A stretch of DNA of 46,544 nucleotides from a bacterium (GTDB taxonomy: Bacteria > Planctomycetota > Planctomycetia > Pirellulales > Pirellulaceae): the NCBI GenBank assembly GCA_024743355.1, contig JANSWS010000011.1, positions 1-46,544 of the forward strand. Direction: 5' to 3'. Position numbers and translations under genes: made by a program. The notes under the pieces were generated by a model. The model did not search any database and was not told the origin of the DNA. It saw only the letters and a list, made by a program, of their open reading frames with translations. This document shows, one piece after another, positions 1 to 46,544 of this stretch (positions are counted from its first letter, which is position 1; the number at the start of each line of letters is the position of its first letter).

Positions 1-30
1 GCCAGTAGTCGTAGTCATATCTCGTCATGG

Positions 31-723
31 CTAGCCTCCAATCCTAGTCGCAATTATATCCCAGATTTCGTTGCTAACTCCACTTCTCCGAACTGCCTCG
101 ACGTTCCATTGTCCTCCCAGATGGCGGGAAAGCTGCCTTGCATACAGGTCGGAATTGAATCGTCCAGCTCTGATCGCAGCTTCCAAGCCGTCTGACGCAG
201 TCCCGCTGATCCGTGGAATGTTGCGGCCAATGGTCCCTTGAATTTCAGCTATGTTCGGTGCAATTTGTCGTATGCTTTCCGTCCATGCAATTCCCAACTC
301 ATCGGTTCCATTAAGTAGCCTTGCCGAGAAGGTTTCTGCTCCGTCTCCATAACGAGCGAACCAACGTCCCAGATTGTCTGACGATTCTTCGACAACATTC
401 ACCAATCCACTCCTTGGGGCGGCAGACGTACTCCGCGCAAGCCGCCCAATGTCGTCGCCGATAGCACCGATGGCAGGCACTGCAACCTGTAGCGTGGCGA
501 ATAGCCTTTTCCATACCGTCGCTTCTCGTTCCTGAGCAACATTGTAACCCGCAATCTTGCTCGGCACGGTCGCGAGACCGAAAACAGATGTATCTGAAGT
601 CAGCTCCGCGAATTCGCTCATCGCATCAATCGACTGCCTTGCCGATTCATCTGCAGGCGATAGAGTTGCGGATTGTCTATCTGATTCTGAACTCCAAGAG
701 CGCCTGCTCTCAATCGATTCCAA
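31..723 (-). CDS. Hypothetical protein downstream of an RHS fragment
   Basis: I do not recognise this protein. The frame opens with a TTG directly after an in-frame stop; the first ATG is near position 621 and would give about 197 residues instead of 230. Neither start has a convincing ribosome binding site. The sequence is mixed polar and hydrophobic, with an Ala/Gly-rich central stretch and no obvious signal peptide. It follows the RHS fragment by 25 bases on the same strand, which is where polymorphic RHS proteins carry their variable C-terminal tip. It is in a different frame from the RHS core, and both frames carry stops in the junction, so one indel cannot join them. It could be a decayed or displaced tip, an independent small gene, or a chance frame. 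Confidence 0.45.
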   Translation of the reverse strand: MESIESRRSWSSESDRQSATLSPADESARQSIDAMSEFAELTSDTSVFGLATVPSKIAGYNVAQEREATVWKRLFATLQVAVPAIGAIGDDIGRLARSTSAAPRSGLVNVVEESSDNLGRWFARYGDGAETFSARLLNGTDELGIAWTESIRQIAPNIAEIQGTIGRNIPRISGTASDGLEAAIRAGRFNSDLYARQLSRHLGGQWNVEAVRRSGVSNEIWDIIATRIGG

Positions 724-748
724 TCAGAGTGCTTCGGTTCGTAGTCCG

Positions 749-2023
749 TCATCCCCTAAAAAATTCTGTGATCCAATCAGCGAGCCCGAGGGGGTCGACA
801 TAGTGCGTCGGCGCATTTCCCACATACCGATACAGATTCGCATCACCTGCGTTAAAGCCGATAGGGTCTTGGCTGATCCATTTGCCGATGTTGGGGTCGT
901 ACCAGCGGTTGAGGTTGTTCTGAAGGCCAACGGTCTCATCGAAGAGTTTGCCGGTGAAGCCAAAGATGAGATCGACAGCGCTATTGGTCTCGGACAGTCG
1001 ATTACCGAAGGCGTCATAGCGACGATGGTTGGAGACGTTGGTCACGCCCGTGCTGTCGTTGCGGTCGGCGATGTCACGGATTGTGCCTAAGTGGTCGGCT
1101 AACGGCCAGAGGATGTTGCCTGCGCTGGGGTTGCTCGGGATTTCCTCGGCAGCCAACAAGTCATCGACGGCATCCGACCAAAGATACAGTTGCCTCGGAG
1201 TGCCATCGTTGTTGAACTCGATGATCGGATTGATACCCTCGTCATAGACCCAGTAAGTCGAATGTCCAGTTATGGAGTGTCCCGGTTCAACAAAATTGAC
1301 CTTCCGGCTGTAGAGGCGGTTGAAGGCGTCGTATTCGTAACGAATCGTGCGGGAGTAGCCTTCCTTGGCTTCGATCAGCCGGTTGCGATGATCCCACTTG
1401 TATCTCCACCAGAAAGTCTGGCCATCGGTGGCGAGGGTCATATTCCCCTCGTCGTCGTATTCGTACGTCACACCAGGTGACTCGGTGGTGCGATTGTCGG
1501 TGGTGACGGTGTGGCCGGTGTCTCGATTGCCATTGTCGTCATAGTCATACGACTCATTGGCGACACCTGTGTTCGTCGCTCCAAGCAATTGAGACCACTT
1601 GTCGTAAGAGTAGCTGGTCAGCCCCTCGGCCGTAGAATCCACTTTAGCCAGACGGGAAAGCGGGTCGTAGGTATAGGCATACGTGTTGAGATTCGTGGTG
1701 CCTTGTTTGTGTTCGATCCCATTGAGACGGTTGGCCGTGTCATAAGTGAAGGCCGTTGTGGCCACCGGATTGGACGTCCCAGTGCTTTCAAAGCGAGCGA
1801 TGCCAGTGCGCTGTCCCAGCGCATTGAAGGTCTGAGTGACGCGTTTGGGCTTGATCCAGTTGGCGCCGCTCTGACCGGTCTGAACGACTTCGGTCAAGCG
1901 ATGGAGCTTATCGTAAGTGTAGGTATTCACAAAGTCAGGCGTTCCATCGAGGGACGCGGACAGTGCAGTGCGATTACTGACCGCGTCATACGATTGATTC
2001 AGGACAACCGTGTCGAGGTTCAC
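749..2023 (-). CDS. RHS repeat-associated core protein, 5'-truncated
   Basis: RHS/YD-repeat protein fragment. Repeated YD motifs are visible (for example TYTYDKLHRLTEV, YAYTYDPLSRL, YEYDAFNRLYSRK). The conserved RHS core follows near the C-terminus (LADHLGTIRDI, RYDAFGNRLSETN, GFTGKLFDE, NRWYDPNIGKWISQDPIGF, LYRYVGN), ending at the DPLGL boundary where polymorphic toxins diverge. Only about 10 residues follow DPLGL, so there is no substantial tip domain. The N-terminal shell found in full-length RHS proteins (usually well over 1000 residues) is missing. The open frame runs back, still RHS-like, to the stop codon of the upstream protease; the GTG start given is only the first possible start. 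No promoter or ribosome binding site was seen. It is best read as a remnant or orphan RHS cassette. Confidence 0.85.
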   Translation of the reverse strand: MNLDTVVLNQSYDAVSNRTALSASLDGTPDFVNTYTYDKLHRLTEVVQTGQSGANWIKPKRVTQTFNALGQRTGIARFESTGTSNPVATTAFTYDTANRLNGIEHKQGTTNLNTYAYTYDPLSRLAKVDSTAEGLTSYSYDKWSQLLGATNTGVANESYDYDDNGNRDTGHTVTTDNRTTESPGVTYEYDDEGNMTLATDGQTFWWRYKWDHRNRLIEAKEGYSRTIRYEYDAFNRLYSRKVNFVEPGHSITGHSTYWVYDEGINPIIEFNNDGTPRQLYLWSDAVDDLLAAEEIPSNPSAGNILWPLADHLGTIRDIADRNDSTGVTNVSNHRRYDAFGNRLSETNSAVDLIFGFTGKLFDETVGLQNNLNRWYDPNIGKWISQDPIGFNAGDANLYRYVGNAPTHYVDPLGLADWITEFFRG

Positions 2024-2050
2024 CGCGTCATAAGTGGAAATGATACCAAA

Positions 2051-3229
2051 TCAGGACCTTCCCAGAGTGACGCTGACATTCGTCCGTTGCCGTTCGCGTT
2101 GAATGGTTAGCACGACGACTTCACCTGGATTCTTCTGTTCAATCATTTCCAGCAAGGCATCGGCCGTTTTGACCGGCTGACCATCAACGGCCAGGATCAA
2201 ATCCGCTTGCGAGGTATCCAGCACGGTTAAAGGGTACTGGTAGGGGCCTTGGCGATAAGTCTTGGTGACAATCTGAAAGCCGCGTAAGCCCGCCATGTCA
2301 GCCGGTCCACCTTCGACGGTATCGACGATCAGCAATCCGTCATCATTTTCGTAGACGCGCTTAATCCCAATGCTGGCGCGCACAACGCGACCTTCGCGGA
2401 TCAATTGCGGGGCAATTCGTGAAATCGTGCTGACAGGGATCGCAAATCCTACGCCCGCGCTGTCACCGCTGCTGCTCATGATGGCGGTATTCATGCCGAT
2501 CAATTGACCGCGTGTATTCAACAGGGGACCGCCGGAATTCCCTTGATTGATCGCCGCATCGATCTGAATCAAGGCCCGCATGGTGCGTCTTTCCTGGGAA
2601 GGAATCTGGCGATTCAAACTGGAAATCATGCCGGTCGACATGGTGCGTTCCAGCCCGAAAGGATTGCCGATGGCATAGATTCGTTGGCCCACTCGCAAGC
2701 CCGCCGAGTCTCCCCATTCAATGGGAATCAGCTGATCTTCCGGTGCTTCGATCTTCAGAATCGCGATGTCGGTATCGGGGTCCTGTCCCACCAGCACGGC
2801 CGGGTAGGATAGCCCGTTGAACAAGCTGACCGAAACTTCGCGGGCCCCGTCGATCACGTGCTGATTGGTCAGAATCATGCCCTGACGATCCAGTACCGAT
2901 CCACTGCCGCCACCCTCGCGCATCTTGACTTGCAAAAACGAATCCAGAGCCACCGACTTGGTCGAAATGTGAACCACCGAGCGATTGCATTTCTCGTAAA
3001 CCGCCACGCTCACGCGTTCTTCCGGGAGCAGCCCATCAGCAGCCAACCCCCATTCGTTCGCTGTTTGCGGATTCCGCTGCAGCGTGTTCGTGATAGCAGG
3101 GGACGCGGGGGCGGTCGGTACGGGTAAAGTCTGCTGAGCCCACGAGGCGTTTACCATCAGGCAGACCATACTGAAGCAGCAGCTCGCTTGCCAAGAGCAT
3201 CGAGCACAACTCAAGTTTCGATGGTGCAT
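2051..3229 (-). CDS. HtrA/DegP-like trypsin-type serine protease with PDZ domain
   Basis: Secreted serine protease of family S1C, expected in envelope protein quality control. Starting at the ATG used here, the first 30 residues form a signal peptide ending in the NASWA-QQ region. The catalytic triad is intact: His124 (TNQHVID), Asp154 (DTDIAIL) and Ser232 (NQGNSGGP). The GNPFGLERTMSTG stretch is typical of DegP/DegQ. One C-terminal PDZ domain follows (about residues 285-390). The frame extends 25 codons further upstream, but those codons overlap the end of ettA and would bury the signal peptide. The gene lies 34 bases downstream of ettA and may be co-transcribed. Its TGA is immediately followed, in the same frame, by RHS-coding sequence. 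Confidence 0.9.
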   Translation of the reverse strand: MHHRNLSCARCSWQASCCFSMVCLMVNASWAQQTLPVPTAPASPAITNTLQRNPQTANEWGLAADGLLPEERVSVAVYEKCNRSVVHISTKSVALDSFLQVKMREGGGSGSVLDRQGMILTNQHVIDGAREVSVSLFNGLSYPAVLVGQDPDTDIAILKIEAPEDQLIPIEWGDSAGLRVGQRIYAIGNPFGLERTMSTGMISSLNRQIPSQERRTMRALIQIDAAINQGNSGGPLLNTRGQLIGMNTAIMSSSGDSAGVGFAIPVSTISRIAPQLIREGRVVRASIGIKRVYENDDGLLIVDTVEGGPADMAGLRGFQIVTKTYRQGPYQYPLTVLDTSQADLILAVDGQPVKTADALLEMIEQKNPGEVVVLTIQRERQRTNVSVTLGRS

Positions 3230-3263
3230 GACCAACTGTCTCCCGATCTGCAAAGGCCGTAAT

Positions 3264-4937
3264 CTACGTTGCCAACTTCTTGTAACGGAATTTCCGCACC
3301 TCATCTTCGCCTACGCCCAGCCGCTCGCGGCGCTGCTGTTCGTAGGTATCGAAGTTGCCTTCGCACCAATGCACGTGCCCATCCCCTTCGAATGCCAGGA
3401 TATGCGTGGCAATGCGATCTAGAAACCAGCGATCGTGCGAGATCACCACGACGCAACCGGCGTAGTTGAGAATGGCTTCTTCGAGAGCACGCAGCGTGTC
3501 CACGTCGAGATCGTTGGTGGGTTCGTCCAGCAACAGCACATTCGATCCGCGCCGCAGCAGCTTGGCCAAGTGCACACGGTTGCGTTCTCCTCCCGACAGC
3601 TTTCCAACCTTTTTCTCTTGATCTTGGCCTTTGAAGTTGAATTTGGAAACGTAGCTTCGGGCATTGACCTTTCGCTTTCCCATCTCCAGCACTTCATGGC
3701 CACCGCTGATCTCCTGGTAGACCGTGTGCTCAGGGCTGAGAGCATCGCGACTTTGGTCCACGTAACCTAGCTCAACGGTGGGTCCGACCCGCAAGGTGCC
3801 ACTATCCGGCTGTTCTTGTCCAACCAGCATGCGAAACAGCGTGGTCTTACCGGCTCCGTTGGGACCAATGACACCCACAATGCCGCCGGCTGGAAGATGG
3901 AAAGAGAGATCATCAATCAGCAGTTTATCGCCGAAGCCTTTGGATATGTGCTGGGCCTCGATGACCAGGTCCCCGAGATGCTTGCCGTTGGGAATCTGAA
4001 TTTCCAACTCGTCTGGACGATCTTCATACTCTTGAGCGGCCAGTTTTTCGTAGGCGGAAATACGAGCTTTGCTCTTTGCCTGCCTGGCCTTGGGGCTGGA
4101 GCGGATCCACTCCAATTCTTTCGCCAAAGTCTTCTGCCGACTGACCTGCTGCCGGGCTTCGCGAGCCAGTCTTTCCTGCTTCTGCTCGAGCCAAGCCGAA
4201 TAATTGCCTTCGAAGGGGTGACCCTCACCACGATCCAATTCCAGAATCCATTTGGCCACATTGTCCAGAAAGTAACGATCGTGGGTAACGGCTACCACCG
4301 TCCCCGGATAATGATCCAGATGCTGTTCAAGCCAATGAATCGACTCTGCATCCAAGTGGTTGGTTGGTTCGTCCAGCAGCAGCAGATCCGGCTGCTCGAT
4401 GAGCAACTTACACAGCGCCACGCGTCGTCTTTCACCGCCCGATAGCGTCGAAACATCGGCATCACCGGGTGGCAAATTCATGACCGTCATAGCCACTTCG
4501 ACCTGGCGATCCAGCTCCCAAAGATTGTGCGTATCAATCTCATTCTGCAGACGCTCCATCTCGTCATACAACTTCTGCAGTTTATTCTCGTCCGTGACCT
4601 CGCCTAATTGCATAGATATTTCGTTGAATCGATCCAATACCTCGCGACGTTTGGCAACGGCTTCTTCCACATTGCCTTGAACGTCTTTATCGGGGTTCAG
4701 CTGCGGTTCTTGAGGCAGATATCCGACGCTGAAGCCATCGGTCAATCGGGCCTCGCCGTCGAAATCGCGGTCCTGCCCAGCCATGATCCGCAACAAAGTA
4801 CTTTTACCGGCCCCGTTGACTCCCAAGACACCAATCTTGGCACCTGGATAAAAGGACAACCAGACGTCTTTCAGTACCTCTTTTTGACCCTGTTTCTTGG
4901 TCAATGACTCCATCGTGAAGATATATTGGCGTCCCAT
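3264..4937 (-). CDS. ettA: Energy-dependent translational throttle protein EttA (ABC-F ATPase)
   Basis: Cytosolic ABC-F protein with two tandem ATPase domains and no membrane segments. In E. coli, EttA binds the ribosomal E site and gates entry into elongation according to the ATP/ADP ratio. The length (557 residues) and N-terminus match the EttA subgroup: [19 protein letters not shown] (first Walker A), [14 protein letters not shown], signature [15 protein letters not shown], Walker [16 protein letters not shown]. The second half has [24 protein letters not shown] and [11 protein letters not shown]. Between them is the basic linker with the [13 protein letters not shown] arm, characteristic of EttA. 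The ATG has only a weak upstream purine stretch, and a 10-base direct repeat sits immediately before it. Confidence 0.96.
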
Positions 4938-4963
4938 CTGTTGTCTCGATTGCCTGTTGTCTC
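4938..4963 (-). repeat. 10-bp direct repeat abutting the ettA start codon
   Basis: On the minus strand GAGACAACAG occurs twice with a 16-base period, at 4954-4963 and 4938-4947. The second copy ends exactly at the ATG of ettA, so the repeat lies in the translation initiation region. A regulatory role is possible but unsupported; a slippage duplication is equally possible. Confidence 0.5.
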
Positions 4964-5303
4964 AGATATGATTGAAAAAATAGTATTGGATGCGCAGCTA
5001 CCCGCGTCCCGAAAGACGTGTGGAGTACTGGTCTGAATGTACCCCTGGCCGCAGGCCCTTCAAGTCCAAAGAGAAACGAGATCGAAGTCCTCCAGCCGTC
5101 GAATCCAGGCGGAAAACCAGCGTGTGGTGGGCCAGGATCACCGGCGGGTCACTTTGAAAGTGCCGCGCGGAATCATAAACTGGGTATCTAAGTGCTCAGC
5201 CTTGCCCACATCGCGGATGGCTTGCAAACCCACACAGCCCCGCGGAAACGGCTTCTTCCAGTGCCCCAACGACAGTGTGATCGAACGCTACAAGGAACCC
5301 ACC
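4964..5303. other. Intergenic region between divergent ettA and WD40 gene
   Basis: About 340 bases without a convincing gene. It must hold the divergent promoters. An AT-rich patch (around 4970-4990) is the most promoter-like part on the ettA side, but I cannot define -35 and -10 boxes. The reading frame of the following WD40 gene extends upstream through this region, without protein-like composition. Confidence 0.4.
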
Positions 5304-6347
5304 ATGAGACGTCGCTTAGCTGCTCATCATCCTCTCTCGCTGACTTGCGGAATCGCTTTGGCTGCAATGCTAACGCTGAACGCGCTTCAGGCAACAGCCC
5401 AGGACAACGATTCGGCTGCAGGCGAGGGGCCGTGGATCTCAAGCATAGTCTGGCAAGATGACAGCACTCTGCTTGGCTGCAATTCACGCGGTTTATTGCT
5501 GCAACCTGCCGAACTCGTCAAAGTCCAGGTCGAAGCCCTGCAGGAATTGCAGACCATCGGCCAAGCCGAGACATCCTTGTGGACCGTCCTGCCAATCGAC
5601 CAGCGGATTGTGGCTACCGACTACAAAGGCGGCATCCATATCTTTGGCGACGGAGATCCGCGAAAGTTCGAACTGCAAGCGCGGTGGATCCGGGCCACGG
5701 CGACGACCCCGGCTGAAGGTGAGATACTGGCAGGAACCGAAGATGGAAAGTTATTGCTGCTTTCCATCGATGATCTCAGCGAGTTGAAACGCGTAGACGT
5801 CCACGATGCGGCCATTTTCGACATAGCCTGGAGCCCCGACGGCAACACGGTCGCAACCGCGGCTGGCAACGGCAAAATAAAATTGATGAGCTGGCCGGAG
5901 CTTGAAATCCAGGGAGAAATGTCGCGAGGGCCGGAGGGCATCTGGAGCCTGGCCTTCACTCCGGACGGAAAGCACCTGGTCAGTGGTGGCGCGGATCGCA
6001 GAATCCAACTGTGGGACGTCGAGAATCGCCAGTCGATTTGTACAATCACTCGAACCGGAGATTGGATCACCGACCTGAAAATGCTGCCAGCCAGCAGCCT
6101 GGTAGTGGCGGGTTGCATGGACGGCAATTTGGTCATCGCCGATTACTCTACGCTGAGCAAGGTGGATGTTGTTGAGGCCGCCCAGAGCGCCATTTGGAGC
6201 TTGGCTCTGAATTCGGACGCTACTCAGTTAGCACTGGGAACGCGCAAGCACGGCATCCAACTCGTTGCCACCCAGGGTTGGCAGGAAAAAGCCCAGCAAA
6301 TCGCTCAGGATTTGGCCAGCATCCGCCCTCCTTCTCCCGCTCGCTGA
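5304..6347 (+). CDS. Secreted WD40-repeat protein
   Basis: Exported beta-propeller protein of about 347 residues with no catalytic motif. The ATG chosen follows an AAGGA box by seven bases and begins a clean signal peptide (MRRRLAAHHPLSLTCG then a hydrophobic stretch ending ALQATAQ). WD-like blades are visible in the second half: AIFDIAWSPDGNTVATAAGN, IWSLAFTPDGKHLVSGGADR with RIQLWDVE, then WITDLKMLPASSLVVAGCMD and AIWSLALNSDATQLALGTRK. The first half is more degenerate. A partner cannot be named from the sequence. The in-frame upstream extension to 5037 lacks a signal sequence and is probably not translated. Confidence 0.85.
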   Translation: MRRRLAAHHPLSLTCGIALAAMLTLNALQATAQDNDSAAGEGPWISSIVWQDDSTLLGCNSRGLLLQPAELVKVQVEALQELQTIGQAETSLWTVLPIDQRIVATDYKGGIHIFGDGDPRKFELQARWIRATATTPAEGEILAGTEDGKLLLLSIDDLSELKRVDVHDAAIFDIAWSPDGNTVATAAGNGKIKLMSWPELEIQGEMSRGPEGIWSLAFTPDGKHLVSGGADRRIQLWDVENRQSICTITRTGDWITDLKMLPASSLVVAGCMDGNLVIADYSTLSKVDVVEAAQSAIWSLALNSDATQLALGTRKHGIQLVATQGWQEKAQQIAQDLASIRPPSPAR

Positions 6348-6743
6348 AATAACCCTTCGTCGGCAGAAAAACGGGTCTCCTAGCCCTTAAGCTTCGATTC
6401 CCATGCCGCCGTCCAGCGAGAAGGCTGCTAAATGCGTTGGCAGAACAGGCTTTACTCAGCTGGTCCATCTTCAGGGGAACGCTGCCTCTGCCGTGAGCGA
6501 CACGGCAATGCATAAGTACATTCGTGAAAACCAGTCGCTCTAGCGGTGAGCGTGGAATTCCCGAGCTGAGCAACTCGCATCCACCCACCATTTTGGTTAG
6601 CCTGAGGGTAATAGTCCGGGTGGTGAATCGGCAGTTTGGAACCCGCAACGGGCCTGGAGAACGCACGGTTATGCCACTCTCATAGTTGGGATTGTGGCAA
6701 AAGATGCGGATTTCTCGGTGATTTGGCGGGAGAACCGCAGCCT
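6348..6743. other. Intergenic region before the VWA gene
   Basis: Nothing distinctive seen. There is a frame on the minus strand across this stretch that overlaps the end of the WD40 gene, but its composition (Arg/Ser/Pro-rich, no family resemblance) looks like antisense noise. If the VWA gene starts at the upstream TTG (6636), the gap shortens to under 300 bases. Confidence 0.35.
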
Positions 6744-9002
6744 ATGGCTTTCCAGACTCGTCTGACATTGGTGGCTGCAACTGGATATGGGATGATGGAC
6801 GTACCGAATCACGAACTGGAAGTAAGCGGTCGCTTACCATTGCCTGCTCGAGCAGGATTTAGTGTCGCCAGTCCCTCAATGGCTGCCAGCATACCTAAAA
6901 ATTCCAACGATAGTTCATCGATGGCCGACCCCTTCGATGCAACGAAGTTGACGATTCCGACGCAAAGCACACATGCCATGCTGTCCAATATTGCTAATCC
7001 GCCTGAGAACGAAGAGGAAGCGCAGTGGGACACCGAAAACCCGTGGTTTGACAGCGACGCACAAGCATTTTTCGTGAGCATTCTTTTTCACGTGGTGCTG
7101 CTGCTTGCACTGGCTATCGTCCCCAGTGTCGCGGTCCCGCCCAGTGTTTCTTTGACCTTTGAGGCTTCGCCGAAGGTGGAGGAGGATCAGGAATTTACCC
7201 TGGTTCAAGACGTTGCTTTCTCGGACAGCGAGGCAACCGAAGTCGGAGCCAATAGCAGCAGCGATATGGCGCAAGCGCTGAGCATGGCGCCCGTTTTGGC
7301 CGACATTTCGGAGGTTCCTTCTCCATCCTTCGATCTACCGCAGCCCAATGCGACCTTCGAACTGAACACAACCATCGAGCAAGCAGTGGGCTTGATGAAG
7401 AGTGAGGCTGTGGTCAAGGGCATGACCGGGGTCGCGGCAACCGGCACCGACGGCGCGGTGGATCGCATCACTTACGAGATTCTGCGTTCCATGGAAGAAC
7501 GGCCGACTTTGGTGGTCTGGCTGTTTGACCAGTCCGGAAGTCTGTTGCGTAGACGCCAGGAGATCCGCGATCGTTTTGATCGCATCTATGAAGAACTTGG
7601 GATTGTTCAGAGTTCTCGTGAGCAAATCGATCCGCAATTGCAACGCGAACAACCCTTGTTAACCAGCGTGTTTGCATTTGGCGATCGCGTTCAACAATTG
7701 ACTTCCAAGCCTACGGGAGACATTGATGAGATCCGGCAGGCGATCGATTCAATCACGCTCGATGAGACCGGCGTCGAACGCGTATTTTCGGCTCTGTACA
7801 AGGCTGCTGAGGCTTGTAAGCGATATCGCACGCCTTCTACCAGCACCGGCCCGGAACGCAATGTGATGTTCATTGCGGTGACCGATGAACGTGGCGATGA
7901 TGCCACGGGATTGGAAGCCACCATCAAAATCTGTCGCCGATATGCCATTCCGGTTTATGTGATCGGCGTGCCATCTCCCTTCGGCCGGGAGTTCACCTAC
8001 GTGAAATATGTGGATCCCGATCCCGAATACGACCAGACACCGCAGTGGGCTCAGGTCGATCAGGGCCCCGAATCCATAATGCCCGAGCGGGTTAAGCTCG
8101 GTTATCGCGACGATTTCTTCCGCGAGCCTGTGATCGACTCCGGATTCGGCCCCTATGCGCTCTCGCGATTGGCTTATGAGACAGGAGGCATCTATTTCAC
8201 CGTACACCCGAACCGACAGCTCAATCGGCGGGTGCGACGTGGAGAGATTGAGCCCTTTGCGTCCGGCATGGAGTATTTCTTTGACCCCGAGGTCATGGCC
8301 AAGTACCAGCCTGATTACGTCTCCAACACCGAATACATGAAGCGGCTGCGGGAAAGTCCACTGCGTCAAATTCTGGTTCAGGCAGCCAGCCAACCTGCGG
8401 CGGACATTCTCCAAAATCCCAATCTACGCTTTGTCAAGCGAGACGAGGCCTCCTTTGTAAACTCGCTTTCCACCGCGCAACGCGAGGCGGCTCGAGTCCA
8501 ACCCCAGCTCGAACAACTCGCCCAGATGCTGAAGCAAGCCGAAGACTTACGCAACCAGGAAATTTCGCTGCGCTGGCTTGCCAGTTACGAGCTGGCCTTG
8601 GGCAGCGTGCTGGCGCACAAAGTCAGGGCGGAGGGCTACAATGCCATGCTGGCTAAAGCCAAACGCGGAATGAGCTTTGAAGACGCCAAGAACAACACCT
8701 GGGTGCTTGAGCCCGGCCCCGAGATTTCGGTTGGCAGCCGCCTGGAAAAGGAGGGACAGGAGGCGTTCCAGCTGCTGGAGCGCGTCGCTCGAGAGCATAG
8801 CGGAACACCCTGGGGGTTGCTGGCCACACGCGAGCTGGAACGGCCGATTGGTTGGGCCTGGAAAGAAGAGTTCACCGACCTGAATCCACCGCCTAGCAAC
8901 GCCGGTGGCAACAACAATAATAACACGCCTCGCCCGCCAGCGGACGATCAGCCACGCATGCTGGAGAAGCAACCACCCAAGCGACCTATTCCAAAGCTCT
9001 AA
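6744..9002 (+). CDS. Membrane-anchored von Willebrand factor A domain protein
   Basis: Large protein with one N-terminal transmembrane helix (FFVSILFHVVLLLALAIVP, about residue 110 from this start) followed by an extracytoplasmic VWA domain. The MIDAS metal site is visible: WLFDQSGS supplies the DxSxS motif, and FIAVTDERGDDA carries the later acidic residue. The C-terminal third is helical and Gln/Glu-rich, ending in a disordered Pro/Asn tail (NNNNNTPRPP). Such proteins are common in planctomycetes and probably bind proteins or matrix through Mg or Ca. The start is uncertain: the ATG chosen has a GGGAGA box ten bases upstream; TTG 6636 and ATGs at 6792, 6879 and 6921 are alternatives. Its stop codon overlaps that of the convergent crcB gene. 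Confidence 0.82.
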   Translation: MAFQTRLTLVAATGYGMMDVPNHELEVSGRLPLPARAGFSVASPSMAASIPKNSNDSSSMADPFDATKLTIPTQSTHAMLSNIANPPENEEEAQWDTENPWFDSDAQAFFVSILFHVVLLLALAIVPSVAVPPSVSLTFEASPKVEEDQEFTLVQDVAFSDSEATEVGANSSSDMAQALSMAPVLADISEVPSPSFDLPQPNATFELNTTIEQAVGLMKSEAVVKGMTGVAATGTDGAVDRITYEILRSMEERPTLVVWLFDQSGSLLRRRQEIRDRFDRIYEELGIVQSSREQIDPQLQREQPLLTSVFAFGDRVQQLTSKPTGDIDEIRQAIDSITLDETGVERVFSALYKAAEACKRYRTPSTSTGPERNVMFIAVTDERGDDATGLEATIKICRRYAIPVYVIGVPSPFGREFTYVKYVDPDPEYDQTPQWAQVDQGPESIMPERVKLGYRDDFFREPVIDSGFGPYALSRLAYETGGIYFTVHPNRQLNRRVRRGEIEPFASGMEYFFDPEVMAKYQPDYVSNTEYMKRLRESPLRQILVQAASQPAADILQNPNLRFVKRDEASFVNSLSTAQREAARVQPQLEQLAQMLKQAEDLRNQEISLRWLASYELALGSVLAHKVRAEGYNAMLAKAKRGMSFEDAKNNTWVLEPGPEISVGSRLEKEGQEAFQLLERVAREHSGTPWGLLATRELERPIGWAWKEEFTDLNPPPSNAGGNNNNNTPRPPADDQPRMLEKQPPKRPIPKL

Positions 9003-9403
9003 TTTCCCGACGCGGTCACTTCGGCAGCCTGCCATGCGCGAGCAAGTTGCACTCCCAAAACAACCGCCAGAACACCCAAGATCACGTGGCCAGCAACGAA
9101 GGCCACGCTCTGCAAATTGCGGTTTTCGTGCCATAAGCGAACCACATCGAGCGCAAAGGCACTGTAAGTCGTCAAACCACCCAACAAACCGACGCGAGCT
9201 CCCACAACCCACCACTCACGGGTCACGGAATGCAAGTGCGACCACTCTGCCAGGACACCTATGGCAAAACAGCCGACCATATTCGCCGTTAAGGTCGCAA
9301 TCGGCAGCCATGCGGGATGGATGTAGGCGAAACCCACCGAGATCACATGCCGCAGCAAAGCGCCCAGCATGCCTCCCACCGCTACCGCAAACCATTCCTT
9401 CAT
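8999..9403 (-). CDS. crcB: Fluoride ion channel CrcB/Fluc
   Basis: Small four-helix membrane protein that exports fluoride as a dual-topology dimer. At 134 residues it is of normal family length. Conserved elements are GGMLGALLRHVIS near the N-terminus, TLTANMVGCFAIG with the pore Asn, and GLLGGLTTYSAFALD with the Thr/Ser/Phe track. The ATG chosen gives the usual MKEWFAVAVGG N-terminus; an in-frame upstream extension has no membrane character. It is a single gene, convergent with the VWA gene and divergent from ilvB. I looked for a fluoride riboswitch in its leader and could not identify one. Confidence 0.93.
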   Translation of the reverse strand: MKEWFAVAVGGMLGALLRHVISVGFAYIHPAWLPIATLTANMVGCFAIGVLAEWSHLHSVTREWWVVGARVGLLGGLTTYSAFALDVVRLWHENRNLQSVAFVAGHVILGVLAVVLGVQLARAWQAAEVTASGN

Positions 9404-9596
9404 CACGACTGTCCGATTCTGGTGACCACCCTTTGCCAATTTTGCGTTGTTAGAACGCAAGCCTTGCTTTATTCTGATTCTGTCACAATCTAGCAAGAAC
9501 ATGCGTTTTTAGCAGGCATATTTTGCAATAACAGCGAGCCACGATCGCTCATTTACTGTCCAGATTCGCGAAGAAGTTTCATTTTGAGTTAATAAG

Positions 9597-9616
9597 GCAG
9601 GCGGTGACTCGCCTGT
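9597..9616 (+). promoter_or_regulatory. Hairpin in the ilvB leader
   Basis: CAGGCG and CGCCTG form a perfect six-base stem around a six-base loop (GTGACT), with a possible G-U closing pair. It lies about 60 bases upstream of the ilvB ATG and is not followed by a T-run, so it is not an ordinary terminator. An attenuation or mRNA stability role is only a guess. Confidence 0.35.
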
Positions 9617-9677
9617 GCGGTTGATTCTTGGACTTGGTTCCTGCTTCAACAAAATCAATTTTAGGAGAATACGAAAG

Positions 9678-11453
9678 ATGGCATCGGCCGAAACCAAACG
9701 TGCTACAGAGGTTATGACGGGTGCAGATATCCTGGTGAAATCCTTGGTAGATCACGGGGTGGAGGTAATTTTTGCATATCCCGGTGGATGCAGCATGCCG
9801 ATGCATCAGTCGCTGACCAAGTACGGCCAGAAAGTGCGGACGATTCTTCCGCGGCATGAGCAGGGAGGCGGATTTGCCGCTCAAGGAATCGCTCGCAGCA
9901 CGGGCAAAGCGGCCGTGGTCATGGCAACCAGTGGTCCCGGAGCCACGAATCTGGTGACCGCCATCGCCGACGCCAAGCTAGACAGCATTCCTCTGATTGC
10001 AATCACCGGCCAAGTTCCGACCCCCGTCATTGGGAGTGACGCCTTTCAAGAGACGCCGATTGTCGAAGTTTGCCGCAGCATTACGAAGCAGCATTATCTG
10101 GTGACCAAGGTGGATGACGTGGCACGAGTCATGAAGGAGGCCTTCCACGTGGCGACAACCGGCCGGCCCGGTCCGGTGCTGATTGACATGCCCAAGGACG
10201 TGCAGCTGGATAGTTGCGAAGTCGATTGGGACGTACCCATGAATCTGCCTGGCTACAAGGTTACAACACCTTATGCCAGGCCGGAGCAAATCCGTCAGAT
10301 TGCCGCTGCCATTAAGCATTCCAAGCGGCCCGTGCTTTATTGTGGCGGTGGAGTTGTTGCCTCTGAGGGCTATCAAGCCCTTCGCGAGCTGATCGATAAG
10401 ACGGGAATACCGATCGCGATGACCGTGATGGGACTTGGTTTGTATCCCAACAATGGCCCGCTGTCGTTGGACATGCTGGGAATGCACGGCTCTGCCTACT
10501 CAAACTTCGCCGTTCGTGACTGCGATTTGCTGATCGCCTTGGGCGTTCGCTTTGACGACCGCGTGACTGGCAAACTTGCCGAGTTTGCCAAGAATGCAAA
10601 GATCATTCACGTCGACATCGATGCCTCCGAACTGAACAAGAACAAGGTGGCGCATATCCCGGTTTGTAGCGACGTGAGATATGCCCTGGAGGAACTGAAT
10701 CAGATTGTGGAACCGCCGGAAGACATTACGGAATGGGTGCAGCATTGCCAGGATCTGAAGAAGAAATTTCCCTTTCACTACGACAACAGTTTTGATGGCA
10801 TTCTTCAGCAGCACGCGATCAGTGAGCTCTCCAATCTGACTCAGGATCGGGACACCTTCATCACCGTCGGCGTGGGCCAACACCAAATGTGGGCCGCTCA
10901 GTTCTACAAATTCAACCTGCCCCGACGTTGGCTCAGTTCTTCCGGTCTGGGCACCATGGGATTTGGACTTCCCGCAGCCATGGGAGTTCAAGCTGCCAAT
11001 CCTGGGGCTTTGGTAGTCGACATCGACGGGGACGGCAGCTTTCAGATGAACATCCAGGAGTTAGCTACTCTGCACTGCGAGAACCTACCTGTCAAAGTGC
11101 TGCTGTTGAATAACCAGCATTTGGGGATGGTGGTGCAATGGGAAGACCGCTTCATGGAGAGCAATCGAGCGCACACCTATCTCGGCCCAATTCACCACGA
11201 AGAGGCTAGCGGAAAGGGCGCCACCGAGCGCCATACCTACGTGCAGGAGCACTATCCCGATTTCGTTCAGATTGCCAAAGGCTACGGTTGCGGCGGCGCC
11301 TCGGTGAGTAAGAAGTCAGACCTCAAGGGTGCTCTGCAAGAGATGATCGAGTACCCAGGCCCCTTTGTGCTGAACGTGGTAGTGCCCTATCAAGAGCATG
11401 TGCTACCCATGATTCCATCCGGAATGACCGTTGATGACATGATTCTGGAATAG
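9678..11453 (+). CDS. ilvB: Acetolactate synthase, large (catalytic) subunit
   Basis: Thiamine-diphosphate enzyme that joins two pyruvates to 2-acetolactate, or pyruvate with 2-oxobutyrate, in branched-chain amino acid synthesis. At 591 residues it has the normal length and all three domains. Visible motifs: [10 protein letters not shown], the catalytic Glu in [21 protein letters not shown], the FAD/central domain with [22 protein letters not shown], and the ThDP motif from [11 protein letters not shown] to [14 protein letters not shown]. The C-terminus [11 protein letters not shown] is typical of biosynthetic enzymes. The ATG chosen has AGGAG ten bases upstream; an in-frame upstream extension is AT-rich leader. 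No regulatory subunit gene (ilvN) follows here, so it must lie elsewhere if present. Confidence 0.96.
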
Positions 11454-11846
11454 AGTTTCACCGACAATTCCAGTTCCCTGAGGGCCAACAGGCACCGGCG
11501 CCGTCCGCATCGCAACTAGATAGCCTTGCGGGCGGCTCCTTCTTGTCATTGACGCGGTAATCTGTGGGTGGATTAAGCCGCAGCACGGAGGGCTGCTTTA
11601 TCCCGTTTGCAACCGCAATCCCGAAAATTCTCTGGTTTCGGGGGCGAAATCGACAGAGCGCAAATTGACTCTGTTTCTGTATTGGCGGTCGGAGAGTGTT
11701 TTGCTACGATCCAGGCTCGTTAACGCGGCCAATTGGTTCGCGTGTCATCGTGGTTGGATGGGCTTCCGATATGATTCGGATATACTGCTCGACACCCCAC
11801 CGGATTCTCATCGCAATCCACAACAAAACTCGCGGAGGGACCCCAC
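11454..11846. other. Intergenic region between ilvB and rimI
   Basis: About 390 bases with no credible gene. A short stem (GCAGC 11580-11584 with GCTGC 11592-11596, followed by TTTA) might end ilvB transcription but is weak. A TATACT box near 11780 could be the -10 of a rimI promoter; this is a guess. Confidence 0.3.
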
Positions 11847-12365
11847 ATGCCAACGGCGGAAAGAAGTCATGCCTGTGTACATATTCGCTGGATGATTCGA
11901 CGCGATATGCCGTCGGTTCTCGCCATAGAAGAGGCAAGCTTCGAATTCCCGTGGTCTGAAGAGGAATTCATTCGTTGTCTGCGGCAGCGAAATTGCATTG
12001 GCATGGTCGCCGAGCGAGACGATGAAGTTGTCGGCTTCATGATTTATGAGCTCCATAAGAATCGGCTTCACCTGCTGAATTTTGCGGTAGCCTCCCAATG
12101 CCGACGACAGTCTGTGGGCAGCTCCATGATTGAGAAGCTGACCAGCAAGCTATCCATGGAACGCCGCAATCGGATCATGCTGGAAGTCCGAGAGACGAAC
12201 CTTGACGCGCAGCTGTTCTTCAAGAACTTGGGCTTTCGCGCGATCTCGGTTTTGCGCGACTTCTATGATGACACGACCGAGGACGCCTATTTGATGCAGT
12301 ACCGCTATCGAGCATCGGTGGAGGAACTGGTCGAGGACGGTCCGCGTCGCCGCATGGCAAGCTAG
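11847..12365 (+). CDS. rimI: GNAT N-acetyltransferase, RimI-like (ribosomal protein S18 alanine acetyltransferase)
   Basis: GNAT-fold acetyltransferase of 172 residues. RimI uses acetyl-CoA to acetylate the N-terminal alanine of ribosomal protein S18. The RimI pattern is clear: IRRDMPSVLAIEEASFEFPW near the N-terminus, LLNFAVASQCRRQSVGSSM as the acetyl-CoA binding loop (canonical Q/RxxGxG/A), then LEVRETNLDAQLFFKNLGF. The loop reads RRQSVGSS instead of the common RGxGxG, a mild deviation. A GGAGG box eight bases before the ATG decides the start. It is followed after 25 bases by a Nudix gene, probably in the same transcript. Confidence 0.88.
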   Translation: MPTAERSHACVHIRWMIRRDMPSVLAIEEASFEFPWSEEEFIRCLRQRNCIGMVAERDDEVVGFMIYELHKNRLHLLNFAVASQCRRQSVGSSMIEKLTSKLSMERRNRIMLEVRETNLDAQLFFKNLGFRAISVLRDFYDDTTEDAYLMQYRYRASVEELVEDGPRRRMAS

Positions 12366-12390
12366 TTGATGCCGACTTCCGCTTTCTGTT

Positions 12391-12954
12391 ATGAGCAAGA
12401 GCAGTCCCGACAGCACACCTAATGCCCAATGTCTGGGCCGAATTGTTGAGCGGGAAACCCTGCTTCAAACAAGTCGCTTTCGTGTCGAGAGACGTGCGCA
12501 GCGTCTCCCGGATGGAAGCCTGCATAGTCGCGAGATCGTGGAGCATCCAGGGGCGGTGGTAATCCTGCCGATCCTGGACGACGGTCGCATCTGCTTGATA
12601 CGCAATTATCGCATTTCGGTGGATGCGGAACTCATCGAACTCCCTGCGGGAACGCGGGAACCGAGAGAAGAAGCTCTGCTTACCGCTCACCGAGAACTTC
12701 AAGAAGAAACCGGTTTTCGCGCAGCAAAACTGCAGCCGCTGTGCGAATTTCTCATGTCGCCCGGCATCCTCAATGAACGCATGCATGCTTTCGTGGCAAC
12801 GGGGCTGAGCGAGGGACCGCAACACTTGGAACGTGGCGAGGATATCCAAAATTTGTTGGTGACTGAGGACGAATTAAAGAGCTGGATAGCGCAGGGCAGA
12901 GTCCAGGATGCGAAGACCCTGACAACTCTGCTCTTCTATTGGAGCCAGACATAG
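12391..12954 (+). CDS. Nudix hydrolase, ADP-ribose pyrophosphatase type
   Basis: Cytosolic Nudix enzyme of 187 residues. The Nudix box is perfect (residues 87-109: G, five residues, E, seven residues, RELQEETGF), giving the Mg-binding helix. The preceding EHPGAVVILPILDDGRICLIRNYR and the following MSPGILNERMHAFVATGL resemble ADP-ribose pyrophosphatases (NudF/YffH type), which cleave ADP-ribose to AMP and ribose 5-phosphate. The exact substrate cannot be read from sequence. No clear Shine-Dalgarno precedes the ATG. It lies just after rimI on the same strand. Confidence 0.88.
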   Translation: MSKSSPDSTPNAQCLGRIVERETLLQTSRFRVERRAQRLPDGSLHSREIVEHPGAVVILPILDDGRICLIRNYRISVDAELIELPAGTREPREEALLTAHRELQEETGFRAAKLQPLCEFLMSPGILNERMHAFVATGLSEGPQHLERGEDIQNLLVTEDELKSWIAQGRVQDAKTLTTLLFYWSQT

Positions 12955-13080
12955 CCTCTAGGGGATTGCCGAGAAAGCGTCCCAGAGCACCTGATCTGCC
13001 GGCACCAATATCATGCACAACGATGCTTGAAATTGGCATGGCTATAAGAGGCCGAGCGGCAGTTGAATTCTTAGCCGGAG

Positions 13081-13240
13081 CCACGCTCGCCAGAGCGTGG
13101 TCAACGTAATCCACTGTCTGGCGACGGTAGCTACGGTTGATCGTCCACCGTCTGGCGACGGTAGCTACGGTTGATCGTCCACCGTCTGGCGACGGTAGCT
13201 ACGGTTGATCGTCCACCGTCTGGCGACGGTAGCTACGATT
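13081..13240 (+). repeat. Palindromic repeat array: one CCACGCTC hairpin plus four 34-bp tandem units
   Basis: The array opens with a perfect hairpin (13081-13100: CCACGCTC, loop GCCA, GAGCGTGG). Four copies of GTCTGGCGACGGTAGCTACG follow, starting at 13116, 13150, 13184 and 13218, an exact 34-base period. Each unit is itself a near-perfect hairpin CCACCGTC-TGGC-GACGGTAG. A related array occurs at 42000-42160. It lies between the Nudix gene and the alcohol dehydrogenase operon. It is neither CRISPR (units too short, no unique spacers) nor coding. It resembles a REP/MITE-type dispersed element. Confidence 0.9.
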
Positions 13241-13377
13241 GGTAAATTTTCATCTGCCGCGCCTAAGGGGATGCGTTTTCCGAAGAGCGGCGGCAACCAA
13301 TTAAGGCATCCGCCTGTCTGCCGAGAAACGCTTCGGTGATAAACCCAGCACTATCATCTCAATGATTATCCGCGTCC

Positions 13378-14604
13378 ATGACCGCCCCCAACAACAACAC
13401 AAACTCTATCTGGCAATTCGCTACTTCCGGAACAATCTACTTTGGGCGTGGTTGCCGAGAGCGGGTTCAAGTCGAATTGACGCGACGCAAGCTGCGGCAT
13501 CCGTTGATCATCACCGACCAAACGCTTCATCGGCTGGAGCCTATCCGTGAATTCATCGACGAACTAGCACGGGTCACCAGCGGTTTGACCGTATTCGATC
13601 AAGGCCAGGCAGAGCCCGCAGTTGAAACTGCGAATTTGGCCATTGACGCGGGAAAAAGAGCCGCCGTGGATTGCGTGATCGGCATTGGAGGGGGCAGTAA
13701 TCTGGATGTCGCCAAACTAGCGGCTGCGGTGATTAGCCACGGTGGCATCCCGGACGACTATTTTGGATTTGATCGTATTCCTGGCCCCGTGCTTCCCATT
13801 CTGGCATTGCCCACCACAGCTGGCACGGGTAGCGAGGTATCGCATTCTGCGGTCCTGACCGACAGCAAGAACTCCATCAAGGTCAGCACGCTTTCCAACT
13901 GGCTGCGACCTGCCTGTGCGATCGTAGATCCCGAGTTGACGGATTCCTGTCCCCGATCCGTTACGGCGTCCAGTGGAATTGACGCCCTAGTGCACGCGGT
14001 CGAGGCATTGACGGCCCGCGACTATAAACAAATGATCGATGTTGACCCTCAAGCTCAGGCCTACCAGGGCAGCTATTCACTGACCAGAATGCTGGCTTCG
14101 GAAGCCATTCGTCTGATCGCTCGCTCATTGGTCGTAGCCTGCGATGCACCAGACAACCATGCCGCGCGGGATGACATGTCGTTAGCGGCGACATTGGCAG
14201 GGCTGGCATTTTCCAATAGCGGCGTAGGCATCGTGCATGCTCTGGAATATCCCATTGGCGCGTTGACCCATTGCGGACACGGTGAAGGCAACGGACTCTT
14301 GTTACCGCATGTCATGCGCTACAATTTGTCGAGCTGCCAAGAAACCTATCGACATGTGGCCGAATGCCTTGGTGAAACTACACCGGATATGGATGCCAGC
14401 CAGGCTGCAGAGGCTGCCATCGCCTCCATCACGCGACTTCAACGTGCGATTGGCATCCCCACCCAATTGAGAAGCCTAGGGCTCGAGGCGGACAGCATTC
14501 CGCTGGTAGCGGAAAAAGCATTCTTGATTCGGCGATTGATGGACTTGAATCCTAGACAACCAACTCTGGCCGACTTGCAAGACATTTTGCAAGCGGCCTA
14601 TTAG
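13378..14604 (+). CDS. Iron-containing (group III) alcohol dehydrogenase
   Basis: NAD(P)-dependent metal alcohol dehydrogenase of 408 residues, dehydroquinate-synthase-like fold. The N-terminal nucleotide domain has IGIGGGSNLDVAK (residues 101-113) and PTTAGTGSEVSHSAV. Metal ligands by comparison with FucO are Asp202, His206, His287 and His301, all present. The His that follows in FucO (AHPLG) is Tyr291 here, as in hydroxyacid-oxoacid transhydrogenase-like members, so the substrate may be a hydroxyacid rather than a simple alcohol. It is the first gene of a tight operon ending in beta-RFAP synthase, which points to C1 or aldehyde metabolism. No clear ribosome binding site precedes the ATG, and a repeat array lies upstream. 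Confidence 0.9.
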   Translation: MTAPNNNTNSIWQFATSGTIYFGRGCRERVQVELTRRKLRHPLIITDQTLHRLEPIREFIDELARVTSGLTVFDQGQAEPAVETANLAIDAGKRAAVDCVIGIGGGSNLDVAKLAAAVISHGGIPDDYFGFDRIPGPVLPILALPTTAGTGSEVSHSAVLTDSKNSIKVSTLSNWLRPACAIVDPELTDSCPRSVTASSGIDALVHAVEALTARDYKQMIDVDPQAQAYQGSYSLTRMLASEAIRLIARSLVVACDAPDNHAARDDMSLAATLAGLAFSNSGVGIVHALEYPIGALTHCGHGEGNGLLLPHVMRYNLSSCQETYRHVAECLGETTPDMDASQAAEAAIASITRLQRAIGIPTQLRSLGLEADSIPLVAEKAFLIRRLMDLNPRQPTLADLQDILQAAY

Positions 14605-14613
14605 CGCAGCCCC

Positions 14614-15495
14614 ATGCAAGACGCAACCGCTTCGACTGATCAGCAGAAACCCGCCTACTCCGCGCGATGGCAGGAGCTTGATGATTCCCGCCGTAAATAC
14701 CTGCACCTCTGGGGTGACCAGCCAAATAGCCGGGGTACTATCTATATTGTCCATGGCCTCGGAGAACATGGAGGCCGCTATGCCCGGTTGGCGGATGCCT
14801 TCTGCAAGCAAGGCTTCCGCGTGATCGCTTTTGACCAACAAGGACATGGCCACAGTCCAGAACGACGCGGATGCATTGAGTCTTACGATTCCCTGCTGGA
14901 AGACATCGGAGCTTTGTTGCAATGGGGAGCCCGGGACGGACAAGCTGCACCGCACATACTGTTCGGGCATAGCATGGGTGGGAACCTGGTTTTAAACTAT
15001 GCTCTGCGTAAGCCTTATCTACCGCACGCCGTCATTTCATCCAGTCCCATGATTCGGGCTGCGCGACCGCCGGGTCCTTTTTTCGAACGCGCGGCTCGCA
15101 TCCTGCTGAGAATCGCACCGAATCTAAGGATTAAATCTTCGCCGCGAGTCGAGCGTTTGATGAGTGACCCGGACGAACAGGAACTGCTCCGCCAAGATGC
15201 CATGTTTCACGCCCAGCTATCACTTCGACTCGGAGGCGCTCTCCTGGACACCGGACGCTGGGCTTTGCAGAACGCTCATCGTCTCAAAATTCCGACATTG
15301 CTCAGCCACGGCACCCAGGACGATCTGACTTGCCCGCAAGCTTCCTTGGAATTTGCCCAGCGAGCCGGCGAACACTGTCGCCTTCAGTTGCTACCGGATG
15401 AATTGCATGATCCCTTCCGTGGACTGGACCGCGAGGCGGTTATCCACAGCTTTGTCGAGTTCCTGCATCCCTTCGTTCCAAAGGCTTCCCGTTGA
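14614..15495 (+). CDS. Alpha/beta hydrolase, monoacylglycerol lipase-like
   Basis: Serine hydrolase of 293 residues, no signal peptide, hydrolase_4 (lysophospholipase/monoglyceride lipase) type. Motifs: the oxyanion region YIVHGLGEHGGRY, DQQGHGHS, the nucleophile elbow GHSMGG with Ser120, the acid in SHGTQDDLT (Asp236 or Asp237), and the base in ELHDPF (His265). The start lies nine bases after the alcohol dehydrogenase stop, and the end overlaps the TTG start of the DUF447 gene, so it is translated as part of this operon. Its link to pterin or C1 metabolism is unexplained. It could cleave an ester such as S-formylglutathione or a lipid ester, but nothing in the sequence shows which. Confidence 0.88.
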   Translation: MQDATASTDQQKPAYSARWQELDDSRRKYLHLWGDQPNSRGTIYIVHGLGEHGGRYARLADAFCKQGFRVIAFDQQGHGHSPERRGCIESYDSLLEDIGALLQWGARDGQAAPHILFGHSMGGNLVLNYALRKPYLPHAVISSSPMIRAARPPGPFFERAARILLRIAPNLRIKSSPRVERLMSDPDEQELLRQDAMFHAQLSLRLGGALLDTGRWALQNAHRLKIPTLLSHGTQDDLTCPQASLEFAQRAGEHCRLQLLPDELHDPFRGLDREAVIHSFVEFLHPFVPKASR

Positions 15496-16043
15496 TTATC
15501 GAAGGCTTGCTGACGACCTGTGATTTTCAGGGCCAACCGCACGTGGCCCCCATGGGCCCGGTCGTAGATGAGAAGCTGGAACACTGGCGGCTTCGGCCAT
15601 TCCAAAGCTCATCCACCTTTGAGAATCTGCGGCGATATCCCTATGCCGTGTTTCATGTCGTAGACGATGTTCTGAGTCTGGCGCAAACCGCCCTCGGTCT
15701 GGAATCGGACCTGCAGTTCGCCAAAGTAGATAATTGCTGGATACTTCCGTCAGCCTGTCATTGGTACCGCCTGCAAGTCACCGAATGGGATCTCTCGGAG
15801 TCTCGCAGTGATGCCCAAGCCGTTGTGCTGGAACAACGCATTCAAAGGCCATTTTGGGGATGGAACCGGGCCAAGCATGCCATCATCGAGGCCACCATCT
15901 TGCTCACCCGCCGTCACATTCTGGAGAGCTCGTTTATTGAACAGGAATTAGGGCGATTGGAGAGCGCCGTCGAAAAGACGGCCGGTACGCGTGAGCGGCA
16001 GGCGTGGGAACTGCTTCGGCAGCAAGTTAAGGAAGGACGCTGA
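15492..16043 (+). CDS. DUF447 family protein, H4MPT-associated
   Basis: Small flavoprotein-like protein of 183 residues. DUF447 members occur in methanogens and in bacteria that use tetrahydromethanopterin, where the gene sits with cofactor-biosynthesis genes; the biochemical role is not established as far as I know. The N-terminus IIEGLLTTCDFQGQPHVAPMGP matches the family start, so translation must begin at the TTG that overlaps the upstream TGA (TTGA). This is a translational coupling signal and a rare start codon. The middle has FENLRRYPYAVFHVVDDVL, and the C-terminal half is helical. Five bases separate it from beta-RFAP synthase. Confidence 0.85.
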   Translation: MIIEGLLTTCDFQGQPHVAPMGPVVDEKLEHWRLRPFQSSSTFENLRRYPYAVFHVVDDVLSLAQTALGLESDLQFAKVDNCWILPSACHWYRLQVTEWDLSESRSDAQAVVLEQRIQRPFWGWNRAKHAIIEATILLTRRHILESSFIEQELGRLESAVEKTAGTRERQAWELLRQQVKEGR

Positions 16044-16048
16044 TCCCA

Positions 16049-17125
16049 ATGTCCAATTCCGATTGGCTGGAAGTGCGTACCGGCTGCCGACTGCACTTTG
16101 GATTGATGGAAGTCTGCCCGCGTTCCAGGGACTGCTATTCCGGCCTGGGATTGATGCTCACGGAACCCAGCTTCGTGGTACGTGTAGCCGGTCGCGTGTT
16201 ATCGGGAGAGCCCGTTCTTCAAGCGCCTCCCCAGCTGATCGCCCGTTTAAAAAAAATCCACGGTCGATGGCAGGCCCTGCATTCAGGCGCCGGTCCAGCC
16301 AAGATCTCCGTCCCTATTTCAATGCCACTCCATCACGGTCTGGGAGCTGGCACGCAGCTGGCTTGTGCAGCGATGAGCGCATTCCATTTGCTAGGCAACG
16401 CGAAAGCTCTTTCGACCTCCACGGTTTGGACGAACTGCCAGGACAGTCTATTCGACACTTGCTCGGCGATGGATGAGAGGCTGGATTGGCTGGCAAAGCA
16501 AACGGGACGTGGCCTACGTTCCGCCATTGGATTGCGTGGCTTTCTTGACGGGGGCTTGATTCTTGACGGGGGAAACGCGGCAATCGCCAAAAGCAACTTC
16601 GATTCCGCGACGAGCTCCCAACGAACTTTTGCGACGACCTCAGTGTATTTGCCCGATTCATGGCGCGTGGTATTGATCCTGCCCCGAAACGCAGAACTCG
16701 TTTGGGGAAGCAGAGAGGCTCGCCTCATCCATTCCATTGCAAACCAAAGTCACGAGCACGCAGCTACGATGCGCAAGCTGGCGAACGAGATCCTGGCAAG
16801 CATCTCACATGTGCCGGACCTGGAATCCTTCGGCGGAATGCTGGCAGAATACATGCGTTACGCGGGAGCGATGTTTTCACGCGTACAAGGCGGCCAGTAC
16901 AGTCATCCGGCAACCCACAAGACCGTGGCCATCGCTCAATCCGCTGGCCTGCAGGGCGTGGGGCAGAGCAGCTGGGGCCCAACCGTATTTGGATTCGCCA
17001 ATTCGGCCGAGCAAGCCTTGCTGGCTGTCCGGGAACTGGAAAGCTCCTCTGACATCGTGAATTGCGAAGTCATGATCGCGCAACCTGCTCAGCATGGGGC
17101 CTGCTTCCGAACGGGAAGCGATTGA
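16049..17125 (+). CDS. Beta-ribofuranosylaminobenzene 5'-phosphate synthase (beta-RFAP synthase)
   Basis: GHMP-superfamily enzyme of 358 residues. In archaea and methylotrophs it condenses 4-aminobenzoate (or 4-hydroxybenzoate) with PRPP, releasing CO2 and pyrophosphate, the first committed step of methanopterin synthesis. Family marks are RTGCRLHFGLMEV at the N-terminus, the GHMP glycine loop in MPLHHGLGAGTQLA, GRGLRSAIGLRGFLDGG, and GVGQSSWGPTVFGF near the C-terminus. It is the last gene of the operon with alcohol dehydrogenase, hydrolase and DUF447. Together with fae and mtdB elsewhere in the window it shows that the host makes and uses H4MPT. A GGAAGGA box lies within the end of the upstream gene. 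Confidence 0.9.
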   Translation: MSNSDWLEVRTGCRLHFGLMEVCPRSRDCYSGLGLMLTEPSFVVRVAGRVLSGEPVLQAPPQLIARLKKIHGRWQALHSGAGPAKISVPISMPLHHGLGAGTQLACAAMSAFHLLGNAKALSTSTVWTNCQDSLFDTCSAMDERLDWLAKQTGRGLRSAIGLRGFLDGGLILDGGNAAIAKSNFDSATSSQRTFATTSVYLPDSWRVVLILPRNAELVWGSREARLIHSIANQSHEHAATMRKLANEILASISHVPDLESFGGMLAEYMRYAGAMFSRVQGGQYSHPATHKTVAIAQSAGLQGVGQSSWGPTVFGFANSAEQALLAVRELESSSDIVNCEVMIAQPAQHGACFRTGSD

Positions 17126-17353
17126 CCTTTGCGATTCGATCCACAACCACTGCTGCCTGGCAAATTGCAGAGCGATTCCCGCTAATCACCTCTGAAAACG
17201 TTGAAATTCCCAGCTTGCGAACTCTACAATAGTGACAGGCGACAAGCGTTTCGACACTTGCACTACATCGACCACAGCTCTGAGCTGACAGAAGTTCCGA
17301 GTTGACAGCTGTTCGGTCGAATTCCAACTCATCTTTTCTGCGAGGTTGACGCC

Positions 17354-17734
17354 ATGTATTACAAGTTGGTTCTATTGGATAATGCCTCCAAACGTCCGCT
17401 CGACGAATGGAATCTCAGCTTGCCGGCAACTGTTGGCAGAGCTGAGGACTGCTCGATAGTGCTGAAAGATCCTTCTATCAGCCGTCAGCATTGTCGCTTC
17501 AACATCAATGCCTATGGTGCCATGGTCATTCATGATCTCGGTTCCACGAATGGTGTCTACGTTCGTGACGAGCGCGTGAAACAGGCCACGGTCATTGTTG
17601 GCGAGGCATTTCAAATTGGCTCGATGGAATTCAAGATTGAAATGGTCGATGCCCCGCTACCCGCGAAAGATCGTCCCGCAACCAGTGACTCTCTGTTCGA
17701 AACGCAGCGTGTCCAGATTTATGAAATCCCTTGA
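17354..17734 (+). CDS. FHA domain protein
   Basis: Single forkhead-associated domain of 126 residues, cytosolic, binding phosphothreonine peptides. The core is intact: ATVGRAEDCSIVLKDPSISR with QHCRF (phosphothreonine-binding Arg, Ser and Arg-His), then DLGSTNGVYVRDER (Asn-Gly turn). A short polar tail follows with no second domain. GAGG lies about nine bases before the ATG. In planctomycetes such proteins are read as partners of Ser/Thr kinases, but no kinase gene lies nearby. It stands alone between the H4MPT operon and a DUF1501 gene. Confidence 0.92.
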   Translation: MYYKLVLLDNASKRPLDEWNLSLPATVGRAEDCSIVLKDPSISRQHCRFNINAYGAMVIHDLGSTNGVYVRDERVKQATVIVGEAFQIGSMEFKIEMVDAPLPAKDRPATSDSLFETQRVQIYEIP

Positions 17735-17798
17735 CTCTATCAGCATAAAACCGGAGCTTGACCTTGTGGAACGATGAACGCGGGTACGGGGAGTGCCG

Positions 17799-19235
17799 AT
17801 GATTTCGCGACGTGCTTTCCTTTCAAGCTTTGGCTGCGGAGTTCCCTCCGCGGCGTCAGCTGCGCCTCTGGCGAGTCTGGCATTGAGTCAGTTGTTGCAC
17901 GCGCAGTCGGATCTGACGGTAGCCGATGGTGGCCACAAAACACACCACGCTCCCAAGGCGAAGCGTGTGCTGCATATCTTTTGTCCCGGTGCAGCCTCGC
18001 ATTTGGACCTCTGGGAACATAAGCCACTGCTCGACAAGCTGCATGGCCAGCCATTACCGGGCGAAGAAGAGCTGGTTTCGTTTCAAGGAAAGAATGGCAA
18101 CCTGATGAAAAGCCCTTGGGACTTTGTTCCCTGCGGGCAGTCCGGTAAGAAGATTTCCAGCATGATGCCGCACATGGCGCAGCATGTTGACGACATTGCC
18201 TTTCTGCATGGGATGCACAGCAAGACAAATACCCACGGCCCAGGCTGTCTGTTTATGAATACGGGCCAGACAACCGAAGGCTTCCCCAGCGCGGGTGCCT
18301 GGACCAGCTTCGCTCTCGGGTCCGCCAATGACAATTTGCCGACCTTCGTCGCCATGCCGGACATCCGCGGAGAACCTCCGAACGGAAAAGCCAACTGGTC
18401 GAATGGTTTTTTGCCAGCACGTCATCAGGCGATTGTCATGGCGGCGCAACAGCCCATTCGGAATCTGGCCCCACCCCACGGCATCTCTCCTGCGGAGGAA
18501 ACGGAATCGCGGCAATTGCTAGCCCGCATTAACCGCAGGTTCGCAGCCGCACATCCGGGTGAAAGCGAATTGTCGGCTCGCGTGGCTGCCTACGAACTGG
18601 CAGCTCGCATGCAGTTGAGTGCTCCCGAGGTTTCCGATTTGTCGAGCGAAAGCGAGCAACAGCATCGCAGATACGGCACCGGCGACAGCAATCAGCTCAA
18701 GGCAGCTTATGCTCGCAACTGTTTACTGGCCCGTCGATTGCTTGAAAGAGATGTGCGTTATGTGAGCCTTTACTGTTCCTCCCGCGCTTCCGGAGTGGAT
18801 GGGCTGCTGAATTGGGATGCCCATAAGACGCTCAAGGCAGACTACGAGCGGCATTTGCCAATTTTCGATCAGCCTACCGCGGCCCTTCTGAGCGATTTGA
18901 AAGAAACCGGACTAATCGAGGACACGCTGGTACTTTGGACGACGGAATTCGGAAGAATGCCAACGCATCAAGCCGGCACTTCCGGCCGCGACCATAATCC
19001 GGATGGTTTCACCTGTTGGATGATGGGTGCTGGCATTCGCCCAGCCGTTAGCTATGGAGCCACGGATGAGTTTGGGCGTCGTGCGGAACAGAATCCCACA
19101 ACCGTCTGGGATTTCTATGCCACGGTCTTGCATGTGCTTGGATTTGATCACAAACGATTAACCTGGTACCACAACGGCCTTGATCGCCGAATCACTGACG
19201 TGCATGGTCATGTACTGCACGACGTGCTGATTTAG
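17799..19235 (+). CDS. DUF1501 family secreted protein
   Basis: Exported protein of about 478 residues, alkaline-phosphatase/sulfatase-like fold, greatly expanded in planctomycetes. The N-terminus MISRRAFLSSFG is a twin-arginine signal followed by a hydrophobic Ala/Ser/Leu stretch. Family marks: RVLHIFCPGAASHLDLWEHK, PHMAQHVDDIAFLHGM with HGPGCLFMNTG, LLARRLLERDVRYVSLY, the late LWTTEFGRMPTHQ, GRDHNPDGFTCWMMGAG and TVWDFYATVLHVLGFDHKRL. I chose the ATG six bases after the GGGGAG box over the GTG two codons earlier. These genes usually follow a DUF1549/DUF1553 gene; here that partner is missing and the upstream neighbour is the FHA gene. Confidence 0.9.
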   Translation: MISRRAFLSSFGCGVPSAASAAPLASLALSQLLHAQSDLTVADGGHKTHHAPKAKRVLHIFCPGAASHLDLWEHKPLLDKLHGQPLPGEEELVSFQGKNGNLMKSPWDFVPCGQSGKKISSMMPHMAQHVDDIAFLHGMHSKTNTHGPGCLFMNTGQTTEGFPSAGAWTSFALGSANDNLPTFVAMPDIRGEPPNGKANWSNGFLPARHQAIVMAAQQPIRNLAPPHGISPAEETESRQLLARINRRFAAAHPGESELSARVAAYELAARMQLSAPEVSDLSSESEQQHRRYGTGDSNQLKAAYARNCLLARRLLERDVRYVSLYCSSRASGVDGLLNWDAHKTLKADYERHLPIFDQPTAALLSDLKETGLIEDTLVLWTTEFGRMPTHQAGTSGRDHNPDGFTCWMMGAGIRPAVSYGATDEFGRRAEQNPTTVWDFYATVLHVLGFDHKRLTWYHNGLDRRITDVHGHVLHDVLI

Positions 19236-19806
19236 TACTTGGTGAATATTGACGGATGGGCCAAGCCGAAGTGTGCGGACACATTGTCACCGCGGATTTC
19301 CCGATGCTGCCTTCACGTTCACGCTGGTCGGCCAAACTCCGATTTGAATCGGCAGCAAGCACTAGCCGATTGTCGGTATCTCTGCGGACTGCTCCGAATT
19401 TCGCAGTCCAGAAGCAAGGCGTAACTTTGACGGTTACAAAACGCATGCGCCGTCTTTAGCATCGGCGTTGTCTGAACAACGCTGCGACGAGCCAACGCGT
19501 GCATTAACCGTTTCAGAAACTTCGAGAAATTTTCTGACCACCCGTCCATATGTAGCAGTGGTATTTCATGGAATAGCAGTCGCAGGCCATGTGCAGTTTC
19601 AAAGGTGGCTTACCGATAAGGATTCTGTCGTTGAGCTCGGCTGAAAATTTATGCCAGCAGCCGAATCGTCTCACGAATGCTGGCCAAGCCAACCACGCTG
19701 ATCAGAGCGTTCGCTTTCGCACAAGCTCCCCTGGTCCGAACTCGGTGGCTGGTCGCACGACGCAAGAATGCTAGTAGCTGTTGAACACTCTAGCTAGTCG
19801 CCAAAA
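19236..19806. other. Intergenic region after the DUF1501 gene
   Basis: About 570 bases in which I see no credible coding sequence. Small frames exist on both strands but have Arg/Ser/Pro-rich shadow composition and no ribosome binding sites. The strong hairpin that ends the region is listed separately. Confidence 0.4.
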
Positions 19807-19850
19807 GCTGCCAATCCAACTGATTATCAATGTGCGGTTGGATTGGCAGC
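19807..19850 (+). promoter_or_regulatory. Perfect 14-bp inverted repeat upstream of the small conserved gene
   Basis: GCTGCCAATCCAAC (19807-19820) and its exact complement GTTGGATTGGCAGC (19837-19850) flank a 16-base AT-rich spacer. No T-run follows, so an intrinsic terminator is unlikely. It ends 57 bases before the start codon of the 89-residue gene and could be an operator for a dimeric regulator or a 5' leader hairpin. Confidence 0.6.
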
Positions 19851-19907
19851 ATTGGCAAGTCACTCATCATGAATTTGGCAAACACTGCATGCGGCAGGAG
19901 GCAGAGA

Positions 19908-20177
19908 ATGGAAAAGGAGATCAACGTCCTAGCTATGATCAAGGGCGATGAGCGGTATGTGTTCTTCTATGACGATGAAAATCGTGTGGAGACACTACGC
20001 ACCCTTGGTCGCTACGCCGCTGATCCCGATCTCAGCTTTTCATGGTACGATGCTGCGGTGATGAGCAAGAAAATCCGGGATATGGCGACCGAGAATGAGA
20101 TGTTCGCGCCTGCTCGCAAGACCAGCGGATCTCCTTTTTCGCGATTCTCATTCCGCCAGGAACAGGACCTGATCTAG
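19908..20177 (+). CDS. Conserved small hypothetical protein (89 aa)
   Basis: Small cytosolic protein. The start is decided by a strong CAGGAGG box six bases before the ATG. The sequence opens MEKEINVLAMIKGDERYVFF and continues YDDENRVETLRTLGRYAADP, LSFSWYDAAVMSKKIRDMA, then a Ser/Phe/Arg-rich tail. I recall similar short proteins from other Pirellulaceae but know no function. The order of strands and helices suggests a compact alpha/beta fold. It lies 75 bases upstream of xerC on the same strand and may be co-transcribed with it. A perfect 14-bp inverted repeat precedes it. Confidence 0.8.
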   Translation: MEKEINVLAMIKGDERYVFFYDDENRVETLRTLGRYAADPDLSFSWYDAAVMSKKIRDMATENEMFAPARKTSGSPFSRFSFRQEQDLI

Positions 20178-20252
20178 TTCCTTGGCGGCTGATAGATTAG
20201 CGGACGCATTCGATGCTAGCCAAGTCAAACGTCTTTGTTTCCGAGCTTCGAC

Positions 20253-21155
20253 ATGCACTCCGAAGTCGCGCAGTTCCTGAAGTATCTGAGTTCGGAACGC
20301 AACGCATCTGAGTTGACCATCAAGTCGTATCGGGAAGACTTGATCGATTTGGCGGATTATCTGGTCTCGGAAATGGGTCCCGGCGTCAAGCCTGCCGATG
20401 TCAGTCCAAGAATTCTTCGCGGATACTCAGCCGCCTTGCACGAAGCCGGATATGCCAGGTCCAGCATCTCAAGAAAGCTAGCATCCTTGAGAAGCTTTTT
20501 CCGCTTCGCTCAGCGGCAGCAGATGTGTGATTCGAATCCGGGTAAACCGCTGCGAAATCCTCGTGGGCAACGCAAGCTGCCTCACTTTCTGACGGACCAA
20601 GAGATTGGCCGTCTGCTATCAGCTCCCAACCGGCGGACCGAGTTGGGACAGCGAGACTCGGCCATACTGGAGACGATGTATTCAGCGGGGCTCCGCGTCA
20701 GCGAAGTGGTCGGGCTCAACGAGGGCGATCTGGACTTTGAGGAAGGACTGGCACAAGTTCGCGGTAAGGGGCGGCGCGAGCGATTATCACCGCTCGGCCG
20801 TTACGCTATCGATGCTCTGCGGAAATACATGCGTCTGCGGAAAGTAGCGGAAAACGAACCCAAAGGTCGTCAGGCCCCCGTGTTCGTGAATCGCTTTGGC
20901 AATCGGCTGACGACGCGTAGCGTGGGTCGCATGCTGGAAAAGTACATCCAGCAAACCGGATTGAATACTCGTACCTCACCGCACACTCTCCGACACAGCT
21001 TCGCCACCCATCTACTGGACCGCGGTGCCGACATTCGCAGCGTACAAGAACTGCTGGGGCATAAGAGCCTGGTGACGACGCAGATCTACACGCACCTATC
21101 CACCGCTAATCTTCGCGAAGTCTACCTGAAAGCTCACCCCCGAGCCGGCCAATAG
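20253..21155 (+). CDS. xerC: Site-specific tyrosine recombinase XerC/XerD
   Basis: Tyrosine recombinase of 300 residues, the usual Xer length, acting with its partner at dif to resolve chromosome dimers. The N-terminal SAM-like core-binding domain (residues 5-90: FLKYLSSERNASELTIKSY) and the catalytic domain are complete. Catalytic residues: Arg148 (AGLRVSEV), Lys172 (GKGRRERL), His244 and Arg247 (HTLRHSFATHLL), His270 (ELLGHKSLVTT) and nucleophile Tyr279 (QIYTH). The ATG used gives the normal Xer N-terminus; a TTG six codons earlier is an alternative. Assignment to XerC rather than XerD is by general resemblance. Nothing suggests an integrase of a mobile element: no att sites or cargo seen. 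Confidence 0.9.
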   Translation: MHSEVAQFLKYLSSERNASELTIKSYREDLIDLADYLVSEMGPGVKPADVSPRILRGYSAALHEAGYARSSISRKLASLRSFFRFAQRQQMCDSNPGKPLRNPRGQRKLPHFLTDQEIGRLLSAPNRRTELGQRDSAILETMYSAGLRVSEVVGLNEGDLDFEEGLAQVRGKGRRERLSPLGRYAIDALRKYMRLRKVAENEPKGRQAPVFVNRFGNRLTTRSVGRMLEKYIQQTGLNTRTSPHTLRHSFATHLLDRGADIRSVQELLGHKSLVTTQIYTHLSTANLREVYLKAHPRAGQ

Positions 21156-21452
21156 TCTGCCTGTCCTGCCGCTGGGCCGGCAATGCCAGCACTCCCGGTA
21201 GTCCTGTTAGCGGACAGATGCTACAGTTGTCAGGATGCCACCGTCGCCGGGGCGGTAGGCGGTACTGGGTAGCGCCGTGATGCATTTTGGCGTTGGATTT
21301 ACAATCACGCAGCCCAAGCGAGTGTGTACGCGATAGCGACTGAGACTCACTCGCTCGCGCGTCGTGCTTGTATTTTCGGGCGAGCCCAAGATCAAGTTTT
21401 GACAAAGCACTAATACCTTTCCGGGAGCCTTTGCAGCGCATGGAGCACACGA
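21156..21452. repeat. Intergenic region with a probable dispersed repeat (about 21300-21385)
   Basis: Just under 300 bases without a gene. The stretch GAGACTCACTCGCTCGCGCG followed by TCGTGCTTGTATT, with a leading GCGACT, resembles a repeat I remember as common between genes of Rhodopirellula-like genomes. Only one copy is visible here, so repeat status rests on memory. Confidence 0.35.
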
Positions 21453-21746
21453 ATGCCGATTCGTAATCCAAAGATTGGTGACAAGGTTGTCTACGCCAAG
21501 GACAAGCACAGTGGGTCACCGGGCCAAAGGGCACAGGAGGTAACTGCGTCACCTAAAGGCGACCTTTATAATTACATCGTGGAAAAATACTGGGTCGTTA
21601 AGGCCATCGATCATGATGGCAGGCTGCTTCTGAAGACCCGTCGTGGCAAGGAGCATTTAATTTCTCCCAACGACCCGCGACTAAGGCTGGCCTCGATCTG
21701 GGAACGCGTGTTCCTGTCCAATCGCTTTCCAACGCTGGACTCGTAG
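21453..21746 (+). CDS. Conserved small hypothetical protein (97 aa)
   Basis: Small basic cytosolic protein, no known function. The sequence begins MPIRNPKIGDKVVYAKDKHS, has an internal YNYIVEKYWVVKAIDHDGRL and TRRGKEHLISPNDPRLR, and ends with LASIWERVFLSNRFP. The pattern of short beta strands with Gly turns suggests a small beta-barrel (SH3/KOW-like), and the early IGDKVVY phrase resembles barrel-forming regulators; this is inference. GGAGC lies eight bases before the ATG. I recall similar proteins from planctomycetes only. It is a single gene between xerC and the phosphoesterase operon. Confidence 0.75.
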   Translation: MPIRNPKIGDKVVYAKDKHSGSPGQRAQEVTASPKGDLYNYIVEKYWVVKAIDHDGRLLLKTRRGKEHLISPNDPRLRLASIWERVFLSNRFPTLDS

Positions 21747-22144
21747 TGCTTGGTTGCAGTTCAATTTCAGGGTAATGGACCATGTGACGAGTCCAAGATC
21801 CTTGCAAATGGCCGGCACTCGTCGCCTCGTCCACTACAGCCAACCCAAATTTCCAATGGAAACAAGGCACTAGCGCCTTCCATGGGGCTGCCGTTAAGTG
21901 GATCGCGTGGATTGCAACCCACGAGAAGCGCAGTCGCCGGCAATGCTTTCATTGCGATTAAAGGCTATCTTTCCCTGGTTGCGTAGTTGGGCAAGAAACG
22001 ACGTTGGCACAAGTTGGCGTTATGCACTAAACTTGGCCATTCTGGAAAGTCCGAACCCGCAAGGCTCATGCCGGAAGCATGGCCAACCAGGCTCTTCGGA
22101 CCTGCCTTCGGCACTGTCATGGTCTCAACCAAGGAAGGCTTGTC
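21747..22144. other. Intergenic region before the phosphoesterase/ATPase operon
   Basis: About 400 bases. Short frames on both strands look like noise. No clear promoter, hairpin or repeat was identified. Confidence 0.35.
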
Positions 22145-23410
22145 ATGGCAAAGGAATCATTTCGTTTTATCCATGCTAGCGACTTTCACCTGGAACGTCC
22201 CTTGCAGGATATCTTGGACTTGCCGGAACACCTCCGGAAGACTCTGGTGGAAGCTCCTTGGAAGGCAGCCGAGGCCGTATTTGAGGCGGCGATTCTGGAG
22301 AATGTCGATTTCTTGGTGTTGGCCGGCGATTTACTGAATTTGTCGACAACCGGGGCGCAAGGTGCGGCGTTTCTATTGGCCCAATTTGAGATCCTGCGTG
22401 AACGCGGAATCCAGGTCTACTGGGCTGGCGGCCACGTGGATGACCCAGCTTGCTGGCCGGATGCCGTTGGCCTTCCGGACAACGTGCATGTGTTTTCGAA
22501 CTCAGCTGTTGAGACGCTCGTCTTCAAACGCAATCAGACACCTTTAGCAACCATCCTGGGCCGCAGCAGTGACGGCAACGAAACGGTTCGAGCGGCGGAG
22601 TTCGCGCACGAGCCGGACGAAAACTACGTCATCGCCGTCGCACATGGAAAAGCGGATAGCGAAACTCTGCGATCCGAGCGCGTCGATTATTGGGCTCTGG
22701 GTGGACAACACCAGTCGGAAATCTTGCAAACGGAAGAGCCCTGCATTCGCTATAGCGGTTCCCCGCAGGCCCGCGAACTCAAGGAAGAAGGCGCCCACGG
22801 TTTTGTTCTGGTCGACGTCGATGCCCAACGCTGTGTTCAGGTGCACTCGATTGATAGTGATCTGGTGCGCTATTCCGAACAAGACGTGGATGCCGACGAC
22901 ATGGCCTTGGGTCGGGATGTAAGACAAGTACTGACAAAACGCATTGCTCGCTTGCAAAGCGAAGCAGCAGGTCGGCACCTATTGATCAAGTGGCGAGTGC
23001 ATATCGATCTTGAAAACTCGACGGTAGTTGGCCCTTCGGCACTGGAAGACCTCCTAGGTTGGCTGCGACGAGAATTTGGACATGCCACCCCCGCTTGCTG
23101 GTCCACTGACATTGAAGTACTGCCACCCAAGGATTTCCCCGAAAAGTGGAAAGAAGAAGACACGATTTTGGGGGACTTTCTAAGAATTGCGGAGCAGCAG
23201 CGCAAGTCGAGTAAGCCGCTGAACCTGAAACCACTCATCGACAGCGAAACTCCAGGGAACAACATCTGGCAAGCCGCACTTTCCCCTTCAAGTGCCGCTT
23301 CCAATCAGTCAGCCGTTGAAAAAAGTACGCTCTTGGGCGTTGATTTGCTACGTGGCCATCAAGTCGATTTGGTGGCTTCAACTCGCCGTTTCGGAGGATC
23401 CGAGAAGTGA
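22145..23410 (+). CDS. SbcD/YhaO-like metallophosphoesterase (DNA repair exonuclease family)
   Basis: Calcineurin-like phosphoesterase of 421 residues, related to SbcD/Mre11 and YhaO. The start follows GGAAGG by seven bases. Motif I is FIHASDFHLE (Asp, His) and motif II LVLAGDLL (Asp). Motif III, normally GNHD, reads AGGHVDD, so the metal-ligand Asn is replaced by Gly. AVAHGK supplies the next His. The last motif, normally GHIH, reads ALGGQHQSE, so one His is replaced by Gly. Two of the seven canonical metal ligands are therefore altered. I have seen GG-x-H in planctomycete relatives, so this may be a family trait. The stop overlaps the GTG of the ATPase gene (GTGA), as expected for a coupled nuclease-ATPase pair. 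Confidence 0.88.
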   Translation: MAKESFRFIHASDFHLERPLQDILDLPEHLRKTLVEAPWKAAEAVFEAAILENVDFLVLAGDLLNLSTTGAQGAAFLLAQFEILRERGIQVYWAGGHVDDPACWPDAVGLPDNVHVFSNSAVETLVFKRNQTPLATILGRSSDGNETVRAAEFAHEPDENYVIAVAHGKADSETLRSERVDYWALGGQHQSEILQTEEPCIRYSGSPQARELKEEGAHGFVLVDVDAQRCVQVHSIDSDLVRYSEQDVDADDMALGRDVRQVLTKRIARLQSEAAGRHLLIKWRVHIDLENSTVVGPSALEDLLGWLRREFGHATPACWSTDIEVLPPKDFPEKWKEEDTILGDFLRIAEQQRKSSKPLNLKPLIDSETPGNNIWQAALSPSSAASNQSAVEKSTLLGVDLLRGHQVDLVASTRRFGGSEK

Positions 23411-26400
23411 AGATCAAGGACATCCAAATCGATGGCTTCGGTGTCTGGTCTGGAATGACGGTACATTCCATGCCGGATACCATGACCGTGTTTTACGGTC
23501 CGAACGAAGCTGGCAAAACAACGCTGATGAACTTTCTGCGTACGATGTTTTACGGTTTTACCGCGGATCGTCGCGGGCGCTACCTGCCACCGGTTTACGG
23601 CGGAAAGCCTGGCGGAGCAATTCGCGTCACTGGTCCCGGAGGAGGTTACGAGATCTGTCGCCGCGCGCAACTAGACCAAGGCGGCGCAACCGGCAGCCTG
23701 TCAGTAACTGGCAGCGATGGCATAGCACAGGGTGCCCATCGTCTAACGATGCTGCTGGGGCAAGTCGACGAAACAATTTTCACCAATGTGTTTGCCATCG
23801 GTCTGCGCGAGCTTCAAGAACTGAGCACGCTCGATGATACGGCGGCCGCCGATGAGTTGTACAAGCTCTCCAGCGGACTCGATCGCGTTTCTCTAGTGGA
23901 TGTTATTCGCCAGCTAAAGGCCGGTCGTAGACATATCGCTGGCCCGACCCCAGACCAGGGTCAAATGCAGCATCTGATGCTAAAACGCGAAAAACTGAAG
24001 GATGAAATTGATCAACTTTCCGCGCATGGGCGGCGATGGAGCGAACTAGCGGCACTCAAAAAGACGCAAAATTCCGAACTGGATGAACTCAAGCAACGCA
24101 TCGCCCATTGGGAACTCGAGGCCAAGTCCTATGAGATTGCCATTCAAGCCAAGCCAACTTGGAGCAAGCGAAGGGAGGTGCAAGACCGCATCGAAGCGCT
24201 CAACGCGCGGACAGATCTTCCCGACACTGCCGCGGAGAAACTGGACGAACTGAACGAGAAGGCCGCGGAGCGAGAGGCACAACTCGACGAGCTCAAGCAA
24301 AAGCGGCAGTCCTTGCGCGATCAAGCCCGTGGCCTACCGGTGCGGAGAGGCATCTCAGAGCTGGCCAACAAGATCGAGGCAGCTGTCGAACAAACACCTT
24401 GGATTCACTCGCTCAAGAAAAACATCCAGCGCGTAGAATCGTCCATTGAACAGGCCAAACAGGAATTGGTCGAAGATGCCAAGCGGTTGGGCGTAACCGA
24501 AGAAGACCAGCAAGCGTTGCTCGATGATCGCCGAATGCACGCCATTCCGGATCTATCGCGGCAAGCCATCAAAACTCTCGCCGAGCCAGCCAGCGAAGTA
24601 CGCATGTGGTCAACGCGGCTGAAACAAGCCAAGCAGCAAGTAGATACAGAAAAGCAGGAACTCGAGCGCCTACAGGCTGAGCTTGAAGCATCCCTGGACG
24701 AGCAGGGCACAGAAGACATCAATCGTGCTTTGGAGCGACAAGGCGAGAATTTGTCCCTGTTGCGCAAGCGCATCCAAATCCAAGAAACCCTCGACAAGCA
24801 GCTCGCCCGAAGGGAGCAGCTTGAAGAAGAGGCAATTGATCTGCAATGCGACGAAGCCTTGCCGGTGGAGCGTTCGTTGTTGCTTGGGGTGCTTTTCGTC
24901 GGTGGAGCATTTTTGTTCCTGTGGGGACTCGGCAAACTGCTGCCCTTTTTCAACCCCACGGGAGTCATGGATTCGCAGAATGGCCTGTTGTTCGTCGTCT
25001 GCGGGATGTTCATGCTCTTCTTTGGACTGATGTGGAGCAATGCACTGGATCGCACCACGGTCAGCGAGTTGGACGACGTGGAAGATCAGATCGAAGCGCT
25101 TCGCAAAGAGATCCGAAAAACGGAAGCCGAGAGAGACGACTTGGAAAGACGACTGCCCCCCTATACCGGCAGTCTGGAATCAAGACTCAAAGAAGCGGAA
25201 CAGGAAATCCACGAACTGGAGAGCCTGCTGCCCATCCAACATAATTTGCGTGCCGCTCAAGAACGCTATCAAGGCGCTCGGAAGCGCGCCGCTCAAGCTG
25301 TCGATTCACTGCGATCCGCCAAGACCCAGTGGCAGCGAATGCTGGCCCAACTCGGTTTAGCGGAATCGCTTTCGCCCAAGAGCATTCGGGTGATGGCCGA
25401 TGGCTACGACTCTTTGCTGCAGACGCGACGCAGACTGCAAAGCCTGGAAGAGGAACTGGAATCTCGGCAGTCCGAACTGGGCGCGATCGTGCAGCGGATC
25501 GATGCACTTTCCCGCCAAGCCGTCGCCGTCAAGAATGCCAGCGAAGACCAAGCCCAGCGACGGTCCGCCGATGTGGATGACGATTTTTATGATTCGGCCG
25601 ACACCGTCGATGCGAAGCGCCAACGGGCAGTCGAGGACAAGCCGAATTCCAGCGCCCGCCCAGCTCCGGCCGGTATCGAGGCCGCCGATCGCGCTTTGAA
25701 CCAACTGGCAAAGCTGAACGAATTGATTAGCTCTCAAGAGCAATTCGTACACAAGAAGCGGGCACTCAAAGAACAGGATCAGCAACTCGCCAAACACGCG
25801 GCCGCAATCGAGAAATCTTTGCAAAAGATCCAAAGAGCGCACAGCGCCCTGCTGGCCGAATACCGCTGCGAAAGCGAAGAGCAGTTGCTAGAGCAACTGG
25901 AACGCAAACACGAATACGAGCAACTGCTTGCTCAGCAATCCGAATTCTCAGATCGCATCCAAGCTATCGTTGGAGGCGTCGTGCCCTTGGACTCGGTAAC
26001 CCGCCTGCTGGAAGGCCATGCAGGGGAAGAACTCGAACAACGCTGGACAGCGATCGGACAGCGCACCCAGCAAGCCGAGCAGCGAGTCGAGCAGTTGCAA
26101 CTGCGACAAGGCGAGTTGAGCCAGGAAATGAAGTCCTTGGCGGCCAGCTCCCGTTTGGCTGAAGCCAGGCTCGAATTGTGCTGTGTCGAGAATCAGTTGA
26201 AAGCATGCGCTGCCCACTGGCAGACTTTGGCCGTCACGACGGGCTTGCTCGATCGCGTGTGCGAAGTGTATGAGGCCGAACGCCAGCCCGAAACGCTACG
26301 CGAAGCCTCCGCTTTCTTGACTCAGTTGACGGAAGGCAAATATGTCCGCATCTGGACACCGCTCGGTAAAAATCAACTGCGAATCGATAACTCCAGCGGC

Positions 26401-27108
26401 CAAGCCCTGCCCCTAGAGGTGCTTTCGCGAGGCACGCGAGAAGCCGTATTCATCGCGCTGCGTTTGAGTTTGGCCGCGGCCTACGCTCGCCGCGGTGTGA
26501 CCATCCCGCTAGTGCTGGATGACGTGTTGGTCAACTTTGATACCGTGCGGGCTGAGTCTGCAGCCAAGGTGCTTCGCGATTTTGCTGCCTTGGGACATCA
26601 GGTTGTGATGTTTACCTGCCACGAGCACATCATGCGCATTTTTCACGAGATCGGTGTACAGGTCCGCGTGCTTCCACGCCAAGGCGAAGCTGGAGAAGCT
26701 GAAATCTATTATCCGGAGCATATCCAGCAGCACCCCACACCGACCTTTGCGGTACAGGTTCCCGAAATTGAAGAACCGGAGCCCGAGGATCTTGAGCCAC
26801 CGGTTGAGGAAGTCGTGCAGCATGAAGTTCTGGTCGAAGAGACACCGGAGGAAGCTATTCCAGAAGAGCCACCTGCACCCAGAATCGCCACGCACACAGC
26901 TCCGGCTCCCCGGCCCAAAAAGCTCGGGAAGGTCGTGGTTGTGGAGCAAGAACCTGAGATCGACTGGCTGTGGTACGAACGCAACCCCGACGCCCACCAC
27001 TCGGAATGGGTCGATGCCACGGAATCCGAGGACGAACAGGGGCCGCCCGCCGATCTTTGGTGGACTGCCCATCGCGATCAAGCCGTGCGTCTGGAGGATC
27101 GAGCCTGA
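23407..27108 (+). CDS. YhaN-like AAA/SMC-type ATPase with central membrane segments
   Basis: Rad50/SbcC-like ATPase of 1233 residues. Walker A is at residues 31-39 (GPNEAGKTT), followed by MFYGFTADRRGRYLP, typical of YhaN. Long coiled-coil arms flank a centre with two hydrophobic segments (about residues 490-550: LLLGVLFVGGAFLFLWGLG and LLFVVCGMFMLFFGLMW) instead of a zinc hook. The distal half has LTEGKYVRIW, the signature LSRGTREAVFIALRLSLA and Walker B IPLVLDDVLVNFD, then the His switch region MFTCHEH. A Pro/Glu-rich tail of about 120 residues follows. Start GTG overlaps the upstream stop. The two proteins probably form a membrane-tethered nuclease-ATPase complex handling DNA ends; this is inference from family. 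Confidence 0.9.
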   Translation: MKIKDIQIDGFGVWSGMTVHSMPDTMTVFYGPNEAGKTTLMNFLRTMFYGFTADRRGRYLPPVYGGKPGGAIRVTGPGGGYEICRRAQLDQGGATGSLSVTGSDGIAQGAHRLTMLLGQVDETIFTNVFAIGLRELQELSTLDDTAAADELYKLSSGLDRVSLVDVIRQLKAGRRHIAGPTPDQGQMQHLMLKREKLKDEIDQLSAHGRRWSELAALKKTQNSELDELKQRIAHWELEAKSYEIAIQAKPTWSKRREVQDRIEALNARTDLPDTAAEKLDELNEKAAEREAQLDELKQKRQSLRDQARGLPVRRGISELANKIEAAVEQTPWIHSLKKNIQRVESSIEQAKQELVEDAKRLGVTEEDQQALLDDRRMHAIPDLSRQAIKTLAEPASEVRMWSTRLKQAKQQVDTEKQELERLQAELEASLDEQGTEDINRALERQGENLSLLRKRIQIQETLDKQLARREQLEEEAIDLQCDEALPVERSLLLGVLFVGGAFLFLWGLGKLLPFFNPTGVMDSQNGLLFVVCGMFMLFFGLMWSNALDRTTVSELDDVEDQIEALRKEIRKTEAERDDLERRLPPYTGSLESRLKEAEQEIHELESLLPIQHNLRAAQERYQGARKRAAQAVDSLRSAKTQWQRMLAQLGLAESLSPKSIRVMADGYDSLLQTRRRLQSLEEELESRQSELGAIVQRIDALSRQAVAVKNASEDQAQRRSADVDDDFYDSADTVDAKRQRAVEDKPNSSARPAPAGIEAADRALNQLAKLNELISSQEQFVHKKRALKEQDQQLAKHAAAIEKSLQKIQRAHSALLAEYRCESEEQLLEQLERKHEYEQLLAQQSEFSDRIQAIVGGVVPLDSVTRLLEGHAGEELEQRWTAIGQRTQQAEQRVEQLQLRQGELSQEMKSLAASSRLAEARLELCCVENQLKACAAHWQTLAVTTGLLDRVCEVYEAERQPETLREASAFLTQLTEGKYVRIWTPLGKNQLRIDNSSGQALPLEVLSRGTREAVFIALRLSLAAAYARRGVTIPLVLDDVLVNFDTVRAESAAKVLRDFAALGHQVVMFTCHEHIMRIFHEIGVQVRVLPRQGEAGEAEIYYPEHIQQHPTPTFAVQVPEIEEPEPEDLEPPVEEVVQHEVLVEETPEEAIPEEPPAPRIATHTAPAPRPKKLGKVVVVEQEPEIDWLWYERNPDAHHSEWVDATESEDEQGPPADLWWTAHRDQAVRLEDRA

Positions 27109-27451
27109 GTCCGCGCAAATCCTAGGGTGAGACAACTAGTCGGCAGCTGGACTGGAGACCACCCCTGACTCTACGCGTCCAGAGACTTCGCAGGTCGTCT
27201 GTGATTTTTTCCTTTGACGCTTTCCTGTGTCGCAGCCTGTTGGCTGCTGAGCCTTGCGCGATGACAGAGATATGGCCACGGATCGCTTCAACAAAGCGGA
27301 ATCCGCGTGAGCCGAGTACTCTGCGACGGTACCGCTTCGCTACGCGGCCTCTGTCGAGTCTACGGGGTGCGGCCTACAATAAGCTTGCGTGAAGTTCCTG
27401 GGTGAATTCACTTTCATTTGCAGCTTATTCAATAGCACCAGAATCGCGACC
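27109..27451. other. Intergenic region with a small hairpin
   Basis: No gene seen. GCAGCC (27232-27237) and GGCTGC (27242-27247) form a perfect six-base hairpin with a TGTT loop, 124 bases after the ATPase stop and without a T-run. A TTTTTT tract lies just before it (27205 area). A weak terminator on the minus strand or chance are both possible. Confidence 0.3.
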
Positions 27452-30427
27452 ATGGCCCCACGACAAACGATCGCCGCACATTGTCTTCCCGTTCTATTTT
27501 GGTTGGGTCTTCCCGCTCTATTTTGGTTGGCAACATTATCAGCCTCACCGTTGGAGGCACAAGATAACCAAGGTTCCGCCGGCCTCAACGGCAGGCTCTC
27601 GGAAACCCGTTATGAAGCCCTTGAGGGGCAGCCGTTTGGCGTTTTGTCCGTCGATATTCCATTGCCCGAGGAATTGACCGAACAATTGCTCGGGGCCGCG
27701 GACCCGGTCGCTGAATTGCGTGTCTTGGTCCGTGACCGTCAGAACCGAGTCTGCTTTCCTGTGGTTCGCGTTCTTACGGCCACCCTTGCGGAATCCGAAA
27801 ATGAGCGTCCCCTGCTAGGACGACGCGGCAGGCTGGGAGGGCGAATTTTGAACCGGCTGCGCGAAGTCTTAGACGACGGCAAAGACCAGAAGTCGATTCC
27901 GGTTGGGCTGCATGTAGCAGCTCTCTTTCGAGGAACTGGGCCGATGACTCTGGAACTGGCTGGTGACCTTCAGCAAGAAATTCTTGTTTCCCCGGCGGCA
28001 TCCGATCAGCGTCAGTTCAACATCAGCTTACGCAGTTGGTGGGAGCATTACACGCAACATGCCCGCGAGACAATCGAAGAAAACGACTTTCCAAAGTTGG
28101 TTCACAAATATCTGGTGGCCATGCTGGCCAATCGCCTTGGGTTACCCGACGTAGACCTCGATGGGGATTCCCGTGCGAAAGGTGGTGAGTTGGAACAGCC
28201 GCTCAAAACGCTCTCTCTGCTAGCAGGCATCGAGCCGCTGCGCGAACAGATTCTTGAGGACCTGTTGCGAGAAAATCCGGAGCGTAGCACGGCCGAGTTA
28301 CCGCCACCAGAATCCCCACAATGGACTCCAACCAATTTGCCGGAAGATGTTGGGGCAGTAGAAATCGAGAGCATTGCCAGCCGGGTACCTCCTGAGTGTT
28401 TTTATCTGCGATTTAGTTCCTTCAGCAATTTTGTCTGGATGCAGGACATTGCCGAGAGATACGGCGGAGACTTCGCTCAGGCCGTCGTTCTGCGAGGCTA
28501 TACGTACGATGCGTCGTCGCGGATGGAACGCATGTTGGCAGCCAAAATGACCCAACTTGCAAAGATGTTCGGCGACAATTTGATTGAAGACATGGCACTG
28601 GTTGGAAGTGACCTGTACATGACGGAAGGTCCGAGCTTGGGCGTGATCTTTCATGCCAAAAATGCAAGTCTCTTAGCTACGGCTATTCGCGCGGACCGCC
28701 AAGCCATCGCCCGACAGAATCCAGATGCCAGCGTGGGTGAGTTGGAAATCGAAGGCAAGACTGTTCTGCGTCTGAGCACGCCCGACAACCGTATTCGCTC
28801 ATTCTTCGCAACAGACGGTGATTACGTAATGGTCACCACCAGTCAACGACTGGTAGAGAGGTTCTTGCAAGTGGGCAATGGCGGACCATCTTTGGCAGAA
28901 ACCGACCATTTTCGCTGGACGCGAAGCTGGATGCCGCTGGCAAACCAATACAACATCTTTATGTATTTCTCGCCTGAATTTTTCCAACAGCTGGTGAGTC
29001 CCCAATACCAAATCGAATTGCAGCGAAGGCTGGAAGCGATCGCCCATTTAGAAATTGCCGAATTGGCCTCTGAGCTGGCTCGCAGCGAAGGCATCGACGG
29101 TAATCAAATCTCTGAACTGAAAGCTTCTGGGCTGCTTCCAAGCTGGTTTGATGAACGCGCCGATGGTGCTCAGACGTTGCGGAGTGGGGACCGTTGGATT
29201 GATTCGCTGCGAGGTGCCCGAGGAAGTTTCTTACCCATTGCGGATGTTGATTTGGTGAGCGTCACGCAGAGGGAATACGACGAATACAGCAGGCTAGCGA
29301 AGTATTACCAGCAGCAATGGCGTCAAATGGACCCGATGGTCATCGGCATTCGTCGATTTCAATCGGATTTGGGAGCAGACGCCGAAAAGGTCGCCTTCGA
29401 GGCCTACATCGCACCCTTCGAAGCGAAGAAATACGGCTGGGTAGGACGTCAACTTGGCTCCGCCACTCCAACGGCTATCCAATTGCCCGAGGACGATCTA
29501 GCATCCCTACAGGTCCGCATGCGCGGCAACTCCCTGCTGGCACCCGATTCCGAGGACTATCATCTTTTCGCCGGGGTCAAAGACATGGCCCCGCCGAATC
29601 TGGAGGAATCCAAGGGTCTTTTGCAAACATTGCAAGCCTTAAAGACCATTCCGGCATATATCGGAGCCTGGCCCAAACCCGGCTTGGTCGAGTTGCTGCC
29701 CATCCTGGGAAAGAACTTGGCGATTGCGGACGCAAACGGTTACAGTCGAATTATCGGCGGTTTATGGCGTTGGCAGGACTCGGCGTTCAGCCTGCTGTCC
29801 TTTGATCGTTCCATTCTCGAAAACGCGATTGCACAACTGGCAATCCTGGAAACCGAGGATCTTGCTCAAGCCAGATTGAAAATCTCTAATCTCGATCAGT
29901 CGCAAATGTCAGACTGGGTCAATCAACAGTGGTACCAAAGAGGTTGGAAGTCTTCGCACGCCAACGCCTTGCTGCTCGATACAGTCAATCAGCAATTGAA
30001 GGTTCCATCCGCCGATTGCTTGCAGACCGCGGAAAGACTCTTGGATGTAAAATTGCAGTGCCCTATCGGCGGCGAGTACCAACTCGCCCAGGTATCAAGC
30101 CAGAATTCACAGCCAATTGGATGGTGGATTAGTAGTGCCTGGGAAAGTGCCAATGCCAATCCGGAATCCCTTCAACCGCTGCCGCCGGCCGATTACACGG
30201 CTCCTTGGATCGAATGGTTCCGGGGCGGCAAGATGCATCTTACCCAAGGAACTCAAAGCCTGTCGCTGGTTGGCGAGCTGAGCTTGGAAATGCAAGCACC
30301 ATCCATTGATCCGAGTGACAGCAGCGGGTCTGTCCTACCTCAAATGAACTTCGATATTTTCAGTCTGCCTAGCAAGATTTTTGGCAGTTCAAAGAACAAC
30401 GACGCACCCAAGCGACGGCAATTCTAA
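27452..30427 (+). CDS. Large exported hypothetical protein
   Basis: Protein of about 991 residues of unknown function. The ATG chosen starts a signal peptide (MAPRQTIAAHCLPVLFWLGL, then PALFWLATLSASPLEAQ); a GTG 21 codons upstream (27389) is the alternative, and neither has a ribosome binding site. There are no other membrane segments. The middle (around residues 310-480) has FYLRFSSFSNFVWMQDIAER and the phrases LVGSDLYMTEGPSLGVIFHA and FFATDGDYVMVTTSQRLVER. This resembles the general style of DUF3352-type exported proteins, but I cannot assign it. The last residues are basic. It lies 14 bases before a PepSY gene, so both are probably one transcript. Confidence 0.8.
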   Translation: MAPRQTIAAHCLPVLFWLGLPALFWLATLSASPLEAQDNQGSAGLNGRLSETRYEALEGQPFGVLSVDIPLPEELTEQLLGAADPVAELRVLVRDRQNRVCFPVVRVLTATLAESENERPLLGRRGRLGGRILNRLREVLDDGKDQKSIPVGLHVAALFRGTGPMTLELAGDLQQEILVSPAASDQRQFNISLRSWWEHYTQHARETIEENDFPKLVHKYLVAMLANRLGLPDVDLDGDSRAKGGELEQPLKTLSLLAGIEPLREQILEDLLRENPERSTAELPPPESPQWTPTNLPEDVGAVEIESIASRVPPECFYLRFSSFSNFVWMQDIAERYGGDFAQAVVLRGYTYDASSRMERMLAAKMTQLAKMFGDNLIEDMALVGSDLYMTEGPSLGVIFHAKNASLLATAIRADRQAIARQNPDASVGELEIEGKTVLRLSTPDNRIRSFFATDGDYVMVTTSQRLVERFLQVGNGGPSLAETDHFRWTRSWMPLANQYNIFMYFSPEFFQQLVSPQYQIELQRRLEAIAHLEIAELASELARSEGIDGNQISELKASGLLPSWFDERADGAQTLRSGDRWIDSLRGARGSFLPIADVDLVSVTQREYDEYSRLAKYYQQQWRQMDPMVIGIRRFQSDLGADAEKVAFEAYIAPFEAKKYGWVGRQLGSATPTAIQLPEDDLASLQVRMRGNSLLAPDSEDYHLFAGVKDMAPPNLEESKGLLQTLQALKTIPAYIGAWPKPGLVELLPILGKNLAIADANGYSRIIGGLWRWQDSAFSLLSFDRSILENAIAQLAILETEDLAQARLKISNLDQSQMSDWVNQQWYQRGWKSSHANALLLDTVNQQLKVPSADCLQTAERLLDVKLQCPIGGEYQLAQVSSQNSQPIGWWISSAWESANANPESLQPLPPADYTAPWIEWFRGGKMHLTQGTQSLSLVGELSLEMQAPSIDPSDSSGSVLPQMNFDIFSLPSKIFGSSKNNDAPKRRQF

Positions 30428-30441
30428 ACTGAGGAACTACT

Positions 30442-31011
30442 GTGGCCAAAAACTGGAATTGGTGGTCGCGCAAACTTCATCGCTGGGGTGCATTGATCGC
30501 CGCACTTCCGATGCTGCTGGTGATCGTGACTGGACTCTTGCTGCAAGTCAAGAAGCAGGTGGTATGGGTACAGCCGCCTACTCAGAAGGGCGCTCATCCC
30601 GAATTGCCACCTTCGATCAGTTGGCAGCAAATCCTCGAGCAAGCGCAATCCGTTCGCGAAGCGGAAATTTCTTCCTGGGATGACATCGACCGACTCGACG
30701 TGCAACCAGGTAAGGGAATCGTCAAGGTGCAGGCCATTAATCACTGGGAGCTGCAATTAGACTTGAACACGGCCCAACTACTTTCATCTACCTACAGAAG
30801 ATCCGACTGGATTGAAAGTCTGCACGATGGGAGTTATTTCTCGGAAGCTGCCAAGCTTTGGGTATTTCTTCCCAATGGACTGATCTTGCTAGGGCTATGG
30901 CTCACGGGTTGCTGGCTGTGGTATTTGCCATTTTCCAGACGCCGTCGAAAATCCTCGCAGCCGGTGGCTTCGCCTAAAATTGCTGACAATCCGCAAAACT
31001 CAGGCGGTTAA
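30442..31011 (+). CDS. PepSY-associated transmembrane protein
   Basis: Membrane protein of 189 residues. The N-terminus WNWWSRKLHRWGALIAALPM leads into the first helix (LLLVIVTGLLLQVKKQ), the PepSY_TM signature found in iron-reductase-like and peptidase-regulating proteins. A periplasmic domain of about 95 residues follows, containing a PepSY-like module (VQPGKGIVKVQAINHWELQL, LDLNTAQLLSS). A second helix near the end (LWVFLPNGLILLGLWLTGCW) precedes a basic cytosolic tail. Typical PepSY_TM proteins have more helices; this is a short two-helix form. The GTG start is supported by GAGGA about seven bases upstream. Its 3' end overlaps the convergent gene by 12 bases. Confidence 0.85.
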   Translation: MAKNWNWWSRKLHRWGALIAALPMLLVIVTGLLLQVKKQVVWVQPPTQKGAHPELPPSISWQQILEQAQSVREAEISSWDDIDRLDVQPGKGIVKVQAINHWELQLDLNTAQLLSSTYRRSDWIESLHDGSYFSEAAKLWVFLPNGLILLGLWLTGCWLWYLPFSRRRRKSSQPVASPKIADNPQNSGG

Positions 31012-31710
31012 GGGCAGGGGACTCGCCGCGAATTCAAGATACCAGTCTCTCATTTGTGACGGACTGGGGCGGTCGGGACACAGGTAGGCCCGCATACGAG
31101 CCCTGCGGATGACTCCTTTCTCCATAAAGTGTCCGAACAGCTCAACACCGCGCTGCTCAGCAGTGGCGTTTTCACCCGCGGCAATCAGCTCACAGTTGCC
31201 TTGATCTGAATGCTCTATCAACCACACCAGAGTGGAATCCGAAGCCCAACCCAAGATGGCTGCCGGCCCCGAATCGGCCTGCTCAATCTGGTCATCCCCC
31301 ACCACTTGACCGTGATTCCAGATTTCCCACTGAGTGCCCTGCGGAGCATCACACTGAATCCGCATTTTGGGTTCGACATCCAGTTCATTGGTCTGAATGC
31401 TCACCCACAATTCGAGCCCAAGCAGAAGTTGGTTGTCGGTTGGCAGCAAGCGGTGGTTGAGCTGAAAGCCGAACTTATCCTCCTCGGACTGACGAAAGCG
31501 GACGATCAAATCCTGCTCACGTACGTAGGCTTCCTCCAACTGCAAGGAGTGTTGCGGCAGCGGAAAGCATTGAAGAATACTCCAAGCCGCCGTGTTACTC
31601 GACGCGAATCCAATACCAGCGTCCGGATGACTTATCGCCAGCGTCGCCGTCCCACGCGGCGTTGTCACCTTCGCTTGCCCTTCCTGCCAAACCCAGGATT
31701 GCGTTGTCAT
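31000..31710 (-). CDS. Hypothetical protein, carbohydrate-binding-like beta fold
   Basis: Cytosolic protein of 236 residues with no signal peptide and no known motif. The ATG chosen gives MTTQSWVWQEGQAKVTTPRG; the frame extends eight codons further. The sequence is rich in beta strands alternating polar and hydrophobic residues, with many Trp and Gln (LGLELWVSIQTNELD, WEIWNHGQVVGDDQ, STLVWLIEHSDQGN), which looks like a beta-sandwich that might bind sugar; this is inference. The C-terminus RARMRAYLCPDRPSPSQMRD is helical. Similar proteins may occur only in planctomycetes. It faces the PepSY gene with overlapping ends and shares its 5' region with the divergent RraA-like gene. Confidence 0.72.
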   Translation of the reverse strand: MTTQSWVWQEGQAKVTTPRGTATLAISHPDAGIGFASSNTAAWSILQCFPLPQHSLQLEEAYVREQDLIVRFRQSEEDKFGFQLNHRLLPTDNQLLLGLELWVSIQTNELDVEPKMRIQCDAPQGTQWEIWNHGQVVGDDQIEQADSGPAAILGWASDSTLVWLIEHSDQGNCELIAAGENATAEQRGVELFGHFMEKGVIRRARMRAYLCPDRPSPSQMRDWYLEFAASPLPLTA

Positions 31711-31870
31711 TGTCTTGCCTTGCTTGATTCTCACAAAGAAGCGATCTTGCTGTCCACCTGTTCCTGGCTAGAGCCAGCGCCGTCCAGTTCGCTGAATCTG
31801 TTATTATGCCATGCACCAAGACTCCTGGTAACAACAGGGACCATCGATTATCTCCTGGGAATCATACACA

Positions 31871-32668
31871 ATGACAGCACCATCGCAGACAGCAGGATCG
31901 GATAGCAAGCAAGCGTCGCGCGCAAGACTCACTCACAGCGAATTGCTTCAACTGAAACGCTGGAATACACCCACTATTTACAATGGCTGGGAGCAGATCA
32001 CCAGACTGGATGCGGCTGCCCCGGTTACCAATCTGGAAGAAACGCGTGACTTCATGCCGCAAATGGGCCCCATGATTGGCTATGCGGTCACTCTGATCAT
32101 CGAGCCGAGCAAGCGTGGTCACAAGCTGAACAACGCTTCAGCCTGGCAGGACTATCGCCAATATATTGCGGCTCAACCTGGTCCCAAGATCGTGGTCGTT
32201 CAAGACTTGGACAAACCTGCAGTGATCGGATCCTTCTGGGGCGAAGTCAACGCCAACGTGCATCGCACGTTGGGATGTGTGGGCACGATCGTCGACGGGG
32301 CCGTACGCGATGTCGACGAAATGACCAATGCTGGGTTCAAGTCGCTTGCCCGACGGATGTGCGTGGGACATGCGCATAGCATTCCCGTTCAATGGGGATG
32401 CGAAGTCAGTGTTTTTGGCACGCGTGTCGTTCCTGGACAGCTGATACACGCCGACAAACATGGCTTCATCGCAGTTCCTCATGAAGACGAAGAACAACTC
32501 TTGAGGGCGGCGGTACAGATGGATATCAACGAATGCGAGACGGTAATTGCGGCAGCGCGTTCCTGTCACGGACTTTCCATGCAAGACAGCGTGCAACGCA
32601 TCAATCAGGCAAGTGCCGAATTTGGGAACAAGACACGCACCCTGTTTGGTCGCAGCGGTGAGCACTAA
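31871..32668 (+). CDS. RraA-like / HMG aldolase family protein
   Basis: Protein of 265 residues of the RraA/dimethylmenaquinone-methyltransferase-like superfamily, whose members are class II 4-hydroxy-4-methyl-2-oxoglutarate or oxaloacetate lyases or RNase E inhibitors. The signature is clear: GCVGTIVDGAVRDVDEM contains the Arg-Asp pair that positions the metal and pyruvyl substrate, and VVPGQLIHADKHGFIAVPHE matches the later conserved Asp-x-x-Gly. The N-terminal 30 residues are an extra polar segment. Aldolase or decarboxylase activity is plausible, but the substrate cannot be told. Its stop overlaps that of the convergent membrane-protein gene. Confidence 0.87.
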   Translation: MTAPSQTAGSDSKQASRARLTHSELLQLKRWNTPTIYNGWEQITRLDAAAPVTNLEETRDFMPQMGPMIGYAVTLIIEPSKRGHKLNNASAWQDYRQYIAAQPGPKIVVVQDLDKPAVIGSFWGEVNANVHRTLGCVGTIVDGAVRDVDEMTNAGFKSLARRMCVGHAHSIPVQWGCEVSVFGTRVVPGQLIHADKHGFIAVPHEDEEQLLRAAVQMDINECETVIAAARSCHGLSMQDSVQRINQASAEFGNKTRTLFGRSGEH

Positions 32669-33153
32669 GGGAGGTCATCAGAAACTTTGGTATCCATGAT
32701 TTGATTTTGCTCTTTCGCCTCCACCTCGCGGATTGCCACTGGCTGTTCGTTCAAAGTCCACAGTCGAATCATGATCGCCGGAACGACCAACACAACCATT
32801 GCATTGGCCCACCAGGAGTTGGGCCAATTCATGGCTGCCAGCGTGGCGGGGTTTGTCAGTGTGAGTATGGCAAACCAAAGCGACGGCACGGCCAAAGCTA
32901 ACAGCCCCAACAAGCACATGAGACCAGCCAAGGGAGTGACCCGACTTCTTAGACCCCACAATATAGCCGCCACACAACTCACGCACAGAAACGTCAACGC
33001 GGCTAGCGCTGCAGGCAGCCACTGCCCATGGATGGCCAAGAATATGGAAGTCACCACCATCCAACCAACGCTTCCAAGGACCGCCCCCAGCCATGACCCG
33101 GCATGCCATTGGAAACGCCCTTTACCGACCCGAGCGGACTTAATTCCTGTCAT
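32665..33153 (-). CDS. Small integral membrane protein, unknown function
   Basis: Protein of 162 residues with about four predicted membrane helices: GAVLGSVGWMVVTSIFLAI, LPAALAALTFLCVSCVAAIL, GLMCLLGLLALAVPSLWFAI and WANAMVVLVVPAIMIRLWTL. The N-terminus is basic (inside), and the C-terminal tail is acidic and cytosolic (VEAKEQNQIMDTKVSDD). I recognise no family. Its last four bases overlap the RraA-like gene on the opposite strand. The upstream region is shared with the divergent glutamine synthetase-like gene. Confidence 0.75.
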   Translation of the reverse strand: MTGIKSARVGKGRFQWHAGSWLGAVLGSVGWMVVTSIFLAIHGQWLPAALAALTFLCVSCVAAILWGLRSRVTPLAGLMCLLGLLALAVPSLWFAILTLTNPATLAAMNWPNSWWANAMVVLVVPAIMIRLWTLNEQPVAIREVEAKEQNQIMDTKVSDDLP

Positions 33154-33589
33154 GCGACACTTCTACTCTCTGGCTCAATCCATCCTGCTCGCAACATGCT
33201 CCACGGCTTCAACCATTGAATTGACTGAATACCAACCCAAAAGACAAGCTCCAGCGGAGCCTTGATGGCGACTTGTTCCAGTCTATCCCTTTTTTCTGGC
33301 CACAAGATGCGTGGGGGTGTCGCCGCCACAATAATGCCCGGATCACCAAGTCGACTGCTGACAACATTTTGGCACCGCGGCAGCGACGCAGGTTTACGCT
33401 GGCGGAAGAATTCCTGGCCAAACAGCAATGGCTCCCTGGTCTTTGAATCTGTGGCTGACTTCTATATCGTTAACCAAGCTGTTCAAGCCCGTAGTCAGTC
33501 GGCGGACTCGACAGTTGCCCCAAGACAGTTAATCTGGTCATGTCAACCAGACTTTTGAGGCCGTGGCCAGACAAGATAGGAACTGAAAC
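33154..33589. other. Intergenic region between the membrane protein and the GS-like gene
   Basis: About 435 bases between divergent genes, so promoters for both should lie here. Short frames occur on both strands, one of which (minus, 33150-33428, TTG start) touches the start of the membrane-protein gene; I found no convincing support for it. No clear promoter boxes or hairpins were identified. Confidence 0.35.
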
Positions 33590-35032
33590 ATGGATCGAAG
33601 ATACGCGATCGAGTCACCGCAGGAGGTACTGGTGCTTTGTCGTGAGCGTGATGTCCGAGCTGTTGATTTACGGTTTTCAGACATCCAGGGGCGGATGCAT
33701 CACAAAACGGTACCCGTGAGCCAATTGACAGAGGACTCGTTCGAGGATGGCTTTCGGTTTGACGACCTTCACTTGTCGGGTTTTGGCAAACCGGATGCCG
33801 CGGAGATGCTGTTGATCCCTCAGCCCTCCACGGCCTGGATTGATCCATTCTGCGCCATCTCCACGGTAGTGTTGAATTGTGCGATTCAGGATCCGCTGAC
33901 ACGTGAAGACGACCTATTCGATTCGCGGAGTATTGCGCGGCGAGCGGAGAACTTTCTGATTGGAACCGGGATCTCCGATGAGGCACTGTTTGGGGCGTTG
34001 GTCGAGTTCTTTATTTTTGACAGCGTGGGCTATGACCAGACTCCAAGCACCGCTTTCTACGAAATTCATAGCGATGAAGCCAATTGGAATCGCCGCCCGG
34101 GTGCCTTGAGCCTGTCGCCATTGCAAACGCCAGTGCCGCGAACTCGGGAGAGTTTCTTTCCATGTACTCCTGCGGATCACACCGTCGAGATGCGTGGAGA
34201 AATGATGCAGACCTTGGTCACCAGTGGTGTGCAGGTCGAATCGCAACACCACGCCGTGGCCGCCCCAGGACAAGCGGGCATTCGCTTGCAGCCCAAGCGA
34301 ATCGTCGAACTGGCAGATGCTTTGATGAACTTCAAGTACATTGTCAAAAACGTTGCTCACCGCCACGGGCGGAGCGTTACCTTCATGCCCAAGCCGCTCA
34401 TCGGCAATCACGCCAGCGGTTTGCATTTCGACATTTCTTTATGGAAGGCTGGCGAACCGCTGGTCGCTGGGAGCGGGTTTGGTGGCCTGAGCGATGCAGG
34501 CTTACACGCGATTGGCGGTATTCTTCGGCACGCTCCAGCTCTTCTCGCATTGACCAATCCGACAACCAATAGCTACAAGCGACTGGTGCCCAATGGATAC
34601 GCTCCTATTCAACTCGGGTATTCTCCAAAGCTAAGGACCGCCGCCTGTCGAGTTCCCATTTCCAGTCCAAGTCCCAAGTCAAAACGCATCGATTTTCGCT
34701 GCCCCGACCCGAGCTGTAATCCCTATCTGGCTACCGCGGCTATTCTGATGGCTGCGATCGACGGCATTCAAAACAAGATTGATCCAGGCGATCCCATGGA
34801 AGACAACGCGCAGGGACACGAATCGGGAAACCCGAATCAACCGCAGACCACTCCGAATACACTGGAAGCCGCTTTGATCGCTCTAGAAAATGACAGCGAC
34901 TTCTTGCTACGCGGTGAGGTCTTCTCCGAAGAACTGCTGCGGAATTGGATCGCCTTCAAGCGCGACACGGAAATTGCCGCCTTGAGGGCTCGCCCTCATC
35001 CCTATGAGTTCTGCATGTATTACGATCTGTAA
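33590..35032 (+). CDS. Glutamine synthetase type I homologue with degraded active site (probable pseudoenzyme)
   Basis: Full-length (480 aa) colinear homologue of GlnA: LRFSDIQGRMHHKTVP, ATP-binding KNVAHRHGRSVTFMPKP, NPTTNSYKRLVP, CPDPSCNPYLATAAILMAA and C-terminal RPHPYEFCMYYDL. Compared with Salmonella GlnA, metal ligands are lost: Glu129 is Leu137, Glu212 is Ala222, Glu220 is Gly230, and Glu357 is Asp368; only Glu131 (Glu139) and His269 (His279) remain. The flap Glu327 is Tyr337, substrate His271 is Asp281, and the adenylylation Tyr397 region is replaced by AQGHES. Active-site arginines (331, 349, 354, 370) and the fold are kept. It is therefore unlikely to make glutamine; a regulatory, binding or altered ligase role is possible. 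AGGAA lies eight bases before the ATG. A small TGCCAG/CTGGCA stem follows the stop. Confidence 0.9.
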   Translation: MDRRYAIESPQEVLVLCRERDVRAVDLRFSDIQGRMHHKTVPVSQLTEDSFEDGFRFDDLHLSGFGKPDAAEMLLIPQPSTAWIDPFCAISTVVLNCAIQDPLTREDDLFDSRSIARRAENFLIGTGISDEALFGALVEFFIFDSVGYDQTPSTAFYEIHSDEANWNRRPGALSLSPLQTPVPRTRESFFPCTPADHTVEMRGEMMQTLVTSGVQVESQHHAVAAPGQAGIRLQPKRIVELADALMNFKYIVKNVAHRHGRSVTFMPKPLIGNHASGLHFDISLWKAGEPLVAGSGFGGLSDAGLHAIGGILRHAPALLALTNPTTNSYKRLVPNGYAPIQLGYSPKLRTAACRVPISSPSPKSKRIDFRCPDPSCNPYLATAAILMAAIDGIQNKIDPGDPMEDNAQGHESGNPNQPQTTPNTLEAALIALENDSDFLLRGEVFSEELLRNWIAFKRDTEIAALRARPHPYEFCMYYDL

Positions 35033-35081
35033 GCGGCTTGCCAGTGCTGGCAGTCCGCGAGTCAGTTGCCGCCTGCTCAGA

Positions 35082-38000
35082 TTATTGCCGGGAGGCGGGA
35101 GTGATCTTGAGGAGAGTGGTTTCCTCGCCGCGTTTGACCTTAATCTCCGTTTCTTGACCGACTTTCAAGGCCTCAATCGCGTAGGTGTAGTCGTAGATGC
35201 TTTCGATTTTACGGCCCGCCAACTCGACAATCACGTCGCCGGCTTTGACGCCGCTTACTTCCGCGGGTGCTCCCTTTGTCACTCCGCCCAACTTGACGCC
35301 GGTGACATCTTCCTGGGCATAATCTGGAACCGTTCCCAGATAGGCCGTCAAATTAGCTCGCATTTCTGGCTGAGCAGGCTGATCTTGATATTCCGGCGCC
35401 GCTTCCGACATCAGCAGATCGCGCGTCACCAGAGCCATTAACTTGGCAACATCGGCGGCGCCTTCATAGTTCAGCAATTCAGGCACATCGCGAGGCGTGT
35501 GATACTCAGCGTGAGAGCCGGTGAATGCCGACAGAATGGGCACACCATGCAGAAAGAAGGTGCTCGCATCAGTAGGCAAATGGCAGTCGTCTTGGAGCGT
35601 CAGGGCCAGACGAGCAACGGCATTGCGTCTTTCAATGATGGACTTCCAGGCCGGCGATGAACCAATCCCTTGCAACACCAGTTTTTCACGCAATCGCCCA
35701 ACCATATCCAAGTTAACGCAGGCAGCAATCGCGGGATAGAGAGGCAAGGCGCCAGCCTGAACGACAGCAACATCCGTTGTCGCATGCAGGTTTGCTTGCT
35801 CGGCGGCAGCGTCCGCTTCGATTTCCAAAGCCTCGACAGCGTGTGGAGATCTTCCCGCAGGAACTGCATCGCCATGAACTGCATCGCCATGAACTGCATC
35901 GCCATGAGCTGTTTCACTATGAGCTGTTTCACTATGAGCTGTTTCACTATGAGCTGTTTCACTATGAGCAGGAGAGCCATGAGCAGGCGACCCGTGCGCT
36001 GAGGAACCGTGCGCTGAGGAACCGTGCGCTGAGGAACCGTGCGCCGCTGCGCCATGCCCGGCATGAGCGTGGGACATGAGATGCTTCATACGTTGCGGAT
36101 AGAGGTCATAGAATTCTTCCGCAAAGGCACTCGAGCCGCGGAGCCCCAACTCTTCGCCGCTCCAAGCCGCAATCAGCACGTCCCGCTTGGAATCCAATTT
36201 CCCACTGCGGACTTGATCCGCCAGGTATTGAGCGATCTCCAGAACACAAGCGACTCCGGAAGCATTATCGTCCGCTCCGCGGTGAACACCGCCCGCCTCG
36301 TCGTCCGTTGCTAACGATCCCCCGCCTTGTCCGGTCCCGAGGTGATCGATGTGGGCTCCGACCAGAACCAACTCGTCCGCAGGTTCACTGCCCGTCTGCA
36401 GAAGAGCCAAAACATTTCGACCTCGGCTCGTCACGGGCTCGACGTCGACCAAGGCCGACAGTTGCGAGCCTTCAAGTTCAAAGCCCATCTGCGGCTCTCC
36501 GCTATCAAACTGGCTCTGAACTTCTTTGATATCCTTACCCGCGGTGGTGAACCATTCTGCCGCCACCTCGTCGGCGACGCTCACCACGCTGAGACTGGTC
36601 CCGCCCAGCGTTCCATCCATGCTTAAGGGCATAACCCTTGATCGCAACTGGCTATTGGGCCCACTGACGAAGATCAATCCTCGTGCGCCTCGGTCGCGAG
36701 CCACCATCGCCTTGTAGCGGGCACCGCTAAAGCGGGCCAACTGCTGCCTTCGTTCCGGCGAAATATCTTGGGGCATCTGACGGAAAACCAGTACCCACTT
36801 ATCTTGAACATCGAGATGGACGTAGCTGTCATACTCTTCTTGACCTTCTTCGGCCGGAGCCACGATGCCGTAGCCGGCACATACAATTGCCGACGGTTCG
36901 ACTTCTCCCTCGCGAGAAAAGAAAACGGGCCGCCACTGCTCATTAACTTCGTAGCTTTGGCCATTGCATGCCAGTCGATTTTGCTCGCCGAGCCGCACAC
37001 TGGACACGAACTCAAAGTCGTGGAAGAAACTGCCATCCGAACCGGCTGGAACAAGCCCCAGGCTTTCCAGGTAAGCGGCAACGTAGGCGGTCGCCCGCTG
37101 CTCACCCGGCGTGCCGGTCATTCGCCCGCCCAATTCTGGCCGGCACAGATAATCAACGTGCCTACCCACATCCTGCGGCTCAAATCCCGGAGCAGTGGCT
37201 TCGGCAGCCAGAGCAGCCTGCTGAGCTCCCTCATCGATGCCCTGACCTGAGGCCTCTAGACCGAGCAGCTCCCGAGCCCGGCCATCGTTCCATTCAGCCT
37301 CGTACAACTGCGATTGAGAACTGCCGCCGTTGCTGGTCCAAACCAGAGTCGCTCCATCCGGAGTGAAAACTGGCAGTCCATCAAAGCCTTCGCGATAGGT
37401 GACTCGCACCGGCTCTCGCTCGCCGCGCGCATCCACGAGATACAATTCAAAATTTGCAAAGCCATGCAGATTCGTAGCAAAGATCAGATAGTCGCCACTG
37501 GGATGATAAAAGGGCGCCCAACTCATAGCTCCTAGACGAGTGATTGCCTGCGGGTTGCTCCCGTCGACATCCATCGTCATGATTTCCGCAGTGGCACCGT
37601 CGGGACTAAACCTTCTCCAACAAATCTTCGAACCATCAGGGGAAAAGAATGGACCTCCGTCATATCCGATGGCATCGGTCAATCTACGAAGTCCGCTGCC
37701 GTCTGCCCGCATGAGATAGATGTCCATTGCGGAAGCAGGGTCGACTTCGAACAACTTTTGCTCTTCGTCTGACAATTCTCCACTGTATGCCCGCCGATTG
37801 GACGCAAAGCAAATCCAATTTCCATCCGCGGAATAGGATGCTTCCGCATCGTAACCTTCCACTTCGGTCAGCTTTTGATAGGCACCTGTTTTGGCATCCC
37901 ACACAACCAACTCGTAGGTTGGATCGTAGTCCCAGCTATAACGGCGTTCCTGGCCGGAAGCCCGAAAATCAATTTCATCTTTTTGTTTTTGCAATGCATC

Positions 38001-38387
38001 CGGATCGAACTGCGTCGACGCATAGAGCACTTGTTCTCCGCTGGGGTGAATCCAAGCACAAGTGGTCTTGCCGTGTCCCGGAGAGACACGTCGTGTATCG
38101 CCTGTTTCCCGGTCCATCATGTAGATTTGGAAAAAGGGATTGTCCGGTTCTCGCTCGCTCTGGAAGACCAGTTGCTGGCCATCGGCCGAGAAATATCCCT
38201 CGCCCGCACGTTTGCCGGCAAAGGTAAGCTGCCGAATTTCCGACAGCAGCTCGGCCTGCATTTGCTGAGCCTTCGCGGCATCCTCTGACAAGAGATCCTG
38301 CCCCCTTGCGACGACGCTCAGGCTGCTCAAGGTCATCAGGCAGAATAAAGACAGGAAAGGAACGGAGGGACGAATCACGTTTAGCAT
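35082..38387 (-). CDS. Secreted M28 metallopeptidase with TolB-like propeller and PDZ domain
   Basis: Exported protein of 1101 residues. After a signal peptide (VPFLSLFCLMTLSSLSVVARGQ), a TolB/DPP-like beta-propeller spans about residues 45-400 (repeats such as YFSADGQQLVFQSER, FFSPDGSKICWRRF, VFTPDGATLVWTSN). Next comes an M28 peptidase with inserted PA-like domain. Zinc ligands are present: VLVGAHIDHLG, RGADDNASG, WSGEELGLRGS, CVNLDMVGR and HAEYHTPRD. A C-terminal PDZ domain (about residues 1010-1101: GVKLGGVTKGAPAEVSGVKA) follows. A His-rich pentapeptide repeat interrupts the M28 domain (about residues 770-845). The ATG chosen gives the signal peptide; 17 more codons are open upstream. It faces the GS-like gene and lies downstream of mtdB on the same strand. 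Confidence 0.93.
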   Translation of the reverse strand: MLNVIRPSVPFLSLFCLMTLSSLSVVARGQDLLSEDAAKAQQMQAELLSEIRQLTFAGKRAGEGYFSADGQQLVFQSEREPDNPFFQIYMMDRETGDTRRVSPGHGKTTCAWIHPSGEQVLYASTQFDPDALQKQKDEIDFRASGQERRYSWDYDPTYELVVWDAKTGAYQKLTEVEGYDAEASYSADGNWICFASNRRAYSGELSDEEQKLFEVDPASAMDIYLMRADGSGLRRLTDAIGYDGGPFFSPDGSKICWRRFSPDGATAEIMTMDVDGSNPQAITRLGAMSWAPFYHPSGDYLIFATNLHGFANFELYLVDARGEREPVRVTYREGFDGLPVFTPDGATLVWTSNGGSSQSQLYEAEWNDGRARELLGLEASGQGIDEGAQQAALAAEATAPGFEPQDVGRHVDYLCRPELGGRMTGTPGEQRATAYVAAYLESLGLVPAGSDGSFFHDFEFVSSVRLGEQNRLACNGQSYEVNEQWRPVFFSREGEVEPSAIVCAGYGIVAPAEEGQEEYDSYVHLDVQDKWVLVFRQMPQDISPERRQQLARFSGARYKAMVARDRGARGLIFVSGPNSQLRSRVMPLSMDGTLGGTSLSVVSVADEVAAEWFTTAGKDIKEVQSQFDSGEPQMGFELEGSQLSALVDVEPVTSRGRNVLALLQTGSEPADELVLVGAHIDHLGTGQGGGSLATDDEAGGVHRGADDNASGVACVLEIAQYLADQVRSGKLDSKRDVLIAAWSGEELGLRGSSAFAEEFYDLYPQRMKHLMSHAHAGHGAAAHGSSAHGSSAHGSSAHGSPAHGSPAHSETAHSETAHSETAHSETAHGDAVHGDAVHGDAVPAGRSPHAVEALEIEADAAAEQANLHATTDVAVVQAGALPLYPAIAACVNLDMVGRLREKLVLQGIGSSPAWKSIIERRNAVARLALTLQDDCHLPTDASTFFLHGVPILSAFTGSHAEYHTPRDVPELLNYEGAADVAKLMALVTRDLLMSEAAPEYQDQPAQPEMRANLTAYLGTVPDYAQEDVTGVKLGGVTKGAPAEVSGVKAGDVIVELAGRKIESIYDYTYAIEALKVGQETEIKVKRGEETTLLKITPASRQ
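35858..36046 (-). repeat. In-gene 15-bp tandem repeats encoding His-rich pentapeptides
   Basis: On the plus strand, units of 15 bases occur in three blocks: GAACTGCATCGCCAT (3 copies), GAGCTGTTTCACTAT (4 copies) and GAGGAACCGTGCGCT-like (about 3 copies), with transitional units between. On the coding strand they give about a dozen pentapeptides with a His every five residues (SAHGS, ETAHS, DAVHG types). All keep the reading frame. The three blocks seem to be separate local amplifications from one ancestor. Confidence 0.9.
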
Positions 38388-38585
38388 CTTCTCAAAGCAC
38401 CCGAACTGAGTGAAATAGCGGTCAGCAGAAGCCGACACGGCTGTATTTAGGAATCCATCGATTTGTCGATTATACGCTCAAGCCAACTTGGCTGTTCGCC
38501 GGAGACGGAACCCGGACAGACAGCCGTCAACGCTGTCCGCATAGCTGTCTAGTATAGCTGCGTTGAAGGCCTGCTCTTCCAGCGT

Positions 38586-39464
38586 TCAATTCTCGAGCTG
38601 ACAACCGACCTGCATGATTTCCTCGGCATCCAGCAGCAGGTCATTCTTGGTAAACAGTTTCTGAATGGAAGCCCGATGGATCTTCATTTTCAAGCCACCG
38701 ACCCCGATGGCTCCGTAATCGAACCGCTCGCCCCGTTTTTCAGCCTTGTCGGTGGCCGCAATGCCGAACAAGCCGCAGGGTGGCACGGCATTCAAGTCGA
38801 TAGCCACTCGAGCACGATCGGCCAGTTGCATCTGCCGCTCATCCAGCAACTGAACTCCTGCCGCACCACAGCCGAAAATGGCGTCCGTGGCAGCGATTTC
38901 CCGATCAAGCCCCTGTCGATCGGAGGATGCAACCGCAAGCAAACGCGTTTCGAAATCGGGTCCCAAGTGTGCAAGAATCTTCCCCCGGGCCGACTCGACT
39001 CGCGTCAAATCCCGCGAGACCAAAGTCACGGCAGTCCCCTGCTGCAGTAACAAGCGGGCCACACGCCCGCCAACGGGCCCCGTTCCCCCAAGGACCAATG
39101 CCTTGGAGTCGGAGAGAGAAACATGCCTGGCAGCACTCAATACGGCCGCCACGGCGGTCGTGTTTGAGCCATTACCATCCAACATGACCGATACAGAGAT
39201 TGGTCCGAAAAACAGTTTGCGTACCGCGGCCGCGATGGAGTCTCCAGCCTGTGCGTCCGATCCGCCAATAAAAATTGCCGTGTTCTTCAGGGCGTCAGGA
39301 GCGCGGGTGAACATGGCTCCATGTACCAGCGGTGTAAGATTTTCGGGGGAGACGTCTCCGTAAGACAAGAGATGCTCAACACCCGAGTCGACCGCAACAA
39401 TCGCATCAAACGTGCTCGGCAAAGGATCCGAATCGAGTTGGATGAGTACTTTCGCCTGCGACAT
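38586..39464 (-). CDS. mtdB: NAD(P)-dependent methylene-tetrahydromethanopterin dehydrogenase MtdB
   Basis: Cytosolic enzyme of 292 residues that oxidises methylene-H4MPT to methenyl-H4MPT with NAD(P), the step after formaldehyde capture. Marks: the N-terminal FDAIVAVDSGVEHLLSYGDV, TPLVHGAMFTR with IFIGGSD, and the Rossmann loop ALVLGGTGPVGGRVARLL followed by VSRDLTRVESARG. The C-terminal GVGGLKMKIHRASIQKLF is typical of the MtdB/MtdC group. A GGAAGTGG sequence lies about eight bases before the ATG. It is downstream of fae on the same strand, separated by 232 bases with a strong hairpin, so the two may be separate transcripts. MtdB versus MtdC cannot be fully settled by eye. Confidence 0.9.
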   Translation of the reverse strand: MSQAKVLIQLDSDPLPSTFDAIVAVDSGVEHLLSYGDVSPENLTPLVHGAMFTRAPDALKNTAIFIGGSDAQAGDSIAAAVRKLFFGPISVSVMLDGNGSNTTAVAAVLSAARHVSLSDSKALVLGGTGPVGGRVARLLLQQGTAVTLVSRDLTRVESARGKILAHLGPDFETRLLAVASSDRQGLDREIAATDAIFGCGAAGVQLLDERQMQLADRARVAIDLNAVPPCGLFGIAATDKAEKRGERFDYGAIGVGGLKMKIHRASIQKLFTKNDLLLDAEEIMQVGCQLEN

Positions 39465-39640
39465 AATTCAACCACTTCCACAGCGGACAAAATCCAGCAG
39501 TCACGAATACCGACGCGATGCGTGCATGTCGTGATATGCGACTTTGCCTAGAATCATTTCGCGTCGGTCGAAGCATTCCGTCCAGCAAAGCAATCGGAAT
39601 CGATGACCGGCTGGAACACCTGTTCCATGCGCTGAAATTT

Positions 39641-39678
39641 CCGTGGCTTGGAATGGTATTTCCCATTCCAAGCCATGG
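39641..39678 (-). terminator. Strong 16-bp hairpin between fae and mtdB
   Basis: CCGTGGCTTGGAATGG (39641-39656) pairs with CCATTCCAAGCCATGG (39663-39678), with one G-T wobble and a six-base loop (TATTTC). On the minus strand it begins 18 bases after the fae stop and is followed by AAATTTC rather than a long T-run. It probably limits read-through into mtdB or protects the fae mRNA end. Confidence 0.6.
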
Positions 39679-39696
39679 CATATCGAGCTGGCTAGA

Positions 39697-40200
39697 CTAG
39701 GAGTCAAAGCCCTTGAATGGGTGGGCAGCAGTATCTTTCTTGTCGATCATTTCCTGGGCCGATGGCTTGCCTTGCATCGCATTGGCGATGGCATCCTTGG
39801 TAGCCTCGTAATTGTACTGGTAGATCTTGGCGTTATCTTCGGCTTCGGGGTGAATGAAAACACCGCAGACGATGACCAGATCTTCGGCCTGATCGGCGGG
39901 AATGACGCCGGCCGCGACTTGATCTGCCACTGCCTTGGCAACCGCGAATTGGGCGGGACCAAACATTTGCACAGCTTGCTTCATGCCCTTGATAGTCACC
40001 TTGGTAATCATGACGGTAGAGGGTTTAACAGCCACATTGGGCTCCAAAACCGCCAACAAATTCGTGTGACCAGCACTCTGGGTAGATAACGCATTCGCGA
40101 ATGCGGCACCAACTGGACCATCCTTGCTCCCAATCATCAAATCGATGTGGGCAATTTCGTTTCCTTCGCCGACCAGTGATTCGCCAACCATCAGTGACAT
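39697..40200 (-). CDS. fae: Formaldehyde-activating enzyme
   Basis: Enzyme of 167 residues that speeds condensation of formaldehyde with H4MPT to methylene-H4MPT. It is very close to bacterial Fae: VGESLVGEGNEIAHIDLMIG with the catalytic His18, GPVGAAFANALSTQSAGHTN, LAVLEPNVAVKPSTVMITKV, IKGMKQAVQMFGPAQFAVAK, and PADQAEDLVIVCGVFIHPEA near the end. The AAGGA box about eight bases before the ATG supports the start. Presence of Fae with MtdB and beta-RFAP synthase indicates an H4MPT formaldehyde oxidation route. Upstream is a 780-base region shared with a divergent gene, so it should have its own promoter. Confidence 0.97.
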   Translation of the reverse strand: MSLMVGESLVGEGNEIAHIDLMIGSKDGPVGAAFANALSTQSAGHTNLLAVLEPNVAVKPSTVMITKVTIKGMKQAVQMFGPAQFAVAKAVADQVAAGVIPADQAEDLVIVCGVFIHPEAEDNAKIYQYNYEATKDAIANAMQGKPSAQEMIDKKDTAAHPFKGFDS

Positions 40201-40992
40201 GTTCTAATTCCTTTTGCAAGCTGCGATAAATGTTGTGAGTTCAAACTGATTTCTTCCATCCAAAACAAGCCGTTGTTCGGCTCACGCGGTCGGTGCTCCG
40301 GGTCGAAATTATCTGACGCTAAGGCAGAGGCGACCGCATGACGGCCCCAATTTGCGGCATCTCCAAACTGCGGACTCGAAATGCCTAGACCTCAAGCGGC
40401 ACATCCGGGAGTAGCGGCAAAATCCGCACGGAAGGTCTCTTTCCCAAGGCCAACATACCGCGAGTTCAACGCCGCGTAGGCCATCCTGCATGAGCCCGAC
40501 CGGCTGGACCAGTGCCAGCCAAAGCTTTCGCCCGCATGGAGACGGGGTACCAAACCCGACAAAAGGCCAGCGTTTTGTTGGCGGCCTTGACTCAGGTCTG
40601 CAGTTCTTTCCAGGCCCAAACAGCAGTTGTTCCAAACAGCGATAGTGCGGAGTCTTGGAGGACTCAGAGGGTACCAAACCACCCGCCCAATGCAACCGGT
40701 TGGCTGCAGGTCATTTAGCCGTAATGTGAACTATCCCTCTTTGCGGCAGAATCGTGACCTCGCTCGCGTCCGGACCCTGCAAATTTGCTTGGAATTAAGG
40801 TTGGAATCGACTACCATAGGATTAGGTCCGGCTTGCATGACAAACACGAATTCTTCAACTTTCCTGGCAGATATGGTTTCTGCACGGGCTAAGCTTGGGA
40901 AAAGCGGTCATTTTAGAGGCACCGATCGCTTTTCGTGTTGGCGTGCAGCGGGTTATTCGGAACAGGGTTTGTGAGAGAGTATGAGGAAAATC
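40201..40992. other. Long divergent intergenic region upstream of fae
   Basis: Nearly 800 bases between fae and the Gly/Met-repeat gene, the longest gap in the window. Two copies of GGGTACCAAACC occur at 40545-40556 and 40669-40680, 124 bases apart, and a small GAGTC/GACTC stem at 40650-40665 precedes the second. Minus-strand frames across the region are Cys/Arg/Pro-rich and look non-coding. Regulation of fae may reside here. Confidence 0.45.
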
Positions 40993-41823
40993 ATGAGACG
41001 AACTTTCCGCCATTTTGTAGGTTTGCTGAGCTTGGCGATCGCCGCTGCTCCTGTAATGGGCGTCGAGCCAAAGCCGAACAGCGGTAAGGATGCGGCCGCC
41101 GAGGCAACTGAAGTGGAATCGCTTGATATGTTTCAGGCGATGAATGATGGCAAAGTGGAAGTCCACTTTTACCCCAAGGATGCGACCCAAGCGACTGTCG
41201 TGTTCAAAAACAAGACCGACAAGCCGCTCGACCTTGAGCTGCCCGAAGCCTTTGGGGCCATTCATGTTAAGAAAGAAATTCTCGGCCAGTATGGCGGAGG
41301 CGGCATGGGTGGTATGGGCGGCGGCATGGGTGGCATGGGCGGCATGGGTGGCATGGGCGGCGGCATGGGTGGCATGTTCCGCGTTGAACCCGATAAAGCC
41401 CGTAAGATCAAAGTTCCCTGCCTGTGCCTGGAACATGGAAAGCAAGATCCCAATCCACGCATGACCTATCGCATCGTTCCCATCGAGAAGATCAATAACG
41501 ACCCTCGCGTGGTCCAACTATGTGGAATGCTCGGCTATGGCAAAATTGCTCAAAACACAGCCCAAGCCGCGGCTTGGCACTTGGCCAACGGTTTGAGCTG
41601 GCAAGAACTGGCCCTCAAGAATCGCGTGGAATCGAAGTACACCGGCAATGTCCGCTTCTTCAATCCAGCTGAATTGCAACAAGCGTTCTACTGGACCAAC
41701 CGCATTCAGTCCGAGTACGACCAATACGCCAACTCAAGCGAAGTGAGCTACGGCGAAGTCAGTAGCGAATCCAGCCCGGAAACGGATGAGAGCGAAGAAA
41801 CTACTCTTTTACCCAACGGCTAA
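40993..41823 (+). CDS. Secreted protein with Gly/Met repeat
   Basis: Exported protein of 276 residues, unknown function. The ATG chosen has GAGGA five bases upstream and begins a signal peptide (MRRTFRHFVGLLSLAIAAAP, then VMG); an ATG four codons earlier is the alternative. The first half contains KVEVHFYPKDATQATVVFKN and a strand-rich region. A low-complexity run of GGM/GGG units (about residues 101-131) follows, then RVEPDKARKIKVPCLCLEHG and an alpha-helical second half ending in a Ser/Glu-rich acidic tail. I recall similar proteins in planctomycetes. A strong terminator follows it, so it is a single-gene transcript. Confidence 0.8.
   Translation: MRRTFRHFVGLLSLAIAAAPVMGVEPKPNSGKDAAAEATEVESLDMFQAMNDGKVEVHFYPKDATQATVVFKNKTDKPLDLELPEAFGAIHVKKEILGQYGGGGMGGMGGGMGGMGGMGGMGGGMGGMFRVEPDKARKIKVPCLCLEHGKQDPNPRMTYRIVPIEKINNDPRVVQLCGMLGYGKIAQNTAQAAAWHLANGLSWQELALKNRVESKYTGNVRFFNPAELQQAFYWTNRIQSEYDQYANSSEVSYGEVSSESSPETDESEETTLLPNG
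41297..41380 (+). repeat. In-gene Gly/Met-coding tandem repeat
   Basis: Alternating GGCATGGGT, GGTATGGGC and GGCGGC trinucleotide blocks encode Gly-Gly-Met runs. The repeat keeps the frame (units are multiples of three). Likely a flexible linker; length polymorphism between strains is expected. Confidence 0.85.
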
Positions 41824-41833
41824 GAAATCATTT

Positions 41834-41859
41834 TGCCTGGCCCAAATCTGTGCCAGGCA
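41834..41859 (+). other. Hairpin after the Gly/Met-repeat gene
   Basis: TGCCTGGC (41834-41841) and GCCAGGCA (41852-41859) form a perfect eight-base stem with a ten-base loop, ten bases after the stop codon and ahead of the true terminator. No T-run follows. Confidence 0.5.
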
Positions 41860-41882
41860 GATGGGCCACTGAACAAGCAAAG

Positions 41883-41912
41883 GGGCGAGCATTTGATGCT
41901 CGTCCTTTTTTT
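41883..41912 (+). terminator. Rho-independent terminator
   Basis: GGGCGAGCAT (41883-41892) pairs with ATGCTCGTCC (41896-41905) with one G-T pair and a TTG loop, followed by seven T residues. It ends the Gly/Met-repeat gene transcript and separates it from the pst operon. Confidence 0.93.
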
Positions 41913-41999
41913 GTTTCATGCACCTCTTCTCATCGGGTTGAGAATCACCCTTGGCTGTCGATGCTATTGGGCGAACGGCTGATGAATTCTCACCCGTAG

Positions 42000-42160
42000 C
42001 CATGCTAGCCAGAGTGTGGTTAACGTCGTCCACCGTCTGGCGACGTTGGCAGCGATACGAATCCACCGGCCGTCCACCGTCTGGCGACGTTGGCTACGAT
42101 GCGAAACTACCAGTCGTCCACCGTCCACCGTCTGGCGACGGTGGCTACGGTGCGAAACTA
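42000..42160 (+). repeat. Second palindromic repeat array, related to 13081-13240
   Basis: A degenerate copy of the opening hairpin (42000-42019) is followed by three units with GTCTGGCGACG starting at 42035, 42079 and 42130 (spacings 44 and 51). The last contains the perfect hairpin CCACCGTCTGGCGACGGTGG. Units 2 and 3 carry GCGAAACTA after the hairpin, missing from the first array. Homology to the first array also includes the preceding GAATTCT and AGCCA stretch, so a longer element has been copied. It lies upstream of the pst operon. Confidence 0.85.
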
Positions 42161-42279
42161 TCTGCGTGTGCTGCCGAGATAAGCGACGTGGTTTATGATG
42201 TCGGACGATGTGTAAGTAGCAGGAAAACTCCGTCGATGCAAATCGGCTCGAGTGCCGCAGTAGAAAAGTCGTACAGTCT

Positions 42280-43317
42280 TTGCGAGATGTAAATTTGAAA
42301 GACTTGATCGCGTTTGTTCCCAAGCTCTTGTTGTTTGGCCTGGTGAATTTGGCTCTGTGCACGGTAAATCCAACGGTCAGGGACGCCCAAGCCCAAACCG
42401 AAACGATTCGCGTCGACCCTGCCCTTCCAGAATACGCACCAGTACCCGGGATCGCGGGCGGCAACATCCAAGTCGTCGGCTCCGAGACGATGAACAACAT
42501 GATGACCTTTTGGCTGGAAGATTTTCAGTCCATGTACGATGAGATCCGACCGGAGATCGATTCGAAAGGATCTAGCAACGCCTTTCCAGCCCTGATCGCG
42601 GGCCAAGCCAATCTGGGCCAGATGAGCCGCGAACCCAAGAATACAGAGATTGCGGATTTCCGCTCACGCTATGGCTACGACCCTTTGGTTCTACCGACTG
42701 CGATCGATATGGTTGCCGTCTGGGTTCACAAAAATAATCCGATTGAGAAAATCAGCTTTGAGGAATTGGATGCCATATTTTCCAGCACCCGATTGCGTGG
42801 CGCGCGTCGCCGGGCCACGCATTGGACGGATCTACTGGGCTCGGGCAGCGGAAACCAGCGTCCGATCGTCTGCTACGGACGCAATGCTGCTTCTGGGACC
42901 TACGGATTCTTCAAGCAGATGGTGTTGAATCAAGGTGATTATGGCCCCTGGGTCAATGAGTTGAGCGGTTCATCGATTGTCGCGCAGGCGATTGGATCTA
43001 ATCCGGAAGGCATTGGCTACAGCGGTATCGGTTTTCAAACCGCCAACGTGAAGCCTCTTTCGGTTTCCGCGCGGAGGGGCGGACCTTACTTTGCTCCCCA
43101 GACGAAATTTGCGTACAGTCGCGAATACCCGCTATCCAGGTTTCTCTACATCATTTTGAATCACGATCCTCGGCAAGATCTGGATCCTACGCGAAGGGAA
43201 TTTCTACGCTACATCTATAGTCGCCAGGGACAAGAACAAGTGGTTAGGGACGGCTACGTTCCACTAACAGCAGAGATGGCAAGCTCCATACTCGGCAAAC
43301 TTGGGATCGAACAGTGA
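42280..43317 (+). CDS. pstS: Phosphate ABC transporter substrate-binding protein (PstS family)
   Basis: Periplasmic binding protein of about 345 residues. A signal peptide follows the start (KDLIAFVPKLLLFGLVNLAL ending at AQAQ). Phosphate-binding loops are visible: IQVVGSETMNNMMTFWLEDF at the N-terminus, SKGSSNAFPALIAGQANLGQ with MSR, and GRNAASGTYGFFKQMVL. This belongs to the longer PstS-like subfamily that partners with long PstC proteins. The start is uncertain: TTG 42280 or TTG 42295, and neither has a good ribosome binding site. Its stop overlaps the GTG of pstC (GTGA), indicating an operon. No Pho box was identified upstream. Confidence 0.85.
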   Translation: MRDVNLKDLIAFVPKLLLFGLVNLALCTVNPTVRDAQAQTETIRVDPALPEYAPVPGIAGGNIQVVGSETMNNMMTFWLEDFQSMYDEIRPEIDSKGSSNAFPALIAGQANLGQMSREPKNTEIADFRSRYGYDPLVLPTAIDMVAVWVHKNNPIEKISFEELDAIFSSTRLRGARRRATHWTDLLGSGSGNQRPIVCYGRNAASGTYGFFKQMVLNQGDYGPWVNELSGSSIVAQAIGSNPEGIGYSGIGFQTANVKPLSVSARRGGPYFAPQTKFAYSREYPLSRFLYIILNHDPRQDLDPTRREFLRYIYSRQGQEQVVRDGYVPLTAEMASSILGKLGIEQ

Positions 43318-45995
43318 GCATGCAGCCAACTGGGACAGGCCCGGCGCGGCAAACGCAAGCTGGCAGCCAAGCCGCGTCAAGCGAGGCGGTCACGACTCCA
43401 TTTCGCGTCCGCGTCAGCGACCCTCTCATGGGAATGCTGATCGCCGTCGGCGGCGTGGGGACCATCTTAGCGTTGTTGCTGGTGGTTATGGTCTTGGTAT
43501 TCACCGCTTTGCCGCTTGTGCGACCTGCTCGCATAGGTGACTGGCACCAAATCCAGACCGATGGTTCGTACCAGCATATCGGCTGCGATTCGGGGGCGAG
43601 TCTTTCTTGGGGAATGCTTTCCGATGGACGCATTGAAGTTCGCAGCCTGCAGGATGGCGCTCTGGTCGCCAACTATGGCCGGCCAGCAGAGTCTCCCGAA
43701 ATCAGCTGCAGTTCATTGTCAATCGACCAGAGAACTTTAGCACTGGGCTTAGAAGATGGATCCTTTTTGACTGCCGCGATTCAATTTCAAGAAGAGCTAC
43801 TTGCGCCTGCGGAACTTCCCGCGGAGATCCGCGTATCACGGCAGAATCCAATACAACGATTTAACGAATCGGTTTTTGAGTGGCTTGATGACGAAAGTAT
43901 TCGACGCGTGCAGTTAGCTCCCATCGTCTGGTCCTCACGGATGCAACTCGCTGATTCTCGACTAACTGCGATTGACTACGTGGAAGCCGAGTCACTCAAT
44001 GCCTTCGGCAGCAACAGCCAAGCGCAGGTTTTGGCTGTTGCCGCCGGAGAATCAACCGCTCAGCTAGTTCGCGGCGAACTGCAGCGGTCGGCTACTTTGT
44101 TTGACGCCACGAACCAGATCCAACTGGAAACCGAATCGATTGACATCCGCTCTCGAGCCGCGGATCATCGCCCATTACGCATCATGTTGGCTAGCGGTAA
44201 TCAACACGCGCTGGTTCTGTGGCCCAATGGTACCCTGGACCGCTATTCCGATTTTTCTGACGGCTTCAAAATCCGGGAATCGCAATCCACGACCTTCGGC
44301 GACTCTTCAGTCACTTCCGCTGCACCTCTTCTAGGCAGACAGGTGCTGATGTGCGGCACCAGTGATGGCCGGCTTCAGGGCTGGACCATCAACAATGTTG
44401 ATTCCATTGCAGGTCCCGATACGACGGTGACTCAGGATGGATTCGAGCTGAGCTTGAGTCATGACATGCAGATCAGTCAGGCTCCGCTGCAAGCTCTAAT
44501 AAGCAGCCAACGCACGCAGGTCGCCGCGGTGGCGGACGCTCAGTCGCGCGTGGGCATCGTCTACCTCACCACGGACCGGCTGATCGGTATGACCGCGGCC
44601 TGGACAACCGAAGTAGAAGCGGGAGAGCCCAAGGCTTTAGCCCTTAGCCCACTGAGCTCAGCCATTTTCGCCTGCAATGGGAGAGAGCTGGCGTTTTGCA
44701 GCCTTGACGCGGAGCATCCGGAATCTTCATGGCGGACATATTTTGGACAAGTTTGGTATCAGGGCCACGATCGCCCAAAATACATCTGGCAATCGACCGC
44801 CGCTAGCGAAAACTCGGAACTCAAATTGAGCCTTATCCCGTTGCTGTTCGGCACCCTTAAAGCCGCAACCTTTGCGATGCTCATCAGTCTTCCCATAGCG
44901 CTGTTGGCGGCCATTTATACCAGCGAATTTCTCAGCTCGAAGATCCGTTCTTACGTCAAACCGATGATCGAGTTGATGGCTACGATTCCTGGCGTCGTAT
45001 TAGGCTATATCGCGGCAGTGATCATCGCGCCGCTCACGGATCAGCTCTTGATGCCTTGTTTGGCGGCAGTGTTCCTGCTTCCTTTGTGTTTTTTGTGCGG
45101 TGGCCGCTTGTGGCGAGCTTTTCAGTCCGACCCGCAGACACCTGCTCGCGGTGCCAAACGACTGCCCTGGATGCTCATCCTTTTTCCGCTTGCGTTATGG
45201 CTCTCATTCCATGCCGGCTCTGCCTTTGAGAAAATCTTCTTCACCGGAGACTTCGCGAATTGGATCACCACCGGCCAGGGCACGGCAGTGGGTGGATGGA
45301 TCTTGCTCCTAGCACCGGTGTGTACTCCCGTGTGCATCTATTTGGCCAAGTTTCTGCAAGCCTTGTTGGCCGAAGTGCTTCCATGGCAAGGCAAGAAGCC
45401 TCGGGCAGCGGTTTACAGCGTGCTGCCTCCCATCTACGTTGCTCTCGGGATATTTCTGCTGTCTTGGTTGGCTGGACAGATGTTGACCTGGGGTGGTTGG
45501 GATCCTCGATTGTTCTTATTTCTCAACTACCAGAATCCAAACGCCTTGTTGGTGGGGGCGGCGTTGGGCTTTGGCATCATTCCTGTAATTTTCACACTGG
45601 CAGACGACGCCTTACACTCTGTGCCAGCCCAACAAAGGAACGCATCGCTGGCTTGCGGAGCGAGTCGCTGGCAGACCACCTTGCGAATCGTAATACCGGC
45701 GGCAGCGAGTGGACTCTTAAGTGCTGTTATGCTCGGGTTTGCCAGAGCCGCAGGTGAAACCATGGTTGTGCTGATGGTTGGAGGGAATACTCCCATCATG
45801 GAATGGAATCCCTTCAGCGGACTGCGCGCGTTGACAGCCACACTGGCCACAGAGCTGCCGCAAGCTATCAAGGGCAGTACGCATTATCGCACTCTTTTTC
45901 TGGCGGCCATTTGTCTATTCGCTATTACGCTCATCGCCAATACCGCGGCTGAGCTGATACGCAATCGAATCCATCGGAGTTCCAGCCGACTATGA
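43314..45995 (+). CDS. pstC: Phosphate ABC transporter permease PstC, long form with large periplasmic domain
   Basis: Inner membrane permease of 893 residues. After a polar cytosolic N-terminus and one helix (LIAVGGVGTILALLLVVMVL, about residues 41-60), an extracytoplasmic domain of about 430 residues follows, with WD/propeller-like strands (SLSWGMLSDGRIEVRSLQDG, LMCGTSDGRLQGWTINNV). The ordinary PstC core follows (LSLIPLLFGTLKAATFAMLI onward), with the ATPase-contacting EAA loop ACGASRWQTTLRIVIPAAAS. The helical core also contains a longer insert (WMLILFPLALWLSFHAGSAF). Usual PstC is about 300 residues; long forms are known in gammaproteobacteria. Start and stop overlap both neighbours by four bases. 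Confidence 0.9.
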   Translation: MSMQPTGTGPARQTQAGSQAASSEAVTTPFRVRVSDPLMGMLIAVGGVGTILALLLVVMVLVFTALPLVRPARIGDWHQIQTDGSYQHIGCDSGASLSWGMLSDGRIEVRSLQDGALVANYGRPAESPEISCSSLSIDQRTLALGLEDGSFLTAAIQFQEELLAPAELPAEIRVSRQNPIQRFNESVFEWLDDESIRRVQLAPIVWSSRMQLADSRLTAIDYVEAESLNAFGSNSQAQVLAVAAGESTAQLVRGELQRSATLFDATNQIQLETESIDIRSRAADHRPLRIMLASGNQHALVLWPNGTLDRYSDFSDGFKIRESQSTTFGDSSVTSAAPLLGRQVLMCGTSDGRLQGWTINNVDSIAGPDTTVTQDGFELSLSHDMQISQAPLQALISSQRTQVAAVADAQSRVGIVYLTTDRLIGMTAAWTTEVEAGEPKALALSPLSSAIFACNGRELAFCSLDAEHPESSWRTYFGQVWYQGHDRPKYIWQSTAASENSELKLSLIPLLFGTLKAATFAMLISLPIALLAAIYTSEFLSSKIRSYVKPMIELMATIPGVVLGYIAAVIIAPLTDQLLMPCLAAVFLLPLCFLCGGRLWRAFQSDPQTPARGAKRLPWMLILFPLALWLSFHAGSAFEKIFFTGDFANWITTGQGTAVGGWILLLAPVCTPVCIYLAKFLQALLAEVLPWQGKKPRAAVYSVLPPIYVALGIFLLSWLAGQMLTWGGWDPRLFLFLNYQNPNALLVGAALGFGIIPVIFTLADDALHSVPAQQRNASLACGASRWQTTLRIVIPAAASGLLSAVMLGFARAAGETMVVLMVGGNTPIMEWNPFSGLRALTATLATELPQAIKGSTHYRTLFLAAICLFAITLIANTAAELIRNRIHRSSSRL

Positions 45996-46544
45996 TTCGA
46001 AAACACAGCGCAGCAGATCGCACTGCAAGGCAATCAGCTACCGCCTCGACCAGTGAGGCCATGGTTTGGCTCACCGCCAGTATGCTGCTTGTTTGCCTGG
46101 CCGCGGTCTGCGGATTGCTGTTGTTTATTCTTGCCTGTGGATTGCCCGCGTTCTGGCCGCGACACATTGATTTGGTTGCGTCCAACGACGGGCAGCTCGA
46201 ACTGGGACAGCCAGTAGCGGTTCGAGACAACGCCGTTTCCTACCGAATTGGTCACGCCGATCGGTCGACGAGCGCCATCCAGAACTTCATAAGCACATCG
46301 ATTACGTCATCCTCAATTGGCCAACCGCAGCATGCTGCCATGGTCGAGCGCTCGCGTTGGGATCCACTCTACGGGATTCCCTTACAAGTGAGTCAATCTG
46401 TTCTACTGCCCAACAGCCAGTATCAAACCTTGCTGTCGCTTCGTCGCATGGCCTTGCAGGGGTCGTCGGGTGCATCCGAGGATGCATCGTCGAACTTATC
46501 CCAAGAGGACCGAGAGCAATTACTCGAACTTCACGATGTTTTGA
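45992..46544 (+). CDS. pstA: Phosphate ABC transporter permease PstA, N-terminal part (cut by window end)
   Basis: Open frame of at least 184 codons running off the window. The ATG overlaps the pstC stop (ATGA). After a basic cytosolic N-terminus (MIRKHSAADRTARQSATAS) comes one helix (SMLLVCLAAVCGLLLFILAC then GLPAFWPRH) and a polar extracytoplasmic region (GQLELGQPVAVRDNAVSYRI). No permease core is reached, so the PstA identity rests on position and on matching the long PstA type that also has a periplasmic insert after the first helix. A pstB gene would be expected next. Confidence 0.75.
   Translation, partial: MIRKHSAADRTARQSATASTSEAMVWLTASMLLVCLAAVCGLLLFILACGLPAFWPRHIDLVASNDGQLELGQPVAVRDNAVSYRIGHADRSTSAIQNFISTSITSSSIGQPQHAAMVERSRWDPLYGIPLQVSQSVLLPNSQYQTLLSLRRMALQGSSGASEDASSNLSQEDREQLLELHDVL

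Follow-up and report, generated by a model that had tools for sequence, protein, structure and literature searches.

Inverted GTAG-tagged hairpin pairs in a planctomycete genome, their association with a divergent RAYT relative and a possible outer frame

Two hairpin arrays of a single unit

The window, a stretch of 46,544 nt, is contig 740 of an 8.31-Mb Pirellulaceae assembly in 823 contigs (G000, the own genome in what follows). It contains two copies of a hairpin array, both between co-directional genes: copy 1, at 13.1 kb, is neighbored by a NUDIX gene and a Fe-ADH gene, and copy 2, at 42.0 kb, lies upstream of a PBP-like gene (Table 1). The initial annotation had described a palindromic element with one GCCA-loop hairpin and several TGGC-loop hairpins, in copies with common flanks but different unit number and spacing, and much of this description holds. 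The GCCA hairpin, CCACGCTC-GCCA-GAGCGTGG, is exact at 13081-13100, well above the chance expectation of 0.03 per window, and recurs with 3 mismatches at 42000-42019. Hairpins with the TGGC loop, namely CCGTCTGGCGACGGT and its close variants, are located at 13114-13230 and 42033-42142; there are nine CCGTCTGGCGACGGT-type matches in the window versus 1.57 expected, a number reached in none of 100 shuffles, with two of the nine (566 and 1641) being 3-mismatch matches outside both copies. The perfect 20-mer CCACCGTC-TGGC-GACGGTGG, however, has a single occurrence, at 42125-42144. The right arm is GACGGTAG in the TGGC hairpins at 13.1 kb, which on the GTAG strand gives T.G pairing in the second position of the stem, and GACGTTGG in two of the copies at 42.0 kb. 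The two arrays have 1 + 4 and 1 + 3 units, respectively.

When read on the minus strand the TGGC hairpin is GTAG-CYACCGTC-GCCA-GACGGTGG, and the plus-strand reading of the GCCA hairpin is GTAG-CYACGCTC-GCCA-GAGCGTGG (with the tag GGAG at 13077). The two hairpins are one unit in opposite orientations, comprised of a GTAG tag, an 8-bp stem and a GCCA loop. The complementarity of the GCCA and TGGC loops, from which kissing hairpins had been considered possible, is therefore simply a consequence of the inversion and does not speak for kissing. The gene pair at the site of copy 1 is retained without units in G014, and that of copy 2 in G005, G007 and G010; given that these four genomes hold 0 to 1 units in total, such syntenic unit-free sites do not date the insertion.

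Table 1. Coordinates of the features of the two arrays in the window
Feature	Coordinates	Strand	Remarks
Copy 1, TAA, left member of possible 3-bp target duplication	13045..13047	.	By sequence; partner 13264-13266; as a class significant only in relative G012
Copy 1, left outer inverted repeat	13050..13076	+	Degenerate GGCGAGCGGCAGATGAATTCTTACCC
Copy 1, REP subtype A	13077..13100	+	GGAG-CCACGCTC-GCCA-GAGCGTGG; tag GGAG replaces GTAG
Copy 1, linker	13101..13110	.	10 nt; consensus TCGACGTCGT
Copy 1, REP subtype B, first	13111..13134	-	Tag 13131-13134
Copy 1, REP subtype B, second	13145..13168	-	
Copy 1, REP subtype B, third	13179..13202	-	
Copy 1, REP subtype B, fourth	13213..13236	-	
Copy 1, right outer inverted repeat	13237..13263	-	7 mismatches to overlapping 31-nt consensus, minus strand
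Copy 1, TAA, right member of possible target duplication	13264..13266	.	By sequence
Copy 2, left outer inverted repeat	41970..41995	+	GGCGAACGGCTGATGAATTCTCACCC
Copy 2, REP subtype A	41996..42019	+	GTAG-CCATGCTA-GCCA-GAGTGTGG
Copy 2, REP subtype B	42030..42053	-	Degenerate tag GCTG
Copy 2, REP subtype B	42074..42097	-	
Copy 2, REP subtype B	42125..42148	-	Stem perfect; past this unit, a right outer repeat is not clearly discernible

Subtypes, orientation and placement of the units

In the own genome 488 places match the hairpin unit with no more than 2 mismatches, as against 0 for a backward control, which bears out the dispersed nature of the element and supplies the further copies on which the initial annotation had staked its description. 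It was recovered in 31 of the 117 genomes searched (own genome included), with a patchy spread extending from 715 units in G041 and 197 in G003 to 0 in G009. A sample of 929,568 bases of the own genome, mostly picked for holding units, yielded 275 units when as many as 4 mismatches were allowed, and contigs C1-C20, sampled without regard to units, contributed 16 units in 174,815 bases. These 275 units have an 8-bp stem, with the tag being GTAG in 240 and the loop GCCA in 242. Stem positions 5 and 6 form a Watson-Crick or G.T pair in 262 and 266 of them, respectively, so that the claim of stem changes that preserve pairing is sustained as far as the pairing itself goes. The changes are not a drift with compensation, but two fixed, orientation-tied subtypes: A (GCTC, with GC/GC at positions 5-6; 113 exact) and B (CGTC, with CG/CG; 121 exact). 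A minor subtype C (CT/AG) accounts for 11 units, and intermediates are few.

The relationship between subtype and orientation emerges from neighboring units at most 150 nt apart in the own-genome sample, counted with the proviso that units sharing an array are not independent and that those of unassigned subtype are given as untyped. Head-to-head neighbors are A/B in 76 cases, A/C in 10 and untyped in one (86 of 86 typed pairs hetero), and tail-to-tail neighbors are A/B in 19, A/C in 10 and untyped in one (29 of 29 hetero). Neighbors of the same orientation are B/B in 48 cases, A/A in 33, A/B in just one and untyped in three, i.e. alike in 81 of 82 typed pairs. Inverted pairing is widespread in the sample, with 87 head-to-head neighbors in all and two or more units in 70 of its 73 clusters. 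In nine other genomes (loci returned by two subtype searches plus two loci of G008) 49 of 50 head-to-head pairs are hetero and 10 of 11 same-orientation pairs alike, and the partner subtypes are themselves others in some of these genomes, as with CGTC/CGCT in G003 and G004 and GCTC/CTTC in G027. Heterodimers are not universal, though: across 94 loci of the wider RAYT family (see below), 60 of 71 head-to-head pairs consist of unlike hairpins and 11 are homodimers. Same-orientation hairpins at these loci are alike in 46 of 52, with the differing stem positions falling mostly in the loop-proximal half and position 6 being the commonest.

Rough DNA energies, obtained by comparing the joint hairpin in a single fixed register with a fixed pair of hairpins, favor separate folding in 49 of the 72 natural A/B dimers considered (those of the 76 A/B head-to-head neighbors with a gap of at most 60). 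All 144 computed homodimers favor the long joint form, and none of them separate hairpins. On average the long form wins by 12.4 kcal/mol in homodimers and loses by 1.5 in the natural pairs. In other lineages, considering pairs of equal length with a gap up to 60, separate hairpins are favored in 9 of 22 heterodimers and the long hairpin in 44 of 44 homodimers; thus, the direction of the effect is alike everywhere, and the balance is not. As whole elements may nonetheless have a long, imperfect hairpin as their minimum-energy fold, these energies are not to be read too firmly. They bear on the suggestion that kissing loops or a long cruciform are the functional form, an alternative that appears very unlikely indeed. 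The loop is kept in the great majority of units, as noted above, and extrusion of a palindromic dimer is possible in principle; however, recognition by a RAYT would also conserve the loop, its complementarity is accounted for by the inversion, and the inverted partners differ precisely where the long hairpin gets broken. By these rough energies, the CG/GC swap makes a long joint hairpin or cruciform less favorable rather than more so.

As regards position relative to genes, which had been flagged as worth establishing, a purpose-written, crude gene caller placed 44 of 48 clusters in intergenic regions, four at segment edges and none inside a gene, as compared to 81% inside for random positions; the other 25 of the 73 clusters lie on segments shorter than 5 kb and were left unplaced. 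The clusters tend to sit near the 3' rather than the 5' ends of genes, the median distance to a facing end being 51 nt and 187 nt, respectively. Stem position 2 shows a strand asymmetry: read on the GTAG strand, 141 of the 275 units have T.G there, 122 have C-G and just one has the reverse wobble C.A. Both observations would be compatible with transcribed regulatory RNA, i.e. with units acting as RNA hairpins downstream of genes in mRNA 3'-end protection, attenuation or termination. This reading is nevertheless improbable: a T-run is absent at both copies in the window, which also speaks against a role in termination, and copy 2 is preceded by an ordinary intrinsic terminator (41879-41909). 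Moreover, 11 of the 44 intergenic clusters lie between divergent genes and the window has no match to an Rfam family. A T at stem position 2 also turns the tag and the foot of the stem into the palindrome GTAGCTAC, at which tail-to-tail neighbors overlap by 8 nt.

A divergent RAYT gene flanked by the units

The search for a RAYT suggested by the initial annotation proved productive. The partner came to light only when a profile of 36 RAYTs was run against the own genome, which recovered a ninth type of ORF on a contig other than that of the window (G000:C775:3730-4308, 203 aa; E 7.4e-8), with A/B REP dimers directly flanking it on both sides. A search of the 117 genomes with this protein found homologs in 11. 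Those with 61% (G008) and 63% (G004) identity are likewise flanked by the unit type of the window, and those at 50-57% identity mostly have other GTAG hairpins nearby, or none. A PDHxH motif and the tyrosine (Y129) of a Y[IV]xRNPER motif are invariant in all 14 aligned homologs, corresponding to an HUH motif with one tyrosine. Judged by sequence, the protein is a divergent RAYT relative: it matches the NCBIfam REP_Tyr_transpos family with E 6e-11, and scores below curated cut-offs for Pfam Y1_Tnp (15.2 of 23 bits) and NCBIfam NF047646 (42.4 of 80 bits). The top match in a PDB sequence search is the E. coli TnpAREP 4er8, recovered weakly (E 0.07). The predicted model of a 64% identical homolog (L279, also flanked by the unit type of the window; mean pLDDT 94.7) has as its best solved match the same structure, the E. 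coli RAYT with REP (E 5.6e-8, TM 0.70), which points to a RAYT-type fold for the family. With F or L before the Q and a YI[AGV]RNPER motif, the family does not fit, in a by-eye comparison, any of the 11 subclasses tabulated in PMC6006769 (Table 1).

A scan of named genomes, mainly of Planctomycetota and Verrucomicrobiota, supplied 80 further RAYT loci. Hairpins tagged with GTAG are present within 500 nt of the gene at 43 of the 94 RAYT loci, placing this tag at the top of all 256 tetranucleotides; the runner-up TAGC (27 loci) represents the GTAG site with a single-base offset, and the other tetranucleotides have a median of 6. Over the 39 of 94 loci that entered a Mantel test, RAYT identity and REP stem similarity show a weak positive correlation (r 0.24, reached in 0 of 2000 permutations, the best of which gave 0.22). 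Several relatives are rich in units and lack a match to the C775 protein at E of 1e-10 or better, namely G041 and G003 with the numbers given above, G006 (152), G057 (69), G013 and G051 (68 each); therefore, the gene is not needed for the persistence of the units there. The units of G051, where a Y1_Tnp match is also absent at E of 0.001 or better, are possibly orphan REPs.

Other candidate partners were considered and set aside. The own genome has eight Y1_Tnp genes above the Pfam cut-off, none of which has a unit nearby at up to 5 mismatches. The same scan, applied to the 30 top-ranking Y1_Tnp loci from 10 relatives, found only sister REP types nearby (L044, L051), and further Y1_Tnp loci of relatives, examined with the general GTAG-hairpin pattern, displayed no flanking unit of the exact type of the window. 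The RAYT genes of the own genome (L031-L038, L112; the eight at Pfam level and several weaker ones) sit, where inspected, amid repeat types of their own, e.g. ACAAGCACGCAGCGCCAGCAAGTGTGTC in L036 and GTAGCGAAACTC hairpins in L143.

Taken together, the directly observed features of the units (their number, tag, stem and loop, the pairing of A with B in inversion and the siting between genes) and the REP-flanked gene, along with the RAYT-type fold predicted from the homolog model, are best explained if the element consists of GTAG-tagged REP inverted heterodimers (BIME/REPIN), forming a planctomycete REPtron with the divergent RAYT of C775 (TnpAREP, HUH single-tyrosine); we place the probability of this at about 0.83. 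RAYTs act on single-stranded GTAG hairpins, and the first G of the loop is critical in a RAYT group with short perfect REPs (PMC8266576). By analogy with this biochemistry, the RAYT would bind a folded single strand bearing GTAG, cut near the tag and spread the repeats. The A/B difference, confined to the loop-proximal half-stem, would leave each REP hairpin intact and, going by the energies, weaken the partner-partner pairing that would otherwise bury both tags. As separate hairpins are favored energetically in most of the natural A/B dimers of the own genome, we propose that the subtype difference may serve to keep both tags available.

Families of REP heterodimers with a RAYT, here a divergent one, are of an already known kind. 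The likeness extends to the BIMEs of E. coli (REP y, z1 and z2) and their TnpAREP/RAYT (PMC8266576, PMC6006769), which share the GTAG tag, tandem expansion, inverted pairs of unlike subtypes (y-z1 and y-z2) and one RAYT gene flanked by REPs. In contrast to the long bulged stem of the E. coli system, the present units have a short, perfect 8-bp stem with a GCCA loop, and the RAYT here falls below family cut-offs and an outer inverted-repeat frame is present. Di Nocera et al. 2013 (PMC3733652) list 24 GTAG-tagged REP families with Rhodopirellula baltica among the hosts; by description, rather than by consensus sequences, these resemble the present family in their GTAG-tagged stem-loops, head-to-head heterodimers and planctomycete hosts, and in the presence of several tyrosine transposases with their own repeats per genome. 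The frequent occurrence of REP heterodimers had no obvious explanation as of 2013 (PMC3733652). The heterodimer rule seen here is near-absolute and holds for different stem pairs in related genomes, and its physical consequence is a simple one.

The outer inverted-repeat frame

Beyond the tags an outer inverted repeat, GGCGAGCGGCAGATGAA, borders 43 of the 69 testable clusters (on both sides in 18 and on one side in 25, with 26 lacking it), the count being restricted to the 69 of 73 clusters more than 60 nt from a segment end. The end TTAGGCGAGCGGCAGATGAA, derived from the aligned outer flanks, is found at 83 own-genome places at up to 3 mismatches versus 2 in the control. The sampled bases of the own genome hold 78 looser matches, with 5 mismatches allowed, and 62 of these point toward a unit no more than 60 nt away; the remaining 16 are all at 5 mismatches, and a reversed control gives a similar 12. 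Thirty-eight of the 40 TTAGGCGAGCGGCAGATGAA sites in L385-L414 enclose REP units, with the other two being cut off at contig ends. The ends are also abundant in G012 (323 places, with 1 window-type unit) and G028 (132 places). In G012 they frame a different inverted core, of the ACAAGCCCGAAGCGCAAGCGAGTG or TAACCCGA type, and other cores lie inside them at single loci of G011 and G010 and at one locus of a relative, L442 (GTAGCAGGCACACTCCGTGTGCC core). What is new in the system, and also less certain, is this outer frame that in relatives surrounds other cores. At loci L444-L463 and L484-L503 of G012 a 113-156-nt element combines the outer ends of the window element with another core and 3-bp TWA duplications.

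MITEs with 3-bp duplications include those of the IS5/IS1031-like or PIF-like groups. The framed elements resemble MITEs in being short and non-coding and in having terminal inverted repeats and, in G012, 3-bp TWA direct repeats: the flanking 3-mers there are TTA/TTA or TAA/TAA in direct form in 27 of 31 elements and inverted in 3 (p 4e-6 if equally likely). This excess of direct over inverted flanks points to a duplication in G012 rather than to a longer inverted repeat. It is thus conceivable, and we hold it as a tentative alternative, that a MITE frame is the actual mover, with the REP pair as mere cargo or filling between inverted ends of about 20-30 nt, a 3-bp TTA/TAA duplication, a DDE-type transposase acting in trans and a minor role for the RAYT in today's copies, a scenario compatible with the REPtron reading. 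The enrichment of the ends, their enclosure of units and their reuse around other cores would all favor it. Unlike the situation in G012, however, TWA flanks in the own genome are direct in 8 and inverted in 4 of 36 elements (p 0.19), i.e. not significantly biased; identical flanking 3-mers of any kind number 11 of 36 there versus 1 at a control offset. Furthermore, the 26 clusters without an end have to be accommodated, and no outer ends are seen by eye beside the C775 RAYT gene. In a point of difference from MITEs, a non-exhaustive search of the fragmented assembly recovered no autonomous element with GGCGAGCGGCAGATGAA ends, the own-genome list of ends, checked by eye, has no evident pair with an open interior of 0.6-3 kb, and Pfam recognized no transposase in seven inside-facing ORFs at 17 loci of relatives and L204.

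In REPINs, reportedly described by Bertels and Rainey in 2011, the REP doublet is said to be the replicating unit; in contrast, many doublets here are enclosed by a further pair of inverted ends that is independent of their own. Composites of degenerate GTAG units with unrelated stem-loops in Pseudomonas (PMC3733652) are the nearest precedent for the frame. No description of such a frame appears in the literature titles and abstract openings searched, which is not proof of its absence from print. With many copies being packaged between outer repeats, part of the dispersal may have proceeded via a MITE-like frame. A fuller version of this idea, which we regard as speculative and somewhat doubtful, is that the frame GGCGAGCGGCAGATG...ATTTACC with its 3-bp TWA duplication is a re-usable carrier within which cores of different REP types (some GTAG-tagged, with different RAYTs) are swapped; a DDE-type transposase would then spread the REPs, the RAYT would maintain or remodel the core, and inverted partners would be kept unlike such that each folds as a RAYT substrate. 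If this were true, a mobile outer frame would constitute a second route of REP dispersal and would explain the patchy occurrence of REPs where a cognate RAYT is undetectable.

In one relative (L436, 1585-2739) a group II intron maturase domain lies by an end-like sequence with 4 mismatches, probably by chance. A segment of G008 between inverted REP clusters (L098, 845000-848500) was considered as a carrier of a transposase and rejected, as by eye it holds a lipase-like ORF; the placement of this ORF between oppositely oriented REP clusters resembles a composite element.

Follow-up and report, generated by a model that had tools for sequence, protein, structure and literature searches.

A degenerate type I glutamine synthetase with a conserved fold in a Pirellulaceae genome that encodes an intact type II enzyme

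Introduction

Glutamine synthetase is among life's most conserved enzymes. Its type I form (GSI) assembles as a dodecamer, not as the decamer named in the original prediction for the gene described here. The same fold occurs in lengsin, a protein of the vertebrate lens (PDB 2j9i) that is believed to have given up catalysis for a structural role. GlnE of E. coli acts on glutamine synthetase through two domains: the C-terminal one AMPylates it and the N-terminal one removes the AMP (PMC12409994). Gram-positive GSI acts on GlnR, a precedent for regulation by the GSI dodecamer beyond catalysis (PMC9249791). We found no paper on a planctomycete or bacterial pseudo-glutamine synthetase in the open-licence literature. 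Here we describe a degenerate GSI gene in a 46,544-nucleotide stretch (the window) of a Pirellulaceae genome (G000; contig JANSWS010000011.1, assembly GCA_024743355.1), and compare its residues, evolution and regulator with those of its relatives.

Results

The gene (33590-35032, + strand) is a complete frame of 480 aa with the Pfam domains Gln-synt_N and Gln-synt_C. The protein scored 483.9 bits against the NCBIfam GlnA profile TIGR00653 (cut-off 429), which places it in the family by descent, and it could be aligned end to end with the structurally solved GSIs of M. tuberculosis and E. coli. It is thus the full-length GlnA homologue that the original prediction described. Alignment to E. coli GlnA, whose numbering we use, revealed eleven altered functional codons. 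All of the residue losses proposed earlier were present: E129L (residue 137 of the window protein, 33998-34000), E212A (residue 222, 34253-34255), E220G (residue 230, 34277-34279), H271D on the nucleotide side (residue 281, 34430-34432), E327Y in the catalytic flap (residue 337, 34598-34600), E357D (residue 368, 34691-34693), and Y397Q at the adenylylation (AMPylation) tyrosine (residue 408, 34811-34813). The additional changes were S53H in the subunit-interface (D50) loop (residue 61, 33770-33772), Y179F (residue 189, 34154-34156), and N264H with G265A in the glutamate-site loop (residues 274-275, 34409-34414). From general knowledge of GSI, we take E129 and E357 to be ligands of metal site n2, and E212 (also part of the ammonium site) and E220 to be ligands of site n1.

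Of the six metal ligands of the enzyme (E129, E131, E212, E220, H269, E357), only E131 and H269 remain. The flap and ammonium site have diverged as well (E327Y, S53H, Y179F, E212A, with D50 present), and the tyrosine through which GlnE regulates GSI-beta is a glutamine. D50, E131, E207 and H269 are retained, as are R321, R339, R344, R355 and R359, the substrate arginines that had been predicted to persist. Most of the altered and retained positions coincide with residues assigned to substrate or metal in GSI (PMC10349072). In 95 other GSIs of the family, the metal, flap and arginine residues were intact; with eleven separate codons altered in an open frame, chance or sequencing error is therefore not an adequate explanation. 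Judged from these residues, glutamine synthetase catalysis has very probably been lost from the window protein.

The window genome (98.5% complete) encodes two Gln-synt_C proteins: the window GSI and, on contig C276, an intact 338-aa GSII in which the motifs FDGSS, FEQE, NAEV, QWEF, GSGMH and GLHE were recognized by eye. The original prediction had suggested looking for a second, canonical glnA in the genome. The search found no second GSI there, with GSII the only other Gln-synt_C protein and the predicted working enzyme. Gene order in the congener G196 (PstS, h40981, mtdB, M28, GSI, RraA) is that of the window, and congener G190 has the same order minus the M28 gene. The GSIs of both congeners retain the metal, flap and arginine residues and are 60-61% identical to the window protein. 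On sequence grounds, the window gene is the orthologue of GlnA, not a spare paralogue, and the only GSI of its genome. Its clade placement was within the genus in one tree and, by way of a long branch, outside it in another.

Flanking genes include an RraA-like protein (31871-32668, + strand), a conserved syntenic neighbour, and the convergent M28 peptidase/TolB-like propeller/PDZ protein (35082-38438, - strand), which also adjoins GSI in G196. The latter carries a long tandem repeat rich in His and Ala (AHGSS, AHSET; 35600-36070), and its alignments to relatives break at this repeat (residues about 785-898). Beyond it lie the syntenic marker mtdB, an mtdB-like methylene-H4MPT dehydrogenase (38586-39464, - strand; Pfam Mpt_N), and Fae (39697-40200), identified by eye from its translation and not by profile. 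The neighbourhood is as first described, with the M28 gene as the one gene between GSI and mtdB. The suggestion drawn from it, a ligase in cofactor synthesis, is not supported: mtdB likewise flanks the catalytically intact GSI of G196 and G190, so these neighbours have no bearing on a new function. An Rfam search of the window returned no RNA elements.

Evolution of the gene was accelerated. Counted at sites with the same residue in two of the three genomes, the GSIs of G000, G196 and G190 carry 106, 20 and 27 unique changes, respectively; the window GSI evolved four to five times faster than those of its congeners. Its tree branch measured 0.89 changes per column, compared with 0.14-0.24 for the canonical GSIs of G196, G190 and G184. 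The same counts showed no excess in G000 for mtdB (26/24/34) or RraA (21/25/21). At 42280-45995 of the window, PstS and the large gene that follows it are richer in changes specific to G000 than to G196 or G190. The excess in PstS (70/16/23) and in the gene at 43314 (152/59/43) means that acceleration in G000 is not unique to GSI.

The original prediction held that selection maintains this catalytically dead homologue, and frame and fold indeed bear the marks of purifying selection. A branch codon model, in which congeners were the nearest relatives compared, rejected omega = 1 (LRT 74.8), although dS was saturated. The point estimate of branch dN/dS was unusable, with dS running to 44, so we profiled omega with dS fixed; at values near those of the sister branches (1.2-1.6), omega was about 0.15-0.21 on the window branch against a background of 0.05. 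Because dS is saturated, a short recent neutral phase may still have occurred. Simulated neutral evolution, with a congener's gene as proxy ancestor, predicted 7-14 stop codons per 163-300 nonsynonymous changes, and none was seen. Among columns at least 97% conserved across 95 canonical family GSIs, the window protein lost 19 of 63 in active-site loops (44/63 kept) and 5 of 80 elsewhere (Fisher p = 2e-4), a partly circular contrast given that the loop split was set once the catalytic changes were known, with boundaries that we took from general GSI knowledge; the evidence for the fold is the 75 of 80 columns kept elsewhere. Columns of 50-70% conservation were matched at only 37%. The very degenerate relatives G137, G059 and G033 lost many conserved columns outside the active site too.

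The AlphaFold model of the window protein (pLDDT 81.4, pTM 0.86) was close in confidence to that of an intact same-genus control, G108, predicted from the same sequence set (pLDDT 84.3), and its best PDB match was E. coli GS (Z 49.7). Extra low-confidence stretches (66-69, 269-273 and 407-416) fall close to the loops of D50, N264 and Y397. Loss of catalytic residues thus coincides in this protein with a fold conserved under purifying selection, as in a pseudoenzyme.

Across 199 Pirellulaceae genomes, GSI was canonical in 96, degenerate or frame-broken in 16, of a very degenerate type (g11, 5 of 12 examined residue by residue) in 12, partial in 6 and undetected in 69. GSII or GSIII was present in 93 of the 97 genomes with a degenerate, g11-type or missing GSI; the four exceptions (G052, G084, G085, G113) are assemblies of 72-89% completeness. 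Among canonical-GSI genomes, 66 of 96 have another glutamine synthetase and 30 have none (Fisher p = 4e-7 for GSI state against other synthetases, computed ignoring shared ancestry). A Pfam profile search for hidden GSI in 25 genomes classed as GSI-less yielded only GSII and GSIII over the cut-off, besides the G137 and G105 proteins, which are very degenerate. Three members of the window genus (G023, G082, G155) have no detectable GSI, and the GSIs of G137, G163 and G199 are very degenerate.

Degenerate GSIs across the family carry differing sets of residues. Parsimony on the GSI tree (a quick tree with long branches) gave 6 changes, at least 4 of them forced by well-supported branches, which rules out a single origin of the degenerate forms; catalysis is predicted to have been lost at least four times in Pirellulaceae. 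The original prediction had treated Glu-bearing relatives as grounds for suspecting sequencing error or recent decay. Congeners do have the Glu residues, so the loss is lineage-specific, but error is not the cause, and GSIs of other genera have degenerated too, through different sets of residues. The milder relatives G012 and G147 have changed ammonium and flap residues and kept metal ligands. The family's amine-ligase-like paralogues (G001b, G044b, G058, G016), all with complete metal ligands, form a separate clade.

Several degenerate genes stand in distinctive settings. The GSI of G129 (L040 4908-6313) is spread across several reading frames, although GSI is intact in congeners; the genome has GSIII, and this GSI is likely a recent pseudogene. 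In three loci (L041 5031-6371, L042 4997-6307, L035 5010-6428), the degenerate GSI lies directly downstream, on the same strand, of GSIII (G097, G053) or GSII (G012), starting 70 bp after GSII in G012 and 245 bp after GSIII in G097. This arrangement would be consistent with co-expression of the degenerate gene and the working enzyme. In a different genus of planctomycetes, a GSI carrying E207S and E327D (Planctomicrobium sp. OFTM320, L233 2847-4259) is possibly a further degenerate form.

The regulator of GSI has decayed alongside. E. coli GlnE bears the motifs S172-D-I-D (N-terminal) and S700-D-L-D (C-terminal). In the window genome, GlnE (on another contig, C696; L344) has the N-terminal motif HELE (D173E, D175E) and an intact C-terminal SDVD. 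The N-terminal motif was intact in 17 of 19 canonical-GSI genomes and 5 of 23 others (p = 1.2e-5, for a hand-picked sample and ignoring ancestry), the latter comprising 4/13 degenerate, 1/1 frame-broken, 0/1 g11 and 0/8 GSI-absent genomes. Catalytic loss in GSI thus appears usually to be accompanied by loss of the GlnE deadenylylation motif. The C-terminal AMPylation motif was intact in 8/8 sampled GSI-absent genomes (GlnE loci within L309-L348). With AMPylation kept and deadenylylation lost in all eight, GlnE in GSI-less Pirellulaceae may modify another protein. In the three GSI-less genomes of the window genus, GlnE matches were absent or marginal only.

Discussion

We consider a pseudoenzyme the best account of the window gene and a somewhat probable one: a GlnA (GSI-beta) orthologue, freed by GSII and kept folded for a non-catalytic role. 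GSII would have taken over glutamine synthesis, after which GSI lost its chemistry. The protein would make no glutamine and still assemble the GSI dodecamer, and selection would keep a binding or scaffold role, with a candidate ligand held through the retained arginines; alternatively, its putative partner may be GSII, GlnE or another nitrogen-signalling protein. Any such role is dispensable, given that no GSI was detected in three congeners; and if the degenerate relatives had a new function in common, they might be expected to share one set of new residues, which they do not. Both points count against this reading. A relic in slow decay ranks behind it as a serious if less probable account: selection relaxed after the GSII takeover, and GSI drifts toward loss with no function or a fading one. 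The recurrence of catalytic loss (4 to 6 tree changes) with unlike residue sets, the genus members that lack the gene, the broken frame of G129 and the advanced degeneration of G137, G163 and G199 all favour decay. Against it, the window frame has stayed open through roughly 80-100 amino-acid changes beyond those in congeners, columns conserved elsewhere than in the active site are kept, and neutrality was rejected. A bolder extension of the pseudoenzyme reading, which we regard as unlikely, is that the GSI/GlnE pair was converted to a non-catalytic regulator in GSII/GSIII-reliant Pirellulaceae. The dead dodecamer would serve as a binding sensor, and GlnE, without deadenylylation, would AMPylate another target (e.g. 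GSII or a PII protein) as a one-way nitrogen signal.

An enzyme with changed chemistry, ligating a different amine or acid in the manner of the GSI-superfamily gamma-glutamyl-amine ligases, would account for the retention of the substrate arginines, E131, E207 and H269, and G012 and G147 show the pattern of altered ammonium and flap residues with preserved metal ligands that amine ligases have. We nevertheless hold it to be improbable for the window protein: with E129, E212 and E220 gone and E357D, neither metal site is complete, and the family's amine-ligase-like paralogues are metal-intact and belong to a different clade. The change of four of the six metal ligands makes the new ligase chemistry proposed originally unlikely. 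More improbable still is that the gene encodes a working glutamine synthetase or reflects a sequencing or assembly artefact. It does pass the NCBIfam GlnA cut-off, but the open frame with its many altered functional codons and the synteny with relatives speak against this, as does the matching decay of GlnE on another contig of the same genome. Most of the altered positions, moreover, serve substrate or metal in GSIs that have been studied (PMC10349072).

Repeated loss of catalysis with the fold kept and GlnE decaying in step offers a natural experiment on GSI beyond catalysis and on the replacement of an essential enzyme. It also bears on annotation, as the standard cut-off would label the window protein GlnA, assigning the wrong enzyme to the organism. 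Because the AMPylation motif of GlnE survives in sampled GSI-less genomes, a second AMPylation target can be tested for directly.

Among known systems, GSI-beta GlnA (TIGR00653; E. coli 7w85, M. tuberculosis 2bvc) has the same predicted fold as the window protein (Z 45.8-49.7) and a conserved C-terminus; the window protein differs from it at four metal ligands, the flap Glu, ammonium and glutamate residues, and the AMPylation Tyr. The gamma-glutamyl amine ligases (PuuA, GlnA3/4, GmaS) share with it altered flap and ammonium residues within the GSI superfamily, but they combine these with intact metal sites, which the window GSI lacks, and the family's relatives of that kind fall in another clade. 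In the Gram-positive GlnR system, GSI is an active enzyme, unlike the predicted window pseudoenzyme. Lengsin is only a remote match (28.6 bits); it is eukaryotic and of separate origin, whereas the window gene is a bacterial GlnA orthologue.
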